The notes under the pieces: generated by a model
Told to the model about the DNA's origin: nothing
The model's input: only the letters and a program-made list of their open reading frames with translations
The model's database searches: none
Made by a program: the position numbers and the translations under genes
Shown: one piece after another, positions 1 to 64,000 of the stretch
Layout: each line of letters starts with the position of its first letter
Position numbering within the stretch: position 1 is the stretch's first letter
Assembly (NCBI GenBank): GCA_037043015.1
Contig: CM073322.1
Location: 6,955,601-7,019,600 of the forward strand
Direction: 5' to 3'
From: Bryum argenteum
Taxonomy: Eukaryota > Streptophyta > Bryopsida > Bryales > Bryaceae
Length of the DNA stretch: 64,000 nucleotides

Positions 1-560
1 ATTGTCATAGGTGGAGGTAAAAGTGTGTTATCCAAATCTCAACCGTACAATCTTGTCGTAGACATATTGAACATCATGTGGGTCAAATTTTGAGTCATGA
101 GGCTTCATAGATTGCGAGATCATAATGTATTAATACTCAAAAATGATCACATAATTTCATGATTTTCACTTTAAAGTGAAAATGCTACCATTAGACTTAT
201 TGCAATGAAAAAGTCACCAATTAGAATGTTGTTCACCTTCATCTCAGTAGCATCCTTGAACAAAAAAAAACCATGAGAAAAATTTCTTTGTGCAAATTAT
301 GGCCCTGCAATGGTGAAAACTGCCCTAAATTTTACAAAGGAAGAAATGTCTAAAACTAGGCTGCTGTCACTGAAATGCATGCCATTAATTCATACTTCAT
401 TGTATGGGTCTGAGATTTCTATTACATGAACTAGACTTGATTTGGGACCCAACCCAAGTGATTTCGTCCAAAACGGAGTCCGGATGAAGAAGTTATGGCT
501 CTCCAAAGTTGGTGTCATCCAAAATGTCGTTTTTCGACATTCGGCCCGCTTAAGGGTTAA
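1..560 (-). repeat. TTAA-family repeat, cut by window edge
   Basis: Read on the - strand, this begins at a TTAACCCTTAA end (bases 550-560). It then matches the element at 24956-25936 closely, including the stretch around 420-530 (GACATTTTGGATGA, AACTTCTTCATCCGGACTCC). Bases 49-255 also match 60830-61030. It is one end of a dispersed AT-rich non-coding element whose other end lies outside the window. Short open frames here are not coding. Confidence 0.7.
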
Positions 561-1883
561 GTACACCCGACTCCTCACCACAGAGAGGCGCTTCCATTTC
601 AGTTTAGGGTCCTTACGCATCAGTTTAGGATCTGGTTCTTACGTATCGGTTCATAACTTGTACACTGCTATGTTTAAGTTTCTGTGAGTATGCAAGACAC
701 GATGTTGTACTATTGTTCATTGAAACGTATGAAATGGTCTACATCATTATACACACTATGCTCAAATATATGGGAGGATATCCTAATCTCTATCTATATT
801 CAACCATCAAGACTCAAGTGCTCCACATAAGACAAAATGTAGTAATTATTTGGACTACATCATCATTTGGTCCTACTCAAAGGTTCTAAAATTAAAGCAT
901 CACAAAATAGTAACTACAATAACTATATACTCATCACCATAGAAAGTGGAAGCAGACATGGGCAACATTTGACTTTTTAATAATGCAATGAGTTACTTAA
1001 TTACTCAGACTTGGGAATGTGAAACCTTCAAACGCCATCGCCTAATGCAATTTTGGCGATATGAGGAAAGTAGACTAGATGCAAGCAGCTGAAACGGACA
1101 AGGGAGTAACCACTATAGGACAGATTGTATGTGCTCGTTTAGTCATCAATCCGCTAGGCCTTGTTGAACATGTCAATAAGCACCTTCAGAAAGACATTCG
1201 AGTATTCGGCTACACTAGAGTGACCTCAACCTTCACTGCCAAATGATAGACAAATATGAGTACCTTGAAGCAATGTCGGGTACCAAAACGCTAAACACTC
1301 GTCACATCTAGGCAAATTTCGCTTCTCTTCACCTCTTGTTTGTTGTCTCTCGCTGGGTGTTGCTACAATGAGGGTTTTGTCTCTCCACTTGCAAAGACAA
1401 ATAGCTTTGGCTAGATTATGCCAAGATTCCTCAAACAAGTTGCATGGGTGAACTCATACATACATGGGTGAGGTGGAGAAGGCAATGTGGAGTGTAACGT
1501 AACTGGAGGTCTCCAAATTGAAAGAAAGCATTGATTGCAATAACGGCCCAAATTAGACACTAAGATCAAGAGAGCTAACAAATAGTGTACTTAGTAACTA
1601 TTGGTCATGAACATTAATCTCCACCTCCACATAACACTAAGAAGAAGAAGAAGAAGAACACCAGACCCGTAAGGGTTGGCGTGAATAAAGTGTCCGTTCG
1701 ACCTACTCTTAATGATATGCCCACAGGACCTACCAACAGTGGTATAGGACTACTAACCCCTCTCAGGGTGGACACTACATGAAAAAAAAGGACCCAGAAC
1801 TAGTGAGCTGTTATGTTTGTATAAAAGTAAAGGTTTGGTTTTGTTGGTCGTCACATTGTTGACATACCACGTTGTTTGGAAGA
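561..1883. other. AT-rich intergenic DNA, no gene seen
   Basis: No open frame with recognisable protein sequence or splice structure on either strand. A short (GAA)6 microsatellite lies at 1641-1658. Confidence 0.5.
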
Positions 1884-2053
1884 GACATGGATGTGTAGTA
1901 GCGGTGGTCCGGGTTCGATTCCCGTTTAACTCGTTTGAGCATCGTTTACAATCATCTGGCGCTATAGAGCTAGTGGGCAGGAAATTCCAACGGCTTGGGC
2001 CCCCTGTATTGTGACAAGGTTGCTATTCTAATATATCACTTCTTCCTCTTCTC
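1884..2053 (+). repeat. possible tRNA-derived (SINE-like) remnant
   Basis: GGTTCGATTCC at 1912-1922 is a good match to the RNA polymerase III B box (the tRNA T-arm). No cloverleaf and no clear A box can be drawn upstream, so this is not an intact tRNA. The B box followed by a pyrimidine-rich end suggests a SINE-like relic. A chance match is possible. Confidence 0.25.
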
Positions 2054-2085
<32 letters not shown>

Positions 2086-2103
2086 TTTTTTTTTTTTTTT
2101 TTT
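2054..2103 (-). repeat. poly(A) and (GAAA)n tail of LINE remnant
   Basis: On the + strand this reads (CTTT)n followed by about 20 T. On the - strand it is a poly(A) run then (GAAA)n, placed directly after the stop codon of the LINE-like frame at 2109. That is the expected position of a non-LTR retrotransposon tail. Confidence 0.55.
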
Positions 2104-2108
2104 AAAAT

Positions 2109-2645
2109 CTATGGTGGTTGTATGTCTGCTGGTAATGTTTCTCCATTTTCTAGTTTTCTCTTGTGTAGTACTATAGACATGGCATGGTGTATAGCAATTG
2201 TGTTTATTTCTCTGAATGTATTTTTTATGAGTGTCTTTGGTATTTTGAGTTTGGTTTTGAGGATTTTCATAGATGGAATGTATGTGGATGCTCTGGCACC
2301 TGCTGTTATTACTATTAGTGGTTCAACTATTCATCCTTTGTTAATAATATCGTTGATGAGAGGTTGGTATTTTTGCATCTTTCTCTCAATGGTGTCTGGT
2401 GAGAATCTGTCATTACAGTATGTAAATTCTATAAATTGAACCTTTAAATTAATGTTGGGAGATGTAGGGGGGTTTGATTGGTAGGGTAATCCTTGTATAC
2501 ATAGTAGGTCCGGTTTTAGTCGTGCATTACATTGGCATCTTTGTTGTACACATGTACATGGTAATAGCCATGGTGGGACTGTATTTTCTGGTGGTTTATC
2601 ATTACATGTGCCCGCATTCATGAGGGTATAACATCTCGAGTTCAC
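2109..2645 (-). pseudogene. non-LTR retrotransposon ORF2 C-terminal remnant
   Basis: On the - strand one frame runs about 178 codons to a TAG at 2111-2109, broken once by TGA in the 2330s where the family has Trp (the frame reads IINKG-stop-IVEPLIVITAGAR). The segment has a Cys-rich piece (CTCVQQRCQC), then FIEFTYCNDRF, then ITAGAR and LHKRKL. I recognise these as the region that follows reverse transcriptase in many plant and invertebrate LINE polyproteins. The reverse transcriptase itself is absent, so this is a typical 5'-truncated copy. Codon use is AT-rich, unlike the host genes. The family assignment rests on remembered motifs; a profile search of the 178-codon frame would confirm it. 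Confidence 0.6.
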
Positions 2646-4243
2646 ATAACACTACTTAACAAGTCAAGTGTACTTAAGATACTTTGTCAATCAACCTTGT
2701 GGTAATTGCTGAATTGCAATACACTTTACTTTGCATCACATCGCACTGTTGCAATGTGTCTGAAACTGGAGCTTTTGGATAATTTTATGCAAAGACTAAG
2801 CATAAGCACACCCTAGCTGATTCAAGGTAGAAGGAGTTGGAGGAATTAGGACAGAAGTCTTGACCTTCACGTAGTCGTGAGGGTCGCCTGTGTTTAGAGC
2901 TAGAGCAGTTCGTCATCCTTGCGGACAGTAACCAAGTTCATTTGAGAGCGTCGGAGCATTAGAATGAGACTTGCTGTGCATCATAAATCATCCTGCAGGA
3001 ATCGTGAGAATACAAGGTCAGCTCCATTGACTGATTGATCAGTGAGAGTTCGTCACTCAGATCTCTTTGATGCATGAACATGCTCTTCATCTTGCTTGAT
3101 GATCCAATCTGTTGTTTCTCGTGTTTGACGTAGCTAACGGGGATGGTGAGAAGGTTAGTCCACGGCAGAATGTGCGCAGACTGGTGATTCACACGTACGG
3201 AGACTACCACTGCATAATAGGTGATACGAACATGGAGCTTGCAGGTTCAAATTCTTCAACACAGAATCTAATGACCTAATCTTCAAGTTGAGCTGTTTCA
3301 GCTTTGTGCACCGCGTACGAAGCCAATGTAAATACCGACAGGAATTCTTATGCACCCTCCACATGCTAAATTTCAGGCAGCCAGAAACGTAACGAGATCA
3401 TGAAATTCATCAAATCCTTGAATCTCTTACCCTCCACACTCCGCTTAGGTAGCATGCTTGTTATCAATCAAATAAGGATAGATCCGTACACGCAATGACT
3501 CAAAACCGTAAAAACCTAACCCTAAAAGATGAGCTCGGTGAGCCTTCATCGAGCGAACGAAGTTGTCATTGGATGTGGATGCGAGACCCGTGCGGAACAC
3601 AAGGAAGACAGATCTGCAAGCCTCCCATTACGAGGGAAGCTCAAAAGCAGTCCGTTATTCCTCGCGCTTCCACGCGCATGGTCACGAAACCTGCAACCTC
3701 AAATATCTTTGCGTATCATCATCAGGCTCACAACGACCACGTCCCCACTCACGCCTGGCACGAAAAGTGGGACGTCGTCGTGAGAGAAGCAGCCAGATCA
3801 AGGGGCAAAGAGAGAGTCCCGATACGCCGGCATTCAGATTGAAAACTAGAGGAAAATCATTTGCGGCAACGCGCATCAGAGAGTGTTTGCTTGGAAGGAT
3901 GATTGTCTGCATATGCCGTTCCTGCGTCGCGGTTACTCTCTCTCCGCCATCGCTGGACCAAGAGCTTCCATCTTACCACTTCTTGTCGAAAAGCAGTATA
4001 CTTATATGCGATGAAGCTGAGATTTAGGTTTAGGGGCCAGCTATCCCTCCTCAAAGACGATAGACTGTAAATAGGTGTGACATGTCATCCACGGGGAAAG
4101 GACCCACGCTGACGGGACCCTACATTTGCGGTGGACTGACCTTCAGAATGCTTCGGGAGCTCCGCGGTGAGTCTGTTCTCGAATGCTGGTTTGCGTTTCT
4201 TTAGAGTCTCATCTGAACCCGAGGTGACGGAATCAATTGAGAG
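2646..4243. other. intergenic, including PYD3 upstream region
   Basis: No supported gene. The last 700 bases are more GC-rich and contain open frames on both strands, none with recognisable protein sequence. Promoter and 5' leader of the + strand gene starting at 4244 should lie here, but I see no convincing TATA element. Confidence 0.4.
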
Positions 4244-6467
4244 ATGGAGGAACAGAAGAATGCAAGCAACGGATCACTGCAGGGGCACGAATCACTCTAC
4301 CGCTTGTTATCGTCTGAGCTTCCACCACATCTCTTCCAGGTTCGTGTCTTGTATCACAAATTCTAGCTATTCTAACTCTCGCGTACCATCTGAGCAATGG
4401 ATTTGTAACGTTTCCGCTAGAGGATGGGTTTTTTCTTATTAAGGGTTTCGTAATTGGCAGGAAGTGAGCCGGGTTTTGTACGGATGCAACCGCGGGCGCG
4501 TCGTGACTCCTGTCGCACCTCAAGATGACGACGAATCCAAGCAAGACAATTTCGACCTTCAAGTACGTCTATATCTATCTAAACCTCTCGCTCAATTTGC
4601 TGAAACTTGGATAGGAGCTAACTCTTGTACTCGATTTGTTAGAAATTTGAATTCACGGCCGATCCAGAGCAAATGCGAGCGGCCAGAATTGTCACCGTCG
4701 GCTTGATCCAAAATGCAATCGTGCTGCCAACGACAGCCCCGTTCTTGCAGCAGAAACATGCAATCATGGAAAGAGTCGGTCGTCTCATTGACGCCGCTGG
4801 GAAATCTGGCGTGAACATCCTCTGCCTGCAGGTATAGCACACTTGCCATAGCCTAAGACTTTCGCTCAAACTCTCACAGCTATCTTCTTTTGAACCCCAG
4901 AAGAAAAGCATTGAGGATCAAGTATATCTCGCCGTGCATATAGCTTACTGAATTGTGAAGAGTTGGCCATCTTTTTCTATTGTATGTGGCAAGAGTGAGC
5001 AATTCTTTATTCAATGACGATGTCTATTAGTTATTCCGCAATCGGTGATCATGTGGAGCGGAAGGTTTGTCTGTGTTTGTTTCAAGGCTCTGAAAGTAAT
5101 TAGATGACAGGAAGCCTGGACAATGCCTTTTGCGTTCTGCACGCGCGAGAAGAGCTGGTGTGAGTTTGCCGAGAGTGCGGAAAACGGAGAGTCGACACAA
5201 TTTCTGCAAGCTTTGGCGCAGAAGCACAATATGGTGATTGTAAGCCCCATCTTGGAGCGAGACGAGGCCCACGGGAGCACCTTGTGGAACACCGCCGTCA
5301 TCATTGGAAATCATGGAAACGTTATTGGAAAGCACCGCAAGGTCCGTAGCCTCTACACTCGAACCTGTTTTTATTGCACAAGAAGTTTGCGGTTGGTTCA
5401 TGTTGTGGTTGAATGGCAGAATCATATTCCGCGCGTTGGGGACTTCAATGAGAGCACGTATTACATGGAAGGCAACACTGGTCATCCCGTTTTCGAGACG
5501 GAATTCGGCAAGATAGCAGTGAACATCTGCTATGGGAGACATCATCCCATGAACTGGCAAGCTTTCGGCATGAATGGAGCCGAGATTGTTTTTAATCCCT
5601 CTGCCACTGTGGGCGACCTCAGTGAACCCATGTGGCCTATCGAGGTTCATTCCCTCATCTCACAGCAAATCTCTTACTTTTGCTCATATAGATGCATTGG
5701 TAGAACTCCAACAGGCTTGGTGAAAATTGACACACTTTGCACTTGTGATGGTGTCGAGTACTAGCTCCTATTTTACACTAACTGCTTACTAAAATCTGGA
5801 ACATAAGCATAGCAACTGAACTTAAAAGAATGAGAATGATGTTAAGGTGACATAATATTGTTCAAGACTTTTTCAAATCTCTCGAACTAAATCGTAACGA
5901 CTGAACCACGATAACTGAACTCACAAGGATGAGAATGATGTTAAGGCGAAGTTACCTTGTTCAAGACATTGCCGTTTTTGTATCGAGCCAACTATTGAAG
6001 TGGAACTCAGAAAGGCCTAGTTCTCATCGTTTTGATGGATTGATTCTGCTGCCGAAGATTGATAGTGGGAGGTTTGGCAGGCTCGAAATGCGGCCATTGC
6101 CAACAGTTACTTCGTAGGAGCCATCAACCGTGTGGGGACGGAGGTGTTTCCACGGGAGTTCACATCCGGCGATGGAAAGCCAGCGCACAAGGACTTCGGC
6201 CACTTCTACGGCTCAAGCTTCATGGCTGCTCCTGATGCGTCGTGCAGCCCAAGCTTGTCCCGATGTCGAGATGGTTTACTCGTAGCAAAGCTGGACCTGA
6301 ATCTGTGCCAGCAGTTGAAGGACAAGTGGGGGTTCAGGTTGACTGCTCGGTACGACATGTACGCAGATTTCTTCAGGGATTATGTGAAGCATGACTTCAA
6401 ACCTCACGTGATTCGTGACCCCTGTTTGGATGGTCAGTCATCTGCCAAATGCAATGGTTCTGTATAG
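4244..6467 (+). CDS. PYD3: beta-ureidopropionase (beta-alanine synthase), six exons
   Basis: Third enzyme of reductive pyrimidine breakdown. It hydrolyses N-carbamoyl-beta-alanine (or the beta-aminoisobutyrate analogue) to the beta-amino acid, CO2 and ammonia, most likely in the cytosol. Exons: 4244-4339, 4461-4562, 4643-4831, 5111-5341, 5420-5644, 6081-6467. All introns are GT-AG and all junctions are phase 0. The joined frame is 409 residues, close to the roughly 408 of plant PYD3. Nitrilase-fold (carbon-nitrogen hydrolase) landmarks are all present: Glu about residue 130 ([16 protein letters not shown]), catalytic Lys206 (GKHRK, at the exon 4/5 junction) and Cys243 (NICYGRHHP). The start ATG at 4244 gives the short N-terminal helix ([19 protein letters not shown]) expected of the family. 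Nothing is missing, so it looks functional. Confidence 0.95.
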
Positions 6468-7329
6468 ACTGTGCCATACATTCTGGTTTAGAATATGTGA
6501 ATATCTAGGTGCGGAAGATCCCGTGTCCAGCATCTTGTGTAAAGCTTTTATTATGCTAGTTACAAAATTTCTTGAGCGCCTGTTTTCTGGTTTCGAAGTT
6601 ATGCGAGAGTGAACACGTTTTGGGCACTTACAAATTTGAGTGTTGCGGTCATCGAAGTAAGCAATTTGCATTTGCGTGCAGAAAAGATGTTCTTGTGTGC
6701 AGATGTAGGGGAAAGCTTTTAGTAGTGGAACTCGTCAGTAACCCTCCTTATTTTCATTTCCCCGAAACACCTAACCTTCAAATACAAGATTGGAAGGTTA
6801 CTTGCCCCACAAACTTTTATAAGACGATGTACTTCGTAACATAGATTCGAACACGATGACAAGCGAATTGAACTTTATCGAACACACTAAATCAATTTTC
6901 AGAACTGAAGAATTATATTACTCTGTACTGACTTCACAGAAACTTGTATCAATAAGTTTTACAATGCCACAATCTTCTGCTTAAGAGGTGCACCAAACGG
7001 TCTACTTCATTAGGTTTTTTGACAATCCATTAGAATTCCGCTATCTGATGCAATTCTGTCATACACTCCAACCTATCTACAATCGTGTGCAAAGCTAACG
7101 CAGTTGATTTCACTATTCAAGCGAAGGGAAGGTCGTAATTGTGCAAGCTTATATTGAATCATCATTTTGAAAGTTGCTGAATCACCAAACATTTACGCAA
7201 GAAACATCATCACCCTAGTTTTCACTGTCCCAACACACACTGTATATTGACTGTCACATGTATACTTCTATCTACAAGAAAATGGCACATAACCTCCACA
7301 GTAAGGGTGACAAGTCTACAAAAAGGACC
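6468..7329. other. intergenic between convergent PYD3 and PKS genes
   Basis: Holds the 3' flanks of the + strand PYD3 and the - strand polyketide synthase. No further coding sequence or repeat recognised. Confidence 0.45.
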
Positions 7330-8695
7330 TTAACGGGTCCTTATAATTCCTGGGGTCGCAAGAGGGACGCTCCGGAGCAGAGTGACCTCCATGTTGAATC
7401 CGGGACCCAAGCCAACGAGAAATCCCCATTCGCAGCCAAGGCCAGTGGTGGCCGCGTGCTTGCTCGCGGACAACTTCCGCATTTCATTCAGAACGAACAA
7501 ACAAGTGGGGCTGGACATGTTTCCGAAGAGGCGCAGCACCTCCCAGCTCGGCTGCAGCTGCTCCTTCTCCAAACCGAATACCTCGGCCACGACTTCCAGA
7601 ATCCTGTACGCGCCCGGGTGCACCACCCAGAACATGTCCGGGTACTGAGGCGAGCCCACGAGGTCGCGCCCGGGAGAAGTCAGCTCGCCCAGGTGCTTCG
7701 CGATCAGACCCGGCACGACCGCCTTTTGTAGGTCCTGGACCAGACCCGACTCTGAAATATTGGCCGTGATGGCGCCCGCTGAGTTAGGGACCGCCATTTG
7801 GGTCGACCAATGGAGCTCAAAGATCGGGCGCTCGGACTCCACTGGATCCGCGCCAACAATCAGCGCGGCCGCACCGTCGCCCAACGTGCAATGAGCCAGG
7901 AACCCGTCCACTTTATACAGCGTCTCCTCGATCGGTTTCCGGAAGTTCATCACGGTGTTGGCTTCCACGGCGATGAGTAGCACGCGCGCATTCGCCGCGC
8001 TCTCCGCCAGGATTCGCCCCACGCGGACCACGGCGCCCCCACCCCAGCACCCCACCTGTTGCATGCAAATTCGTTGCACCGTCGGTGCCAAATTGAGCTT
8101 TCGAGCGATGGCCAGGTCGATCCCGGGGATTCCTGTGGCACTTGTGGTGGCTACCACCATGTGCGTGATGTCTGACAGTGGCCTTCCCCATTCTGCCACC
8201 GCTCTCTCTGTCGCCTCCGCTGCTATCTCTGGCACCACCTCGTTGCAGATCTTCACCCGTGTACTCAGACTCGCGTCGCTGTAGCTTGCGAACTCCGGGT
8301 ACTCCTTCACGAGTCTCGGCGTTACGAATGTGTGACGCTTCTCTATGCACGACTCGTCACCTGCACACAGGACCATCCCCGGGTCTCAAAACATACGATC
8401 GCAATCACCAATGAAACATGACACTTCCAGTTACCAAAAACTCGATCAATAACATGCAACTAGAAACCAAGACACTCTGCAAATCGCTGGGTATCAGGAT
8501 TGGTCAAAACTCACACATGCGCTTGAACCTGGCCTTGAGTGGTTCGTTGTCGCTCACACCGCACATTTCGAAAAGCTCGTCATGGTATGTGCTCTGCACA
8601 ATGGTGTCGGCAGGGAACGCGGTGCCGATGGCCAATACACAAGCAGGCCCCACTGGACGCGGCACAAGGCGAGGATGGACCCCATTCTCAACCAT
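7330..8695 (-). CDS. divergent type III polyketide synthase (intron-containing)
   Basis: Chalcone-synthase-superfamily enzyme of 403 residues. It should be a cytosolic homodimer condensing malonyl-CoA units onto a CoA starter. Exon 1 is 8515-8695 and exon 2 is 7330-8360, with a 154-base GT-AG intron. The intron splits a Cys codon (KRM-C-DESC), exactly the conserved chalcone synthase intron position. The Cys-His-Asn triad is intact: Cys165 (QQVGCWGGG), His308 (WVVHPG), Asn341 (GNMSS), and the GLGPG loop is present. Pocket positions differ strongly from chalcone synthase: Leu220 for Phe215, Met198 for Thr197, Asn195 for Thr194, Ala260 for Gly256, Gln269 for Phe265. A four-residue insertion precedes the Phe215 position. 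It is therefore unlikely to make naringenin chalcone; starter and product cannot be predicted. Same strand as the next synthase, so probably an old tandem duplicate. Confidence 0.9.
8361..8514 (-). other. conserved chalcone-synthase-type intron
   Basis: Starts GTGAGTTTTG and ends TGTGCAG on the - strand. It interrupts the Cys61 codon after its first base. This is the near-universal intron position of plant chalcone synthases, which supports the exon joining above. Confidence 0.9.
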
Positions 8696-10641
8696 GATGA
8701 GTACTCTGGTAGCGCTCGAGATCGATACTCAGGAAGCAGGGAACTGGGCTACTATGCACGCAAGTGAGTGATTGTGCAGCTGGAATCCGGGATGCACCAT
8801 GTTATAGTACCGAGAATGGATGTGAGTGTACCGTGATCGGCAAGTACTAACAGATGTTCATTACCATGGCGTATAACTGGTGCAGGGCTGACTGATCGAT
8901 CAATGGCTGACCGATGGCTGACTTGTGTGGGCGGCGGTGGCTGCTCTGAGTAAATTTGAAGAATGCATCGCAAGGATGGTTTGTATATGAAGAAAGGTGT
9001 CGCGGCTGAGCGGCGTGTGCCTGGCATGGGGTCAAGCGGCATCTAGGCTGCGGTCCAAGCGGCGTCAAACCTCCTGTGCATATATCCTCTTCTTGACTGC
9101 TGCTGGATTTGGGTCCATTCTTGTGACTAGAATATTCTTTTTCTGTTGGAATCATACGGTTGGCCTTTCCTTTTTGCTTCGAACTCAAGAAAAGCGGTTT
9201 ATTCACGGTTTAGGTTGCAAGTCCACGATCATACACTTATTTTATCGCCGAACATTAAATTAAATCTTGGTTGATCAATGGGGCCTCAACTTTAGGTTTT
9301 CTGTTACTTTTGGAGCACAACGAAAGAGTAAGTTAGTTGTACTGAGAGTTTGGATTATCATATTTCAATTGCGGATATTTAAACATCCTTAATTTGAGTA
9401 ACCTTTGAGTATGTTGAAAATTGATACCTAGCATAGATCTCGAGTCAAGATTCTTGAAAGATTTTTGAACTCAAAATGTCTTCTTTGGACAAAAAAGTAA
9501 CAATCTAATCAATTACCCATTTACTTAATTTCTAGTTGAGTTTACAATATTTTCAACTAAAGTTGAGGTCTACAACTCCATCTTCTAGCAAGATGCCTCT
9601 GCTTGGAACTTTGATGTCAGAACACCATATTTAATAAAGTTGGAAAATATAAGAATGCAATACTCTTCAAACACCTCTAAATAATGTCTCGATGCGGCCC
9701 ACCAGCCCCACCTATGATTGTATTTTTTTATGCAAGTTTGTTACCTGCATAAGTATTTACATGTATGTGCTTTATCACACCATTTGTTGAATCTTTATGC
9801 TCCTTTAAATTGCTTCAAAGATTCTGCTTGCTTATATTCATAATCTTGTAATTTTCCTAGTTACTTGATATGGGTTTGTTGATCTTATTTGATCAACATG
9901 AAGATGATTACAGAATTTTCCCAATCATATAATTGCAACCTCATTGAGCATAATTTGATACCTCAACAAGCATAATACCAAGGAGGTAACAATTTTTGGC
10001 TCTTCCGGGATTCTCACCGATTCGATTTCTACCCTCACGGTACTACGAAATCAATCGATGGATAAAACATTGCCTTGAGGCATTCAAGACTGCTCACACT
10101 ATCATGTGAACTTCTTCTCAGATTGTCTAATTGCTTAAATCCTGAAATCAATCCTAGTAAGAGTGTATGATCATGGCCAACGTGACAGTCATAAAAGTTC
10201 CAAATTGGACCCAAATTCCCTTGTAATCACTCTCTTGTGCTGATCACCAGAAAGATGTTTAATTTGGATCGAGAAATGACTGCAAACTGTAAAATAAAAA
10301 GCGAGAGCTCGAGACATTACACAATCATGATCATTTTAAACTCCTCAGAAACGAACCGTTGTAGTAACCAACGGTGAAAGTGGTGACATTTGGACATGGA
10401 AGCATGAGCTCTCGATCTCCGAGGTTGTGCATGATTGCAAAGGTGAACAAGGTTTCATCACCCAGAAGTTCTTACAATCAGCGGTGGACAACGACATAGC
10501 GAAAATGTATGCAGTATTTATTCATATTACGAATGGGTTTAATAGGTACACTTGCTAATAGCGGGGAAAGTACAGAACTTTGATTATCAGCAATGATGTG
10601 TTAGGAAACGAATTGTCTAATCAGTTTGTGTCGATCGAGTT
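8696..10641. other. intergenic between the two polyketide synthases
   Basis: 8696-9200 is the upstream region of the first synthase and is moderately GC-rich; ATATATGC near 9080 is a weak TATA-like candidate on the - strand. 9200-10600 is AT-rich with no coding evidence. The open frames over 8750-9260 look like shadows. Confidence 0.4.
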
Positions 10642-11826
10642 TCAAGCGAGGGGCACAGCCTTGAGAACGGAGCATTCCATGGTGAGCCCGGGTCCAATTC
10701 CAATAAGCAACCCGAACTCCTTGCCCTCGCCCGTTGTCGAAGCTTTCTCGTCCTTAGAGCGCTGCCGGACACGATCCAGCACGAACAGCACGCAAGCGCT
10801 GGCCATGTTACCGTAGTCACGAAGAATGTCCCGACTCGCTCTCAGCTTCTCCGGAGCGAGCTCCAACTGATTCTCAATCTGGTTGAGAATCGCCACTCCA
10901 CCAGGATGCACAGCCCAGAAAAGGTCGTTGCACTCGGTGTTCTCTGCTTGCTGGCGCGCGTCCGTCACGAACTCCTCGATGCTCTTGGACACCAGCCGCG
11001 GGATGTCCGGTTTCAGATGGTAGTACATTCCTGCTTCCATTATGTGCCCATCGATGGCGCCCATGCTGTCCGGAACCACCATCTCCCCGGACCACAGAAT
11101 CTCGTAGAGTGGACGCTCGGATGGGAGCGGATCTGCACCCACGATCGCGGCTGCAGCGCCGTCGCCGAACAGTGCCTGCCCCACCAATCCATCGAGATAC
11201 TCCTCGTCGGGCGCGCGAAAGAAGATGGTGGTGCACTCGCTAGAGAGCACCAGCACGCGAGCACCCACATTATTCTCCGCGATGTCTTTCGCCACGCGCA
11301 ATAGCGCCGCGCCGCCCCAGCACCCGGTTTGGTACATCATTACGCGTCGGAGATTCCGGGACAATCCCAGCGCGTTCGCCACTATCAAGTCCATCCCCGG
11401 CATGTTCACCACGCTCGTAGTCGCCATGACCACATGGGTGATACTCTTCTTGTCACCTCCCCACTCCTGCAGTGCGGCTGTCGCGGCCTCCACTGCCAAC
11501 TTCGGGATCCATTCCATGAGAACCTTGTGGCGGTCACTCATGCTGCTGTCCATGAACGAGGCAATCGATGGGTAGAGCTCGAGAAGCTCTTTGCGGACCA
11601 CCATGTGACGCTTGTCGATCTGCATCTTGTCGCAAATGCGCTTGAACTTCGCTTTGAGCTCCGTCTTGTGGCTGCACTTGGTCTCCTCGAAGTAGTAATC
11701 TGGGTATGTGCTCTGCTCGTGCACGAAGGGCGGCACAGCCGTCCCGAGCGCGAGAATTGTCGCTGGTCCCTCCGGCCGCCTACGCCGCTGGCTCCGCACC
11801 CCATTCTCCACCGCAGCTGGCGCCAT
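10642..11826 (-). CDS. type III polyketide synthase, intronless
   Basis: Second chalcone-synthase-superfamily protein, 394 residues from the ATG at 11826. The open frame runs seven codons further upstream but has no ATG there. It is uninterrupted, so it lacks the family intron its neighbour keeps ([13 protein letters not shown] is continuous). Triad: Cys169 (YQTGCWGGA), His307 (WAVHPGG), Asn340 (YGNMAS); GIGPG loop present. Compared with chalcone synthase it keeps Phe215 (Phe220 here) and Gly256 (Gly260) but has Phe202 for Thr197, Tyr269 for Phe265 and Ala342 for Ser338. Thr197 and Ser338 are known determinants of starter choice and chain length, so a non-chalcone product (for example a stilbenecarboxylate, bibenzyl or pyrone) is plausible. 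The basic N-terminus ([20 protein letters not shown]) resembles bryophyte family members. Confidence 0.92.
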
Positions 11827-13421
11827 GTCCTCAGAATTCCCCAACAACTACCAGCTCGAGACCTCAAAAACTAGCTCTACACGGCAATGCAGCGATGGAT
11901 CGCAACTCTCAACCGCAATGTAGTGGTAAATTCCAAGTCTCAACTTCGAAGACTGGTTTTTAAGCGGCGAGACCACTGATTTTCCCGCTGTGTTTTGCGA
12001 GGATCTGAGCGGTGGAAGTGAATGTGGCAGTTCATGTAAGAGCTTTAATGAGTAGTAGCGATGGCATGAAAGCATTTCTAAAGAGTGGCATTGACGTGCC
12101 GAGTCTGGGTAGTGAGGACGAAGGCTGCCGGTCTGCCATGCTAGACGGCAAGAGGGCGGCCACGGCAACGGCGATGGAGTCTCCAGTTTGACTGATGACG
12201 ACCACTCTGACTTCATCCATTCCAAGTGGAGTCTCACGTTCCTTGTGGATTTCCTTGCAGTATCTCACCAAGCATAACTCTTGATGCCGGATTTGCCCTT
12301 TCACCTTTCGCTTAAATTACCTTCCTAGGTCATGTTCTTATCCTAAAATCTTATGTTATGATTATAGAAAAATTGTAAGAATAGAGGGGCCTATAGTAAT
12401 AAGGTCATAGAACTATGTTTATACTTTATATGTTATTAACTTATTATCACCCGCCTTATACAAGAACATTGACCATGTTACTTCACCCCCTTGAGGAGTA
12501 GGTTGATTGATAGAAATACAGATAAAATCTTCGTTCCCTTTCTAAGGGGCCGGCGCGAATGAATTGTCCGTTCGTGATGCTAATAACTCGATGTCCCGAT
12601 GCCCACGAGACAAGGGGAAAATGGAGGAGGAGGTCATTTTGAGGAGGAGTAGGCCATTATGAGCATCTATCTTTACCCCTAATAGTTCTCTCTTCCTATG
12701 AATTCGTAATGCTTGGTCTTAGATTGTTCCTCAATATTTCAAATTGCTCGGTTTCATAAGTTATATCTATTGCGACCCTCAAGAATTTGAGGAAATTGAA
12801 GCTTCTCATACCAATGCTCTTTTGAGGTTCGTACGGTCGCAAATTTGGAAATCATCTTGTGAAAAATTCATAAACAAACCCATAGACTTGCTTATTTCGA
12901 GGGAATAGTTGTTTAAGATATTCAAATGCTTCTACAATGATTCTCTTACCACGTATTCATATTCTAAATTCTTGAATCATTCAAAATTACCATTTACAAC
13001 AACATAGACAAGAATTGAAAGATACACAACATAATTATACAAGTAGAGACTTCTCATGTTAAAAATATATATGAAACTAAGGAACGCTGTGTTTTGAAGA
13101 TCTCTAACAGCCCTCACTCTCAAAATAGTACCCCTCCATATGAGTTCAATTTGCAAATTTTGATGCACATTGCTGTACAAATAAAATATGTTTAAAGGAG
13201 GGGAGCCATTTCAGGATCATTTGTCCCTTTTTCAACTTCAAAATTCATGGTTTATTCTACATAATCCAAAAAATACAAAACAAAGACAGTTCTTCATCAT
13301 TTTAATGTGCTACCTTTCAAGATTTTGATAAATATAATATCCCTCAAAACTCACTAAGCCACAAGAACACCATATTTGATATTTTGGGAGATTTCCAACC
13401 TCCCTATTTAATGACAGTTTA
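11827..13421. other. upstream region of PKS gene and AT-rich intergenic DNA
   Basis: 11827-12300 is GC-richer and presumably holds the promoter and leader of the - strand synthase. 12300-13421 is AT-rich with no recognised gene. Confidence 0.4.
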
Positions 13422-13715
13422 GCTTGAGTTGAGTTGAATTGCACACACATTGGGTACTTCACTAAAACTGAACAAAACTTTCAGTTTTAAGCATTTTCAA
13501 ATGACTATAATTTACTCAATTTTGTTCAAACTGGGCATATGAGGTGTTTTTTGACATCTACAGCTTTCTGAAGATGCCAAAAAACACCTCGTATGCCCAG
13601 TTTGAACAGAATCTAAGTAAGTTGTGACTTTTCGAAAATATGAATCATTTATAGTTTTGGCCAGTTTGAGTGAAGTACCCAATATGTGGGTACACTTTAA
13701 CTCGACTCAAGTTGA
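13422..13715. repeat. long foldback (inverted-repeat) element
   Basis: Two imperfect arms of about 140 bases face each other around 13565. The outer ends read GCTTGAGTTGAGTTGAA and, inverted, AACTTGAGTCGAGTTAAA. Both contain TTGGGTACTTCACT, and the inner parts share GTTCAAACTGGGCATA and GAGGTGTTTTTT. It would fold into a near-complete hairpin and is probably a foldback MITE. No target duplication is evident. Confidence 0.75.
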
Positions 13716-15167
13716 AATGTATTTTCTGAAAATGAATATGGTTGTAAGGCCAGCAGTGGGTCCTTCTCCGAACCCCTACCTCAGAACAGGAATGTAGAAG
13801 CAGAGCCAGATGTTACTGAATTTCAGAGAAGTAAGAGAATCCGAATACCCACACATAACTGCAGAATTGCAATCTTTAAGGGTTCCTGCAACTTGTCTAG
13901 CCTCTAACTTAGTTCCAACTCGACTCGGAGCACTTCGAACAGATCGCAAGCATTTCGGAGCTAGTATAGTCAGATTGTTTAGAAAGTTTGGTTCTTCGAG
14001 CTCTAGAATCAAGCTGAGTTTCTACAATAACAGTCCAGATTCTTGAAGGATCAGTTGCAGAATGGTAGCAAACGTCAATTTGATCAGATTGCCACTTTTG
14101 TCGTCACTTCTTTGACCATGAATGATCCCAATTTCAAGCTCGCACTTGGGTTGTTGGACTACGAACATTGGCATGCCTTTTTACAAAACCGTTGCTCATC
14201 ACGGCAATCCGAGTCCGACAGCACTTGCGAAGGTAACTCGAAACCCCGAGTCTAATACTGCATCGAAGTGTTGTATTCTTTGTAATGAAGGATCGTTTAT
14301 GTTACAACCATTATACGAATGGTGTTCATCTGTGATCTCAAACCCTGAACCTTAAACCCTAATAATCTGGTCCTCGATATCTCGGAAAGCGTACATTCTT
14401 GCTGATCAACATTGCACCTCATTGCTTTCAACAATGCTACACGTTTTTGTCCTGAAATTAGACTCTGGGCTCCTCAGATAGAAGGTAGCAAATTTGGTTG
14501 CATTGCTCTTTCTTGTGGTCCTAAGTTTTTTTTCCTTTTTGCAAAATGGGTTCGAAGTTTTTTGTGAGCCCAAAAAACCAATTTCAAGAGTAAATTCGAA
14601 CTGTGGCTCTTCAAATTCTTGTTCCTAAATGAGTTAGGAACATCTCTATGCAATTTTTACCCTCATGCAACCTATAAGACCTATAAAAAAGCTTAAATTT
14701 TCACATGGGGGTATGGTGAAATTCATATACAAAGGCGCCTCTTTGATAATAAAATGGCATACGTGAAGAATAATTGGATGTAAGATCCAAAGGATGAGAT
14801 CATACCTTAAAACCTTATATCTAGTAAGTACAAAAAACAAAACTTGAAAAAAGTAATATCTCAATTTTTCGTGAATTTTTGAAGTTTTTGCGATCTTAAA
14901 TTTTATTTTGGGCAGAATTTGAGAATAAACAAGCATATAGTGCAATTTGGGTTGTTTTGGGTGGATTTCTAATAGTGTTCTCAAACTTTGATCGTGAATA
15001 TCTCTTGAAGTATGAGGAATTTTGAAGCATGAAATGACTTTTTGGAGAGGTATGAAAAAACTCTACAACCCGCAAAAGGTTTCAATTTTAGACTATATAA
15101 ATTAAATGGGGCTGACCGGGACCAATACATCCAACTTTGGGCCCTTTTCAACATTAGGGGTAAACAT
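13716..15167. other. intergenic; weak coding-like patch at 13.8-14.3 kb
   Basis: 13810-14255 has two short + strand frames of less AT-rich composition, with no recognised domain and no clear splice joining. The rest is AT-rich and featureless. Confidence 0.35.
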
Positions 15168-15575
15168 AATGTGTGAACGACAAGCTGATTATTACAGTTA
15201 ACAAATACATTAGGCAATAGTTGATGAGCACGGGTGATTATACTCTAGCCAAAGGATTAGATAAGGCCTTGTCCACGGTAAAAGAGGAGATTGAGAAATG
15301 AATGATCTTGATCTAGTGACATTGACTTGGTAGAGTGGACAAAGTTTAGTAATTTGGATTTGTTCCACTACTATAAGTAATTCAATCACTTCATAACTTC
15401 TCAATCTGACAAACTACATGCTAAAATAGACGTAAAATACAATGCACAATTGAGTAATGAATAGTTTGTCCATCATTTAAGTTTCTATCTATGTAAGATT
15501 TTACCTTGGTAGACTAAGAAGTAAGACTCAATTTTGATAGTAATGCAAATGTAGAGCATTCTTACACAAGGTTTT
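15168..15575. repeat. dispersed repeat R1, partial copy
   Basis: Matches 51710-51799 plus 52744-53060, for example ATAATGTGTGAACGACAAGC, CTTGGTAGACTAAGAA and GAGTAATGAATAG. This copy lacks the TTAA-ended insertion found at 51800-52743 and so shows the empty target site (GCCAAAGGATTAGATAAGGCC near 15250). Non-coding; class unknown. Confidence 0.7.
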
Positions 15576-16031
15576 TCTCAATAGAGTTCTACAATCGTGC
15601 GGAGTTGGATATGTGACAAAAAGAATCATACAATCGGATGTCAAAAAGAATCTTAGTGGATCAAACAGTATATCGAGCAGTATATCAACCAAAAGATGTA
15701 CATACGATTGAATATAATTCTTTTTTTGATGGTCAAGGTAAGTAGTGTTGTTAAGCTACATTGCATTGAAAAGAGATCTAAGAAGTGACCATTCCACATC
15801 CTAAACAAGGACAATATGCACATATAGAGTCTAGTCACAAATGCATTAGAGGAGATTGAACAACGAGTTTGTAAAAAAGGATATATATTTAGTTACAGAT
15901 TTATGTGTACATTCTAAAGAAGTGAGAGTTGCCATTGTTTGTAGGACAATCTAATGTAAAGCTTTGAACAACAAGTTAGTCAAGGTAGACTAGTAAATTC
16001 AATGAGAGCAAAAGATGATTTGAACAAAAAT
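15576..16031. other. AT-rich intergenic DNA
   Basis: No gene, repeat pair or motif recognised. Confidence 0.4.
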
Positions 16032-16299
16032 TTAACCCCTAAAGATCCAAGAAAGCCGAAATGGGTTTTTGGGCTTTCCGCAGGGAAAAAATTCAGCCAA
16101 CTTTGACCATTATAATCTCAAAATTGGAGAAAAATTAACGGTTCAAATTTATTATTTGAGTAAAGAGTCAAGTTAGCTTCAAGATCCTACGGTTGGATCT
16201 TCTAATTAATGCTTAGATTGAGTTTCTTTGGGCCTGAAGTAGAAGAAAGTTTATTTTGATGATTTAGACAATTTTGTATCAAGGATCTTTAGGGGTTAA
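16032..16299. mobile_element. TTAA-ended MITE, 268 bp
   Basis: Begins TTAACCCCTAAAGATCC and ends GGATCTTTAGGGGTTAA, a perfect 17-base terminal inverted repeat that includes TTAA at each end. The inner sequence matches, inverted, the element at 63722-63970 (for example CCAACTTTGACCATTATAAT). No coding capacity. Confidence 0.8.
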
Positions 16300-16528
16300 C
16301 CTTTAAACTCAAAGATTGCATTATGGCACTCAATTCTGAGATTTAACCATGGAAATAATTATTTTAATAAGAATTAATCCAAATGTTAAACAATACCAAA
16401 TTACCACAATCAAGATTGTAGTGAAAAGTAATTTACAGGTTGTCGGAAAACTTATTCTCCTCCATGGGCTATTCAAGTCTCAACCCGAGTGCTCATCTGG
16501 TACTTTCGCGTATTGCCCATTGGGATTA

Positions 16529-16805
16529 CACAACTATAATCCCAGGCAGTACGCAACATTCTTTTCTCAAAAGTTACTTGACTTTAGTTATGTTATGGAT
16601 CTTACTTTCAGAGCAACTTTCTCAAGAAAATAAGCAATATTATCAGAACACCAAGCAACTTAATTTATAAATTAGTTGAAAACGTTGCTAATTTTCTTGA
16701 GAAAGTTGCTCACGCAAGTTCCAAAACGTTGTTGGACTCAAGCAACGTTTACACAAATTCAACGTTTTTATCGTTGCCAAATTACCCCCTTCTTTTCTAG
16801 TAGAG
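16529..16805. mobile_element. miniature CACTA-type element, 277 bp, TSD TTA
   Basis: Flanked by TTA at 16526-16528 and 16806-16808. Ends read CACAACTATAATCC and, inverted, CTCTACTAGAAAAG, degenerate CACTA termini. The interior holds AACGTT-type subterminal motifs in both orientations, shared with 17438-17677, 23098-23335 and 36300-36420. Confidence 0.6.
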
Positions 16806-17437
16806 TTACAGTGCCACCACCACAACTTCTACCTGAAGAGACGGAGGAAGACGACCTTCTCCTCCGAGAGGTGCTGGTCCACGCTATTCATCGTGACCCT
16901 GCAAATCCCTGCAAATCCTGACAAGAAGGGTGACACCAATGGAAAGGGTGATGTGTAGATCGTCAAGTATGTTTGTTTGAACTCCATGGTCACTTTGTTT
17001 GTTTTTCGTTTGAGTTTCTACAAGGTGGATTCTCCACGTGCGTGTGTCCAGCTATCAGCTTCGTGTTTGTGTCAATGATCTCCTAGGGGCATACTCTCTT
17101 TATCAATGCGTTTTGTGCACTGCTGATCATTTGGAAGAAACAGCTTGCATTAATAAATCTGCCGAAGGGGAGCATATTTGTTGTTTTGCACCTCCAATCT
17201 TTGTTCTACGGCGGCTTCTTGATTTTGCACATTCGGGGAGAGACATAGTTCTCCTCTACACTCCTCTACACTTCAAGCTCGTGAACTGTGTTCTTTCTGT
17301 ATGCTCGCTTTTCTGGCCTTCAGTGCCTTCATAACCATCTCGAAGTAGGCATGCTTAAACCATGCAAATGACAAACCAAAGAGCCCATGAGTTGAAACAG
17401 GGCATTCGTTAGTGTCAACTCCAACCCCGATATCAGT
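16806..17437. other. spacer between two miniature CACTA elements
   Basis: Less AT-rich, with short + strand frames at 16800-16921 and 17038-17334 that I do not recognise. Possibly a decayed gene piece. Confidence 0.3.
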
Positions 17438-17677
17438 ATACTACTACGATTTGAGGGCTTGCAACGTTCGCTTCTCAAACGCTGCTCATGTTTTAGCAAC
17501 GTTTTGGAACTGAAGGAAATTAAACAATGCTAACGGATCACCAAGCAACGCTGTTAATAATCTAGTTAGAAACGTTGCTTATTTTCTTGAGACCGTTGCT
17601 CAAGCAAGTTCAAAAATGTTATTGGACTTGAGCAACGTTTACATAAAAGCAACGTTGCAAACCCTTCTACTAGTAGA
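17438..17677. mobile_element. miniature CACTA-type element, about 240 bp
   Basis: Left end ATACTACTACGATTTGAGGG and inverted right end CTACTAGTAGAAGGGTTTGC enclose repeated (G)CAACGTT and AACGTTGC motifs in both orientations. Same family as 16529-16805. No clean target duplication seen. Confidence 0.55.
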
Positions 17678-18703
17678 TTGGTAGAGAATGAATTTCAGCA
17701 GTACTTTGTTTGACCTGGAATTTTCAAATCAGCAACCAGAGTTGGTTAAACTGCCGTCGGTGGAGTGTGGGATGTTGTAGTGGGAGTCATGAACCCTAGG
17801 GCCTCACCCTTTTCAATTTCCTCCATTTGACTATCATACATGGTCTCCATGCACGGTGATGGCAAATTAGTTGCATGGGTAAGGTAAAATGGACTTTAAC
17901 TTTCATTTTCCTTAAATCTTAAGTAAGTTAACCATGATTGAAAATCAATTGCTCTTTACCAAATCCAATAAAAACCAAACATAATAAAATCCTTGGCCTC
18001 ACAAGTGCGTTAGCAAACTTGCCACATCAGTCATTTCACTAATAATTCCATCAAAACAACAAGTCCCTAAACGTCTATCACACCCATAACCTGTAATTAT
18101 AACACCCTAAACCCTCCCATCATAAAGAAATCAATGTTAGTTTTCTGTTGGAATGTTCATTCTTAAAACAACGCGAAACTTAATGTGCTTTTGAATCTAG
18201 ATCTAGGTTTAAAAAAGATTTGGGCTCAACCAGGTACATTGGGAGTTAGAATTTCCCTTACCTTCCTTCCTCCACGTTTGATCATAAATGTCACTCACGT
18301 AGCCATCACCGCTCTTTCTCTAAGCGCCCAAGCAGATCGGTTCCCTCCATGCACGCATTCAGTTGTTGAAAGTCGTATTATTTGGGTTCTTATGTAGAGG
18401 CAGTACATTGCCAGCTTGTTGGAGTCTTGGAGATCACAACCTTCAAGAGATTGATTTAGTCGCCCTTCCCGTTTGTGAATCTCACTTCACACTTTGTGTT
18501 TTGCTTATACTTATTGTGTCCGCTTCTACACTTGTGGTCTTCTCAATCTTAGAACAAGGTTTAGGTTGATGTTGATGGTCGTCTCAACGGTTAATCAGGG
18601 AAATAGTGTATTTCTGAGTTTCTAGCGTTTGGCCTACTTGCTTTTAGCTCTCAACCTTTGTATTGCTCCCACTTTCCACTACCAGGTCAGAAAGCGCCCA
18701 CGT
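17678..18703. other. intergenic, no gene recognised
   Basis: Short frames at 18185-18569 lack domains or splice support. Confidence 0.35.
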
Positions 18704-19192
18704 CACTACATAGAGATAGCGTGTTGGTTGTTGCATCTAGGATACGCTTCTTGGTCTTTATTCCTTTTGGGCTCGCTTCTGCTACTTGCAATTCAAGAAT
18801 AGTCTCCCGCTAAACCACCTCCAAATTAGTGAGTCGGGTCCTCGTCAGCATATTGCAATGCTTAGTGAGACCTGCATCCCACTTTGAATCGAAAGATTTG
18901 AACAAATGTTTGCCATGAACTCTAGTGTTTATTGGAAAGGGCGACTGAAAGTAAGTTTTTGTATGCTAAAGCCTTTACTCAGTGAATGGCAAAGTTCCTT
19001 ACGAGTGCGACTATAAGTAAGTTTTTGTATTCTAAAGTCTACTCATTGAATGGCAAAGTTCCTTACCTTCATGAAGCAATTACCAGCCTTCTAAATGGAA
19101 GGAACTATGGGCTATAGTTGTACAAGGGTTGAGCTTCAAGTTGCAGCTGTGGCAACCTGTTAAAGAACTAAACACGCTATCTCTATGTAGTG
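18704..19192. mobile_element. CACTA-ended inverted-repeat element, 489 bp
   Basis: A perfect 22-base inverted repeat starting CACTACATAGAGATAGCGTG bounds the segment at 18704-18725 and 19171-19192. Flanking bases do not give a matching 3-base duplication. Inside, about 65 bases are tandemly duplicated near 18955-19065 (GTAAGTTTTTGTAT and GAATGGCAAAGTTCCTTAC, each twice). Confidence 0.6.
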
Positions 19193-19619
19193 ATATTGTT
19201 GAGAATTCCCTCACAAGAGTAAAGGGCAACATTTCTAGAGAACAATCGGAATGTATGTCACCTAGGCTTCATACTTCACTGTTTCATTAAGCTAATTGTA
19301 TCAGTGTACTTTTCTCATGATATCACTAACCTTCTCAAATTTAGGTGTTGGCAGCTTTGTGGGCACCTTGAGGTGGACACATGAGAGGGGTCTAAGATAC
19401 GTAGGAAGAATTCTAAATGCAGCTATCTCAAGGCATATGACGATGGACACAACTCCTACTACAGTACGAAGAGCAAAGCTGGGAGGAAAAAGAAGGAGTA
19501 GATTCTGAGGGTGAAGGACAATCAGGTTGCAGAGGAGGGGAGAGAACGCGCTGACAAATAAGAACCAAGTAACAATGAGGTCATTGCACAAATCGACAAC
19601 GTCTTAAGTCTCATCTTAA
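19193..19619 (+). other. degenerate coding-like segment, left of MITE copy D
   Basis: A + strand frame before the MITE at 19620 reads across the target site into the sequence after 20257 if the insertion and one TTAA are removed (…NVLSLILSEF then stop, then DLRTKLLMKSS). Stops are present, so any gene here is dead. I do not recognise the product. Confidence 0.3.
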
Positions 19620-20256
19620 GGGTGATAGTCTGGTTGGGGTGTCCAAAAGGACTGTCCCGTGGACTCATATTTTCCCCCACCCCCTCTTCTTAGACTCCTA
19701 TAGGATCACCTTCATGCAAATTTTTGGTAGCTCTATTATGAAAATAAGGTATGCATATTAGTGTAGTTTACTTATATCCAAACGTACATATTTTTGTTGA
19801 CCATCTTCTTTTCTGGATCAGTCCTTTTAATAAAATATCCGGAACTGTCCTGTTTTTAAAAAAGGGTAAAAAGGACTCATCCGGACAAGTTTATTTTATA
19901 TCATGACCATGAAACTTGAGGTAAGGGTGAAAGAATGTTCAAGGGACATATTTTTATCATTTGCAAGTGTGTAGTGCAAACAAGTGTATTACTAGGAATT
20001 TTTGAAAGTGGAATTTACATGGTGAATTTCCACAATCCAAAATGCATGTTAAATGATTCATTTTAACTGATTTTTTTGACATTACCATACAAACACTACT
20101 ATATTTAGGTGCTCATATGCTTCAAATTTCCAAAAATACAATAATTTTTAGTGCATAGTTTTTAGTACTTCTTTCCACTCCTTTTAGTACTCCTTTTCAC
20201 TCCTTTCCGGGACTCTTTTTTGTCCTTTTGGGGATACCCCAACATGAAATGCGCCC
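19620..20256. mobile_element. GGGTGAT-type MITE copy D, 637 bp, TSD TTAA
   Basis: Flanked by TTAA at 19616-19619 and 20257-20260. Left end GGGTGATAGTCTGGTTGGGG; right end inverted GGGCGCATTTCATGTTGGGG. Only the termini match copies A-C; the interior is different, so it is a separate subfamily. Confidence 0.75.
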
Positions 20257-21500
20257 TTAAGTGAGTTTTAGGATTTGAGGACCAAGCTGTTGATGAAGAG
20301 CTCGCCTAGCCCTCGAGAAAGCTCAAAAAGGCAGAAGACTAGAGCGCCCCATTCGCTGACACCAAATGTCAAAAAGGTGGGCGTTGGAAAGGTCGGTGGT
20401 AGGACCTCTCCAGCGATTCTTCTAATCCATTTGCGTGCCCTTGGACTTTGGGAAGTATGCTTCTCTCAGATCCTCTATCTTTACAGATGTAGGATGTAGT
20501 TAGGAATGTCCCACCCTGCCATGTAAACGCTATGGCCCACCCATTAGGCCGGTTTTTGAGGCACATGAAAAAATTGCATTTAAGAGAGCAGCCTACAGAT
20601 TCCTTTAGCATATTAATTGGTTCCAACCGGATGCTTTAACAAAAGTGAGATTTAAGCTTAGGTTAAAAAAACTTTACGCTGGGATTGGAATGATGGTTAC
20701 TTTATACATATGATACATAATGACATTAGGAAGAGGCGAGTGAGGTTAAGGCAAAGTTTTGCAAAAGTTGTTAGTAAGAATAGTGTTCTAGATAGTGGCT
20801 CGTGGGGTTAGAGTAGAATCCTGGAATGCGATATTCGATTCACTTTCTAATTGAGAGTACGTCGAAGCTAAATCTCACAAATGCAAGGTGGCTGCGGATG
20901 AGCGCACCAAGAGGAGTTCATGGCTTAGTTAGTTGGTGTGTTTGTAAGTTATTACTTCCATTCTCCCAAATTCAGACTCCTGCCTTTTGAAGATGCATGA
21001 AGTTTTCAATTGGCAAATCAAATTCTTTTTGCAACCCTAAGCAGTCTATGCATTCTAGAGTTTTTACATCTTAGCGCAGGTGGATGAGTTCGATAGGCAG
21101 CCAACCGAAGAAGAAATTCTTCAGGCCAAACAGTCTAATGGGATTCAAGTGGTTGTGGATCACGTTCGTAATTGCAAAGTTGGCGTCCCAATGCACATGG
21201 CTGTTCAAGTTAGCAAGCTAAGGAAAGCTAAAGGAAAGAAGACAAAAAAGAAGCCAACAGCAAAGGAGTAATTGAGCGCTAAGGAGGATGGCGATGTTTA
21301 AAGTGGTGAAAAGGAGGACGAGTCATGCATTGACAGCGACAGCGAGGAAGAAGCAAGTGGGACATATGGGAGCGGAGACGAGAGTTCAGCGGAGAAGACC
21401 GAGTCAAACTCCGAAGACGACAACGCAGGTAGGGAGATAAGCGCATATACAAGCCGCGGGGACGAGGATGATGACCACAGTTTGTGTACATATAGAACCC
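20257..21500 (+). pseudogene. unrecognised decayed gene with acidic C-terminus
   Basis: At 21080-21271 a + strand frame follows a plausible acceptor (TTAGCGCAG) and encodes FDRQPTEEEILQAK then a Lys-rich stretch. In the same frame, after two stops (TAA just after 21265 and TAA near 21300), it continues with an acidic tail rich in Asp, Glu and Ser to about 21480. This continuity suggests a once-coding exon with nonsense mutations. Family unknown. 20257-20360 may be an upstream part. Confidence 0.35.
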
Positions 21501-22365
21501 TTTTTCCTTTACAAATGAGGTGTTTTTTCCATATTTAGTTGAGGTGGTAAATTACGGTAGAGCGTTCCTTGAATATGGCAGTGTCCATCCCCGAAGTCTC
21601 CAACACTGTCCACAAAACTGCTTAGACAATTGATACATTTGGGAGTGTTCATGTACACTTCTAGAACTTTGAGACAATTTTAAGCATTACCACATGTTTG
21701 CAATGGTTTATTTGGTTACCATATATTTTTTGCATGTCGTGTATGGAATCGGATAATAAGTTCCCTTTCCTAGACTAAAGAATATTTCAGGCCTAAATTT
21801 AGGCATATGCTAGAAATCCTTTCTCTCGGCCTACCTACAATAGACATGTGGCATTCACTTTTTGCACAACAATAAGCACTAAATTTAAACCCTCCTACTA
21901 CGAGTCCAAATATACCATTTCACTCGGAGCCCTTCATTCACCTTATGTGAAAACTGAAAACTTGTTGTAAATTTACGGTTTTACCATTGAATAATTGAAA
22001 AGGCATGGTAATTATATAGTACAAACGGGAAATTCTAGGAATTTACATAGAAGCATGGTAGCTACATTGTTTTACACGCCCACAATAAAACCCTCCGGTA
22101 AATATATAAACTCTTTACGGTCTAGGTAATTGCTAAAATAACTCCACATGGTCAATGTTGGGACTTTGTTCTGAATCGCGAACTCTTAAGAGAACTTATG
22201 ATGGCATGGAACACACGGTGTGGCTTTCGTTACACCCTACCCGTGGCTTTAGTGAGGCCATGGCTTTAGTGAGGCCACCGACAAGCACGTGGTTCTTGCT
22301 ACGTTTCAACAAGGCCCGCTCTAGACCGCTTCTAGTGAATTATGCTACGCCAATAGTGTAGCATA
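21501..22365. other. AT-rich intergenic DNA
   Basis: No gene recognised. Ends with CATA (22362-22365), the left target duplication of the next element. Confidence 0.4.
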
Positions 22366-22989
22366 GGGTGATAGTCTGGTTGGGGTACCCAAAAAGGTTG
22401 TCCCATGAACAATTGCACTCTATGCTGGTGTGACAAACATATCCATTTTTAAACTGTAATACAATAAGACTTCATTAGATGTGGTTTTAGTTGTCTATAC
22501 TTATAATGTATCAAGAAAAAAAATTAAAAATTAAAAAAAATTATTTTGGAGTAATTTTATTTGATTTTTTAGTTGAAAAAGTAAGTGATGTCCCAATAAT
22601 CTAAAATCCATTGAATCAAGCAAATGGAATATCAACCATTTTTATTTTAATATAATTTTTGAATATGACCTACATCTTCTTGTATAGAATACAAAAAAAT
22701 ATATTTAATAATAAAAAAATTAATTCATTGTGCACTATAATGCCTGCAAATCCCCAAATTCAGCACTTTTTCCCTCATCTATGAATGGATCCAAAAAAAA
22801 TAAAAAATCTAAGAGAAAATCTATAGGCATATATACTTTGATTTCAGTGAGGTGCATGATATTTTATTTTCTATTTTAGGGTCTTTTTACTTGATTAAAA
22901 TGACTAAATTAGACAAACTTTGGAGGCTTTCAATAAAAATAACCTAATTAGTGTGTCCAAAAAGTGATACCCCAAGCTTACCATTGCCC
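22366..22989. mobile_element. GGGTGAT-type MITE copy A, 624 bp, TSD CATA
   Basis: CATA at 22362-22365 and 22990-22993 flank it. Left end GGGTGATAGTCTGGTTGGGG; right end inverted GGGCAATGGTAAGCTTGGGG. Nearly identical to copies B (45006-45627) and C (59015-59637), so amplification was fairly recent. AT-rich, no coding capacity. Confidence 0.9.
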
Positions 22990-23097
22990 CATACGGTCCA
23001 AAAATCTAGTAAAGAGAAGTTTACACGTGGCAAGAAAACGTTTTCTCTTCCTTGGGCTAAGAAGCACCCGCTATTTCTAGGTATCGCTCGCCGGATT

Positions 23098-23335
23098 ACA
23101 CTACTACAATTAACCCGAGCATCCGCAATTTCCGGATATCGCTTGGCGAGATAATACTACTACAATTTAAAGGGGTTATCAACGTTTTCTTATCAAACAT
23201 TACTTAAGTTTACTAACGTTTTGGATCTTGCTTTAGGAACTTTCTCAAGAAAATAAGCACGGTTATGAGATCACCAAGCAATGCTATTTATAATTTAGTT
23301 GAAAACGTTGCTTACTTTCTAAAAACGTTGTGTTT
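23098..23335. mobile_element. fragmentary CACTA-type miniature element
   Basis: CACTACTACAATTAACCCG at about 23098 and ATACTACTACAATTTAAAGG at about 23155 resemble CACTA ends. The sequence after that shares GAAAACGTTGCTTA and ACTTTCTCAAGAAAATAAGC with 16529-16805. The right end is not preserved. Confidence 0.45.
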
Positions 23336-23509
23336 GGTAATCATGATTCCATAATAAGAATATTATTGAATTTTGCAAATAATTACTTAAATGAAACCTG
23401 GCTAATAAATACCAAACACTATGATTCCAAATCGCTAAGAGCTAGCCATTGACATCCTACATAAACTCATACAATGATCTTAAGGAAACTAAGTCTTGCA
23501 TCAACTAAG

Positions 23510-23990
23510 TCTTCCCCAGGACGAAGGGGAAGCTCGTCCTCCTCGCTGCTGGAATCGCCTGAGGACGAGTCCGTGAGGCTGTCCTGCTCATCTGGATCAC
23601 CAGTGGGAGGGTTACCGTCGCGCGGATTGCCGGAGTACCCTCGATTCGAAGCTATCGTAAGCTCGAATCGCTGCAACAAATCGGAGTATGCGACCTCACA
23701 CAAGAGTGACGGCGGCAAATGCTGCAAGATGAGAGAGATGAATTCCTAGGCTCCTCATATCTTCCCCCTGGCCTGCACTGGTCACAATCGAAAACAGTTT
23801 GCATGCAGCAATCTCAGACAGTACTTGGAATATCCTTGTTTGATACAGAAGAAATTTTGGTGCCAAAACCCCCGGATCAGCCTGCAGTGTCGAAAAAGTT
23901 TTATTAATTTGCACAAGATGTTGCTTTCGACATGAGAAGATTGTAATTGCAGACTTCCCACAAAGCACTTAAAATGATTCTGACATGTCA
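23510..23990 (-). pseudogene. truncated copy of ACT-domain gene 5' end and upstream region
   Basis: 23510-23707 matches 46860-47037 and 23708-23935 matches 50214-50440. It is therefore a copy of exon 1 plus upstream DNA of the gene at 46119-46985, without the CACTA insertion. The start codon is ATA instead of ATG (near 23655), and only about 50 codons of exon 1 remain (PRDGNPPTGDPDEQDSLTDS). Non-functional. Its value is as the empty site for the CACTA element. Confidence 0.75.
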
Positions 23991-24112
23991 GCATTGAGAA
24001 GAGGCACTGCATTTTAGTGAGATTTTAGTGTGTTGCAACGATTGCCTTTCTCATCCATTCATCTCCACTTCAAAGAAACTATTTAGGCGTCATCCTGTGA
24101 GCACTTAATTTC

Positions 24113-24310
24113 ACAGTACAAAACTTATGCTAACAAAACGTATGCTGGCAAAAACGTTATCAAAACGTTTGCTTGCAAAACATATGCTAGCAAAAACGTT
24201 GTCAAAACGTTTGTCAAAACGTATGCTTGCAAAACATATGGTGGCAAAAACGTATGCTGGCAAAGACGTTGTCAAAACGTATGCTCGCAAAACGTATGCT
24301 CGCAAAAAGA
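24113..24310. repeat. degenerate tandem array of CAAAACGTATGCT-type units
   Basis: About 15 short units alternate between CAAAACGTATGCTNG (15 bases) and CAAAAACGTTGT (12 bases). Both strands stay open over the array, giving artefactual low-complexity proteins (MLAKTLSKR and similar). It resembles transposon subterminal repeats. Confidence 0.7.
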
Positions 24311-24955
24311 AAATCACCACCATAGTTACCATTCATTCTACTAGAATATTTAATAACACGTTTGATTGAATTTACTTGAAGTCTATGTACATGCACCACA
24401 ACAAATGCACAATTTGGATGCAAACCTCTTTCTTCATAGACTATTGAAAAGCTACGTTTATTAGGGCTTTCCTATTGTGTAGTACGTGTCTCTTGTTACG
24501 GACCAATATTTCGGCGTAAGCTTAAATGCTAAACCTAGTTAACTTAATCTACCTCAATAGGTTATCACTTTGGTAGTAACAAAATGTCACATTCATTAAT
24601 TGTTTGTTCTAATGTAGACACCATATGAATTGAATCTTTGCATACTCTGACACAAAGCTTCTTAGCTTCTCCTCTTTCAACTTTCCAATCACAGATGTGT
24701 CATAGAATCCAAATACCTTCGTCTTGCCAATTTCTATCAAAAAGTTGTGACATCACATCAATAAGGAGTGACCGTACTTTCATAAGGCTTTGAGGTTTTT
24801 TATAAGAAGGAGGTGTATCTATTTCAGAATGTAAATTTTGTTAATTTCAAAAATATCCGTATAACCATAAGGGATTTCGATCTTCAAATACTCGATTGAA
24901 TTCTAGAAATTTGATTTCCCAACTAGAATGCAAAAAAGAGGGTGTAAATCTTATC
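24311..24955. other. AT-rich intergenic DNA
   Basis: No gene recognised. Confidence 0.4.
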
Positions 24956-25936
24956 TTAACCCCTAAACGTCCCTAGTGTCGAAAAACGACATTTTGGATG
25001 AAGGGCAGAAACTTTGAAGAGCCATAACTTCTTCATCCGGACTCCGTTTTTGACGAAATCACTTGGGTTGGGTCCCAAATTAAGTCTAGTTTGTGTGGTA
25101 CAAATTGCAGACCTATACAAAGAAGTATGAATTAATGGCATGCATTTTAGTGACAGCAGCTTTTGGTTTTGAGATTTCAAACATTGGGCATGTTTCACCA
25201 TTGCAAGCCAATTATGCAAAACCAAAAATGGTTTTCCATGAATTTTTTTTACATAAGTATGATCTTTAGATGTATTCTAACAACTTTCTAGTTGCAAGTT
25301 TTTCGATCCAAATAACTTTGCTAGTGGATTTGCAATGATGTTTCTACAATGAAAAAAGTGAAAAAATGGATGATTTTTGAGGAGCTAGATCTCCTTCATC
25401 CACCGTTAGATTTTGACTTTATTCTTTGGGATAGATTCCAATCATAGTCTATTTTAAGTGGTAGAAACCTTAACCTAATTGAAGATGTATTGAAGATAGG
25501 GCATGGATTTGAGTGCAAAGGGTCTAGTTTTGGACTATTTTTCCTTTGTAAATTTTGAGGCAGTTTTCACCATTGGAAGGCTACTATTTGAGCCAAGATA
25601 TTTTTATGATGAATTTTTTTGGTACAAAAGTGTTTTTGAGATGAAGATGAACAACTTTCTAGTTGGTGGTTTTTTGATTGCAAATTTCATGTTGGTAGTA
25701 TTTTCACTTCAAAGTGGAAATGATGGTATTTTGTAGCATGTTTTGCGCACTAATACGTTAGGATCTCCCAATCTATGAGGTCCCATGAGTCAAGTTTTGG
25801 CCCACATAATCTACTACAAGTCTATTACAAGTTTGTACGGTTAAGATCTGAATAGCTTATCTTTATTTTCATCTATATCACTTTTTTTGAAAATGAGTTT
25901 TTGGCTAAAAATACCCCAAGGACGTTTAGGGGTTAA
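24956..25936. mobile_element. TTAA-ended element, 981 bp
   Basis: Begins TTAACCCCTAAACGTCC and ends GGACGTTTAGGGGTTAA, a perfect 17-base inverted repeat. Related copies: 1-560 (inverted) and parts of 53060-53400, 55440-56060 and 59640-60620. No meaningful open frame. Confidence 0.8.
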
Positions 25937-26546
25937 AGTCATCTTTGTTCTTTTCTTATGAAATAAAACATTCATAGAAAATCTTCAATGTCTCGTCTCA
26001 AGAAAACTTAAGATGAAATTTGAGTTGTGGTACTTCTATTAAAACTGCACTAGGTATTATAATCGAAGTGACTCCACTTTAGCTTCCCCTCATTGAGCTT
26101 CACAAGTTGGGGGGAGGGGGGTGTACACCAAAGGATGTATTACAAGTGGACTCAATCCATTTATAAATACGCAAAGTCCAACATTCTCTATGGCCCCCCT
26201 AAATCTTCATGAGAAGACTATCAAATCTCTTTTTCCAAGGGCACAATCTATTGACATTGTATTACATGAGTAAGGTTTGTTAAACAGTATGAGTTGACAA
26301 AAGAATGACACACATGCTTGAGTAATTCTCAACACCACCTGTTTGCCTGATTCTAAACCAACAGTTGCATTTGAACTCAAACTCATGTTGTATGATTCAT
26401 TGTTAAGGCACTCAAAATAATCAATAAAAGCACTAGAACAAATACCTTGGTATTGCATATGACATGTACTTGTGAAATATTGAAGAATCTTAACTAATAT
26501 GGGAATGTTGTACGTTCACAATTGACATTTACTCGTGGTCTGTTGA
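25937..26546. other. AT-rich intergenic DNA
   Basis: No gene recognised; a short - strand frame at 26207-26458 has no support. Confidence 0.4.
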
Positions 26547-26805
26547 ACAGTGTTCTCGGGGGATTCACTTAGTGTAAAAATCTACAACTAGCTGCGAACA
26601 CGGGGTATTTTCAAGGGGGGTATTATCTTTGTTTAGATGAATATAGCACCATGTTTAGTTATATAATACCCCTAGATTGCTCAATTTATTATGCCGTTGT
26701 TTTTATTGTAATTTTTTTTAGCAGAAATAGTTTAGGGGCTAAGTTAGTTTAAAAATTTAGAATTAGACGTTATTTTTTTTCAAGTTAATGATAATTCCAC
26801 TTGCT

Positions 26806-27057
26806 CTATCTCTCTACAAATTTTCCCCGTGCACGAAAATTGCTTATGCTGGTGACATCCTTGTAGATTTCTCGTGCTAAAAATTGAGCCATTATTGAAC
26901 GTGACACACATTCAACACCAACACGAGCGATTTCGGAACACTCACATTTGCTCACAATCTGCATTTGTAACTCCAACATACCATTAGAAACATGATCCTC
27001 AAAGTTTGGTATGATGAAACAACGAAACCAATAGGCAGGAAGAGGACTGTCCAACAC
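26806..27057 (-). CDS. unrecognised frame inside transposon
   Basis: An 83-codon - strand frame (FIIPNFEDHVSNGM, CECSEIARVGVECV) in the same direction as the transposase. It has more balanced codon use than its surroundings but no recognised family. It may be a small accessory exon or gene, or a captured piece. A neighbouring - strand frame at 26999-27193 adds nothing I can identify. Confidence 0.25.
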   Translation of the reverse strand: MLDSPLPAYWFRCFIIPNFEDHVSNGMLELQMQIVSKCECSEIARVGVECVSRSIMAQFLAREIYKDVTSISNFRARGKFVER

Positions 27058-27320
27058 ACATAGAAAAATGAGAGCTAATCACACATTTGTGTCCACAGCC
27101 ACAATGCAAAGGGTTCTTGGTCCGGTTAAATCTACTCCCAGACCGTCTTGTGTCATGAGACACAGTCCTGGATGGACAATTAGCTGCCTGCAAGCAAAAA
27201 ACAGCCTGCCAAACACATCAAACAGTCCAAAGTGTTTAACAATGCACGGCTGAAAAGTCTAGCAAAACTGAATTCCACCGAGAAGAGAGGAGACTCAAAA
27301 AACTCCGTGGGCTGATGTTG

Positions 27321-27529
27321 TTACGCAAAAATTGTAAGATGGCTCATTCCGAGATCCTCGGCCGCACTCTGCCTGAACTCGCTCTCCAGGGAACTTCGCA
27401 GCCTCGCCAGGTCTGGAAGCTTTGCACGGGCAAAGTCGAAGTGAAGCTGCGCCTTCGAAAAGGCTGCAAAGTTGTCCGAGTCCAGAATCTCGCTGTGCGC
27501 TCGTGCTGGAGCTCCAGTGGAAATGCCTC
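27321..27529 (-). pseudogene. GC-rich coding-like fragment inside transposon
   Basis: An open - strand frame of about 69 codons without its own ATG (ILDSDNFAAFSKAQLHFDFA, then DLARLRSSLESEF) ends at TAA 27323-27321. Base composition and codon pattern are like the host genes, not like the AT-rich transposon. A possible splice acceptor (GCGCACAG) lies just upstream. Best explained as a captured host exon; the source gene is unknown. Confidence 0.35.
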
Positions 27530-27945
27530 AACCATACAACACCTCAGGTATTCAAATTAGTTCCCACTGATCAAACTTTTAATGGATGTACAGTACATTA
27601 AGGGGGTCTCAGGGTTTTGTGCGAATGTACCTTAAGGAAGTCCGAGGGTCTAAGTGAAACGCCCGTCATTCGTATGGGAACCCAAATTCCAGAATGTCAA
27701 GTCGTACGTTGCTCGATCAGGCCCTTGGAAATCCGTCGACTGCCCTTCCCGACGCACTTTGTTCGCACACAATAAGGTTCGCAGCAGATCCCACTAAATT
27801 TAAATTTCTAGCTACTGTGCTCACCCACGCCAAGATAAACCATGCCTTCTTAGAACTTGCACCAGGGGTTGTAGCTGCTGATGCTGCCATTTTTGGACCC
27901 AATAATATAACTGCATATTAACCAACAGGGATCCACAGGTCATCT

Positions 27946-28179
27946 TCACAGGTAGTAGGAAAACATCCCAATGCACCCTGCACTTTTACATATGCGAGAG
28001 TAAAGAGAGTCATGACCAGCACATGTGGGAACATTGGATACAACATTCGAGAGAATACGATCAACTAAAGATAGCACGCTGATCCAGCTTGCTGAATCGA
28101 TTCGAGAATGTGGTTCCACGGCTAACCAGAATTCTTCAGGAGCGCCTGTGTTGTTGAAGACAGATGTAGCAATGAACAT
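27946..28179 (-). CDS. possible downstream exon of transposase transcript
   Basis: A 77-codon - strand frame (GAPEEFWLAVEPHSRIDSAS) begins 27 bases past the end of the transposase frame, in a different phase. A donor-like GTAAGAG occurs at the end of the transposase frame, so a short intron could join them. Not provable from sequence. Confidence 0.25.
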   Translation of the reverse strand: MFIATSVFNNTGAPEEFWLAVEPHSRIDSASWISVLSLVDRILSNVVSNVPTCAGHDSLYSRICKSAGCIGMFSYYL

Positions 28180-28205
28180 ACCAGAGAAGAAATGAACATC
28201 ACCTC

Positions 28206-31200
28206 TTACTGCTTCGAAACGAAATCGTCTAGCACTTGTTTATCAGAATCCGCTAGACAATACACGTTCTGCCTACTGTTAAAGGTAAGAGCAACACTTG
28301 AGATTATGCAGTCGACATCAATCCATTGGGTGTCGGTGACATCATACTTAAACTTATTCCTGCCTGGACCTTTTGAGAACCAGTTGAACATAACTTGAAC
28401 CGTAGGAGAAGTACTTACCTTCTTACCTGTAGCTGTGGATCTATTCATCAGATCTATGGGGTTTCGTGAGGAGCCCCACTTCGTGCCATAGGACCTTCTT
28501 ATCTTCTGTACGCGGCCTATCCACCAAGAACCCGAGTCTGAACCAGCTGAAAGCAGAACTGGGGACCCCCTGCGCTGCAACCCCTGTCTATTGCGTTTCT
28601 GAGCAGCTCGGCATGTGGAATAAGTTGCTCTTGTATCATCTTGCTCAAAGTATACCCCGCAATCCGTACCTAGCCCAACCAAACATGTACTACTCGAACT
28701 AGAAGCAGAAAGGTAGTCTTCGGCATTATTGAAATACACTGAGTTCCGGATTCTGGTTAGTCTGTCCTTAGATAGGAAGGGATTTCCATTTAATTCAGAG
28801 ACTAACGTAGATTTGTATATAGTCTTACCTGCATACTCGACCACTGGTGAGATTCTTACCGTCCTTTCACCTGCCACGGCGCTCGTCTCCGGCTGCAATT
28901 CAGATGAATTGAGGATGTCTCGAATTGCGTGTCTGCACTCGTCCTCGGCAACTTGAAGATTATCTAGACCGTCTTCACTTATCGCATCTTCTGACTCCTA
29001 TACATCTGGACTATGTTCTAAATCACAAGGAATTTGAGAGTCCGGTGCAAGGGTCTCTCTCATCACCTCGCCGTCACCGTCTTCTCCTGGAACAGGACGG
29101 GTAGGGGGACCGTAACACCAGTGCTTATCATCTGCGGCCTCTAGAGCCCACGGCTCCAAGAACTACTTCTTCTCTCTTGCAACAGTTGACGGTGCCATGT
29201 TCAGAACTCGGAGGGTAGCTTGCGCAGATTTGAAGCCCTCTTGCAGACATAGGATCATATCAGCGTCGGTCTCCAGACCGGTGTAGTCGCTAAAATTTGC
29301 AGCGGTCTGATTCGATCCCAAGGGGTGTAGCTTCGCCCAGATATTCCGTTGTTTGTTGTGGACTCTATCGAACTTCAGACCGTTCTCGCCGTACTCAATT
29401 GCGGCCAGGTGGTTCACGGTGTTAGCACAACCTAGTAATTCATGGAAATCATAAGATCTCTCCATTCCCTGCATCCCTCCTACTTTACTGAAGAATATCT
29501 CACAGGAATCGGACCCGGTTAGATGAAGTGGGACAGACAACTCACTATGGAAATCACGGAAATACTTTACCAAAAGGACGACAAAGTGACATGATAATTG
29601 AATTTCTATATAGCATTGATTACTTACAAAACACTCTTGAACTGAGAGGGTTTTAGTGTTACCTCCGACACTATGATCGCCATGTTTGATCCAGAGTTTC
29701 CATAGTCTGAAAAAAAAAGAAACCTTGGCTGCGAGCACAACTCTATCTCGAAGACTTAATGATTCTGAAAGAAAAATATCTACATAATCAGAAACTATCT
29801 GCAGGTACATCTGTGTCCCCAGCGTCCTCTCCTGATGTGCGTCTCTTTCAATCTGCAATTTCCTCAGACTGTCCCTTACCTTCAATGAGCAAAGTCGTTG
29901 CGCACTTGCCCAATTCTGCCTATCACTTCTCTGTACATCCTCTTGCCTAAGACCGTGATCATCATAGGTGAATTTATTATAGACTTGTCCAATATGCTCA
30001 AGCAGACAAACATCTGCCCCCAACTGGATACTCTTTACTGCGCTGTCTAACGGATTTATAAGTTTCTTTCCGTTGTGTACATAATCTTGATCATGCAATT
30101 CTACAATACGACCAGAGCTAAGAATCAAACCGGATAGAGACCACCCTGCCCAAGGTAGACAGTACCTGACCCCCACCTTGTCGGTATAGTCTTTGATCAT
30201 GAGCTGCCGACGCCTAGAATCCCCATCCGATGCATGTCCAATTATGGGACCCACGGCCTCTTCACAATGAACCTGCCACAACTCGTCAATGGCAACCCAC
30301 TGCTCCCTCACCCACGCAGAATTAAAACAGTTGCATGTGACGTTGACGACGAGCACAAGCCGAGGCAATTTATCATGCAAAGGGTTGACCATGATAACTC
30401 TAGCGAAGCTGCCAATCTGATTAGTCCTAAACGATTCTACTATGTTAGTGTAGCCAGCTTCTCCAAATCCAACATTCGGCTTGAAATGTGAATCACAGCG
30501 ATGATTGTCTTTGGCACCACAGAACCCGACAAGGACATCAGAACGTGACTCCCATGAGATCCGACTCTTGACTTTAGTCTCATCTTCGGCGAGTATAACT
30601 GGCACTGGCCCGAGAATCCCGTGGACCCGCTTCGCTTCTCTGTAAATCTGGGCAACGGAATTGAAGATCACACCGTGTTCTCCTGCCACAAACTGCACGC
30701 CTTTCTTGTTCTCTCGCTTAGTACTGGAATACGATGGAGCAGCAAAATTCAAAGAGAATAAGTCACACATGCGTCTTCCACCATATATTTTCATGGCTTG
30801 GGAAAATGACTTGGTATTTTTTGAGTACCTAAAACCTTGTTTCTCACGGTTCAGATTAGTGGCGACATCTCTGAGGAAGTCCCACAATGCTGGCTTCCCC
30901 CCGAACGCATTGGTTCTGTGTGCAGCGACGATGTTGTTACAGAATGCTAACACGTCTTTTCGATTAAAATTCTCCAGCGCACTCAATTTCAGACCCTTCG
31001 ATGTCAGTTTCAACTGCGCTAGTTTAGCCTTCAGCAACCAATGCGATGTCTTCTCCTCTTTGTATTTCCGGGCAAGGACTCTACTACGACCAGCCAATTC
31101 TCTAATTGACAGGTAGTCGACCCTACGCCCAGGACACATATCACGGAAACCTCTCTTAACTGCTGCATGGTTCTCTCGCAAGACTCTCATCCGAAAGTCA

Positions 31201-32699
31201 TTCTCCCTATGAATTTCATTGCATTCAGAACACGTGAAATTCAGGAAAGGTTCGCCTGTTATGCTAAGTCGTTTACATTTGACGTGACGAAAATACCCGT
31301 CGACTGTACAAAGGACACCCTGATACATGAACTCGGTAGAGGTTGCAGGCTCTGGAACCCACAACCTCCCTGGTTTCGGGTCATGCAAGAGAGACATATA
31401 CTCGTAATCTAAATTTCCGTATAATATAGACGGACCCCTTAATCCCCAGCACAGCAAACTAAGGGGACAGGAACACTCACCAGATTCGGAGGAGCCTGTC
31501 GAGTATTTGTCAGACGCCCTAAACCAGCTATGGAGGTCCTGCTGGTTTCCAATTGTTCGTGTGGAAGAAGACGGTCTGCCTCTACGACCAGTGTAAATGG
31601 CATTCGATGAGGTCCTCTCTGCAGCTGATATGTCCTGCACGGCCTTACTATGCTTCAAACCGTGGATATGGTTCTCCAGGTTTGCTTTCAGATTCTTCCT
31701 CGCAGGACAAAGCTGAAAAATCTCCCCATCCACCTTGCACCGTACCTTGTACCAGAAAGATTTCAACCGAGTAGCATCTTCATCACCAATCACCACAAAA
31801 GGACCTAAATTGCCAACAACGGAGTTGTTAACCTCCTCAAGAACCCTAAGACCTTCCTCAACCAACCGCTTGTGGTCAGCTGCCGTCAGGAGTATTGATT
31901 TTCCCTTACACGCTTGAGACTGCGGATGGTTTGAGTAATCCACACCCTTCCTCCGACACCAGGACCTGATATGCAACGAGGACTGAAGGTGAGAGTTCTT
32001 AAAATTCGCAAACAAATTGTGAATCGCCGACTTGGAGTGATCACCAGTAGAGTTTCCAAAATCCTTCTTGCATTCTCCGCAATGCAACTTCACCACCCCA
32101 ACGTTGTTCTGATCATAGGATTTCAGGTGCCAGAGATGGTCGTCGAAATCCATCTCTGAGAGTTCCTTTTGTAACTTCTCGACTTGGCTCTTGAACTTCT
32201 CCATTACATCGTCCAATACTAACGTTGCCTTCAGATTCGATGCCGAGTACGAATCACTCCCATCCGGCAACACTGCAGATAGAGTTATAAGAGACGAGGT
32301 AGTCGGTTCCGCAGCAGCGTCCGAATAAACCGGGACTTCAAACTCCTCAACGGGGGGGCAAAACCCTAACACTTCCTCTCCATCTCTGGATTCCCCGCCT
32401 TCTCTCCATGATCCGTCATTTGTTCTCCTCCGCTTGGCCAGTCCTTCATCTCCGACCTCGGAAGCAGGAATGACGTAGACTTTGTCTCCCACGGTGTTCA
32501 TCCCCTCGAACGTCCTCTTGATTCTGCACTTCTCATCAACGTCCCAGAACTCGAATGGCCATTCCACGCAACCCGCAGACTCGAGCTTTGCCCTCAAATC
32601 CTTACAGGAGTCATTCTCACGGCAAACCAAGGGACTAATCAATACAGGGTTTGAAGATTCATCGACCAGAGTATACAGCTTCACCTTGCACAAAGACAT
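28206..32699 (-). pseudogene. long DDE transposase, P-element/THAP9-like, two TAG breaks
   Basis: The ATG at 32699 opens 1178 codons to TAG at 29165-29163. The same frame then runs 54 codons to a second TAG at 29000-28998 and on to TAA before 28206, about 1497 codon positions in all. Three candidate zinc-binding clusters: Cys207/Cys210/His227/His237; Cys321/Cys331/His344/His350; Cys464/Cys475/Cys490/Cys493/His497. The RNase-H-like core shows Asp706 in AEDETKVKSR with LVGFCG behind it, Asp825 in HASDGDSRRR, and Asp1064 with Glu1067 in GSDSCEIFFSKVGG. The pattern DE-x-x-K, then LVGF, then D-x-x-E-x-FFS is what P elements and THAP9 have. The part after the second TAG (KTIYKSTLVSELNG, FLSKDRLTRIRN) looks like a conserved C-terminal domain, so the TAGs are probably mutations. 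The residues 1-85 module is unassigned. Confidence 0.75.
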
Positions 32700-33017
32700 C
32701 CTTTGCAGAACACACAAGTGAAAAACTGACCACCTAATCGATACAGAAAACAATTTAACAAAATCCTAACAGTCAAGAGATTGGAAGCGAAATATTAGAG
32801 AGCTTCGTGAGTTGTCGTTGCTTTGCAACACGACGCACGTGAGTATACAAAACCCTAAACTCGTTTACTTCGGCTCCATCTTGCACCCTACACAGTTCAC
32901 AGAACTCGTGAGAGCTTGCCGCCAAGTATTGCCGTTGGCTCATGGATAAGAGTAAACCGCGCGAGAACACGTGAACCCCCCCCCCTCCAATTCTCCCGCC
33001 CAGATCTAAGCCGTCGA

Positions 33018-33118
33018 TCTAAAACCCTCCATCCAACGGTCAAAACCGCCTAAACCCAAACCCTATACCCTAGGCTCTAATTTTAAACATCATAAACCCT
33101 AGTTCTAAATACCCTAAA
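33018..33118. promoter_or_regulatory. cluster of telo-box-like AAACCCTA motifs
   Basis: Several TAAACCC/AAACCCTA variants lie 320-420 bases upstream of the transposase ATG, inside the element. In plants telo boxes mark promoters of highly expressed or cycling-cell genes. This may be part of the transposase promoter, or a degenerate simple repeat. Confidence 0.25.
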
Positions 33119-33376
33119 CTCTATCACATCCACTCATTTTGGATTCTAGTCAAGACTAATTAATATATGGCATACTACATTAATATTAAAAATTATCTAA
33201 CATGAACTAAAAATATGCACCCTACATTACTTTGAATTTATCCCCCATATTTTCTCGAGCCCTATAATAAAACAAACAATTTTATAAATTTTAGGCCAAT
33301 GGAATAGAAAATACCGTATATTTGTTCTCTCCTAGTTTCTAACTCTTCCGCTTAGTGAATCCCCCGAGACAGTGTT

Positions 33377-33860
33377 AGCTAATATAGGAATGTTGTGCAT
33401 GCTTTTGTTGTTCCCAACAACACTTATTTGCCGAAATTCAAACAATTAGTCAATTGGGTGCAATTGATAGCAATTAGTATTGAAATGCAAACTCATTCTG
33501 TATGATTTGGTCTACAAGTAGTCAGATCCATATAGTATAACCAACAAACAGTCAATTCTGTGCAAATGATATCAGTTAGTATTGAAATGCAAACTCATTC
33601 TGAATAATTGAGTGTTCAAGTAGTTAGATCCATATTGTATAACGAATCTGTTTGTATAAAAGATAAGATGAAGGTGTGTGAAGATATCATATTCATTCAC
33701 TTCCTTGATAAGTTTAAGTTATCATACTATGAGAGAAAAAATGTCTTAAGTCAATGACCATAAACGGAGATCAACCTATTTATATAATTTTTAATTATCT
33801 ACTTGCCTTGTTGTTCTATGAAAAGTAAGAAATAGATCGTTGGTATACATAACCACTTGT
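33377..33860. other. AT-rich spacer
   Basis: Contains a short imperfect direct duplication (GTATTGAAATGCAAACTCATTCTG near 33478 and 33578). No gene. Confidence 0.4.
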
Positions 33861-34790
33861 TTAACCCCTAAAAATCCAGGAAAGCCGATTCGGTTTTCTG
33901 AGATTTCGGGCAGCTCATTTTAAGCATTTAAACTGATATTTTTGCCTAAGATTTTTATTGGGTGCTCCACATACAGTAATGTGTATGTGGTAAAATTTTC
34001 AAAGTCAAATTTTAATTTTATAACCTTCATCTAGAAATTTTAGGTTTCAAGTCCAAATCGGGCAGTTTAAAATAATTTTTTTTAATTTTTTTTTTTAGAA
34101 ATATGTTCATTACCAAATTACTATTCAAATTCCAATGTTTCCGAAGTCAAAAAGTTTACCAATTTTACAAGGGCAGCCTCCAAAACTTTCAAAAACAATC
34201 TTCACAATTTCTAGTAATTTTACAATTTTTCTTTCAAAAATTGCCAAAATTCGAGATTTTGGATTTTTTCCAAGATTTTTTTCAAAATTCACATTATCAT
34301 AAATGCACCTTCTCACCGTCGAGATTTTTCTCAAACTAAATATATCATACGTGGTGCTTGTTTTACTATATGGTTGTTTTTAGACCTTCTTTCATAAAAT
34401 ATTTTACATTAAGGTCAAAAAGTGGAATTGGTCTCTAAAATTTTGCATGAGCATAACCAACTTGATTACCTACATGAAAAAAAATGAGGGAAAAATATTT
34501 GGAATAACAATCATCAAGTTGCCCTTGGCACCATTTAGACAATGCCTCTCACGCTGTGGCAAAAAAAAAGTGTTGGTCAAACTTTGATTGTTATGATCTC
34601 ACAAATGGAAAACATCCAACGGTTGAAATTTTGACCAGTCCTTTGTATACAAGTTAGGTACAAGATCTTACGGTTCAAAGTCTAAAACCAGAAAAAAAAG
34701 TTTCTCCATTTCCCCATCTCCCAACGAAGGTGAAAAATGGCAGTTTTTGGTTCTGGAGGTCGAGGAAACCCCTGGATTTTTAGGGGTTAA
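33861..34790. mobile_element. TTAA-ended element, 930 bp
   Basis: Begins TTAACCCCTAAAAATCCAGG and ends with the exact inverse (a 20-base terminal inverted repeat). Nearly identical to 51800-52743. Short Lys/Phe-rich frames within it are not credible proteins. Confidence 0.85.
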
Positions 34791-35276
34791 TATGAGTTGG
34801 TATACACAACCAATTTTTTAATATGAGCAATCGTTTGGAGTAACAATAATCAAGGCTTTTTTTTGCACAAAGTAAACTACGTTCTTCAAACAATTATGGT
34901 GAATAATATGTTTATTTTAGTTTTTTTTGAGTTATCATCTCACAGATTGTACAAATCTAACAGTGGATATATGACATAGTACTTTGATAGTAGTTATCTT
35001 GAAGGTCCTATAGTTGAAGGTTTTAAACTGTGAACCTCAAATATTATCATTTACACCCCCATTTGTGCAAAGTGGTAAAATATTGCAATTTTGGGTTTTT
35101 GAGCTTCAAGAAACGCAAGGCTTTATGGAGTTATACAAAATGAAATCCACTACCACGTAGTTGATTTTACTAGCATATTCAACATATTTTGATTGTATTC
35201 ACTTACATTCCAAGTATGCTCCCAATAAATGCACAATTTAGATGTTTAAGGTCAACTTGGGCGTTTAAGGGTTAAA
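34791..35276. repeat. dispersed repeat R3 (empty site for MITE copy C)
   Basis: Inverted match to 58740-59014 plus 59638-59720. At about 34985-35010 it carries the uninterrupted version of the site into which MITE copy C inserted (inverted: AACTACTATCAAAGTAC). Ends near a TTTAAGGGTTAA terminus. Confidence 0.65.
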
Positions 35277-35576
35277 AGCACCTCTTAGTAGGTGCACTTC
35301 TTGAACTTGGGCATCATGAATGAATCAATCACTCATTGATGAGCTTGCAACCTCCTTCAAGGTTACGTACAACCCCAACCTTCTTACCACAAATGAATCC
35401 TTTGCAAAGCACAAAATCACGCACACAAATTGTGATTTGAATTGTAAAGTTTCACTTTTTGAATGCATCACAAGAAGGTGACCATTTTGACATCAAAATA
35501 TAAGTGAAACATTGAGTACAGTGAGAACTACATAGCAGTTGGAAACAACATACTTGCTTGCCCAACACTTTTAAGG
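35277..35576. repeat. repeat shared inverted with 56150-56420
   Basis: Shares AAACTTTACAATTT-type, CAACCCCAACCTTCTTACCAC and TTCATGATGCCCAAGTTCA stretches with 56200-56400 on the other strand. Non-coding. Confidence 0.55.
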
Positions 35577-35945
35577 TTAACCCTTAAAGGTCCTTCCACT
35601 CCTCAATGGGCAGCCCGAAATTGGATCTCATCATCTTTTGGACTTGGGCAACATGAATAGTGCACTTTTTGAACTTGGTCAACATGAACGAATCAATCAA
35701 TGATGAGTTTGCAACCTCCTACAAGGTTTTGTGCAATCCCAACCTACCTACCACAATCCTTTCAAAGCACAAATCACTCATACAAATTGCGATTTGAATT
35801 GTAGGATTTCACTTTGTAGATGCATCACAAAAAGGTGACAAGAATGATATAAAAAAATAAGTGAAAATTTGATAATCAAAAGAGCTACAGGCAAGATTCT
35901 GTTGGAAAACAGCCCGATGGGCTGACAGGCGCCTTTAAGGGTTAA
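35577..35945. mobile_element. TTAA-ended element, 369 bp
   Basis: Begins TTAACCCTTAAAGGTCC and ends GGCGCCTTTAAGGGTTAA. Terminal repeat is about 11 bases and imperfect further in. Same superfamily as the other TTAA-ended elements. Confidence 0.6.
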
Positions 35946-36183
35946 AAGTGAGTGACGCTGCCTTTGCGAAACTGCTGAGGCCTTCATGTCATCGACACAT
36001 TGCCCGCATGTGCTCAACCTCCGCCTCAGCTACGACTGTCCGCAACATGTAAGGCGGCATTGAAGGAAACAATGAGATTGGAACGAACTTAAGCAATGTC
36101 TCGGGTTCCTCTGCAGTGGTCAACATGTGATTCATCACAAGCCCATCATCTTCTCTCACTGCTAGTAGTTTCTTACCACACAA
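35946..36183 (-). pseudogene. dispersed gene fragment F1, copy 1
   Basis: The - strand frame contains DDGLVMNHML, VPISLFPSMPPYMLRTVVAE and EAEVEHMRA. The same fragment, diverged and with stops and an indel, occurs at 41400-41690. I do not recognise the source gene. The paired occurrence suggests transposition or capture. Confidence 0.45.
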
Positions 36184-36289
36184 TCACCATTCATAAAATT
36201 AAATAGGGTTGGCTCTTGAATTGTCTGAGTACTTTTGACATACGGTGATGAAAACCGCATGAGATATGGTCTACATTTCGACAAGTTAA

Positions 36290-36420
36290 CCGTTTTTTTG
36301 GTAATTCAATGATGTTGCTTATTTTCTTGAGAACGTTACTCAAGCAAGTTTTAAAACGTTGTTGAACTTGAGCAACGTTTGAGAAGAAATGGGTGCCAAC
36401 CCCCTCAATTTGTAGTAGTG
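36290..36420. mobile_element. CACTA-type terminus with AACGTT subterminal motifs
   Basis: Ends at 36420 with AATTTGTAGTAGTG (inverted CACTACTACAAATT, a classical plant CACTA end). It contains GAACGTTACTCAAGCAAG and GAGCAACGTTTGAG as in the 16.5 and 17.5 kb elements. The other end is not found nearby. A separate CACTACTAGAGAAAGG end lies at about 36806. Confidence 0.5.
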
Positions 36421-37282
36421 ATAGTTGCATGTTGGTAATGGAGTAATGAAACACATCCAACATACATACATGAACGACAAGAGATTCTAAGTTGGATATT
36501 TATGATTTCTAACATAGTCGTGGGGTTTGAAAGTGTGCGATGTGATGTGGCTGTCTTAACCTCTAGACATAAACATTCAGGATAAAGAGCTAAAGCTTTA
36601 GAATGTCAATTTGGCTAGATTTGAGTGAGTATGTTTGGATTGTTGCATATATGTAACTCTTTCAAGATCTAATGACATTTTATCGTTGCCCAGGCATCAC
36701 CTTTCTGGGCAGAATTATAATTGAGACAAATACCAATGTTATTGCCGGACTTCACGAGTCAAAATGCACGGCATTGATGCAGATGTACGTTTCGCTGAGC
36801 AACACTACTAGAGAAAGGGGTGTTCTGTGATGTAGAGCCCATGGCAAACTTAGTGTATAATGCAAGTGTACAAAATGCCATGTGTTCCATGTGACTAGCA
36901 CATGACAAACATTTACCAAAATTACCTAGGTAAGATAATGAAGTTAAAATGATAAATTCAAAAGGTGCATTACATGTGTCAAAATATCTAGACTTTAGGG
37001 TTTTGGAATTCCCTCACAAATAATGTACTTGGTACTAAGATTTTTGAGAATCTAGTCAAAACATAGAGTATGAAAAAGTAGGTTCATATAATAGGAAATA
37101 TACGTAAGTGTACATTCTGTGAAAAAGGAACATTTGTCTCTTTAGCTAGGTGCCTGCCTACACTAGTGTCTGTCTACACGCTAATTTTTGCAGAACTGAC
37201 AATCGAAAGCATGTCCTGCATCTTCTGTTTTGAGTATTAAACCACCGCATCCTCATCCGCTTACTTCTGATTAAGTAGGGTC
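36421..37282. other. intergenic; contains an isolated CACTA-like end near 36806
   Basis: CACTACTAGAGAAAGGGG at about 36806 looks like a transposon end without a visible partner. Otherwise no gene. Confidence 0.35.
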
Positions 37283-38524
37283 TCAATTTTCAATTTTCTC
37301 GATGTACTCGTCCGTCATTTTCTGCAAAGGGGAATACAGAACAGTAAATCAGCAAAGCTTGAGGGCCTTACCCCTCAACGGTCATGTCAGTAGTCTTCGT
37401 AACTTTGGCTAATGCCAAACACGTCCTTCGCGTTATCCACAGGGAGATTTTTCCCACAGTAAGAACGAAGACATTCTGCAATTCCTTTGCATTTTAGTCC
37501 CTCACAACGCTTGTAGGCAAAAGTGAAGCTCATGAAAGTAGATTTGTAGAAAGAAAGGATAATTTGCATAATTCAAGTAGAATATCTTCATAAGCCAAGC
37601 GACTAGCAAAGACAAGGAAGAGGTAACAATGACTTTTTCTAGAGTTTTTCGTATGATATGATGGCATCCCTCCTCACATTCTGGATGGCCACCTGCTACA
37701 TGTAAAGAAGCTTGGATGTCAATCTATGTCTTACATCAGTGAGACCAAGGAATTTGGAGGATTGGTAGAAAGACCAATAGAAATGAGGTTCTGAGAATCA
37801 TATCTATCGCTCAAAATAACAAACTCACACGAAGGACTCTCAACTGTAGTAAGCAATTGAACCACCAAGCATTATTATGAGCATATGAACACTTCATCCA
37901 TGTAAACCAGTTGATAGTTGAAGAAATCGTAGAGTACCTTCCTCCTATCTGCTGTAAGTTGAGTTGTTGAGGAACGTAAAGTCGAATAACACTTCCGTCA
38001 TTTTTTGGTGTGATACCATCATCTAACTTAACAAGAGCTTTCTCTATTGAGGTTAGATTGCATCAAATAAAACCTACACACAATATAAGTACTTTTGTTG
38101 AAACATAATTATGAATTGCTGAAGCATAACGGGTGGAAGAGTGAGCACCAGATCACCTTGACTTGTCAAATGTAACAAAATAACTAGTAATTAAGATCGT
38201 GAATGTTCGATACTGAAAATCCCTACTCAATATAGCGTATTACTAAACTTGTGCCGTAAGAAACAAGGGAACTAGGAAAGCATGGAAGTCAGTAGATTCT
38301 AACAAGCACGGATGTTAGTAGATACTAAAACGCATGGTAGTAAGTTTAATTTCTCAAGATCAATATAAGAATGAAGAATTCATGCGTTACTGCAACTAAA
38401 GCAAGCTAGGGTGGATACCTGCTTCCAAATTAAACTCCCGCTCCAAATTTCTCGAAACCCTAAAAATGAGAAGGACAAGCAATCAGACAGGAAAGAGGCA
38501 TGTGAAGCCCCAGAAAGGCTAACC
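37283..38524 (-). pseudogene. decayed ribosome recycling factor (RRF) gene
   Basis: RRF splits post-termination ribosomes; plant copies act in plastids or mitochondria. On the - strand, in order: SIEKALVKLDDG-ITPKNDGSVIRL (about 38050-37965), then LTADRRKVL in another frame (about 37960-37934), KVAIQNVRRDAIISYEKL (37692-37642), KNLPVDNAKDV (about 37455-37410) and KMTDEYIEKIEN (37321-37283). All follow the RRF sequence in the correct order and are separated by introns with recognisable acceptors (TGTAGCAG, CTTTGCAG). An 8-base insertion after CCTCAA shifts the frame, TAG replaces the Glu codon after YEKL (37641-37639), and TGA ends the last piece early. Exon-like 38418-38459, with good splice sites, and a leader-like donor near 38524 lie upstream. 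Introns are kept, so this is not a retrocopy. The N-terminal RTGRA region is not seen. Confidence 0.8.
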
Positions 38525-38817
38525 TGAGATCGTGAAGATTGGATCTGAACTTGCGCTTTTCTATCAAATCAGCCGATTGCGATGAGGATTTTCTCAGACA
38601 GTTTCACAGAAAGTTTCACTTTGTGTAGGGTCTTTACAGAGCGCACAGGATTGCTGAGGACGATATTGTGTTTCCTGCTTTTGAAACCAAGGATGCATTA
38701 CACAATGCGAGCCATTCATATACAATAGGTCGCAAGTAGAGAAGTTATTCAAAGATTATTTTCTCGAATTGAAGCAGCAATGGGATTTGCCACAAATAAA
38801 GCACCAAACTCTAAATT
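38525..38817. other. upstream region of RRF pseudogene
   Basis: On the - strand this looks like leader and promoter DNA for the decayed gene (donor GATCTCAG|GTTAGC at the edge). No open frame of note. Confidence 0.3.
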
Positions 38818-38955
38818 TTGCTGCACGGCCCGCGCCTCACTTCCTCATGGCTTGCACGACCCGCGCCTCACTTCCGCATCGCTTGCACGGCCCGCGCCTC
38901 ACTTCCGCATCGCTTGCACCGCCCGCTCCTCGGTTCCGCATCGCTTGCACATGGC
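38818..38955. repeat. GC-rich 31-bp tandem repeat
   Basis: The word CTTGCAC recurs at 38851, 38882, 38913 and 38944, a 31-base period (unit CGCTTGCACGGCCCGCGCCT plus CACTTCCGCAT). GC content is far above the surroundings. All three + frames stay open, producing spurious repetitive proteins. Confidence 0.85.
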
Positions 38956-39020
38956 CGGCACCACGCTTCCGTTGCTTTCGTATTTGCTTGCACGCCGGGC
39001 GCCCCTCGTCACTAAGGGCG

Positions 39021-39293
39021 GGACAGTGGAGGGGTCGCGCCTCCACACTCGCTGCCCGGCTAAAATTCGTATAAATATGATTTTTGCATTTTTGGAGGCC
39101 CTACAATATTTTTATTCAGATTTTGAGTTTAAAAATGGGATCTGCGACCCCTACTTTCCATTGGAAGTGTCCCATGATGACATTGATGTCATCAAAAACA
39201 AAAATTTAGGGGGCAAATTTACTCCCAAATTATTTTATGCAGGTAGGGTTTTGTGGGCGGGCAGGGAGGCACGACCCCTCCACTGTCCAGCCC
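39021..39293. repeat. GC-rich inverted repeat around AT-rich core
   Basis: GGACAGTGGAGGGGTCG near 39025 faces its inverse, CGACCCCTCCACTGTCC, near 39271. Arms are about 40 bases and enclose about 190 AT-rich bases. Shape fits a MITE; no target duplication found. Confidence 0.6.
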
Positions 39294-41399
39294 TTCGTGT
39301 CGAGGCCAGGCGCCTTACTTCCGCATCCCTTTTGTGTTTGTGTGCCACTCGCTCGACTTAGTGTAAGTAATAATAAAAGCAGTATAAAGTAAGCCCTTGG
39401 CGATGGCACCTCGACTTACGGTAACAACAAAAGTCGAAAAAAGTAAGCTTGAAATTATCAAGAAGGTAGCTCAAAAGTCACCCTCTCTAAAGTTACCCTC
39501 TCTGCTTCTCCTCCATAGTCAGAGAGTTTGCAATCATGTGATCACATCACAAACAACCCCTTTTCTAATTGTGTGCTTTACTTTACCTTCACCTTCAAGG
39601 TTTGTTTATTAACTTCGTATACAAGATTCGATTTAAGGCAAACCTCAGATTTCCAATGTGTAGCGTTCTCTTCCGATCATTTTTATAAAATACGTTGTTA
39701 TCTGCAGACAATTTCGCAAGCTCTTGCAACAGCGAGGGAGCATTTGGCAAGATCACTTCTCAAGTAAAGCCTACGATGGAAAATTCTCATGGTGAGTTCA
39801 AAGAAGATCGTGATAGTATGTGGTTCAGATGTAGTGTGAAAGTGTTTCATACGGTGTTCTCGTCGAGCAAAGTAGTAGCCTTTCTCATCAAGATGACACT
39901 CTCACGTCACTAGAGTGACCAGACAGGTGTATTGTTTACTAAAAACTTTTGAATGTAAAAAAGGAAGCACAGGGAGCTTTCCTCGCGTTATTTTGTGAGT
40001 GTACAGTTTATCTGTTGATACAAATATGTTTTCTTCACAATTTGTTTATTCAACTTCTGGTTTCAGCTTGTCGCCGTTTTTGAAACTGCAATGAGTTATT
40101 TCACGCCACATTGTTGGTTCACGCCACATTGTGCAACTGTGATAGTCATTTGAGTCAAAGCACATGGACGTTGATCCCGACATGGAAATGGTGAGCCGAT
40201 ATTTCTTTACATGCAATGTGATAAGCCGATATTTCTTTGCATGCAATGTGATAGATGTGTAATTGTCAGACCAAGATTGTTCAAAATCGTTCTCTGTATC
40301 TAAAGCTTGCAAAGACTCCTTCAATGTGGATTTGAAGTAGTCTGCGTTCGAGATGAACAAGATTTTTGACCTCACGGGTTAGCATTTTCTCTACCTATAT
40401 TTTCAAATTGTTCCAACGTTCTATGCATCAGGTTTCCAATGTGGTATGGGTACCGTATTCTACTGAAATATATCTCAATGCGCAGGATGAACTCTTCTAT
40501 ATGATTATTAGCCGATTCAAAACCGTCATGTTCTCCAGCAATTATTCTAGTTCTGCAATCTTGTTTGACATTGTGCAATCTTGACATGCAGGTGACATCG
40601 GCGGAGGTGAGACGACATAAATTTTGTAGAGTACGGAGTTTCTTCGATTGTAATATCCAATTGTTGGTATGTTGGATTAGCTGGGAATGTCAAAGCTATG
40701 GTCATGGCAGTAGTTCAGGAGGAGCCAACAAAGGTGGAATAGTACACGGAGCCAACAATGTTGATGATTGGCGTTTGCTAGTGCCAAGGCTAGTGTTTGT
40801 TGGCTACCACCATTGAACGTCACTGCATGTCCCTTATTGGGTCGATTAGCCATTTCAAAGCAAGCGTCAAAGCGTGCTCAGATTGCACACTAGATTGTCT
40901 GAAGAAAAATTACGAAGTTACTTAATATTAGCTAAAGGGCAAGTATTCCTGTGGCTCTTGAGGCAGTTGAGCGTGTCTGAGTCTATTGAGGGTAATGGAT
41001 ACACTCGAATCACGGATCTAGCAAGCTCAAATGGAATCGGACAGATCCTAACGTTGGTGATCATAGTAAGTTGCAGAAATGCGCGTGCGGATGTTCACAC
41101 ATGCTGCAAATTAAAAGCGTGCGGTGTCCAGCCAGAGCTGTATCTGAAAACCACGTCTCAGTCTCTGGTAAAGATCTTGCTCACAGAAACGTTCAGCCAG
41201 TTTAAGGCGACGGTCGTAGTCCGTGAGTGAATTTGATTTTAGGCACAGAATGGTGCAGATCTTGCGTTTCTGTAGCGATGGCTGCAGCGAAGTCGGGTCG
41301 GGTGTCGACGCCGTTCTCTCTGATAGTTCGAAATGTTCATTGTCTGCTGCCATGGCAATCATTTCAATGGCAGGTAACCAGCACCGGGAAGCAAGATGC
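39294..41399. other. low-repeat region with unrecognised coding-like pieces
   Basis: Several frames have less AT-rich composition: + 39695-39767 (ISQALATAREHLARSLLK), - 40372-40587 (ANNHIEEFILRIEIYFSRIR) and + 40874-41230. None has a recognised domain and no consistent exon chain emerges. About 27 bases are tandemly repeated near 40193-40252. Possibly decayed genes. Confidence 0.3.
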
Positions 41400-41690
41400 T
41401 TTCCTACTAATAGTGCGTAACAATGCCTTTGCAAAACTGCTGTTTGCGAGAGGCCTCGATGTCGAGACACCACCAGCATGTGCTCATCCTCCTCGTCAGC
41501 TAAAATTGTCCGCAACGTGTAAGGTGGCATTGAAGGTCAAATTCAGTGGAAACAATGAGATTGGAATGATTTGTAGCAAATTTGGCATTCCTGGACAGCA
41601 GTCAATGTATGATTTCATCACAAGCCCTTCATCTATTCCACTAATAGTTTCTCAAAAGCACTTTATAACTATGAACAAGAACCATGACCA
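41400..41690 (-). pseudogene. dispersed gene fragment F1, copy 2
   Basis: Diverged copy of 35946-36183: MPPYTLRTILADEEDEHMLV parallels the first copy's MPPYMLRTVVAEAEVEHMRA, and upstream LLQIIPISLFP parallels LLKFVPISLFP in a shifted frame. Source gene unknown. Confidence 0.45.
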
Positions 41691-41989
41691 AGAAAATTAA
41701 ATCATCCTCATGTTTATGGCTCTTGGTGAAGACTTGTGATCATAATTTTTTTTCAATCAGTTTTTATTTTATTTTATACCCCTCACTCCTATTCTTAGTC
41801 TATGTTTGTAAGTAGTATGTCTAATAAATAAATAATTTTTTTATAGGTTCAACATAATATAATAATTGCATAATCCACAAAGGTAAATTGAGTAGGGCCA
41901 CGGCATATTTCACTTGATTTTTTTCATAAAGTTGCATAGATTGAAAATTGAATCTTAAGTGTTTTGGTCACTCACTTTAGTGTGATGTG

Positions 41990-42240
41990 GATTTAGATTG
42001 GGACAAGTCTAGTGGTCATTGTAAGATTGGGATGAATCATTAAATAACAAATTTTATGTTTGCCCCTTCAAGTAGAGTTGGTTGTGGTCAATGCAAGTGT
42101 ACAATATAGTTTTTGGTGGTTAACAATTTATTTCTATTTGTTTCTTGAGGTAGAGTTGGCTAGTAGTCATTGTAAGTGTACATTATATCGCTTGGTGTTC
42201 AATCAATAATATTCGTGTTTTCCTCTTGAGATAGGAGTTG
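41990..42240. repeat. degenerate tandem repeat, about 85-95 bp period
   Basis: The phrase (GTAGAG)TTGGNNNNNNGTCATTGTAAGTGTACA recurs roughly three times and reappears once after an interruption at 42470-42570. AT-rich, non-coding. Confidence 0.5.
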
Positions 42241-42265
42241 GCTTGTTGTCACTATCTATATTACA

Positions 42266-42333
42266 ATACAGGAGGCTTTGTCTCACACGACGGTTCCGCG
42301 CTGGAATCCGTCGTCGAGACTTGCCTCCTGTAT
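42266..42333. repeat. 68-bp hairpin
   Basis: ATACAGGAGGC, then GTCTC, then CGACGG on the left arm are met by the inverse CCGTCG, GAGAC, GCCTCCTGTAT on the right, with a loop of about 14 bases. It sits in a piece interrupting the surrounding tandem repeat. May be a tiny foldback or a structured RNA; no other evidence for transcription. Confidence 0.6.
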
Positions 42334-42569
42334 CCACACTTCCCCCTCAACCGCTCAACCAACCGCTCAATCATAATGCCACAAGTTGTCCTTTGGTCCA
42401 TCCTCCAAACATTATTTGCCATACATCCTTCTAAACCAAGTTGAACGTGCTCAACGGCACAGGTCCCACTAGTTAATATACATTGCAAGTGTGCATTGCC
42501 GTTGTTGGTATCACTTGTTGGTAGCAGTGAATATGTTTTTGTTTGCCTCTTCAAATTGAAGTTGGCCAT

Positions 42570-43386
42570 TTTAATTTTTCCTTCCCTTCTTCCTCTTCTT
42601 TGTTGAACTCATTGAACATTAGCCAATTAATTAATTCGTAGCCCCGTGGTCTTGTAAATTAATGTTGAGGCATATGCTTCAACTCAACTATAATTGAGGT
42701 GAGTGCAAAACATTGTCCATTTGGGAAAATATAGTATGCTTTAGAAACCTAAAATTTCTCATTTTTTAAAGGTAGTACAAAGCCGAATGGGACCAAGAGC
42801 ACTTTATTGACAAATCACAAATTCTAGTATTCCATGGTCATGGCTTGTGGTCTATTAATAGTGTAAAGCGTTCCTCACCATAGATACCATATATGAAAGT
42901 TATGATGGCTCATAAATCGGTAAGGTATTTTTGACATGATAATAACCTAAGAGGACAGGATAGGATGTGAATCGGAGGTACTTTGTATTGATGTATGGCA
43001 TATGAAGGATATTGGATCCAAAATTTGTTCTATTTTGTATCTGTTTGAGATAAAAAAATATAGAACTTCTAAAATGTTTGGGCTAAAAAATTGAAAGCAT
43101 ATGTCTCTGAATTACATTTCAACCTTGTTTTACTTGGTGCTATATACTTATAGTTGCATCTAGGTAGTGGGGTAATGAAACACATTCTACATTCATTCAT
43201 AGATGAAAGTAATTTTTGCAATTTTTAGGATTCAATTTTAATGCTTTAGTTTGGAAGTCCTCACTATCTAACGTCTAGTTTCATCAAAGAGCAATAAACT
43301 AAAATTTATTTCAAAAGAAATACTTTTGGTCAATCATTTAACAATCAAAAGATAATCAAAAGATATGACACCTTCCTAAGGAATTA
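42570..43386. other. AT-rich intergenic DNA
   Basis: No gene recognised. Confidence 0.4.
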
Positions 43387-43488
43387 CTCCCTCTGTCCCA
43401 TTTATATTGTCCAATAGGTTCTCTAAAATCTACCTCGCAATGTAGATCTGAGAGAACCTATTGGACAATATAAATGGGACGGAGGGAG
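43387..43488. mobile_element. Stowaway-like MITE, 102-bp hairpin
   Basis: Begins CTCCCTCTGTCCCATTTATA and ends with the near-perfect inverse (ATGGGACGGAGGGAG). CTCCCTCCGT is the known Stowaway terminus. The two arms are almost perfectly complementary over about 45 bases. Left flank is TA as expected; right flank is TT, so one copy of the TA duplication has mutated or the end is imprecise. Confidence 0.8.
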
Positions 43489-45001
43489 TTTGTTACAAGA
43501 CTTTTGAGGATTGGGTCCATCTATTATTTTAGAAACCTATCTTGCTGCAAGTTTTGTATTTATTATGAGCTTCATAATATCAAGTATTCATTATAGTCTA
43601 TAGTATGATGTTTAAAACAGAATTATTATGTTTTTTTTATATATATTGTAAATCAAACCATGTATTAAGAGTTGTGTTATTTAACTTCTTAGTGAAGGGG
43701 GGAGGAGTAAGACTATATGCATGAATGAATCATTTGTTGCACTAATCCCTATATCAATGAAAGTATCAACTTGTATACTATAAGATTTTGACAATAGTAT
43801 GCTTGCTCATAATTCAAAGTACCTTTCGGTGATTAGAGATTCAAAAAACATGATATCAAATTTTAAAATTGTTATTCAAATTATTCTATTTTACACAAGG
43901 TATATACAAATAGTTGTAGAATGTGCTATAGATGTTTAACCTTGGAAACTGCAAACAGAAGGCACGGTTGAATACTTGGATAAACTCTTAACGAAATACT
44001 TTTCCCCAAATTTCTCACAATTGAGTAGCATGACGCAATCTTGAGGTTACAAATCAACTTTTCGTTCCAAGTCAAATATTGCTAAAATTGAGGTCACATG
44101 TCTACCTTGTTGTTCAAAGTTTTACATCAAATTCTACTACAATAGCAAGTGTTAGTACTTCTTTAAAATGTACAAACGTGACTTCTATGTCTACTTTTCC
44201 AAAGTATGTTATTTCCTTCTCAGGCACTTATAACTAGATTTTCTCAAGCACTTATAACTAGATTTTGTACATTATAAGTTGTCATTCCTTGGAATGTTCA
44301 TGGGTGGCCTTCTTAGATTTCTTATGACTGAGATATAGCTAAACGCCACTACCTACCTTGACCAATCAGAGAAAGATAGATCTCTAATCATACGTATGTA
44401 TTTGTGTTGAATATATTGTTTGTTCCACTAAAATTCTTCTTCAACATCAGATCGTACGTACATGCTCGAGTGGTCCTTCAAATCACTTATATGCAATATT
44501 CTTAAAAATTTGACAACCTTGCAACGCAGCAATCTTGTACAATCACATATAGTATAAAAATGTAATAGTGAATACATGAATTGCGTACATGCTATTCATA
44601 CATGACTGTACTTTATATAAAGTGATGATGCGTAATCATTTTAACATTTTTGCACAAATTTTTGAATATTTAGAGAGAAAATGCATAGAATATTTTGTCA
44701 AAACACATTATTCTTCCAAAAGAAAATTGTGTTTGTACAAAGCATGGTTTCATTTGGCATATTTAACTGCTTATCATTGTAAAGCTTTATTGAGATATAA
44801 AATTTATGTAAGATTGCTCTAATTTTCATCAAAGTTACACATTAGTGTTAGAATTGGGTCATGGGATTCCTTAGAGCAAGGTCAAACTCCCTTCTAAGGG
44901 TAAAACCTTAATCATTAGACAAACTATTCATTAATCAATTTTGCTTTGCAATTGTCAGAATTAGCAAGTTATGAAATATCTAGATTACTCCAAATTATTC
45001 A
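43489..45001. other. AT-rich intergenic DNA
   Basis: No gene recognised. 44880-44990 has weak inverted similarity to repeat R1. Confidence 0.4.
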
Positions 45002-45005
45002 CTCC

Positions 45006-45627
45006 GGGTGATGGTCTGGTTGGGGTACCCAAAAGGTTGTCCCATGAACAATTGCACTCTATGTTGGTGTGTCAAACATATCCATTTTTAAACTGTAATA
45101 CAATAAGACTTCATTAGATGTGGTTTTAGTTGTCTATACTTATAATGTATCAAGAAAAAAAATTAAAAATTAAAAAAAATATTTTGAAGTAATTTTATTT
45201 GATTTTTTAGTTGAAAAAGTAAGTCATGTCCCAATAACCTAAAATCCATAGAACCAAGCAAATGGAATATCAACCATTTTTATTTTAATATAATTTTTGA
45301 ATATGACATACATCTTCTTGTATAGAATACAAGATAATATATTTAATAATAAAAAAATTAATTCATTGTGCTCTATAATGCCTGCAAATCCCCAAATTCA
45401 GCACTTTTTCCCTCATCTATGAATGGATCCAAAAAAAATAAAAAATCTAAGAGAAAATCTATAGGCATATATACTTTGATTTCAGTGAGGTGCATGATAT
45501 TTTATTTTCTATTTTAGGGTCTTTTTACTTGATTAAAATGGATAAATTAGACAAACTTTGGAGGCTTTCAATAATAATAACCTAATTAGTGTGTCCAAAA
45601 AGTGATACCCCAAGCTTACCATTGCCC
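45006..45627. mobile_element. GGGTGAT-type MITE copy B, 622 bp, TSD CTCC
   Basis: CTCC at 45002-45005 and 45628-45631. Ends GGGTGATGGTCTGGTTGGGG and inverted GGGCAATGGTAAGCTTGGGG. Nearly identical to copies A and C. Confidence 0.9.
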
Positions 45628-45749
45628 CTCCACTAGATAAATATCAGGGGTCGAAATTTTCGATTACTCAATTTCGTTTTCACCTTGCATGAGGTCCTAA
45701 ACCCTATGGTCGCAGTATTTATTACCCTCACGAATCGAATACTGCCTAC

Positions 45750-45860
45750 TGTGTTCACTATCATAGCATTTTCCTGATAGCATCTGGTAGTATACTGCCC
45801 ACCGTTGTCACCACGGTCACTATCATAGCATTTTTCTGATAGCTTCTGATACTACCCCTG
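45750..45860. repeat. tandem duplication, about 64 bp
   Basis: CACTATCATAGCATTTT(C/T)CTGATAGC occurs at about 45756 and 45820. It falls in a possible last exon or 3' region of the ACT-domain gene. Confidence 0.6.
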
Positions 45861-46118
45861 GCAGTCAATGCTTTTCCTTGGCCGTCTCGCTTATAGAGTT
45901 GGATGTCTTCTGAGCACATTGTGACGATAACTTGAGAAGCCTCTTGTAGACCCACTCTCATTTTAGTTATTGAATTTACCCTTTTCTTTCATCTGGGTGC
46001 GGGGAGCTTCGATTGTGTCTCGAGGTCCTACAAATTTACCAACTGTAAAGTGAGACATGTCCGGTGCACGATACAAGATACAGGATACAAGTCAATATAG
46101 CTTACCGAGTAAGTAGTT

Positions 46119-46985
46119 TCAATCAAAGATCATAGCATTTCTCACCTCTAGTTCGACGTCCACGAGCATGTGAGGATCGAGGCGCACGTAGAGGCCCTCC
46201 TTCGTCGTCAAATTCACCGACCGAATTGCTTCAAGGAGGTCTGCGAGGAGCCCCTTCCTGTTGAAGCAGGCGATCTTTACTTTCAGCTTGCGCTCCGGGT
46301 CTCGTAACACTTGCACCTGACAGATACCCATATTTTCAGATTCTGCATCGAAAAAAATCTACAGTGGCGATCAAGGACGTCGTACCAGGGGATTTGCGGG
46401 TGTGACGCCCTCGGTGCTCGCAAATTGCGGATACAGCAAATGAACGGGAATCCCCTGCGGCATGATTAGTGGGCATTCACACACAGGGACACCAACTGCA
46501 GCATTTTCGGTTTCTGGTACAAAACCAATTATGGCGTCCTTGGCCACTGGGACACCAAGAGCGTGCACTATTCCGGTCAAGATATCGTCCAGACTGCGAA
46601 TCACGTCCCTCGCTTCAGCGGCGGTGCAGGGCCTGTCCGCCCTCTGAATCATTTGGCAACACATCAGAACTTAACCGATTCATCGACTGACAAAAACAAC
46701 AACTCAAAGATGCACACAGACCCTGAGGTAGTCGGCTCCCGGATGAAGCGATCGGAGTTTGTGAAAATGCGCATCGAGCTCTGCTTCTGCAAGTTGAGCG
46801 GTGAGTTCTAGTCTCAGACTCTCCTGTTGGGCCAGAATTCGCTGCAGCCGGTGCTCCTCGCCTGGAGGAAGGGGAAGCTCGTCCTCGTCGCTGCTCGAGT
46901 CCGTCAGGTTGTCCTGCACATCAGGATCACGAATGGGCAGGTTATCGTCGCGCGGGATGCCGGAGTTCCCTCGCCTCGAAGCCAT
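46119..46985 (-). CDS. ACT-domain protein resembling bHLH C-terminus
   Basis: Exons (all GT-AG, phase 0): 46722-46985, 46386-46643, and from 46316 down. The 239-residue model ends at TGA 46121-46119. A donor-like GAG|GTGAGA at 46146/46145 suggests exon 3 may instead stop at 46146 and join a further exon, possibly within 45761-45961, which I cannot place. Residues 1-50 are acidic (SSSDEDELPLPPGEE). Residues about 55-115 look like a helix-loop-helix without a basic region (HFHKLRSLHPG, AAEARDVIRSLDDIL). Residues 175-231 resemble the ACT-like dimerisation domain of plant bHLH factors (LKVKIACFNRKGLLADLLEA). It could be a non-DNA-binding partner of bHLH proteins; that is inference. The ATG lies 57 bases from a 3.17 kb CACTA insertion. 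Confidence 0.65.
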
Positions 46986-47549
46986 CGTAAGCTGGAAACT
47001 CTGCAATTATTCCGAGTACTCGACCTCACACAAGAGTGACGCACTAGTGCGAAATTGTGTTCAAACACTATGTTGAAACACTATCCAAGGTTGGGATAGT
47101 GTTTCAACCATGAATTTTCCTTGATAGTGTTTCAACATGGTTGAAACACTATTACAACATAAGATAGTATTTCAACCAAATAAGTATTTGTAGATATTGC
47201 TTCCCAATATTACACTAGCTCAAAGAATCAAGAGAAACAGTACATATCACAACATGATCAGTTCTTCAAGTTTAGGAAAATGTACAAAAGCTTTAGAATA
47301 ACATTTGAAAATGTCTACGGCTGCTCACTTCTCGGCTGCTCACTTCTCGGGACTATGGCCAATGAGTCAACGCCACTTAACGCCACTTCCTTTGCTGCAT
47401 TTTGTAGAAGATAGAGTTGCCAGCTTGCTCTGAGAACATTTGTTGAGTACTTAGAGAGGAAAGCTTCTGTTCCGTTTTAGATGGTGCTTTCGGCGGTGGT
47501 GGCGCCACTTTGGAGAAGTCGAAGCTGGATATCTAGCAGTCTACGGCCA

Positions 47550-48372
47550 GGTCAAGCAGTCCTGAGGTACAAGGATTGCTTACTTTGAATTCAGCAAATT
47601 GTAGCACGGAATTCAGTTTTTGATTGTGGAAATAGTGACCTAGGGTTTCACGGCTGTGGACAAGTTGTACCATTCGTAATCTGGTCTTCATTTCTGTTCA
47701 ATCGCATCGGGGTTCCGCTCGCAGTTCTGGTCGTTGCCATCATCGCTAGTGCAGGCACAGCTGATCACAGAGGGCCGTTGTATCGTCAGAACGACAACCA
47801 CTCTTTATTGCAGGTAGCTCATCTTTCAATATTCATTTGCAGTTTTCAGGTTCGTCCCATTTCTCACGAATCGATTATGTTGCAGGTGCAAACATTTGTG
47901 TGCGTTTCAGCGGTCGTGGCTATCACTTTGGCTGCCACTGTGCATGATCGAAAGGCTATGGAATGTAGGCCGAACGAAATGAACGGCACGCTTGAATCGC
48001 AGGTAGAAGCTCTGGGATTTTTAACTTCATTGGTGAAGTGCATAAACTGATTTTTTTGTTTGCCCACACAGGTACGTGCAAGAACTTTGCAATTGGAACG
48101 TGCCAACGGACCATTACAAGTCTCCCAAGCCAAATATGAGCTTCTGCTGCTGAAGAAGCTAGCCCAGCCAAATCTGAGTTTCTGGCATGCATGAGTCATG
48201 AAATCAGGTCATTCATCAGCCTTTGGATCATAGATGCAGTACTATGGTCCCAAGGTCAACCAGGAGGGATCGCTTACTTTGAAAGTCAACAAATTTTAGC
48301 ACTGAATTCTGTTTTTGATTGTGCAAATAGTGACCTAGGGTTTCAACGCTGTGGACAAGTTGTACCTTTCGT
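47550..48372. repeat. internal duplication within the CACTA element
   Basis: About 120-130 bases at 47550-47680 recur at 48254-48372 (GTGACCTAGGGTTTCA, CTGTGGACAAGTTGTACC). The sequence between holds exon-like pieces with splice-like edges (for example ATGTTGCAG at about 47885) of unknown origin. Confidence 0.6.
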
Positions 48373-48960
48373 GAGCTTCATCTGCGGCTCCTGCAACGAA
48401 GTTGAAGTTGAAGTTGTACTGATTCTAACACACTAATGTGAAGCAACAGGTTACAGTTTAAGGTTTGATTTGATTTTCATAGATCGATGGATTTGTTTGT
48501 GTGTGCAGCCTGTACACCAACACACTCGTAAGTCACTGCGAGTGCTGGGAAGCGTGGGGAACCCATAAATCCAAGGTAATTTAATAGTCACTCAACACAC
48601 TGCTTATTATCTAGATTTGTGCTCTTCATGATTGTGGCTTTGCAATTTGATCGTGCTAAACGAGCAGAAATACAACTTTAGAGACAATGCTGAAAACCTA
48701 GCTCCATCACAATTAACAGAGTTTACATGCTGATCAAATGTGGCACATGCTCTCTCTAGAGAATATGTACCTGAAACTGTAGCACCACAACTACCTCAGA
48801 TGGTGTTGAAATCTGCAAATATCTTTTCTAGAAGGAACTTTTTAACGTTCGGCAATTATCAGATGCAATTAGTTTCTAGGCTTGTTGTTTTCTTAAGGTG
48901 ATGTGTGGATTGGTATTTACGAGGCTTATGATTTCACTTCCAAACGGTTTGGATTTACAG

Positions 48961-49733
48961 GTACTAAGGACTTTGAAGACAAAGCAAGTAACTCATGCAA
49001 TTTGGGACACTTGACTGAATACGTTACGAGTCTTGAGAATAGCGGATTTCTCGAACCCAAGGAGACTCTCCAACTTCATGATGTTGTTCAGGTTTGGAGT
49101 TTAACCCTATCTCTCGATACCACAATTATTGTATGCAAATTTCGTCACTAGCAGGAGAACATGTGCGGTCGTCATTCTGGACATCTAAAACTTGGGGGCT
49201 GATTTTTTGTCTTGGCAATCATCACGTGAACTTAAAGAAGCTATTGTGGACACCACCGGTTGTTAAAAGGTCGTCAGCAGATGAAACTTTGCAATATCAA
49301 CCTTTTATAGGGGCACTGCCGGAGACTGTTCAGGAACAGCTTCTGAACGTGGCCAAGGAGAATCTGAAATTTCAGGGTAGCACTATCTACAGGGAGGACA
49401 CGAAAGTCGATGGTATCTGGTTGATAGCAAATGGTGTTGTCAAGGTTAGTACTCAAATTTTCCTTAACCGGATCACATGGCATCATCCTTGGAATGTTCA
49501 CATGATGCCGGATGATTGAAAACTTGCAGTGGGGCAACAAGGAAAGTTCAGGACCGAAATTGAGAGGACCCACATTCTCTCTTGGCAGCACACTCGGCTT
49601 GTACGAAGCATTGACGGGAAAACCATACTTGTGTGACATTGAAACAGAATCAGTGGTCATTTGCTTCTTCATCGAACGCTCCAATATCTTGGCGCTCCAG
49701 AAAGAACATCCAGAACGTGAGGGCTTTCTTTGG
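48961..49733 (+). pseudogene. captured SOS1-like Na+/H+ antiporter fragment
   Basis: Three consecutive exons of the cytosolic region of plasma-membrane SOS1: 48961-49091 (VLRTLKTKQVTHA, then after a one-base deletion LTEYVTSLENSGFLEPKETL and HDVVQ), about 49216-49444 (NLKKLLWTPPVVK, then the cyclic-nucleotide-binding-like domain with DGIWLIANGVVK) and 49530-49733 (WGNKESS, PTFSLGSTLGLYEALTGKPY, ICFFIERSNIL). Order, spacing and introns match the family, so it was taken from genomic DNA rather than mRNA. The membrane domain is missing and exon 1 has a frameshift, so no functional antiporter can result. Confidence 0.8.
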
Positions 49734-50213
49734 GTAGTAGGATAGTGGGGACGGGTACTCTACGGATACAAGCAGTAATTATGTACATTGGAATTGTGAA
49801 ATCTACAAATAAAGGCTTTGAATTCTACTACTTAAATCTCTCAATAATATGGATTGAATGCTTGAATATCTACAAATTGCAGAATACTAGAATCTACAAA
49901 TTCGAGAGTTCCGAATCTATGGATCTAGAGACTAAAATCAATTGAATTAGAGATTCTCACATGGTGCCCAATATCTACAAATGGGATACTGTTGAAACAC
50001 TATCTCCTTCATATCTACAACTTATGTAGATGTTGAAACACTATAATGGGGATAGTGTTTCAACATGGTAGTGTTTCAACCGGGTTGAAACACTACCTTT
50101 GAAACACTATGTGAAACACTATCCACATAGTGTTTCAACCAATCTCAAGGACCGGTTGAAACACTATGGTGATAGTGTTTCACATAGTGTTTAAACCACT
50201 CCTTGCACTAGTC

Positions 50214-50440
50214 GACGGCGGCAAATGCTGCAAGATGAGAGAGATGAAGTGTCTGGACTCCTCTTATCTTCCTCCTGGCCTCCGCTGGTCTCAATCAATT
50301 ACAGTGAGCATGCAGCAAACTCAGACAGTACTGTCTTGGCATATTCTTGTTTGTTACAGAAGAAAATTTGGTACCGAAACCTCCGGATCGGCCTGTAGTG
50401 CCGAAAAAGTTATTTAATTTGCAAAAGATGTCGATATTAG
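50214..50440 (-). other. displaced upstream sequence of the ACT-domain gene
   Basis: Matches 23708-23935 (GGCGGCAAATGCTGCAAGATG, GCAGCAAACTCAGACAGTAC). Before the CACTA insertion this DNA sat about 57 bases upstream of the ATG at 46985; now it is 3.2 kb away. It probably held leader or promoter elements. Confidence 0.6.
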
Positions 50441-50689
50441 AAGCTCCACGGACCGAAGAAACACAATCGAACTTCCCACACCCAGATGGAGGAAAAGGAA
50501 ATAAAAAATCTAATTGAGAAGTTTAGGTGCGATGGAAAGTAAATGAAATCCAAAATGAGTACATGGATCTAGGAGACTTGTCGTTACACCCTCACAACGT
50601 GAGAATTCAAATTTTAGAGAGACGGCCAAGGGAAGTTTGAGGAGCTATCAGAAGTCTAATGGTATGATACTAACCGATATCAGTGAGGG

Positions 50690-51799
50690 CAGTAGATATG
50701 GTAGTGTGTCGAGATACAAGTTAGTAGATAAATTGGCCCCATAACCGTATAGCTTAAGCGTTTGTGGTTGCTACCAAACAGTCTCTAATTATCGTCCTTC
50801 CTTTTTACCTTTTCGTAACTGATGCCATCCATTTCTTGAAAAGTGGGCTAGTCGCTCTATATATATAAATATATAAATCCTTGTCACGCTACCTCTACGG
50901 CTCTACCTTTCAAAAATAGCACATAAGATTTTTTGAAGATGCATGGTAAGGCGTAACCGCCTAGGCATAAAAGCATTCCTCACGCAACGTAAAGACCAAT
51001 TTACCAACCCCACAATTGAAAAGTCCTCTCGGATGCTACTTGTCGCAAAAGATCACAATTACGGTAGACATAACGGTCCGATTTGAGTAGGGCCTAGGTA
51101 TTTGTGGGATCTACCAAGCAACGTGTGCTTCTCATCATGCTTCCTTGAGTTCCCTCTTGGTAGCTAATGCGAACCATTCCTGAAAAGTGGGCCAACGGCT
51201 TGATTAATGTGAAATGGTTTCAGAAGGAGGCAAGGCAAGGATTGAGCTCAGACAACCCAAGTGACCTTGAAATAGGGAGCATCAATCTTGAATGGATTCA
51301 ATTTTGGAACATGCCAGATATTAGCACAATCTTCGCTACGCTTTAGCCTTAGCTGCTCCAAATTCGGTCATCTATACAATCCTCTCTAATAGTTCAAAAC
51401 ATTTGTTCATAGGCATGGCAAGGATTCTAAACACAGACCACGAGCACCGTGAGGTATTGAAATCAAGAAATGACCTCTAGACCATGAATTGGCCTTCTAT
51501 TCTTCCATCTCCCAACTTTTAGACGCAACGTGCCATAACTTGTTCTCACCCATTATAATGTAATTTCTAAAAATTGGCCTTGACTGCCCATGTAAAGCCC
51601 TTCAAGCCAATTTCAAAAATTAAACCAATCACAAGAGAGGATATGGCCATGAATTGGGCCCAACAATGGCTTGGCCCCTTAAAGTTAAGAGGCTCTTAAT
51701 TAAGATAATGTGTGAACACCAAGCTGATTATTAGAGCTAGCTAACGAATAAAGTAGGTAGTAGTTGATTAACAGGGGAATTATACTTTGGCCAAAGGGC
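50690..51799. repeat. dispersed repeat R1, left part
   Basis: Matches 61110-61671 and 63010-63721 in order (TTGAGTTCCCTCTTGGTA, CCTGATTAATGTGAAAT-like, AAATCAAGAAATGACCTCTAG). Non-coding. It is interrupted at 51800 by a TTAA-ended element. Confidence 0.75.
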
Positions 51800-52743
51800 T
51801 TAACCCCTAAAAATCCAGGAAAACCGATTCGGTTTTCTGAGATTTCGGGCAGCTCATTTTAAGCATTTAAATTGATATTTTTGCCTAAGATTTTTATTGG
51901 GTGCTCCCCATACAGTAATGTGTATGTGGTAAAATTTTCAAAGTCAAATTTTAATTTTATAACCTTCACCTAGAAATTTTAGGTTTCAAGTCCAAAACGG
52001 GCAGTTTAAAAATATTTTTTTTTAATATTTAAAAAATATATATATATATATATGTTCATTACCAAATTACTATTCAAATTCCAAAGTATCCAAAGTCAAA
52101 AAGTTTACCAATTTTACAAGGGCAGCCTCCAAAACTTTCAAAAACAATCTTCACAATTTCTAGTAATTTTACAATTTTTTCTTTCAAAAATTGCCAAAAT
52201 TCAAGATTTTGGATTTTTTCCAAGATTTTTTTTTTTCAAAATTCACATTATCATAAATGCACCTTCTCACCATCGAGATTTTTCTCAAACTAAATGTATC
52301 ATACGTGGTGCTTGTTTTACCATATGGTTGTTTTTAGACCTTCTTTCATAAAATATTTTACATTAAGGTCAAAAAGTGGAATTGGTATCTAAAATTTTGC
52401 ATGAGCATACCCAACTTGATTACCTACATGAAAAAAAATGAGGGAAAAATATCTGGAATAACAATCATCAAGTTGCCCTTGGCACCATTTAGACAATGCC
52501 TCTCACGCAGCGGCAAAGAAAAGTGTTGGTCAAACTTTGATTGCTGTGATCTCACAAATGACAAACATCCAACGGTTGAAATTTTGACCACTCCTTTGTA
52601 TACAAGTAAGGTACAAGATCTTACGGTTCAAAGTCTAAAACCGGAAAAAAAAGTTTCTCCATTTCCCCATTTCCCAACGAAGGTGAAAAATGGCAGTTTT
52701 TGGTTCTGGAGGTCGAGGAAACGCCTGGATTTTTAGGGGTTAA
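51800..52743. mobile_element. TTAA-ended element, 944 bp
   Basis: Begins TTAACCCCTAAAAATCCAGG. The right end is its inverse, CCTGGATTTTTAGGGGTTAA. About 95 percent similar by eye to 33861-34790. Inserted in repeat R1; the R1 copy near 15250 shows the site without it. Confidence 0.88.
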
Positions 52744-53060
52744 TAGGGCCTTCTCCATGATATAAAAGGAGATTGAGAAACAAAAGATCTCGATTTCGTG
52801 ATATTACCTACTGGAGTGGATGAATTCGAGTAATTTGGCTTTGTTTCACCATTATAGGTAATTCAATTACTTCATAATTTCTCACCCTGACAAATTATAT
52901 ACTAAAATAAAGGTAAAATGCAAAGCAAGATTGAGTAATGAATAGATTATTCATCAATTAAGTTTCTATTTAAGAGAGTTCTCACCTTGGTAGACTAAGA
53001 AATTCCAAAACTCAATTATGATAGTAATGTGAATGTAGCGCAATCTTATACATAGTTTCA
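52744..53060. repeat. dispersed repeat R1, right part
   Basis: Continues R1 after the insertion; matches 15270-15575. Confidence 0.7.
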
Positions 53061-54146
53061 CGATTCCAAGGCTTTCATTTGCTCCAAGATATATTTTGAT
53101 GAATTTATTTGGTAAACGATTGTTCTGATTGGAGATTTTCTAGTTGTAGGTCCTTTGTTGATAGAATTTCACTTTGAAGTGATAATGATGAAATTTTAAA
53201 ATCTATTTTTCTTTACTAATATGTTCTGATTGTACGATTTATAGGCCTCATGACTTGGATTTTGGTCCACATAATTTACAACAAGTCTATTGCAAGTTTG
53301 TGCGATTGAGATCTAAATAGCTTATTTTCATTTTCATCTATGACATTTTTTTTGGAAATGTGTTTTTTGACTAAAAAAACGGAAGGACGTGTAAGGGTGA
53401 AAGTATATTAAATGGTGTCGATTCCAATAAGAAAGATCTTTGTCAAACACTCAGTATATGAAAAACATCTATTTAGGTTGTTATAAAACTTCATTTTAGA
53501 ATCAAATCCATCTTTTATCTTATATTTCCCTAAATTTTGTATTTAAGATGACCTTTAATTAAATGCAATATTTAGTTGAATCCTGACCCATTTATAAAAT
53601 CCGTATTAAAGAAGATTTTGGATTTTTGCTAACTGAAGATTTATTTTTGAAGATTAAGTATAATCAAATCCCTTGTTATGGTGTATGATCCTCTTGTTTA
53701 CATTTTCAAATTTGATCTTTATTTTATTTAGAAAGCCATAAGAAAGCCCCTCATATGTTACTTCTTAATTGGAAGTAGACTAAAGGTCGTTAACATGCCA
53801 TACAAGTATCAAGTATTTCAAAATTTTAATTGTGCTACTTAGACCATCAATTACATTAATTGAGGAAGTCTTTTGAAGTTCGGAGAGGTAACTCATAACA
53901 TAGTGTGAGGGCAAATACCGGTTACTCGGTAAATGTTCACAAGCGGTCAGTTGGTGGGTGCGAATTAATTACTCCGAGCAATGAACTCTAAAAATCCTAA
54001 GAAAATGTGATCATGACATGCATTCATATACATTAATCATTCAGCATCACACAACCATCAACACATCATGAATGTAATAAAAATCACACCAAACAATTGA
54101 GGAAGAAAAAATACTAGTGCAATTCTACATTTGGCCACCAAAATGG
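53061..54146. other. repeat-derived AT-rich DNA
   Basis: 53061-53400 resembles the right half of the 24956-25936 element (ends AAGGACGTGTAAGGGTGAAA, a decayed terminus). The rest shows no gene. Confidence 0.4.
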
Positions 54147-54880
54147 CCGGATCTCCCTTGTTCAAGCTAGGAGTTTACAGAAAGCCAACTCAGAAACGCA
54201 ATATAATCTAAAAGAACACTACGTGCTTCCTTTTGCAACTCAAGATATGCAACCTCAAAGTTAGGTCATCTAGCTGCCCTCCTCCGCGGACATGCCTCCA
54301 CTTAATCGATGGTCATTCCTACATCCATGCTCTAATAAGCGCAAGCCTATGCTTTTTGGAATGTTGGTTTTAAGACGTTCCTCTCTTTTAAAGAACTTGC
54401 GCAAATTCGTCTCCAACTCATTGCTACACCTCTCCAAAGTTGGCAGATCCAGATCTTAATTGAGAAATCCATCTGTCCTTCTTCTCTTCCTATCGCCACT
54501 GAACCCTTGATTGCTGAAATGGCCACAACTCCTTCGTCCTTGGTTGTCTTGGGGCAAGCAAGGAGTCCACGGAAAGCTAACTTAGAAACGCAATATAACC
54601 TAAAAATACGTTTTGTGGTTCCTTTTACAACTCAAGATATGCATCCTGAAAGTTATGTCATTCAGCTGCCCTCCACCGCAGACATGCATCCACTTAATTG
54701 ATAGTCATTCCTTCCTCTATGCTTCTGTAAGCGCAAGCCTAAGCTTTTTGGAAAGCTTGCTTTGAGTCGCTTCTCTTTTTAAAGGGCTTGTGCAAATTCG
54801 TCCCAGTTGATTGGTACGCCTCTCCAAAGTTGGCACATACAAATCCTAGTTGGGAGATGCACCTCTCCTTCTCCTCCTAT
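54147..54880. repeat. two-copy tandem repeat, about 392-bp period
   Basis: CAACTCAAGATATGCA occurs at 54236 and 54628, with long flanking similarity (GAAACGCAATATAA, GCGCAAGCCTA, CTCCAAAGTTGGCA). No coding sense. Confidence 0.75.
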
Positions 54881-57489
54881 CTAGACACACTCATCACACC
54901 ACCAAGCACCCCACATCCTCTTCTTACATATTTTCTTTATCGTGTAATTCAAATCATGTCTCTTCTTACACAAAAGCCTAATCATCTTTCTCACTTCATC
55001 CGCACAACACACAAGAGAAAAGCTAGAAGTCTCTCACCTCTAGCAAAAGGAGAGAGAAAAGAGAAAAAAAATGAAAGCATATAGGAAAAAATTAGGCCAG
55101 AGGGAAAGCATGAGAGAGGAATTGTCCTCTCTCATCTTCCTCTCTACCTTTTTACTTTCTCAATTACCTATCTACCTTTAACTCTAATACTATCTTAAGT
55201 TTAATATCCTTCAATTTTAACAATTTAGTTATCTTTCTTAACATACAAACATGCAATTGTCACTAAGTTGTCATTCTCAGTGTTTATCATAATCAATGTA
55301 ATAAATTTCTAATTTATTTTTATAAATTCCAATCAAATCCGTTTTGTTTATAAGAACCACACCTACTATTATAATTAAATGCATTTTGCATCTAGATATG
55401 CAACAACTAATATGTGAGTCATTCGGATGGCTCACATATACTTTCCAAAAAAAATTTACAAAGAAGAAATTATTCTAAAGGTAGGCCCCTTACACTAAAA
55501 TGAATATCATATTTCCTTCACATCTTCAATCAAGAAAATATGCTTACCACTAGATCATGACTTAATTGAAATTTGACCCAACAAATGAGGTTCAATTCCA
55601 ATTGTGGAAAAATTAGATTCAACTCCTCTTAAACCAAGTTGATTTTCAGTTCTTCCACCTTGTAAACATAGTAAAAATTCCAGTACCTCAAAAATTTGGA
55701 TCAAGAATCTTCCAACTATATAGTTATAGGAACTTATTTTTGGATATTACTTATGTAAAAAATATTCATGTAAAACTACTTACAATTTCACATAATTGGC
55801 TTGCAATCAAAATTACAGGCTCCATGTTTGCAAACCTAAACCAAAAGCTACCTTCACTAAAATACATCTCATTAAATTATATTTCATTGAATGACTTTGC
55901 TCACATAAACTAGACTCGATTAAGGCTCATCCCAACTCCCAAGTATTTCGTCAAACTAAGACCAACTCCATATGAAGTAGTTATAGCTCTTCAAACTTTT
56001 AGCCCTTCATCCAAAATGTTATTTTTAGACACAAGGGATGTCTAGAGGTCAAGAGAGCCACATCACAGATTCAGTATGTCAAACTCCTTTTAAGTTTTAA
56101 CTCCTAGACGCCCAAGCAAGTCTGAGGAGCTTGTTTCCAACTGCTCTTAGGTCTCACTATATTCAACTTTTTTCTTATATTTGGATGTCATAGTGGTCAC
56201 CTTCTTGTGATTCATTAAAAAAGTGAAACTTTACAATTTAAATCATAATTTGTATGGTGATTCTGTGCTTTGCAAGGATTGTGGTAAGAAGGTTGGGGTT
56301 GTACGTACCCTTGAAGGAGGTTGCAACTTGCAAGCTCATCAGTGAATGATTGATTCATTCATGATGCCCAAGTTCAAAAAGTGTACTATTCACGATGCGT
56401 GAGTGTGCCTTTAACCCTTGGACGCCCAGGGGGTTTCAGTATACACAACTCAAAATTGGATGAGAACAAATCAGGATCACAGCATCTTCTCGACTTCGGC
56501 ATCATGAATAGTACACTCTTAAAAAGTCTTGGGCATCATGAATGAATTGATCACTAATGAGTTTGCAACCTTCTACAAGGTTATGTTACTTATGTACAAC
56601 CATAACTACCTACCACAAGTCCACAACCCTTTCAAAGCACAGAATCACATAAATATTGTAATTTGAATAGTAAAATTTCACCTTTTTTTAATGCATCATA
56701 GTTCTTGCCTTGCATGCTTCTTGGAACCATTTCTAATTAAGCAAGCGATTGGCCAACTTTTAAGGTAATGCCAGTTCGCATCAACTTCCAATAGTTCTGG
56801 CTACCAATGGTTGCTAAAAAGGAAGTATGATGAGAAGAAGGTTGCTTGATAGATCCCGAGACGTTTGGTAGATCTCATAAATATATATGTAGTAGTCTTT
56901 TATACCTAGAAGAGCTTAAATGTTCAAAAAATAAGTGTGGAAATCAATGAATGTATGTCTATACAAATTATGCTTATTATTGGTATAACAAGTTTCATGG
57001 TGATGTGTATCAACAATTTCTTTTTTACTACTAATAAAACACCAAGATAAGTAGAAAATTAAAACTCATAATTATAAAGTTAAACCTTTGCTTATAGTCC
57101 ATTGACTTGAGACATTTCATTCTCTCATAATATGATGACTTGGAACTTATTATAGTTATTATTATACTTATTATTATTAAGGAAGTCAATGAATTTGATG
57201 TTAGCACACACATTAGCATATGTCAACTTAGTACATGGTGAGACCTTATCCTCACGGGCTCGCATGATGGGAGAACCCCACGAGATCCTCTTATTACACA
57301 AGCCCCTTGACAGAAGCTACAGGGCCTTTTCTCTCATAAAGATAGGAGGCCCTAATTTGAGATTTCATTTCATATAACCTCATAGGAACGCCTCTAAGGG
57401 ATCCTTGTGAGTTGATTCGATGGACTGTACATATGTGAGGCATCATACATCAAAAGAGTAGTACATGTCATCTTTAGAATAAACACATC
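54881..57489. other. AT-rich repeat-derived intergenic DNA
   Basis: 55440-56060 resembles the TTAA-ended element at 24956. 56100-56700 is an inverted relative of 35277-35940. No gene recognised. Confidence 0.4.
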
Positions 57490-58450
57490 TATTCCCTTAT
57501 TCTTTTTAATTTAATTACTTGTACAATGGAGTACACATCACAAGTATGGATCTTGATACTATTTGATACGGGACGCAACGGATTGTTGGTTGATAGTTTG
57601 GTAAATAAGCCTTGACGGGAATAACTTAAGCATGGATAACATTCCTTTGTCAACTAAGACTGTTCACTAAACTACTAGCACTTGTCAATAGTAATACAAA
57701 CGTAATTGTTCAATGATCTTTGTGATTTGACTATTGGTACATATGTAGAATGAATCATAGAGAATAAGTATGGATTCCAATAAGTATGGATTCCAATTCA
57801 ACGTGAAACTATACACAATTGATTGTTGCTTGGTAAATTAGCAAACAACTGTTGTTAGGAACCACTGAAGTATGTTCAAATTTCCTCGGTTGGATAAGGT
57901 TCTTCAAGATATGGCTATTACATGTCACTTACTCACATGTGATACAAAGGTATTTGTTCTATTGATCTATTGCTTTCATTGACTGCTTCTATAAGATTTT
58001 ATTGATTTGACTACTTCTACTATGAGTCTATGAATCCTATAGAATGTGTATGGATTTTATATTTTTATACTACTTGATAATGCCCGCAACCAACTAGTGG
58101 TTGGGAATGAAACAAACAAATATTGTTGGGAACAAAACAAAGTATTTATAACATTCTTATGTCCCCAGACGACTAGTACATAAAAATTGTGATACAAACG
58201 TATTTGTTCTAATAAATGATCCTAAGTACTAATTTCACTACTTGTACTATGAATTATCCACACATTATGGATTTCAATACTATATGATATTATACACTAT
58301 TGACTGTAGGTTTGGAATTTCGCAAATAATTATAGTTGGAAACCACTTAACTATGTATTTCATTCTTATGTCAACTTAGGTCTTTCACTAAACCTTACTT
58401 GTACAATCTTAATACATAGTTTTCCATCAAAATTTTGTAGATCCAATGAG
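57490..58450. repeat. degenerate tandem repeat, about 240-bp period
   Basis: Roughly four diverged units, each with (A)TTGATTGT(T)GGTTTGGTAAAT-like, CATTCCTTTGTCAACTAAG-like and ATACAAACGTATTTGTTC-like phrases. Non-coding. Confidence 0.5.
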
Positions 58451-59014
58451 AATGCTAGACTTTGCCTACTTAGGAATGGATTGAGTCCACTTAAACCACA
58501 TCCCTTGGTTCACACCCCCCAACTTTTGAAGTTCAATTGGGAGAAGCCAATAATGCCAAACCTAATTACCTCAACCTACCTCACTTTGGTAATCACTTAA
58601 ATAGTACCAAATGTCACATTCATGGATTTTTATTCTCATAATGATACCATACATGGATCTGAGCATATGCTAACTCTAATACAAAGGGCATTCATCACAA
58701 AAGTAGAAAGCCCCAATGTATGTAGATCATCAAAAGATGTAGAAAGATGTTTGTGGTTTCCATCCAAATTGTGCATTTATTAGGTTGCATACTTAGAATG
58801 CAAGTGAATACAATCAAAATGTGTTGAACATTCTAGTAGAATCAACTACGTGGTAGTGGATTTCATTTTGTATAACTCCAAAAAGCCTTGCATTTTTGGG
58901 AGCTCAAAAACCCAAAATTGCATTATCTTCCCACTTTACACAAATGGGGGTATAGATCATACTTTTTGAGCTTTACTTAAAATCTCCAACTATAGAACCT
59001 TCGAGATGACTAGT
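58451..59014. repeat. dispersed repeat R3, left part
   Basis: 58740-59014 is an inverted match to 35010-35250 (CAACTACGTGGTAGTGGATT, TTGTATAACTCCA-like). Interrupted by MITE copy C. Confidence 0.6.
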
Positions 59015-59637
59015 GGGTGATGGTCTGGTTGGGGTACCCAAAAAGGTTGTCCCATGAACAATTGCACTCTATGCTGGTGTGACAAACATATCCATTTTTA
59101 AACTGTAATACAATAAGACTTCATTAGATGTGGTTTTAGTTGTCTATACTTATAATGTATCAAGAAAAAAAATTAAAAATTAAAAAAAATATTTTGAAGT
59201 AATTTTATTTGATTTTTTAGTTGAAAAAGTAAGTCATGTCCCAATAACCTAAAATCCATAGAATCAAGCAAATGGAATATCAACCATTTTTATTTTAACA
59301 TAATTTTTGAATATGACCTACATCTTCTTGTATAGAATACAAAATAATTTATTTAATAATAAAAAAATTAATTCATTGTGCATTATAATGCCTGCAAATC
59401 CCCAAATTCAACACTTTTTCCCTCATCTATGAATGGATCCAAAAAAAATAAAAAATCTAAAAGAAAATCTATAGGCATATATACTTTGATTTCAGTGAGG
59501 TGCATGATATTTTATTTTCTATTTTAGGGTCTTTTTACTTGATTAAAATGACTAAATTAGACAAATTTTGGAGGCTTTCAATAAAAATAACCTAATTAGT
59601 GTGTCCAAAAAGTGATACCCCAAGCTTACCATTGCCC
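59015..59637. mobile_element. GGGTGAT-type MITE copy C, 623 bp, TSD TAGT
   Basis: TAGT at 59011-59014 and 59638-59641. Ends as in copies A and B. The empty site is visible in inverted form near 34985-35010. Confidence 0.9.
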
Positions 59638-61109
59638 TAGTATCAAAGTTCTATGTCAAATTTCAACTGTTAGATTTGCACAATTTGTGTAATCATAGCT
59701 CAATAAAACTAATCTAAACTTATTCTTGGGCTTTGATTGAAGGACATAGTTTACTTTGTGCAAAAACAACCCTGATGATTTTTACTCCAAACAATTGCTC
59801 TTAATTTCTTCCAAATATATAGCTAAATTGAAATGCGCACGGAAAAGTTCATTGATTAAGTACATTTCCTCAAACGTCATGCAATTTATTCATTTTGGAA
59901 GAAGTTTGAATACATATGGTGAAACATGCATCTCATAAAGTGTTTTTGCACAATCATGATTTTAATACGAAATCCAAAAACTTTGTAGTTGGAATACTCC
60001 TGATCCAAATACTTTTGGTACTAAATTTGCAATGATGTTTCTATAAAGAAAAAAGCGAAAAAATGTATGATTTTCAAGAAGCTATATTTCCATCAATCAC
60101 CGTTGGATTTCAACTTTATCTTTTGGAATGGAATTCAATTAGAGTATGTTTGTAGGGGTAGAAGCCTTGGCCCAATCGAACTTGGATTGAAAAAAAGGAA
60201 GAATTTGAGTGCAAGGAGTGTAGTTTTGGACTATTTTTTCTTCGTAGTGCAGTTATCACATTTGGAAGGCTATTATTTGATCGAAGACTTTCTTTTGATG
60301 TATTCTTTTGGTACAAGGGTGCTATTGAGATGAAGGCAAAAAACTATCTAGTTGGAAAAAAATTCATTGCAATTAGTCTATTAGTAGCATTTCCATTTCA
60401 AATTGAAAATGATGTAGTCTCGTTTGTTGTCTGTCTAATGTGTTACAATCTTGCAAGTCTATGAGGCTTTATGACTATGATTTTGGTCCCCATGACCCTA
60501 ACATAAGTCAACTACAAGTTTGTAGAATAATGTCTGAATAACTTATCTTCCCTTTCACCTATGACTCTTGTAAGAAAGATGGGATACTTGATTAAGATAC
60601 CGCGGGACATTCAAAGGTTAAATTGAAAACTTCTTTCTGAATTTCAAATTTTTAAAATTCTAGTAGAAAAAACAAAAAATAATCATAAACTGTGAAGACT
60701 GGTGTTGTAGATATTTACTCCTAAATGCCCAAAGGCTTTTTTACTCTAAACACATCATTTTGTTTTGAGTGCCATTAGTGAAATGAAAGTAAGAAATTTA
60801 GATCTAATTTATACAATCGTCTAGTAATCTTGTTGTAGATTATGTGGGTCAAACTCTTAATTTGTCATGAGGCCTGTAGATTGTGAGATTGTAACAAATT
60901 AGTACTCAACAATGATTCCAAATTTTCATCATTTCACTTTAATGTGAAAATGCTACCAATATATACTTATTGCAATCAAAGAGTTACCAACTTAAAAGTT
61001 GTTGACCTTCATCTCAATAATATTCCAAGGAAAGTATGAGAAGTTAAGCTATCAAAACTCTTATGCTTTGATATTGAGTATTTCCAGCGCGGTGGATACA
61101 GTAGTGGTT
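59638..61109. repeat. TTAA-family and R3-derived repeats
   Basis: 59638-59720 continues R3. 60000-60620 resembles the 24956 element and ends GGACATTCAAAGGTTAA. 60830-61030 matches 49-255. No gene. Confidence 0.5.
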
Positions 61110-61671
61110 CAAGGTACTTAGTAGAAAATTGGCATTGTTGTTGTATGGCCTAAGTCGTTATAGGAGCTACCAAACAACATCTACGTCTTATCATCCTTCC
61201 TTACCTCTTTGTAGTTGATGCAATTCATTGCTTGAAAAGGCGGCCAATCGCTAATATGTGAATATATAATGACTTGTCACACTACGTCATTCTTTTACTA
61301 AATAGCACAATACATCTTATATTCTTATTGTATATGTATGGTTAGGCCTAGGGCCCTAGGCATGAGGGAATCCGTCCCTCAACGTACATACCTACCCCAC
61401 AGACGATAAGACCTCTCTACATCCGGATGCTACTTTGTCGCAAAAAATCACAATTACAGTGGACAAAATGGCCCCAAGTGAGTAGGGCCCAAGCGTAGGA
61501 TAACCACGCAACCTACCTGTGCTTTTCATTATGCTTTCTTAAGTTCCCTCTTGGTAACTGATGCGAACCATTGCTGAAAAGTCGGCCAATGGCCTGATTA
61601 ATGTGAAATTGTTTAAGAAGCAGGCAAGGGAAGGATTGAACTCCAACAACCTAAGTGCGAGGTTGAAATTG
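61110..61671. repeat. dispersed repeat R1, left part
   Basis: Matches 50730-51270. Ends with TTG (61669-61671), the target duplication of the CACTA element that follows. Confidence 0.75.
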
Positions 61672-63009
61672 CACTACTAGGAAAACAGTGCAATTCTAAC
61701 TATGACTACATGACTTCGGGCCATTTTCGCCAAGAAAGTAGGAACGCCCAAACATTTTTGATGACTCAAATGCATGTGCTCCTGTCTTTGGAGCAAATAT
61801 GGCATATTCTAGTGATACTTTAGTCATATTTTCACGGGACCTAGATAGGAACTTTGTAAGGAACGTTCTTGGCCTAAATTTTTCGGTTTGGGCAGCCATA
61901 TGACTATGATAGTGAGTAGCCATATGACTGTGATAGTGGGTCATTTGACTTTCGGAGGCCTTATGAATAGAATCAGTTTTTTGGATGGCCAATTTTCAAA
62001 GGGGGTAGGATTTCATGGTTTTAATTTCTAATATTACCCCTTTTCTTTAAGTTTTTTGTTATTTGGGTTTCTTTCTACATTTCACATTATTTGAGGTCAT
62101 TTAGAGATTTATACGTTTATGTTTTTACATGTTCTTTTGTATATATTTGGTTCCATCATAGATTTGACTGTTTATCTTTGCATTTTTAGAGTTTAACCGG
62201 TATTTTGTCCAAACCATATGCTTACATTGCCTTTCTTCCCCTCATGTATGCTTCCCACTTTTGTACATGACATATCTCTATGTTTTCAATTATGTTTGTA
62301 TTTCGGGTATTCAAGAATTTAAGCTTTAGGTAGTGCACATGCATATTCAATATTGAAACAGTTGTGAAGGAGATCATTATGATGCGATGGCTTTATATAC
62401 TCATGGATTTTAGCCTGTCCAGTGCTAGTGCCTACCATTTTCTGAGTTGGTATATTAATATGCAGGGCTATGCTATCAATGCTTCATCCGCCTCTATTAT
62501 GTTAGAGCATCTCCACCAACGGGCAAACACGCACTGCAAGCGACGGAAAGGGCCACTGTAGACTTGAACTCCCCACCAACGGGCTTTTGGAGTGGCCTCA
62601 ACGGTGAGGGCCTCTATACATATGAAGAGGCACCGAATTCGGGTAGAGCTCTTCAGTGTCTCCTTAAGCAACTATAGAACTCATTTATAGCTCATTTATT
62701 CACAGTAGCCGAAAGGAGTGGTGAGTACTTGGTACTTTGGTATAGAGAAGAGAGTCGGTGAGAGGAAATTGCAGGTTGAAGGACCAAATCACATGTGGCT
62801 GGTGGGGACATTACTCTACCCGGCCTACAAAGCACCCCAATTGCGTGCTTGCGGGCACGCAACTGGTGGAGATGCTCTTAGCACGTTATGTGCCTACTCT
62901 ACTTCCTCCTGAGTCCCAGCCAAAGACTGGTTCACATTTTCTATGGTTAGTCAATTGCAAAATTTTAGTTCAAGTTGCCAGTCAGATTTGCATTGTTTTC
63001 CTGGTAGTG
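61672..63009. mobile_element. CACTA element, 1338 bp, TSD TTG
   Basis: Left end CACTACTAGGAAAACAGTGC; inverted right end CACTACCAGGAAAACAATGC. TTG at 61669-61671 and 63010-63012. The R1 copy at about 51270 has the uninterrupted sequence. Short subterminal repeats (GCCATATGACT(A/G)TGATAGTG, twice) lie at 61892-61940. No transposase; non-autonomous. Confidence 0.85.
62505..62877. mobile_element. Tourist-like MITE, 373 bp, TSD TTA
   Basis: Begins GAGCATCTCCACCAACGGGC and ends TGGTGGAGATGCTC, with TTA at 62502-62504 and 62878-62880. A TTA duplication with this terminus is typical of PIF/Harbinger-derived MITEs. Nested inside the CACTA element at 61672-63009. Confidence 0.85.
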
Positions 63010-63721
63010 TTGGAAGCATGAATTTGAAATGGATTCTATTTTGGAACATACGAGTTATTAGTACAATTTTGAATCCGCTCCGCTTTAGCCTTAGCTGATG
63101 CAAAGTCGGCCATGGATACAATCTCTAAGATAGTTCGGAACATTTGTTCATGGGCATTGCAAGGTTTTGAAACATAGGTCATGAGCACGGCTAGGCATGT
63201 GCGATGCTTCAAATACTGATAGACACTTTACATGGGGAGTAAAGGCCAACAAATCTCCAAGCCGATTTACATTTTGAGCCCAATTGGCTCCATGGGCCAC
63301 GAAGTGAGAACACATTTAATGATTACTTAAGTGATTGTGGGCCAATTTTCTATGTGTAAAGCCCTTGGGGTCGATTTCTAGAAGGAAAACCAAGGCCATA
63401 GGGTCAATTCGTATTATTAGCTACATTCCATACTTTTGATTTGTTTACTCTGAAGTCTTTTTGTGAAATAATGATTTTGCATTGAAATCAAGAAACGACC
63501 TCTAGGTCATGAACTCGGCTTCTATTCTTGTATCTCCCAAGTCTTGGAGCAAGGAACATGGCACAAGTTGTCCCCCACTCATGATAATATAATTTCATAA
63601 AATTGGCCTTGAGTTCTGCATGTTAAATCCTTCGGGCCCAATTTCAAGAAATGGACCAATCACATAAGAGGATTTAGTCATGAATGGGGCCCAATAATGG
63701 CTTGGCCCATGCTGCCCTAAA
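63010..63721. repeat. dispersed repeat R1, middle part
   Basis: Continues R1 after the CACTA insertion; matches 51275-51710. Confidence 0.75.
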
Positions 63722-63970
63722 TTAGCCCCTAAAGGTTCTTGATGCAGAACTGTAAAAATGGACATTCCCTTACTTCAGGCCTAAAAACTCTCAATCTAAG
63801 AATAATTTGGAAGATCCAACCGTAGGATCTTGAAGTTAACTTAATCTTCCACTCACTTGCCAAATTTGAACCGTTGATTCTTCTTCATTTGTGAGATTAT
63901 AATGGTCAAAGTTGGCTGAATTTTGGACTCTAAAAAGCAGTTTTCGCTTTCCTGGACCTTTAGGGGTTAA
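63722..63970. mobile_element. TTAA-ended MITE, 249 bp
   Basis: Left end TTAGCCCCTAAAGG (one base off TTAACCCC), right end CCTTTAGGGGTTAA. The interior is the inverse of 16032-16299. The R1 copy near 51710 shows the site without it. Confidence 0.75.
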
Positions 63971-64000
63971 TATAATGTTTGAACGACAAGCTGATTATTA
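63971..64000. repeat. dispersed repeat R1, resumes at window end
   Basis: TTTGAACGACAAGCTGATTA matches R1 at 15178 and 51720. Confidence 0.6.

Follow-up and report, generated by a model that had tools for sequence, protein, structure and literature searches.

P elements are the textbook example of GTP-dependent transposons, hAT elements form another superfamily with 8-bp target duplications, and the Wicker classification table is said to list P for plants already. Excerpted accounts in the literature place P elements in animals and also note distant homologues from amoebozoa and chromalveolates. A section of PMC8230255 gives as the superfamily signature a [C/D](2)H motif following the second catalytic D, and excerpts of that paper and of PMC7776569 attribute to THAP9 and the zebrafish P-like transposon a DDE triad, a D(2)H signature and an 8-bp duplication, the zebrafish element having short ends of 13 bp. 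Here we describe an element of Bryum argenteum that is very probably a DNA transposon of the cut-and-paste type, belonging to a clade with kinship to the P superfamily.

The window (the whole 64,000-nucleotide stretch of DNA that was analysed) contains at 26555-33368 a DNA transposon whose limits are confirmed to the base. The original prediction had delimited it by inverted ends and a flanking duplication, and both are present exactly as described:

26547..26554, no strand: left target-site duplication, ACAGTGTT
26555..26569, plus strand: left terminal inverted repeat, CTCGGGGGATTCACT
26586..26600, plus strand: candidate subterminal motif, AACTAGCTGCGAACA (left-end bases 32-46)
33323..33337, minus strand: putative subterminal motif, AACTAGGAGAGAACA (right-end bases 32-46)
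33354..33368, minus strand: right terminal inverted repeat, CTCGGGGGATTCACT
33369..33376, no strand: right target-site duplication, ACAGTGTT

The subterminal motif AACTAGCTGCGAACA is a possible binding site for the transposase. In the 258.8-Mb genome the terminal 15-mer occurs 8 times and its reversed-pattern control not once, so the 15-bp ends are not a product of chance. The 8 occurrences all mark ends of five elements, and every element is flanked by a perfect 8-bp duplication of its own. Five further copies, chosen from the results of a protein search for their long or open frames, were scanned with no end sequence presupposed. Four of these had an exact 8-bp direct repeat and inverted ends, and no end pair was found in the same scan for the fifth, L067; none of 1000 shuffled flanks reached 11 of 12 inverted matches together with an exact 8-bp repeat. 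Thus related inverted ends and differing exact 8-bp duplications hold in nine of the ten copies examined in this 259-Mb genome, rather than copies ending at other positions. The duplications vary in sequence and are 8 bp long.

Protein search of the genome returned at least 35 places, and empty sites were found for two of the three insertions tried, both inside repeats of which uninterrupted copies remain. For the insertion of L065 there are four uninterrupted counterparts of 300 bases, two of which show 100% identity; for that of L068, the 40 rows include 20 counterparts of full length, at 90-98%. For the window copy no clean empty site was found, one 72% partial match crossing the junction. 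Short non-autonomous copies were not seen among 31 matches to an end pattern that allowed A or C at base 14 and one mismatch, and which more diverged ends would escape; the end pairs recovered were those of the five known elements. Phage and plasmid collections gave no match, and none of four pattern matches in viral contigs encoded a relative of the transposase. The family bears marks of recent mobility in its land-plant host.

The transposase is encoded on the minus strand:

28206..32699, minus strand: transposase gene, one frame, 1497 codons long and closed by TAA
29163..32699, minus strand: 1178-residue open reading frame, from ATG to the first in-frame stop

In the window copy the frame is broken by in-frame TAG codons at 29163-29165 and 28998-29000. 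One very long protein had been predicted, and the 1178-residue reading frame, counted from the first ATG within an open stretch of 1200 amino acids, is indeed there; it is, however, only the front four fifths of the 1497-codon frame. Another of the copies examined is open from end to end, over 1502 codons. Since the ends are intact but the frame carries two TAGs, the window copy should be mobile only if the enzyme is supplied from elsewhere. Comparison with L011 over 604 codons gave pS 0.83 and pN 0.11, and the transposase is under purifying selection. Long open frames and purifying selection would also be expected of a domesticated host gene family that is not mobile, but such a family would not account for the matching ends, the 8-bp duplications that differ between copies, or the insertions nested in repeats that also exist uninterrupted. 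We regard this reading as highly improbable, and for the nine copies with ends it is refuted.

The original prediction had placed a P-like DDE core in this protein, and the motifs it named (DETKVK, SDGDS and SDSCEIFF) are all present in the reading frame. Among the closest known systems is the P element transposase of Drosophila (PDB 6p5a; Pfam PF12017, PF21787, PF21788 and PF21789), and alignment with P places the following features:

30699..30851, minus strand: stretch aligned to the P helix-turn-helix domain (roughly residues 617-667)
30207..30602, minus strand: RNase H-like domain, first part (about residues 700-831)
30582-30584, minus strand: D706, aligned to P D230
30225-30227, minus strand: D825, aligned to P D303
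29595..30089, minus strand: stretch aligned to the insertion (GTP-binding) domain of P (roughly residues 871-1035)
29406..29594, minus strand: RNase H-like domain, last part (about residues 1036-1098)
29499-29501, minus strand: E1067, aligned to P E531

Three overlapping query profiles were compared with a profile of 17 genuine P transposases. They matched over 389-408 columns with Prob 96.0, 98.3 and 97.8, scores of 87.5, 129.5 and 108.8 and E values of 4.1e-9, 1.7e-14 and 1e-12, whereas 120 shuffled-column runs scored at most 31.6 and reversed profiles at most 23.1. At 15% identity, the match is collinear from the helix-turn-helix through the first RNase H part and the insertion region to the last RNase H part, and D872 and H875 align to P D339 and H342. 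In two larger alignments (A5 and A2) the catalytic and signature positions are in register with P; in a profile of three distant members (A6) the first catalytic D lies two columns out. Within A5, D706 is kept in 28 of 28 rows (one gap), D825 in 28 of 29 and E1067 in all 29, as is the D(2)H formed by D872 and H875. The prediction of a P-like DDE transposase is therefore supported by the profile match and by catalytic residues in register.

The window protein matched no Pfam or NCBIfam model above cut-off. Among its relatives the P-element model PF21787 scored for four of the 45 members of alignment A3 (limit 1, best 0.014) and two of the 28 of A8 (limit 0.1, best 2.6e-4), all P-model scores listed being below their respective cut-offs. 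The P Pfam model had no match in this genome nor in any of 14 control genomes, which makes that search uninformative. Solved structures searched with the protein and two family profiles yielded only chance-level matches, the P transposase not being listed.

An 8-bp duplication is equally a property of hAT elements, and this genome contains many matches to hAT domains (150 of the 476 candidates scored, all 150 listed). Specificity of the P match was controlled by reversed, shuffled and hAT profiles, hAT being the sole other superfamily compared. Against this genome's hAT proteins, a thin control of four near-identical proteins and one single reading frame, the profile reached a score of at most 27.3 and a Prob of at most 1.5. 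No hAT model, whether of transposase or dimerisation domain, was found for the window protein or among the families listed for relatives (25 of 31 in one set, all 8 in another). Membership of hAT, which we consider to have next to no likelihood, is rejected on this profile comparison. Kinship with Kolobok or KDZ (Kyakuja-Dileera-Zisupton) is very unlikely too, if less remotely so. KDZ elements are known to include large transposases that bear zinc clusters, but the KDZ model PF18758 was found neither for the window protein nor among the same two sets of listed families. Kolobok targets TTAA, against the varied 8-bp duplications seen here. In favour of this kinship, an excerpt of PMC8616336 has the pairing 'P element/Kolobok'.

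The regions flanking the core bear on how close the relationship to P may be:

31959..32087, minus strand: zinc-like cluster 1, CGEC ... H ... H (within residues 205-247), putatively zinc-binding
31641..31745, minus strand: zinc-like cluster 2 (within residues 319-353), putatively zinc-binding
31212..31292, minus strand: zinc-like cluster 3, FRHxxC ... CxxC (residues 470-496), putatively zinc-binding
28749..28820, minus strand: conserved C-terminal motif, IYKSTLVSEL...LSKDRLTRI
28209..28688, minus strand: C-terminal module, homologous to a module scoring as BAH in the relative P0040

The three candidate zinc-binding clusters of the original prediction could all be located. The second reads CxxC ... 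H ... H in seven of the nine rows spanning it, but CKVD in the window copy, which thus lacks a Cys present in those seven. The N-terminus may be ubiquitin-like. Pfam-type model searches detected no THAP domain (PF05485) in the window protein or the open copy L065, nor was one present among the families listed for the two sets of relatives, many of which lack the N-terminus. Eight GTP-contact positions of the P insertion domain are named in the excerpt of PMC7776569; the insertion region aligns, and five of the eight are changed in the window protein. As no THAP domain was detected and the majority of the GTP contacts have changed, the term 'P-related' is better supported than 'P element'.

The C-terminal module is common to plant-type and other relatives, a coral included (Prob 99.6; reversed control 0.7). 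BAH was listed for one of the 45 members of A3 and one of ten C-terminal pieces; P0035, a close relative of P0040, had no BAH score, and neither the C-terminal profile nor the P0040 piece found a solved BAH domain in a search of solved structures. The assignment thus rests on P0040 and homology between modules, and we call the module BAH-like on the strength of one relative.

These features could mark a superfamily in its own right, descended from an ancestor common to it and P; this reading is compatible with, and a sharper form of, the P-related one. DDE chemistry and 8-bp staggering would be shared, with other end recognition, no GTP cofactor and a C-terminal module of its own. The lack of a detected THAP, the five changed contacts, the common module (Prob 99.6), the 15% identity and the sub-threshold Pfam scores all favour it, but the collinear match from helix-turn-helix to insertion region, the D(2)H in 29 of 29 rows of A5 and a duplication of 8 bp as in P argue against so deep a separation. 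We regard it as possible rather than probable.

On the P-related reading that we prefer, the transposase would use its N-terminal zinc-like clusters, its P-like helix-turn-helix or both to bind the repeats at and near the termini, and then pair the two ends. Cutting would occur at the RNase H-like DDE site (D706, D825 and E1067), and the ends would be joined to the target across a stagger of 8 bp, which becomes the duplication once the host has repaired it. As a weaker step, the C-terminal module may help to choose or hold chromatin at the target.

Relatives are known as protein predictions alone, hypothetical or unnamed and several incomplete, from Riccia sorocarpa, Calypogeia fissa, Adiantum nelumboides and Desmophyllum pertusum, that is, from liverworts, a fern and a coral. 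They have the same core at 35-52% identity to the window protein, with nearly identical conserved residues. The C-terminal module recurs in Calypogeia P0019 and coral P0049 and, by eye, in Adiantum P0063. In the fern protein P0072, unlike the window protein, N replaces the second catalytic D. One relative carries a Tudor domain.

Among the matches listed in the open-licence literature (titles and beginnings of abstracts) there was no description of this P-related family. A clearly delimited family in a land plant would broaden the known range of P-like elements, and its natural variants separate features joined in flies, namely THAP, GTP pocket and DDE core. It also suggests that a transposase may come with a chromatin reader of its own. 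Possible, but less likely than not, is the fullest form of the proposal, in which a separate P-related superfamily extending from liverworts and ferns to corals would use a GTP-independent transposase of about 1500 residues that recognises the element ends by zinc clusters rather than THAP and has a chromatin-reading C-terminus of its own (BAH-like, or Tudor in one relative) that steers insertion.

Compared with Drosophila P, the family has equivalents of D230, D303, D339(2)H342, D444, D528 and E531, an 8-bp duplication, and inverted ends with subterminal motifs, those of P being taken from literature excerpts. It differs in its N-terminal zinc-like clusters, its extra C-terminal module and the lack of a detected THAP, in length (about 1500 codons against 751 residues) and in its 15-bp ends, against 31 bp for P in the excerpted sources. 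THAP9 and the zebrafish P-like transposon, whose likeness we judge by their descriptions, also bear the THAP domain not seen here.

The element predicted at 26555-33368 is genuine: a DNA transposon with defined limits, present in multiple copies, whose transposase is P-related. Its extent was borne out: it measures 6814 bp, its 15-bp terminal inverted repeat is perfect, and ACAGTGTT flanks it on both sides.

Features of the window
5108-5764, plus strand: piece of a carbon-nitrogen hydrolase gene (PF00795, 9.4e-31)
7330-8385, minus strand: chalcone/stilbene synthase family gene (type III polyketide synthase), well above the Pfam cut-off
10642-11847, minus strand: second gene of that family, likewise well above the cut-off
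26555-33368: transposon
33441-33643: 102-base unit twice in tandem (85% matches), directly right of the transposon

The terminal 15-mer occurs exactly at eight places in the 258.8-Mb Bryum argenteum genome, against none for the reversed pattern. When base 14 could be A or C and one mismatch was tolerated, the pattern gave 31 matches versus 17 for its control, so that inexact end matches are by themselves uninformative. The eight places are the ends of five elements (in two of them one end has a one-base mismatch to the 15-mer), and each of the five is flanked by an exact 8-base duplication that differs from copy to copy (ACAGTGTT, GAAATTCA, CCTAGTGT, AGTAGCCA and CCAAATTG). A protein search of the genome returned 49 rows, which reduced to 35 places when rows less than 6 kb apart were merged, a lower bound with 39 of 127 candidates scored. 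Five of these places (L065-L069), selected because their frames were long or open, were retrieved and searched for pairs of ends that showed 9 or more inverted matches out of 12 and were flanked by any exact 8-bp direct repeat. In four, an exact repeat accompanied ends matching at 11 or 12 of 12 (L065, CAAGAATG; L066, TAATATTG; L068, CGCACAAC; L069, GCTCCCTG), L068 having an additional 9-of-12 candidate boundary. L067 gave no end pair with an 8-bp repeat in the same scan, with one end-like sequence visible. When flanks were shuffled (200 times at each of the five loci), 0 of 1000 reached 11 of 12. Copies ending at other positions would have spoken against the original prediction; the ends hold in nine of the ten copies examined, each of the nine with a different exact duplication, and L067 is the exception. 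One of the five 15-mer elements, L012, is a 4962-bp copy (2356-7317) in which ends and duplication are good and the interior is shortened by internal deletion.

Insertion of the transposon is precise. L065 and L068 are nested insertions with empty counterparts. A query made of the two L065 flanks and a single copy of the 8 bases aligned along its full 300 bases with four places where the repeat is uninterrupted, their identity being 100, 100, 99 and 98%; L068 lies in another repeat, for which 20 of 40 rows cover bases 1-300 at 90-98%. For the window copy no clean uninterrupted counterpart was found. That L065 has empty counterparts of 100% identity suggests that the element moved recently. The window copy and L009, another 15-mer element, are 98.5% identical, and L065 and L069 98.0%, each copy at its own site. 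In our reading, the L065 flank holds a transposase-like coding stretch and the L068 flank a Copia-like reverse transcriptase stretch.

Subfamilies differ in their first end bases (CTCGGGGGATTCACT, CTCGGGGAGTTCACT, CYCGGGGGGGGCACW). CYCGGGG starts 18 of 18 ends of the nine elements, and CAC occupies bases 12-14 in all except the left ends of L011 and L012. Counting inward from either end of the window copy, bases 32-46 hold a second motif (AACTAGCTGCGAACA and AACTAGGAGAGAACA, 12 of 15 alike), and by eye other copies have related motifs at about the same distance; this subterminal motif may be a binding site. Elsewhere, CTCGGAGGATTCAAT, which fits the end pattern with one mismatch, occurs eleven times on the same strand within about 12.5 kb of contig C7 (6799442-6811891), possibly a tandem repeat. 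Contig C1 (44.1 Mb) holds many of 150 listed hAT-domain matches (by eye, uncounted) and may be different in nature from the other contigs.

The predicted 1178-residue ORF is present, beginning at 32699, but is not the whole gene, since the frame reads on past it. For six of nine tested relatives the alignment continues in this frame as far as 28209-28218; for the other three it ends earlier. In the window this frame comprises 1497 codons, with two in-frame stops, both TAG (29163-29165 and 28998-29000). Stop to stop, open frames span 1502 codons in L065, 1402 in L066 (matched only from residue 151 in the protein search) and 1389 in L067; those of L068 and L069 are broken, with longest pieces of 944 and 646, and none of the four elements L009-L012 has a full-length frame. 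Comparison of the window copy with L011 over 604 codons gave pS 0.83 and pN 0.11, and that of L065 with L066 over 1391 codons gave 0.86 and 0.30. Purifying selection thus acted on the transposase as these lineages diverged.

No Pfam or NCBIfam model scored above cut-off in the window protein. Its relatives gave weak but collinear matches to P-element models: PF12017, best 0.0028; PF21787 in 4 of 45 members of one alignment (A3, best 0.014) and 2 of 28 of another (A8, best 2.6e-4); and PF21788, 0.13. Profiles were therefore compared with genuine P transposases, 17 of them hand-picked for length and diversity from 120 listed with a Drosophila query.

Family profiles against the P profile (overlapping: A2 includes A6 and has members in common with A5)
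A5, family (29 sequences): Prob 96.0, score 87.5, 389 columns
A2, core (10 sequences): Prob 98.3, score 129.5, 408 columns
A6, three distant members: Prob 97.8, score 108.8, 403 columns

P residues and aligned window residues (A5, A2)
D230, D706; D303, D825; D339, D872; H342, H875; K345, K878
D444, D974; D528, D1064; E531, E1067; F534, F1070

Reversed P profiles scored 17.7-23.1, column shuffles at most 31.6 (40 per query), and a hAT control from Bryum proteins, thin at four near-identical proteins plus one single ORF, at most 27.3. In the A6 alignment the first D is two columns off and D528 is aligned with Q. The aligned window residues carry the D, D, [C/D](2)H, E signature given for the P superfamily in PMC8230255. 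With matches above controls and catalytic and signature residues in register in A5 and A2, the assignment to a P-like DDE superfamily, originally inferred, is supported. Judged by core sequence, signature and duplication, the element likely belongs to the P superfamily; possibly its clade is a superfamily of its own. Two P characteristics were not found: scores passing Pfam thresholds, and a THAP domain, with no such model among the domain matches listed for the window protein and its relatives.

The N-terminus may start with a ubiquitin-like fold, as we read its sole PDB match (E 0.61). It also has three zinc-like clusters, within residues 205-247, 319-353 and 470-496. At the C-terminus, the motif KSTLV...LSxDRLxRV precedes a module whose plant-type version (8 sequences) matched that of other relatives (6) with Prob 99.6 and E 1.3e-23 (reversed control, 0.7). 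BAH scored in 1 of 10 C-terminal pieces (2.4e-6) and reached 24.3 bits, below the cut-off of 30.8, in one whole relative (P0040); another (P0064) has a C-terminal Tudor domain above cut-off. We infer a possible chromatin role for the C-terminus.

Among the candidates scored, those sharing most words, named relatives come from the liverworts Riccia sorocarpa and Calypogeia fissa, the fern Adiantum nelumboides and the coral Desmophyllum pertusum. The liverwort relatives and the window's two chalcone/stilbene synthase family genes would fit a land plant as host, perhaps a bryophyte. No description of this family was found among the listed matches in open-licence literature. The P-element Pfam family is described as made up of insect sequences, its distant homologues occurring in amoebozoa and chromalveolates (PMC3985635), and one flowering plant is reported without the P superfamily (PMC11939994). 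Of the eight GTP contacts of P transposase named in PMC7776569, five are changed in the window protein (K385, K400, V401, F443 and N447), whereas S409, D444 and D528 are kept; across the 29 sequences of A5, the equivalent of D528 is kept in 23, that of D444 in 12 and that of S409 in 9.
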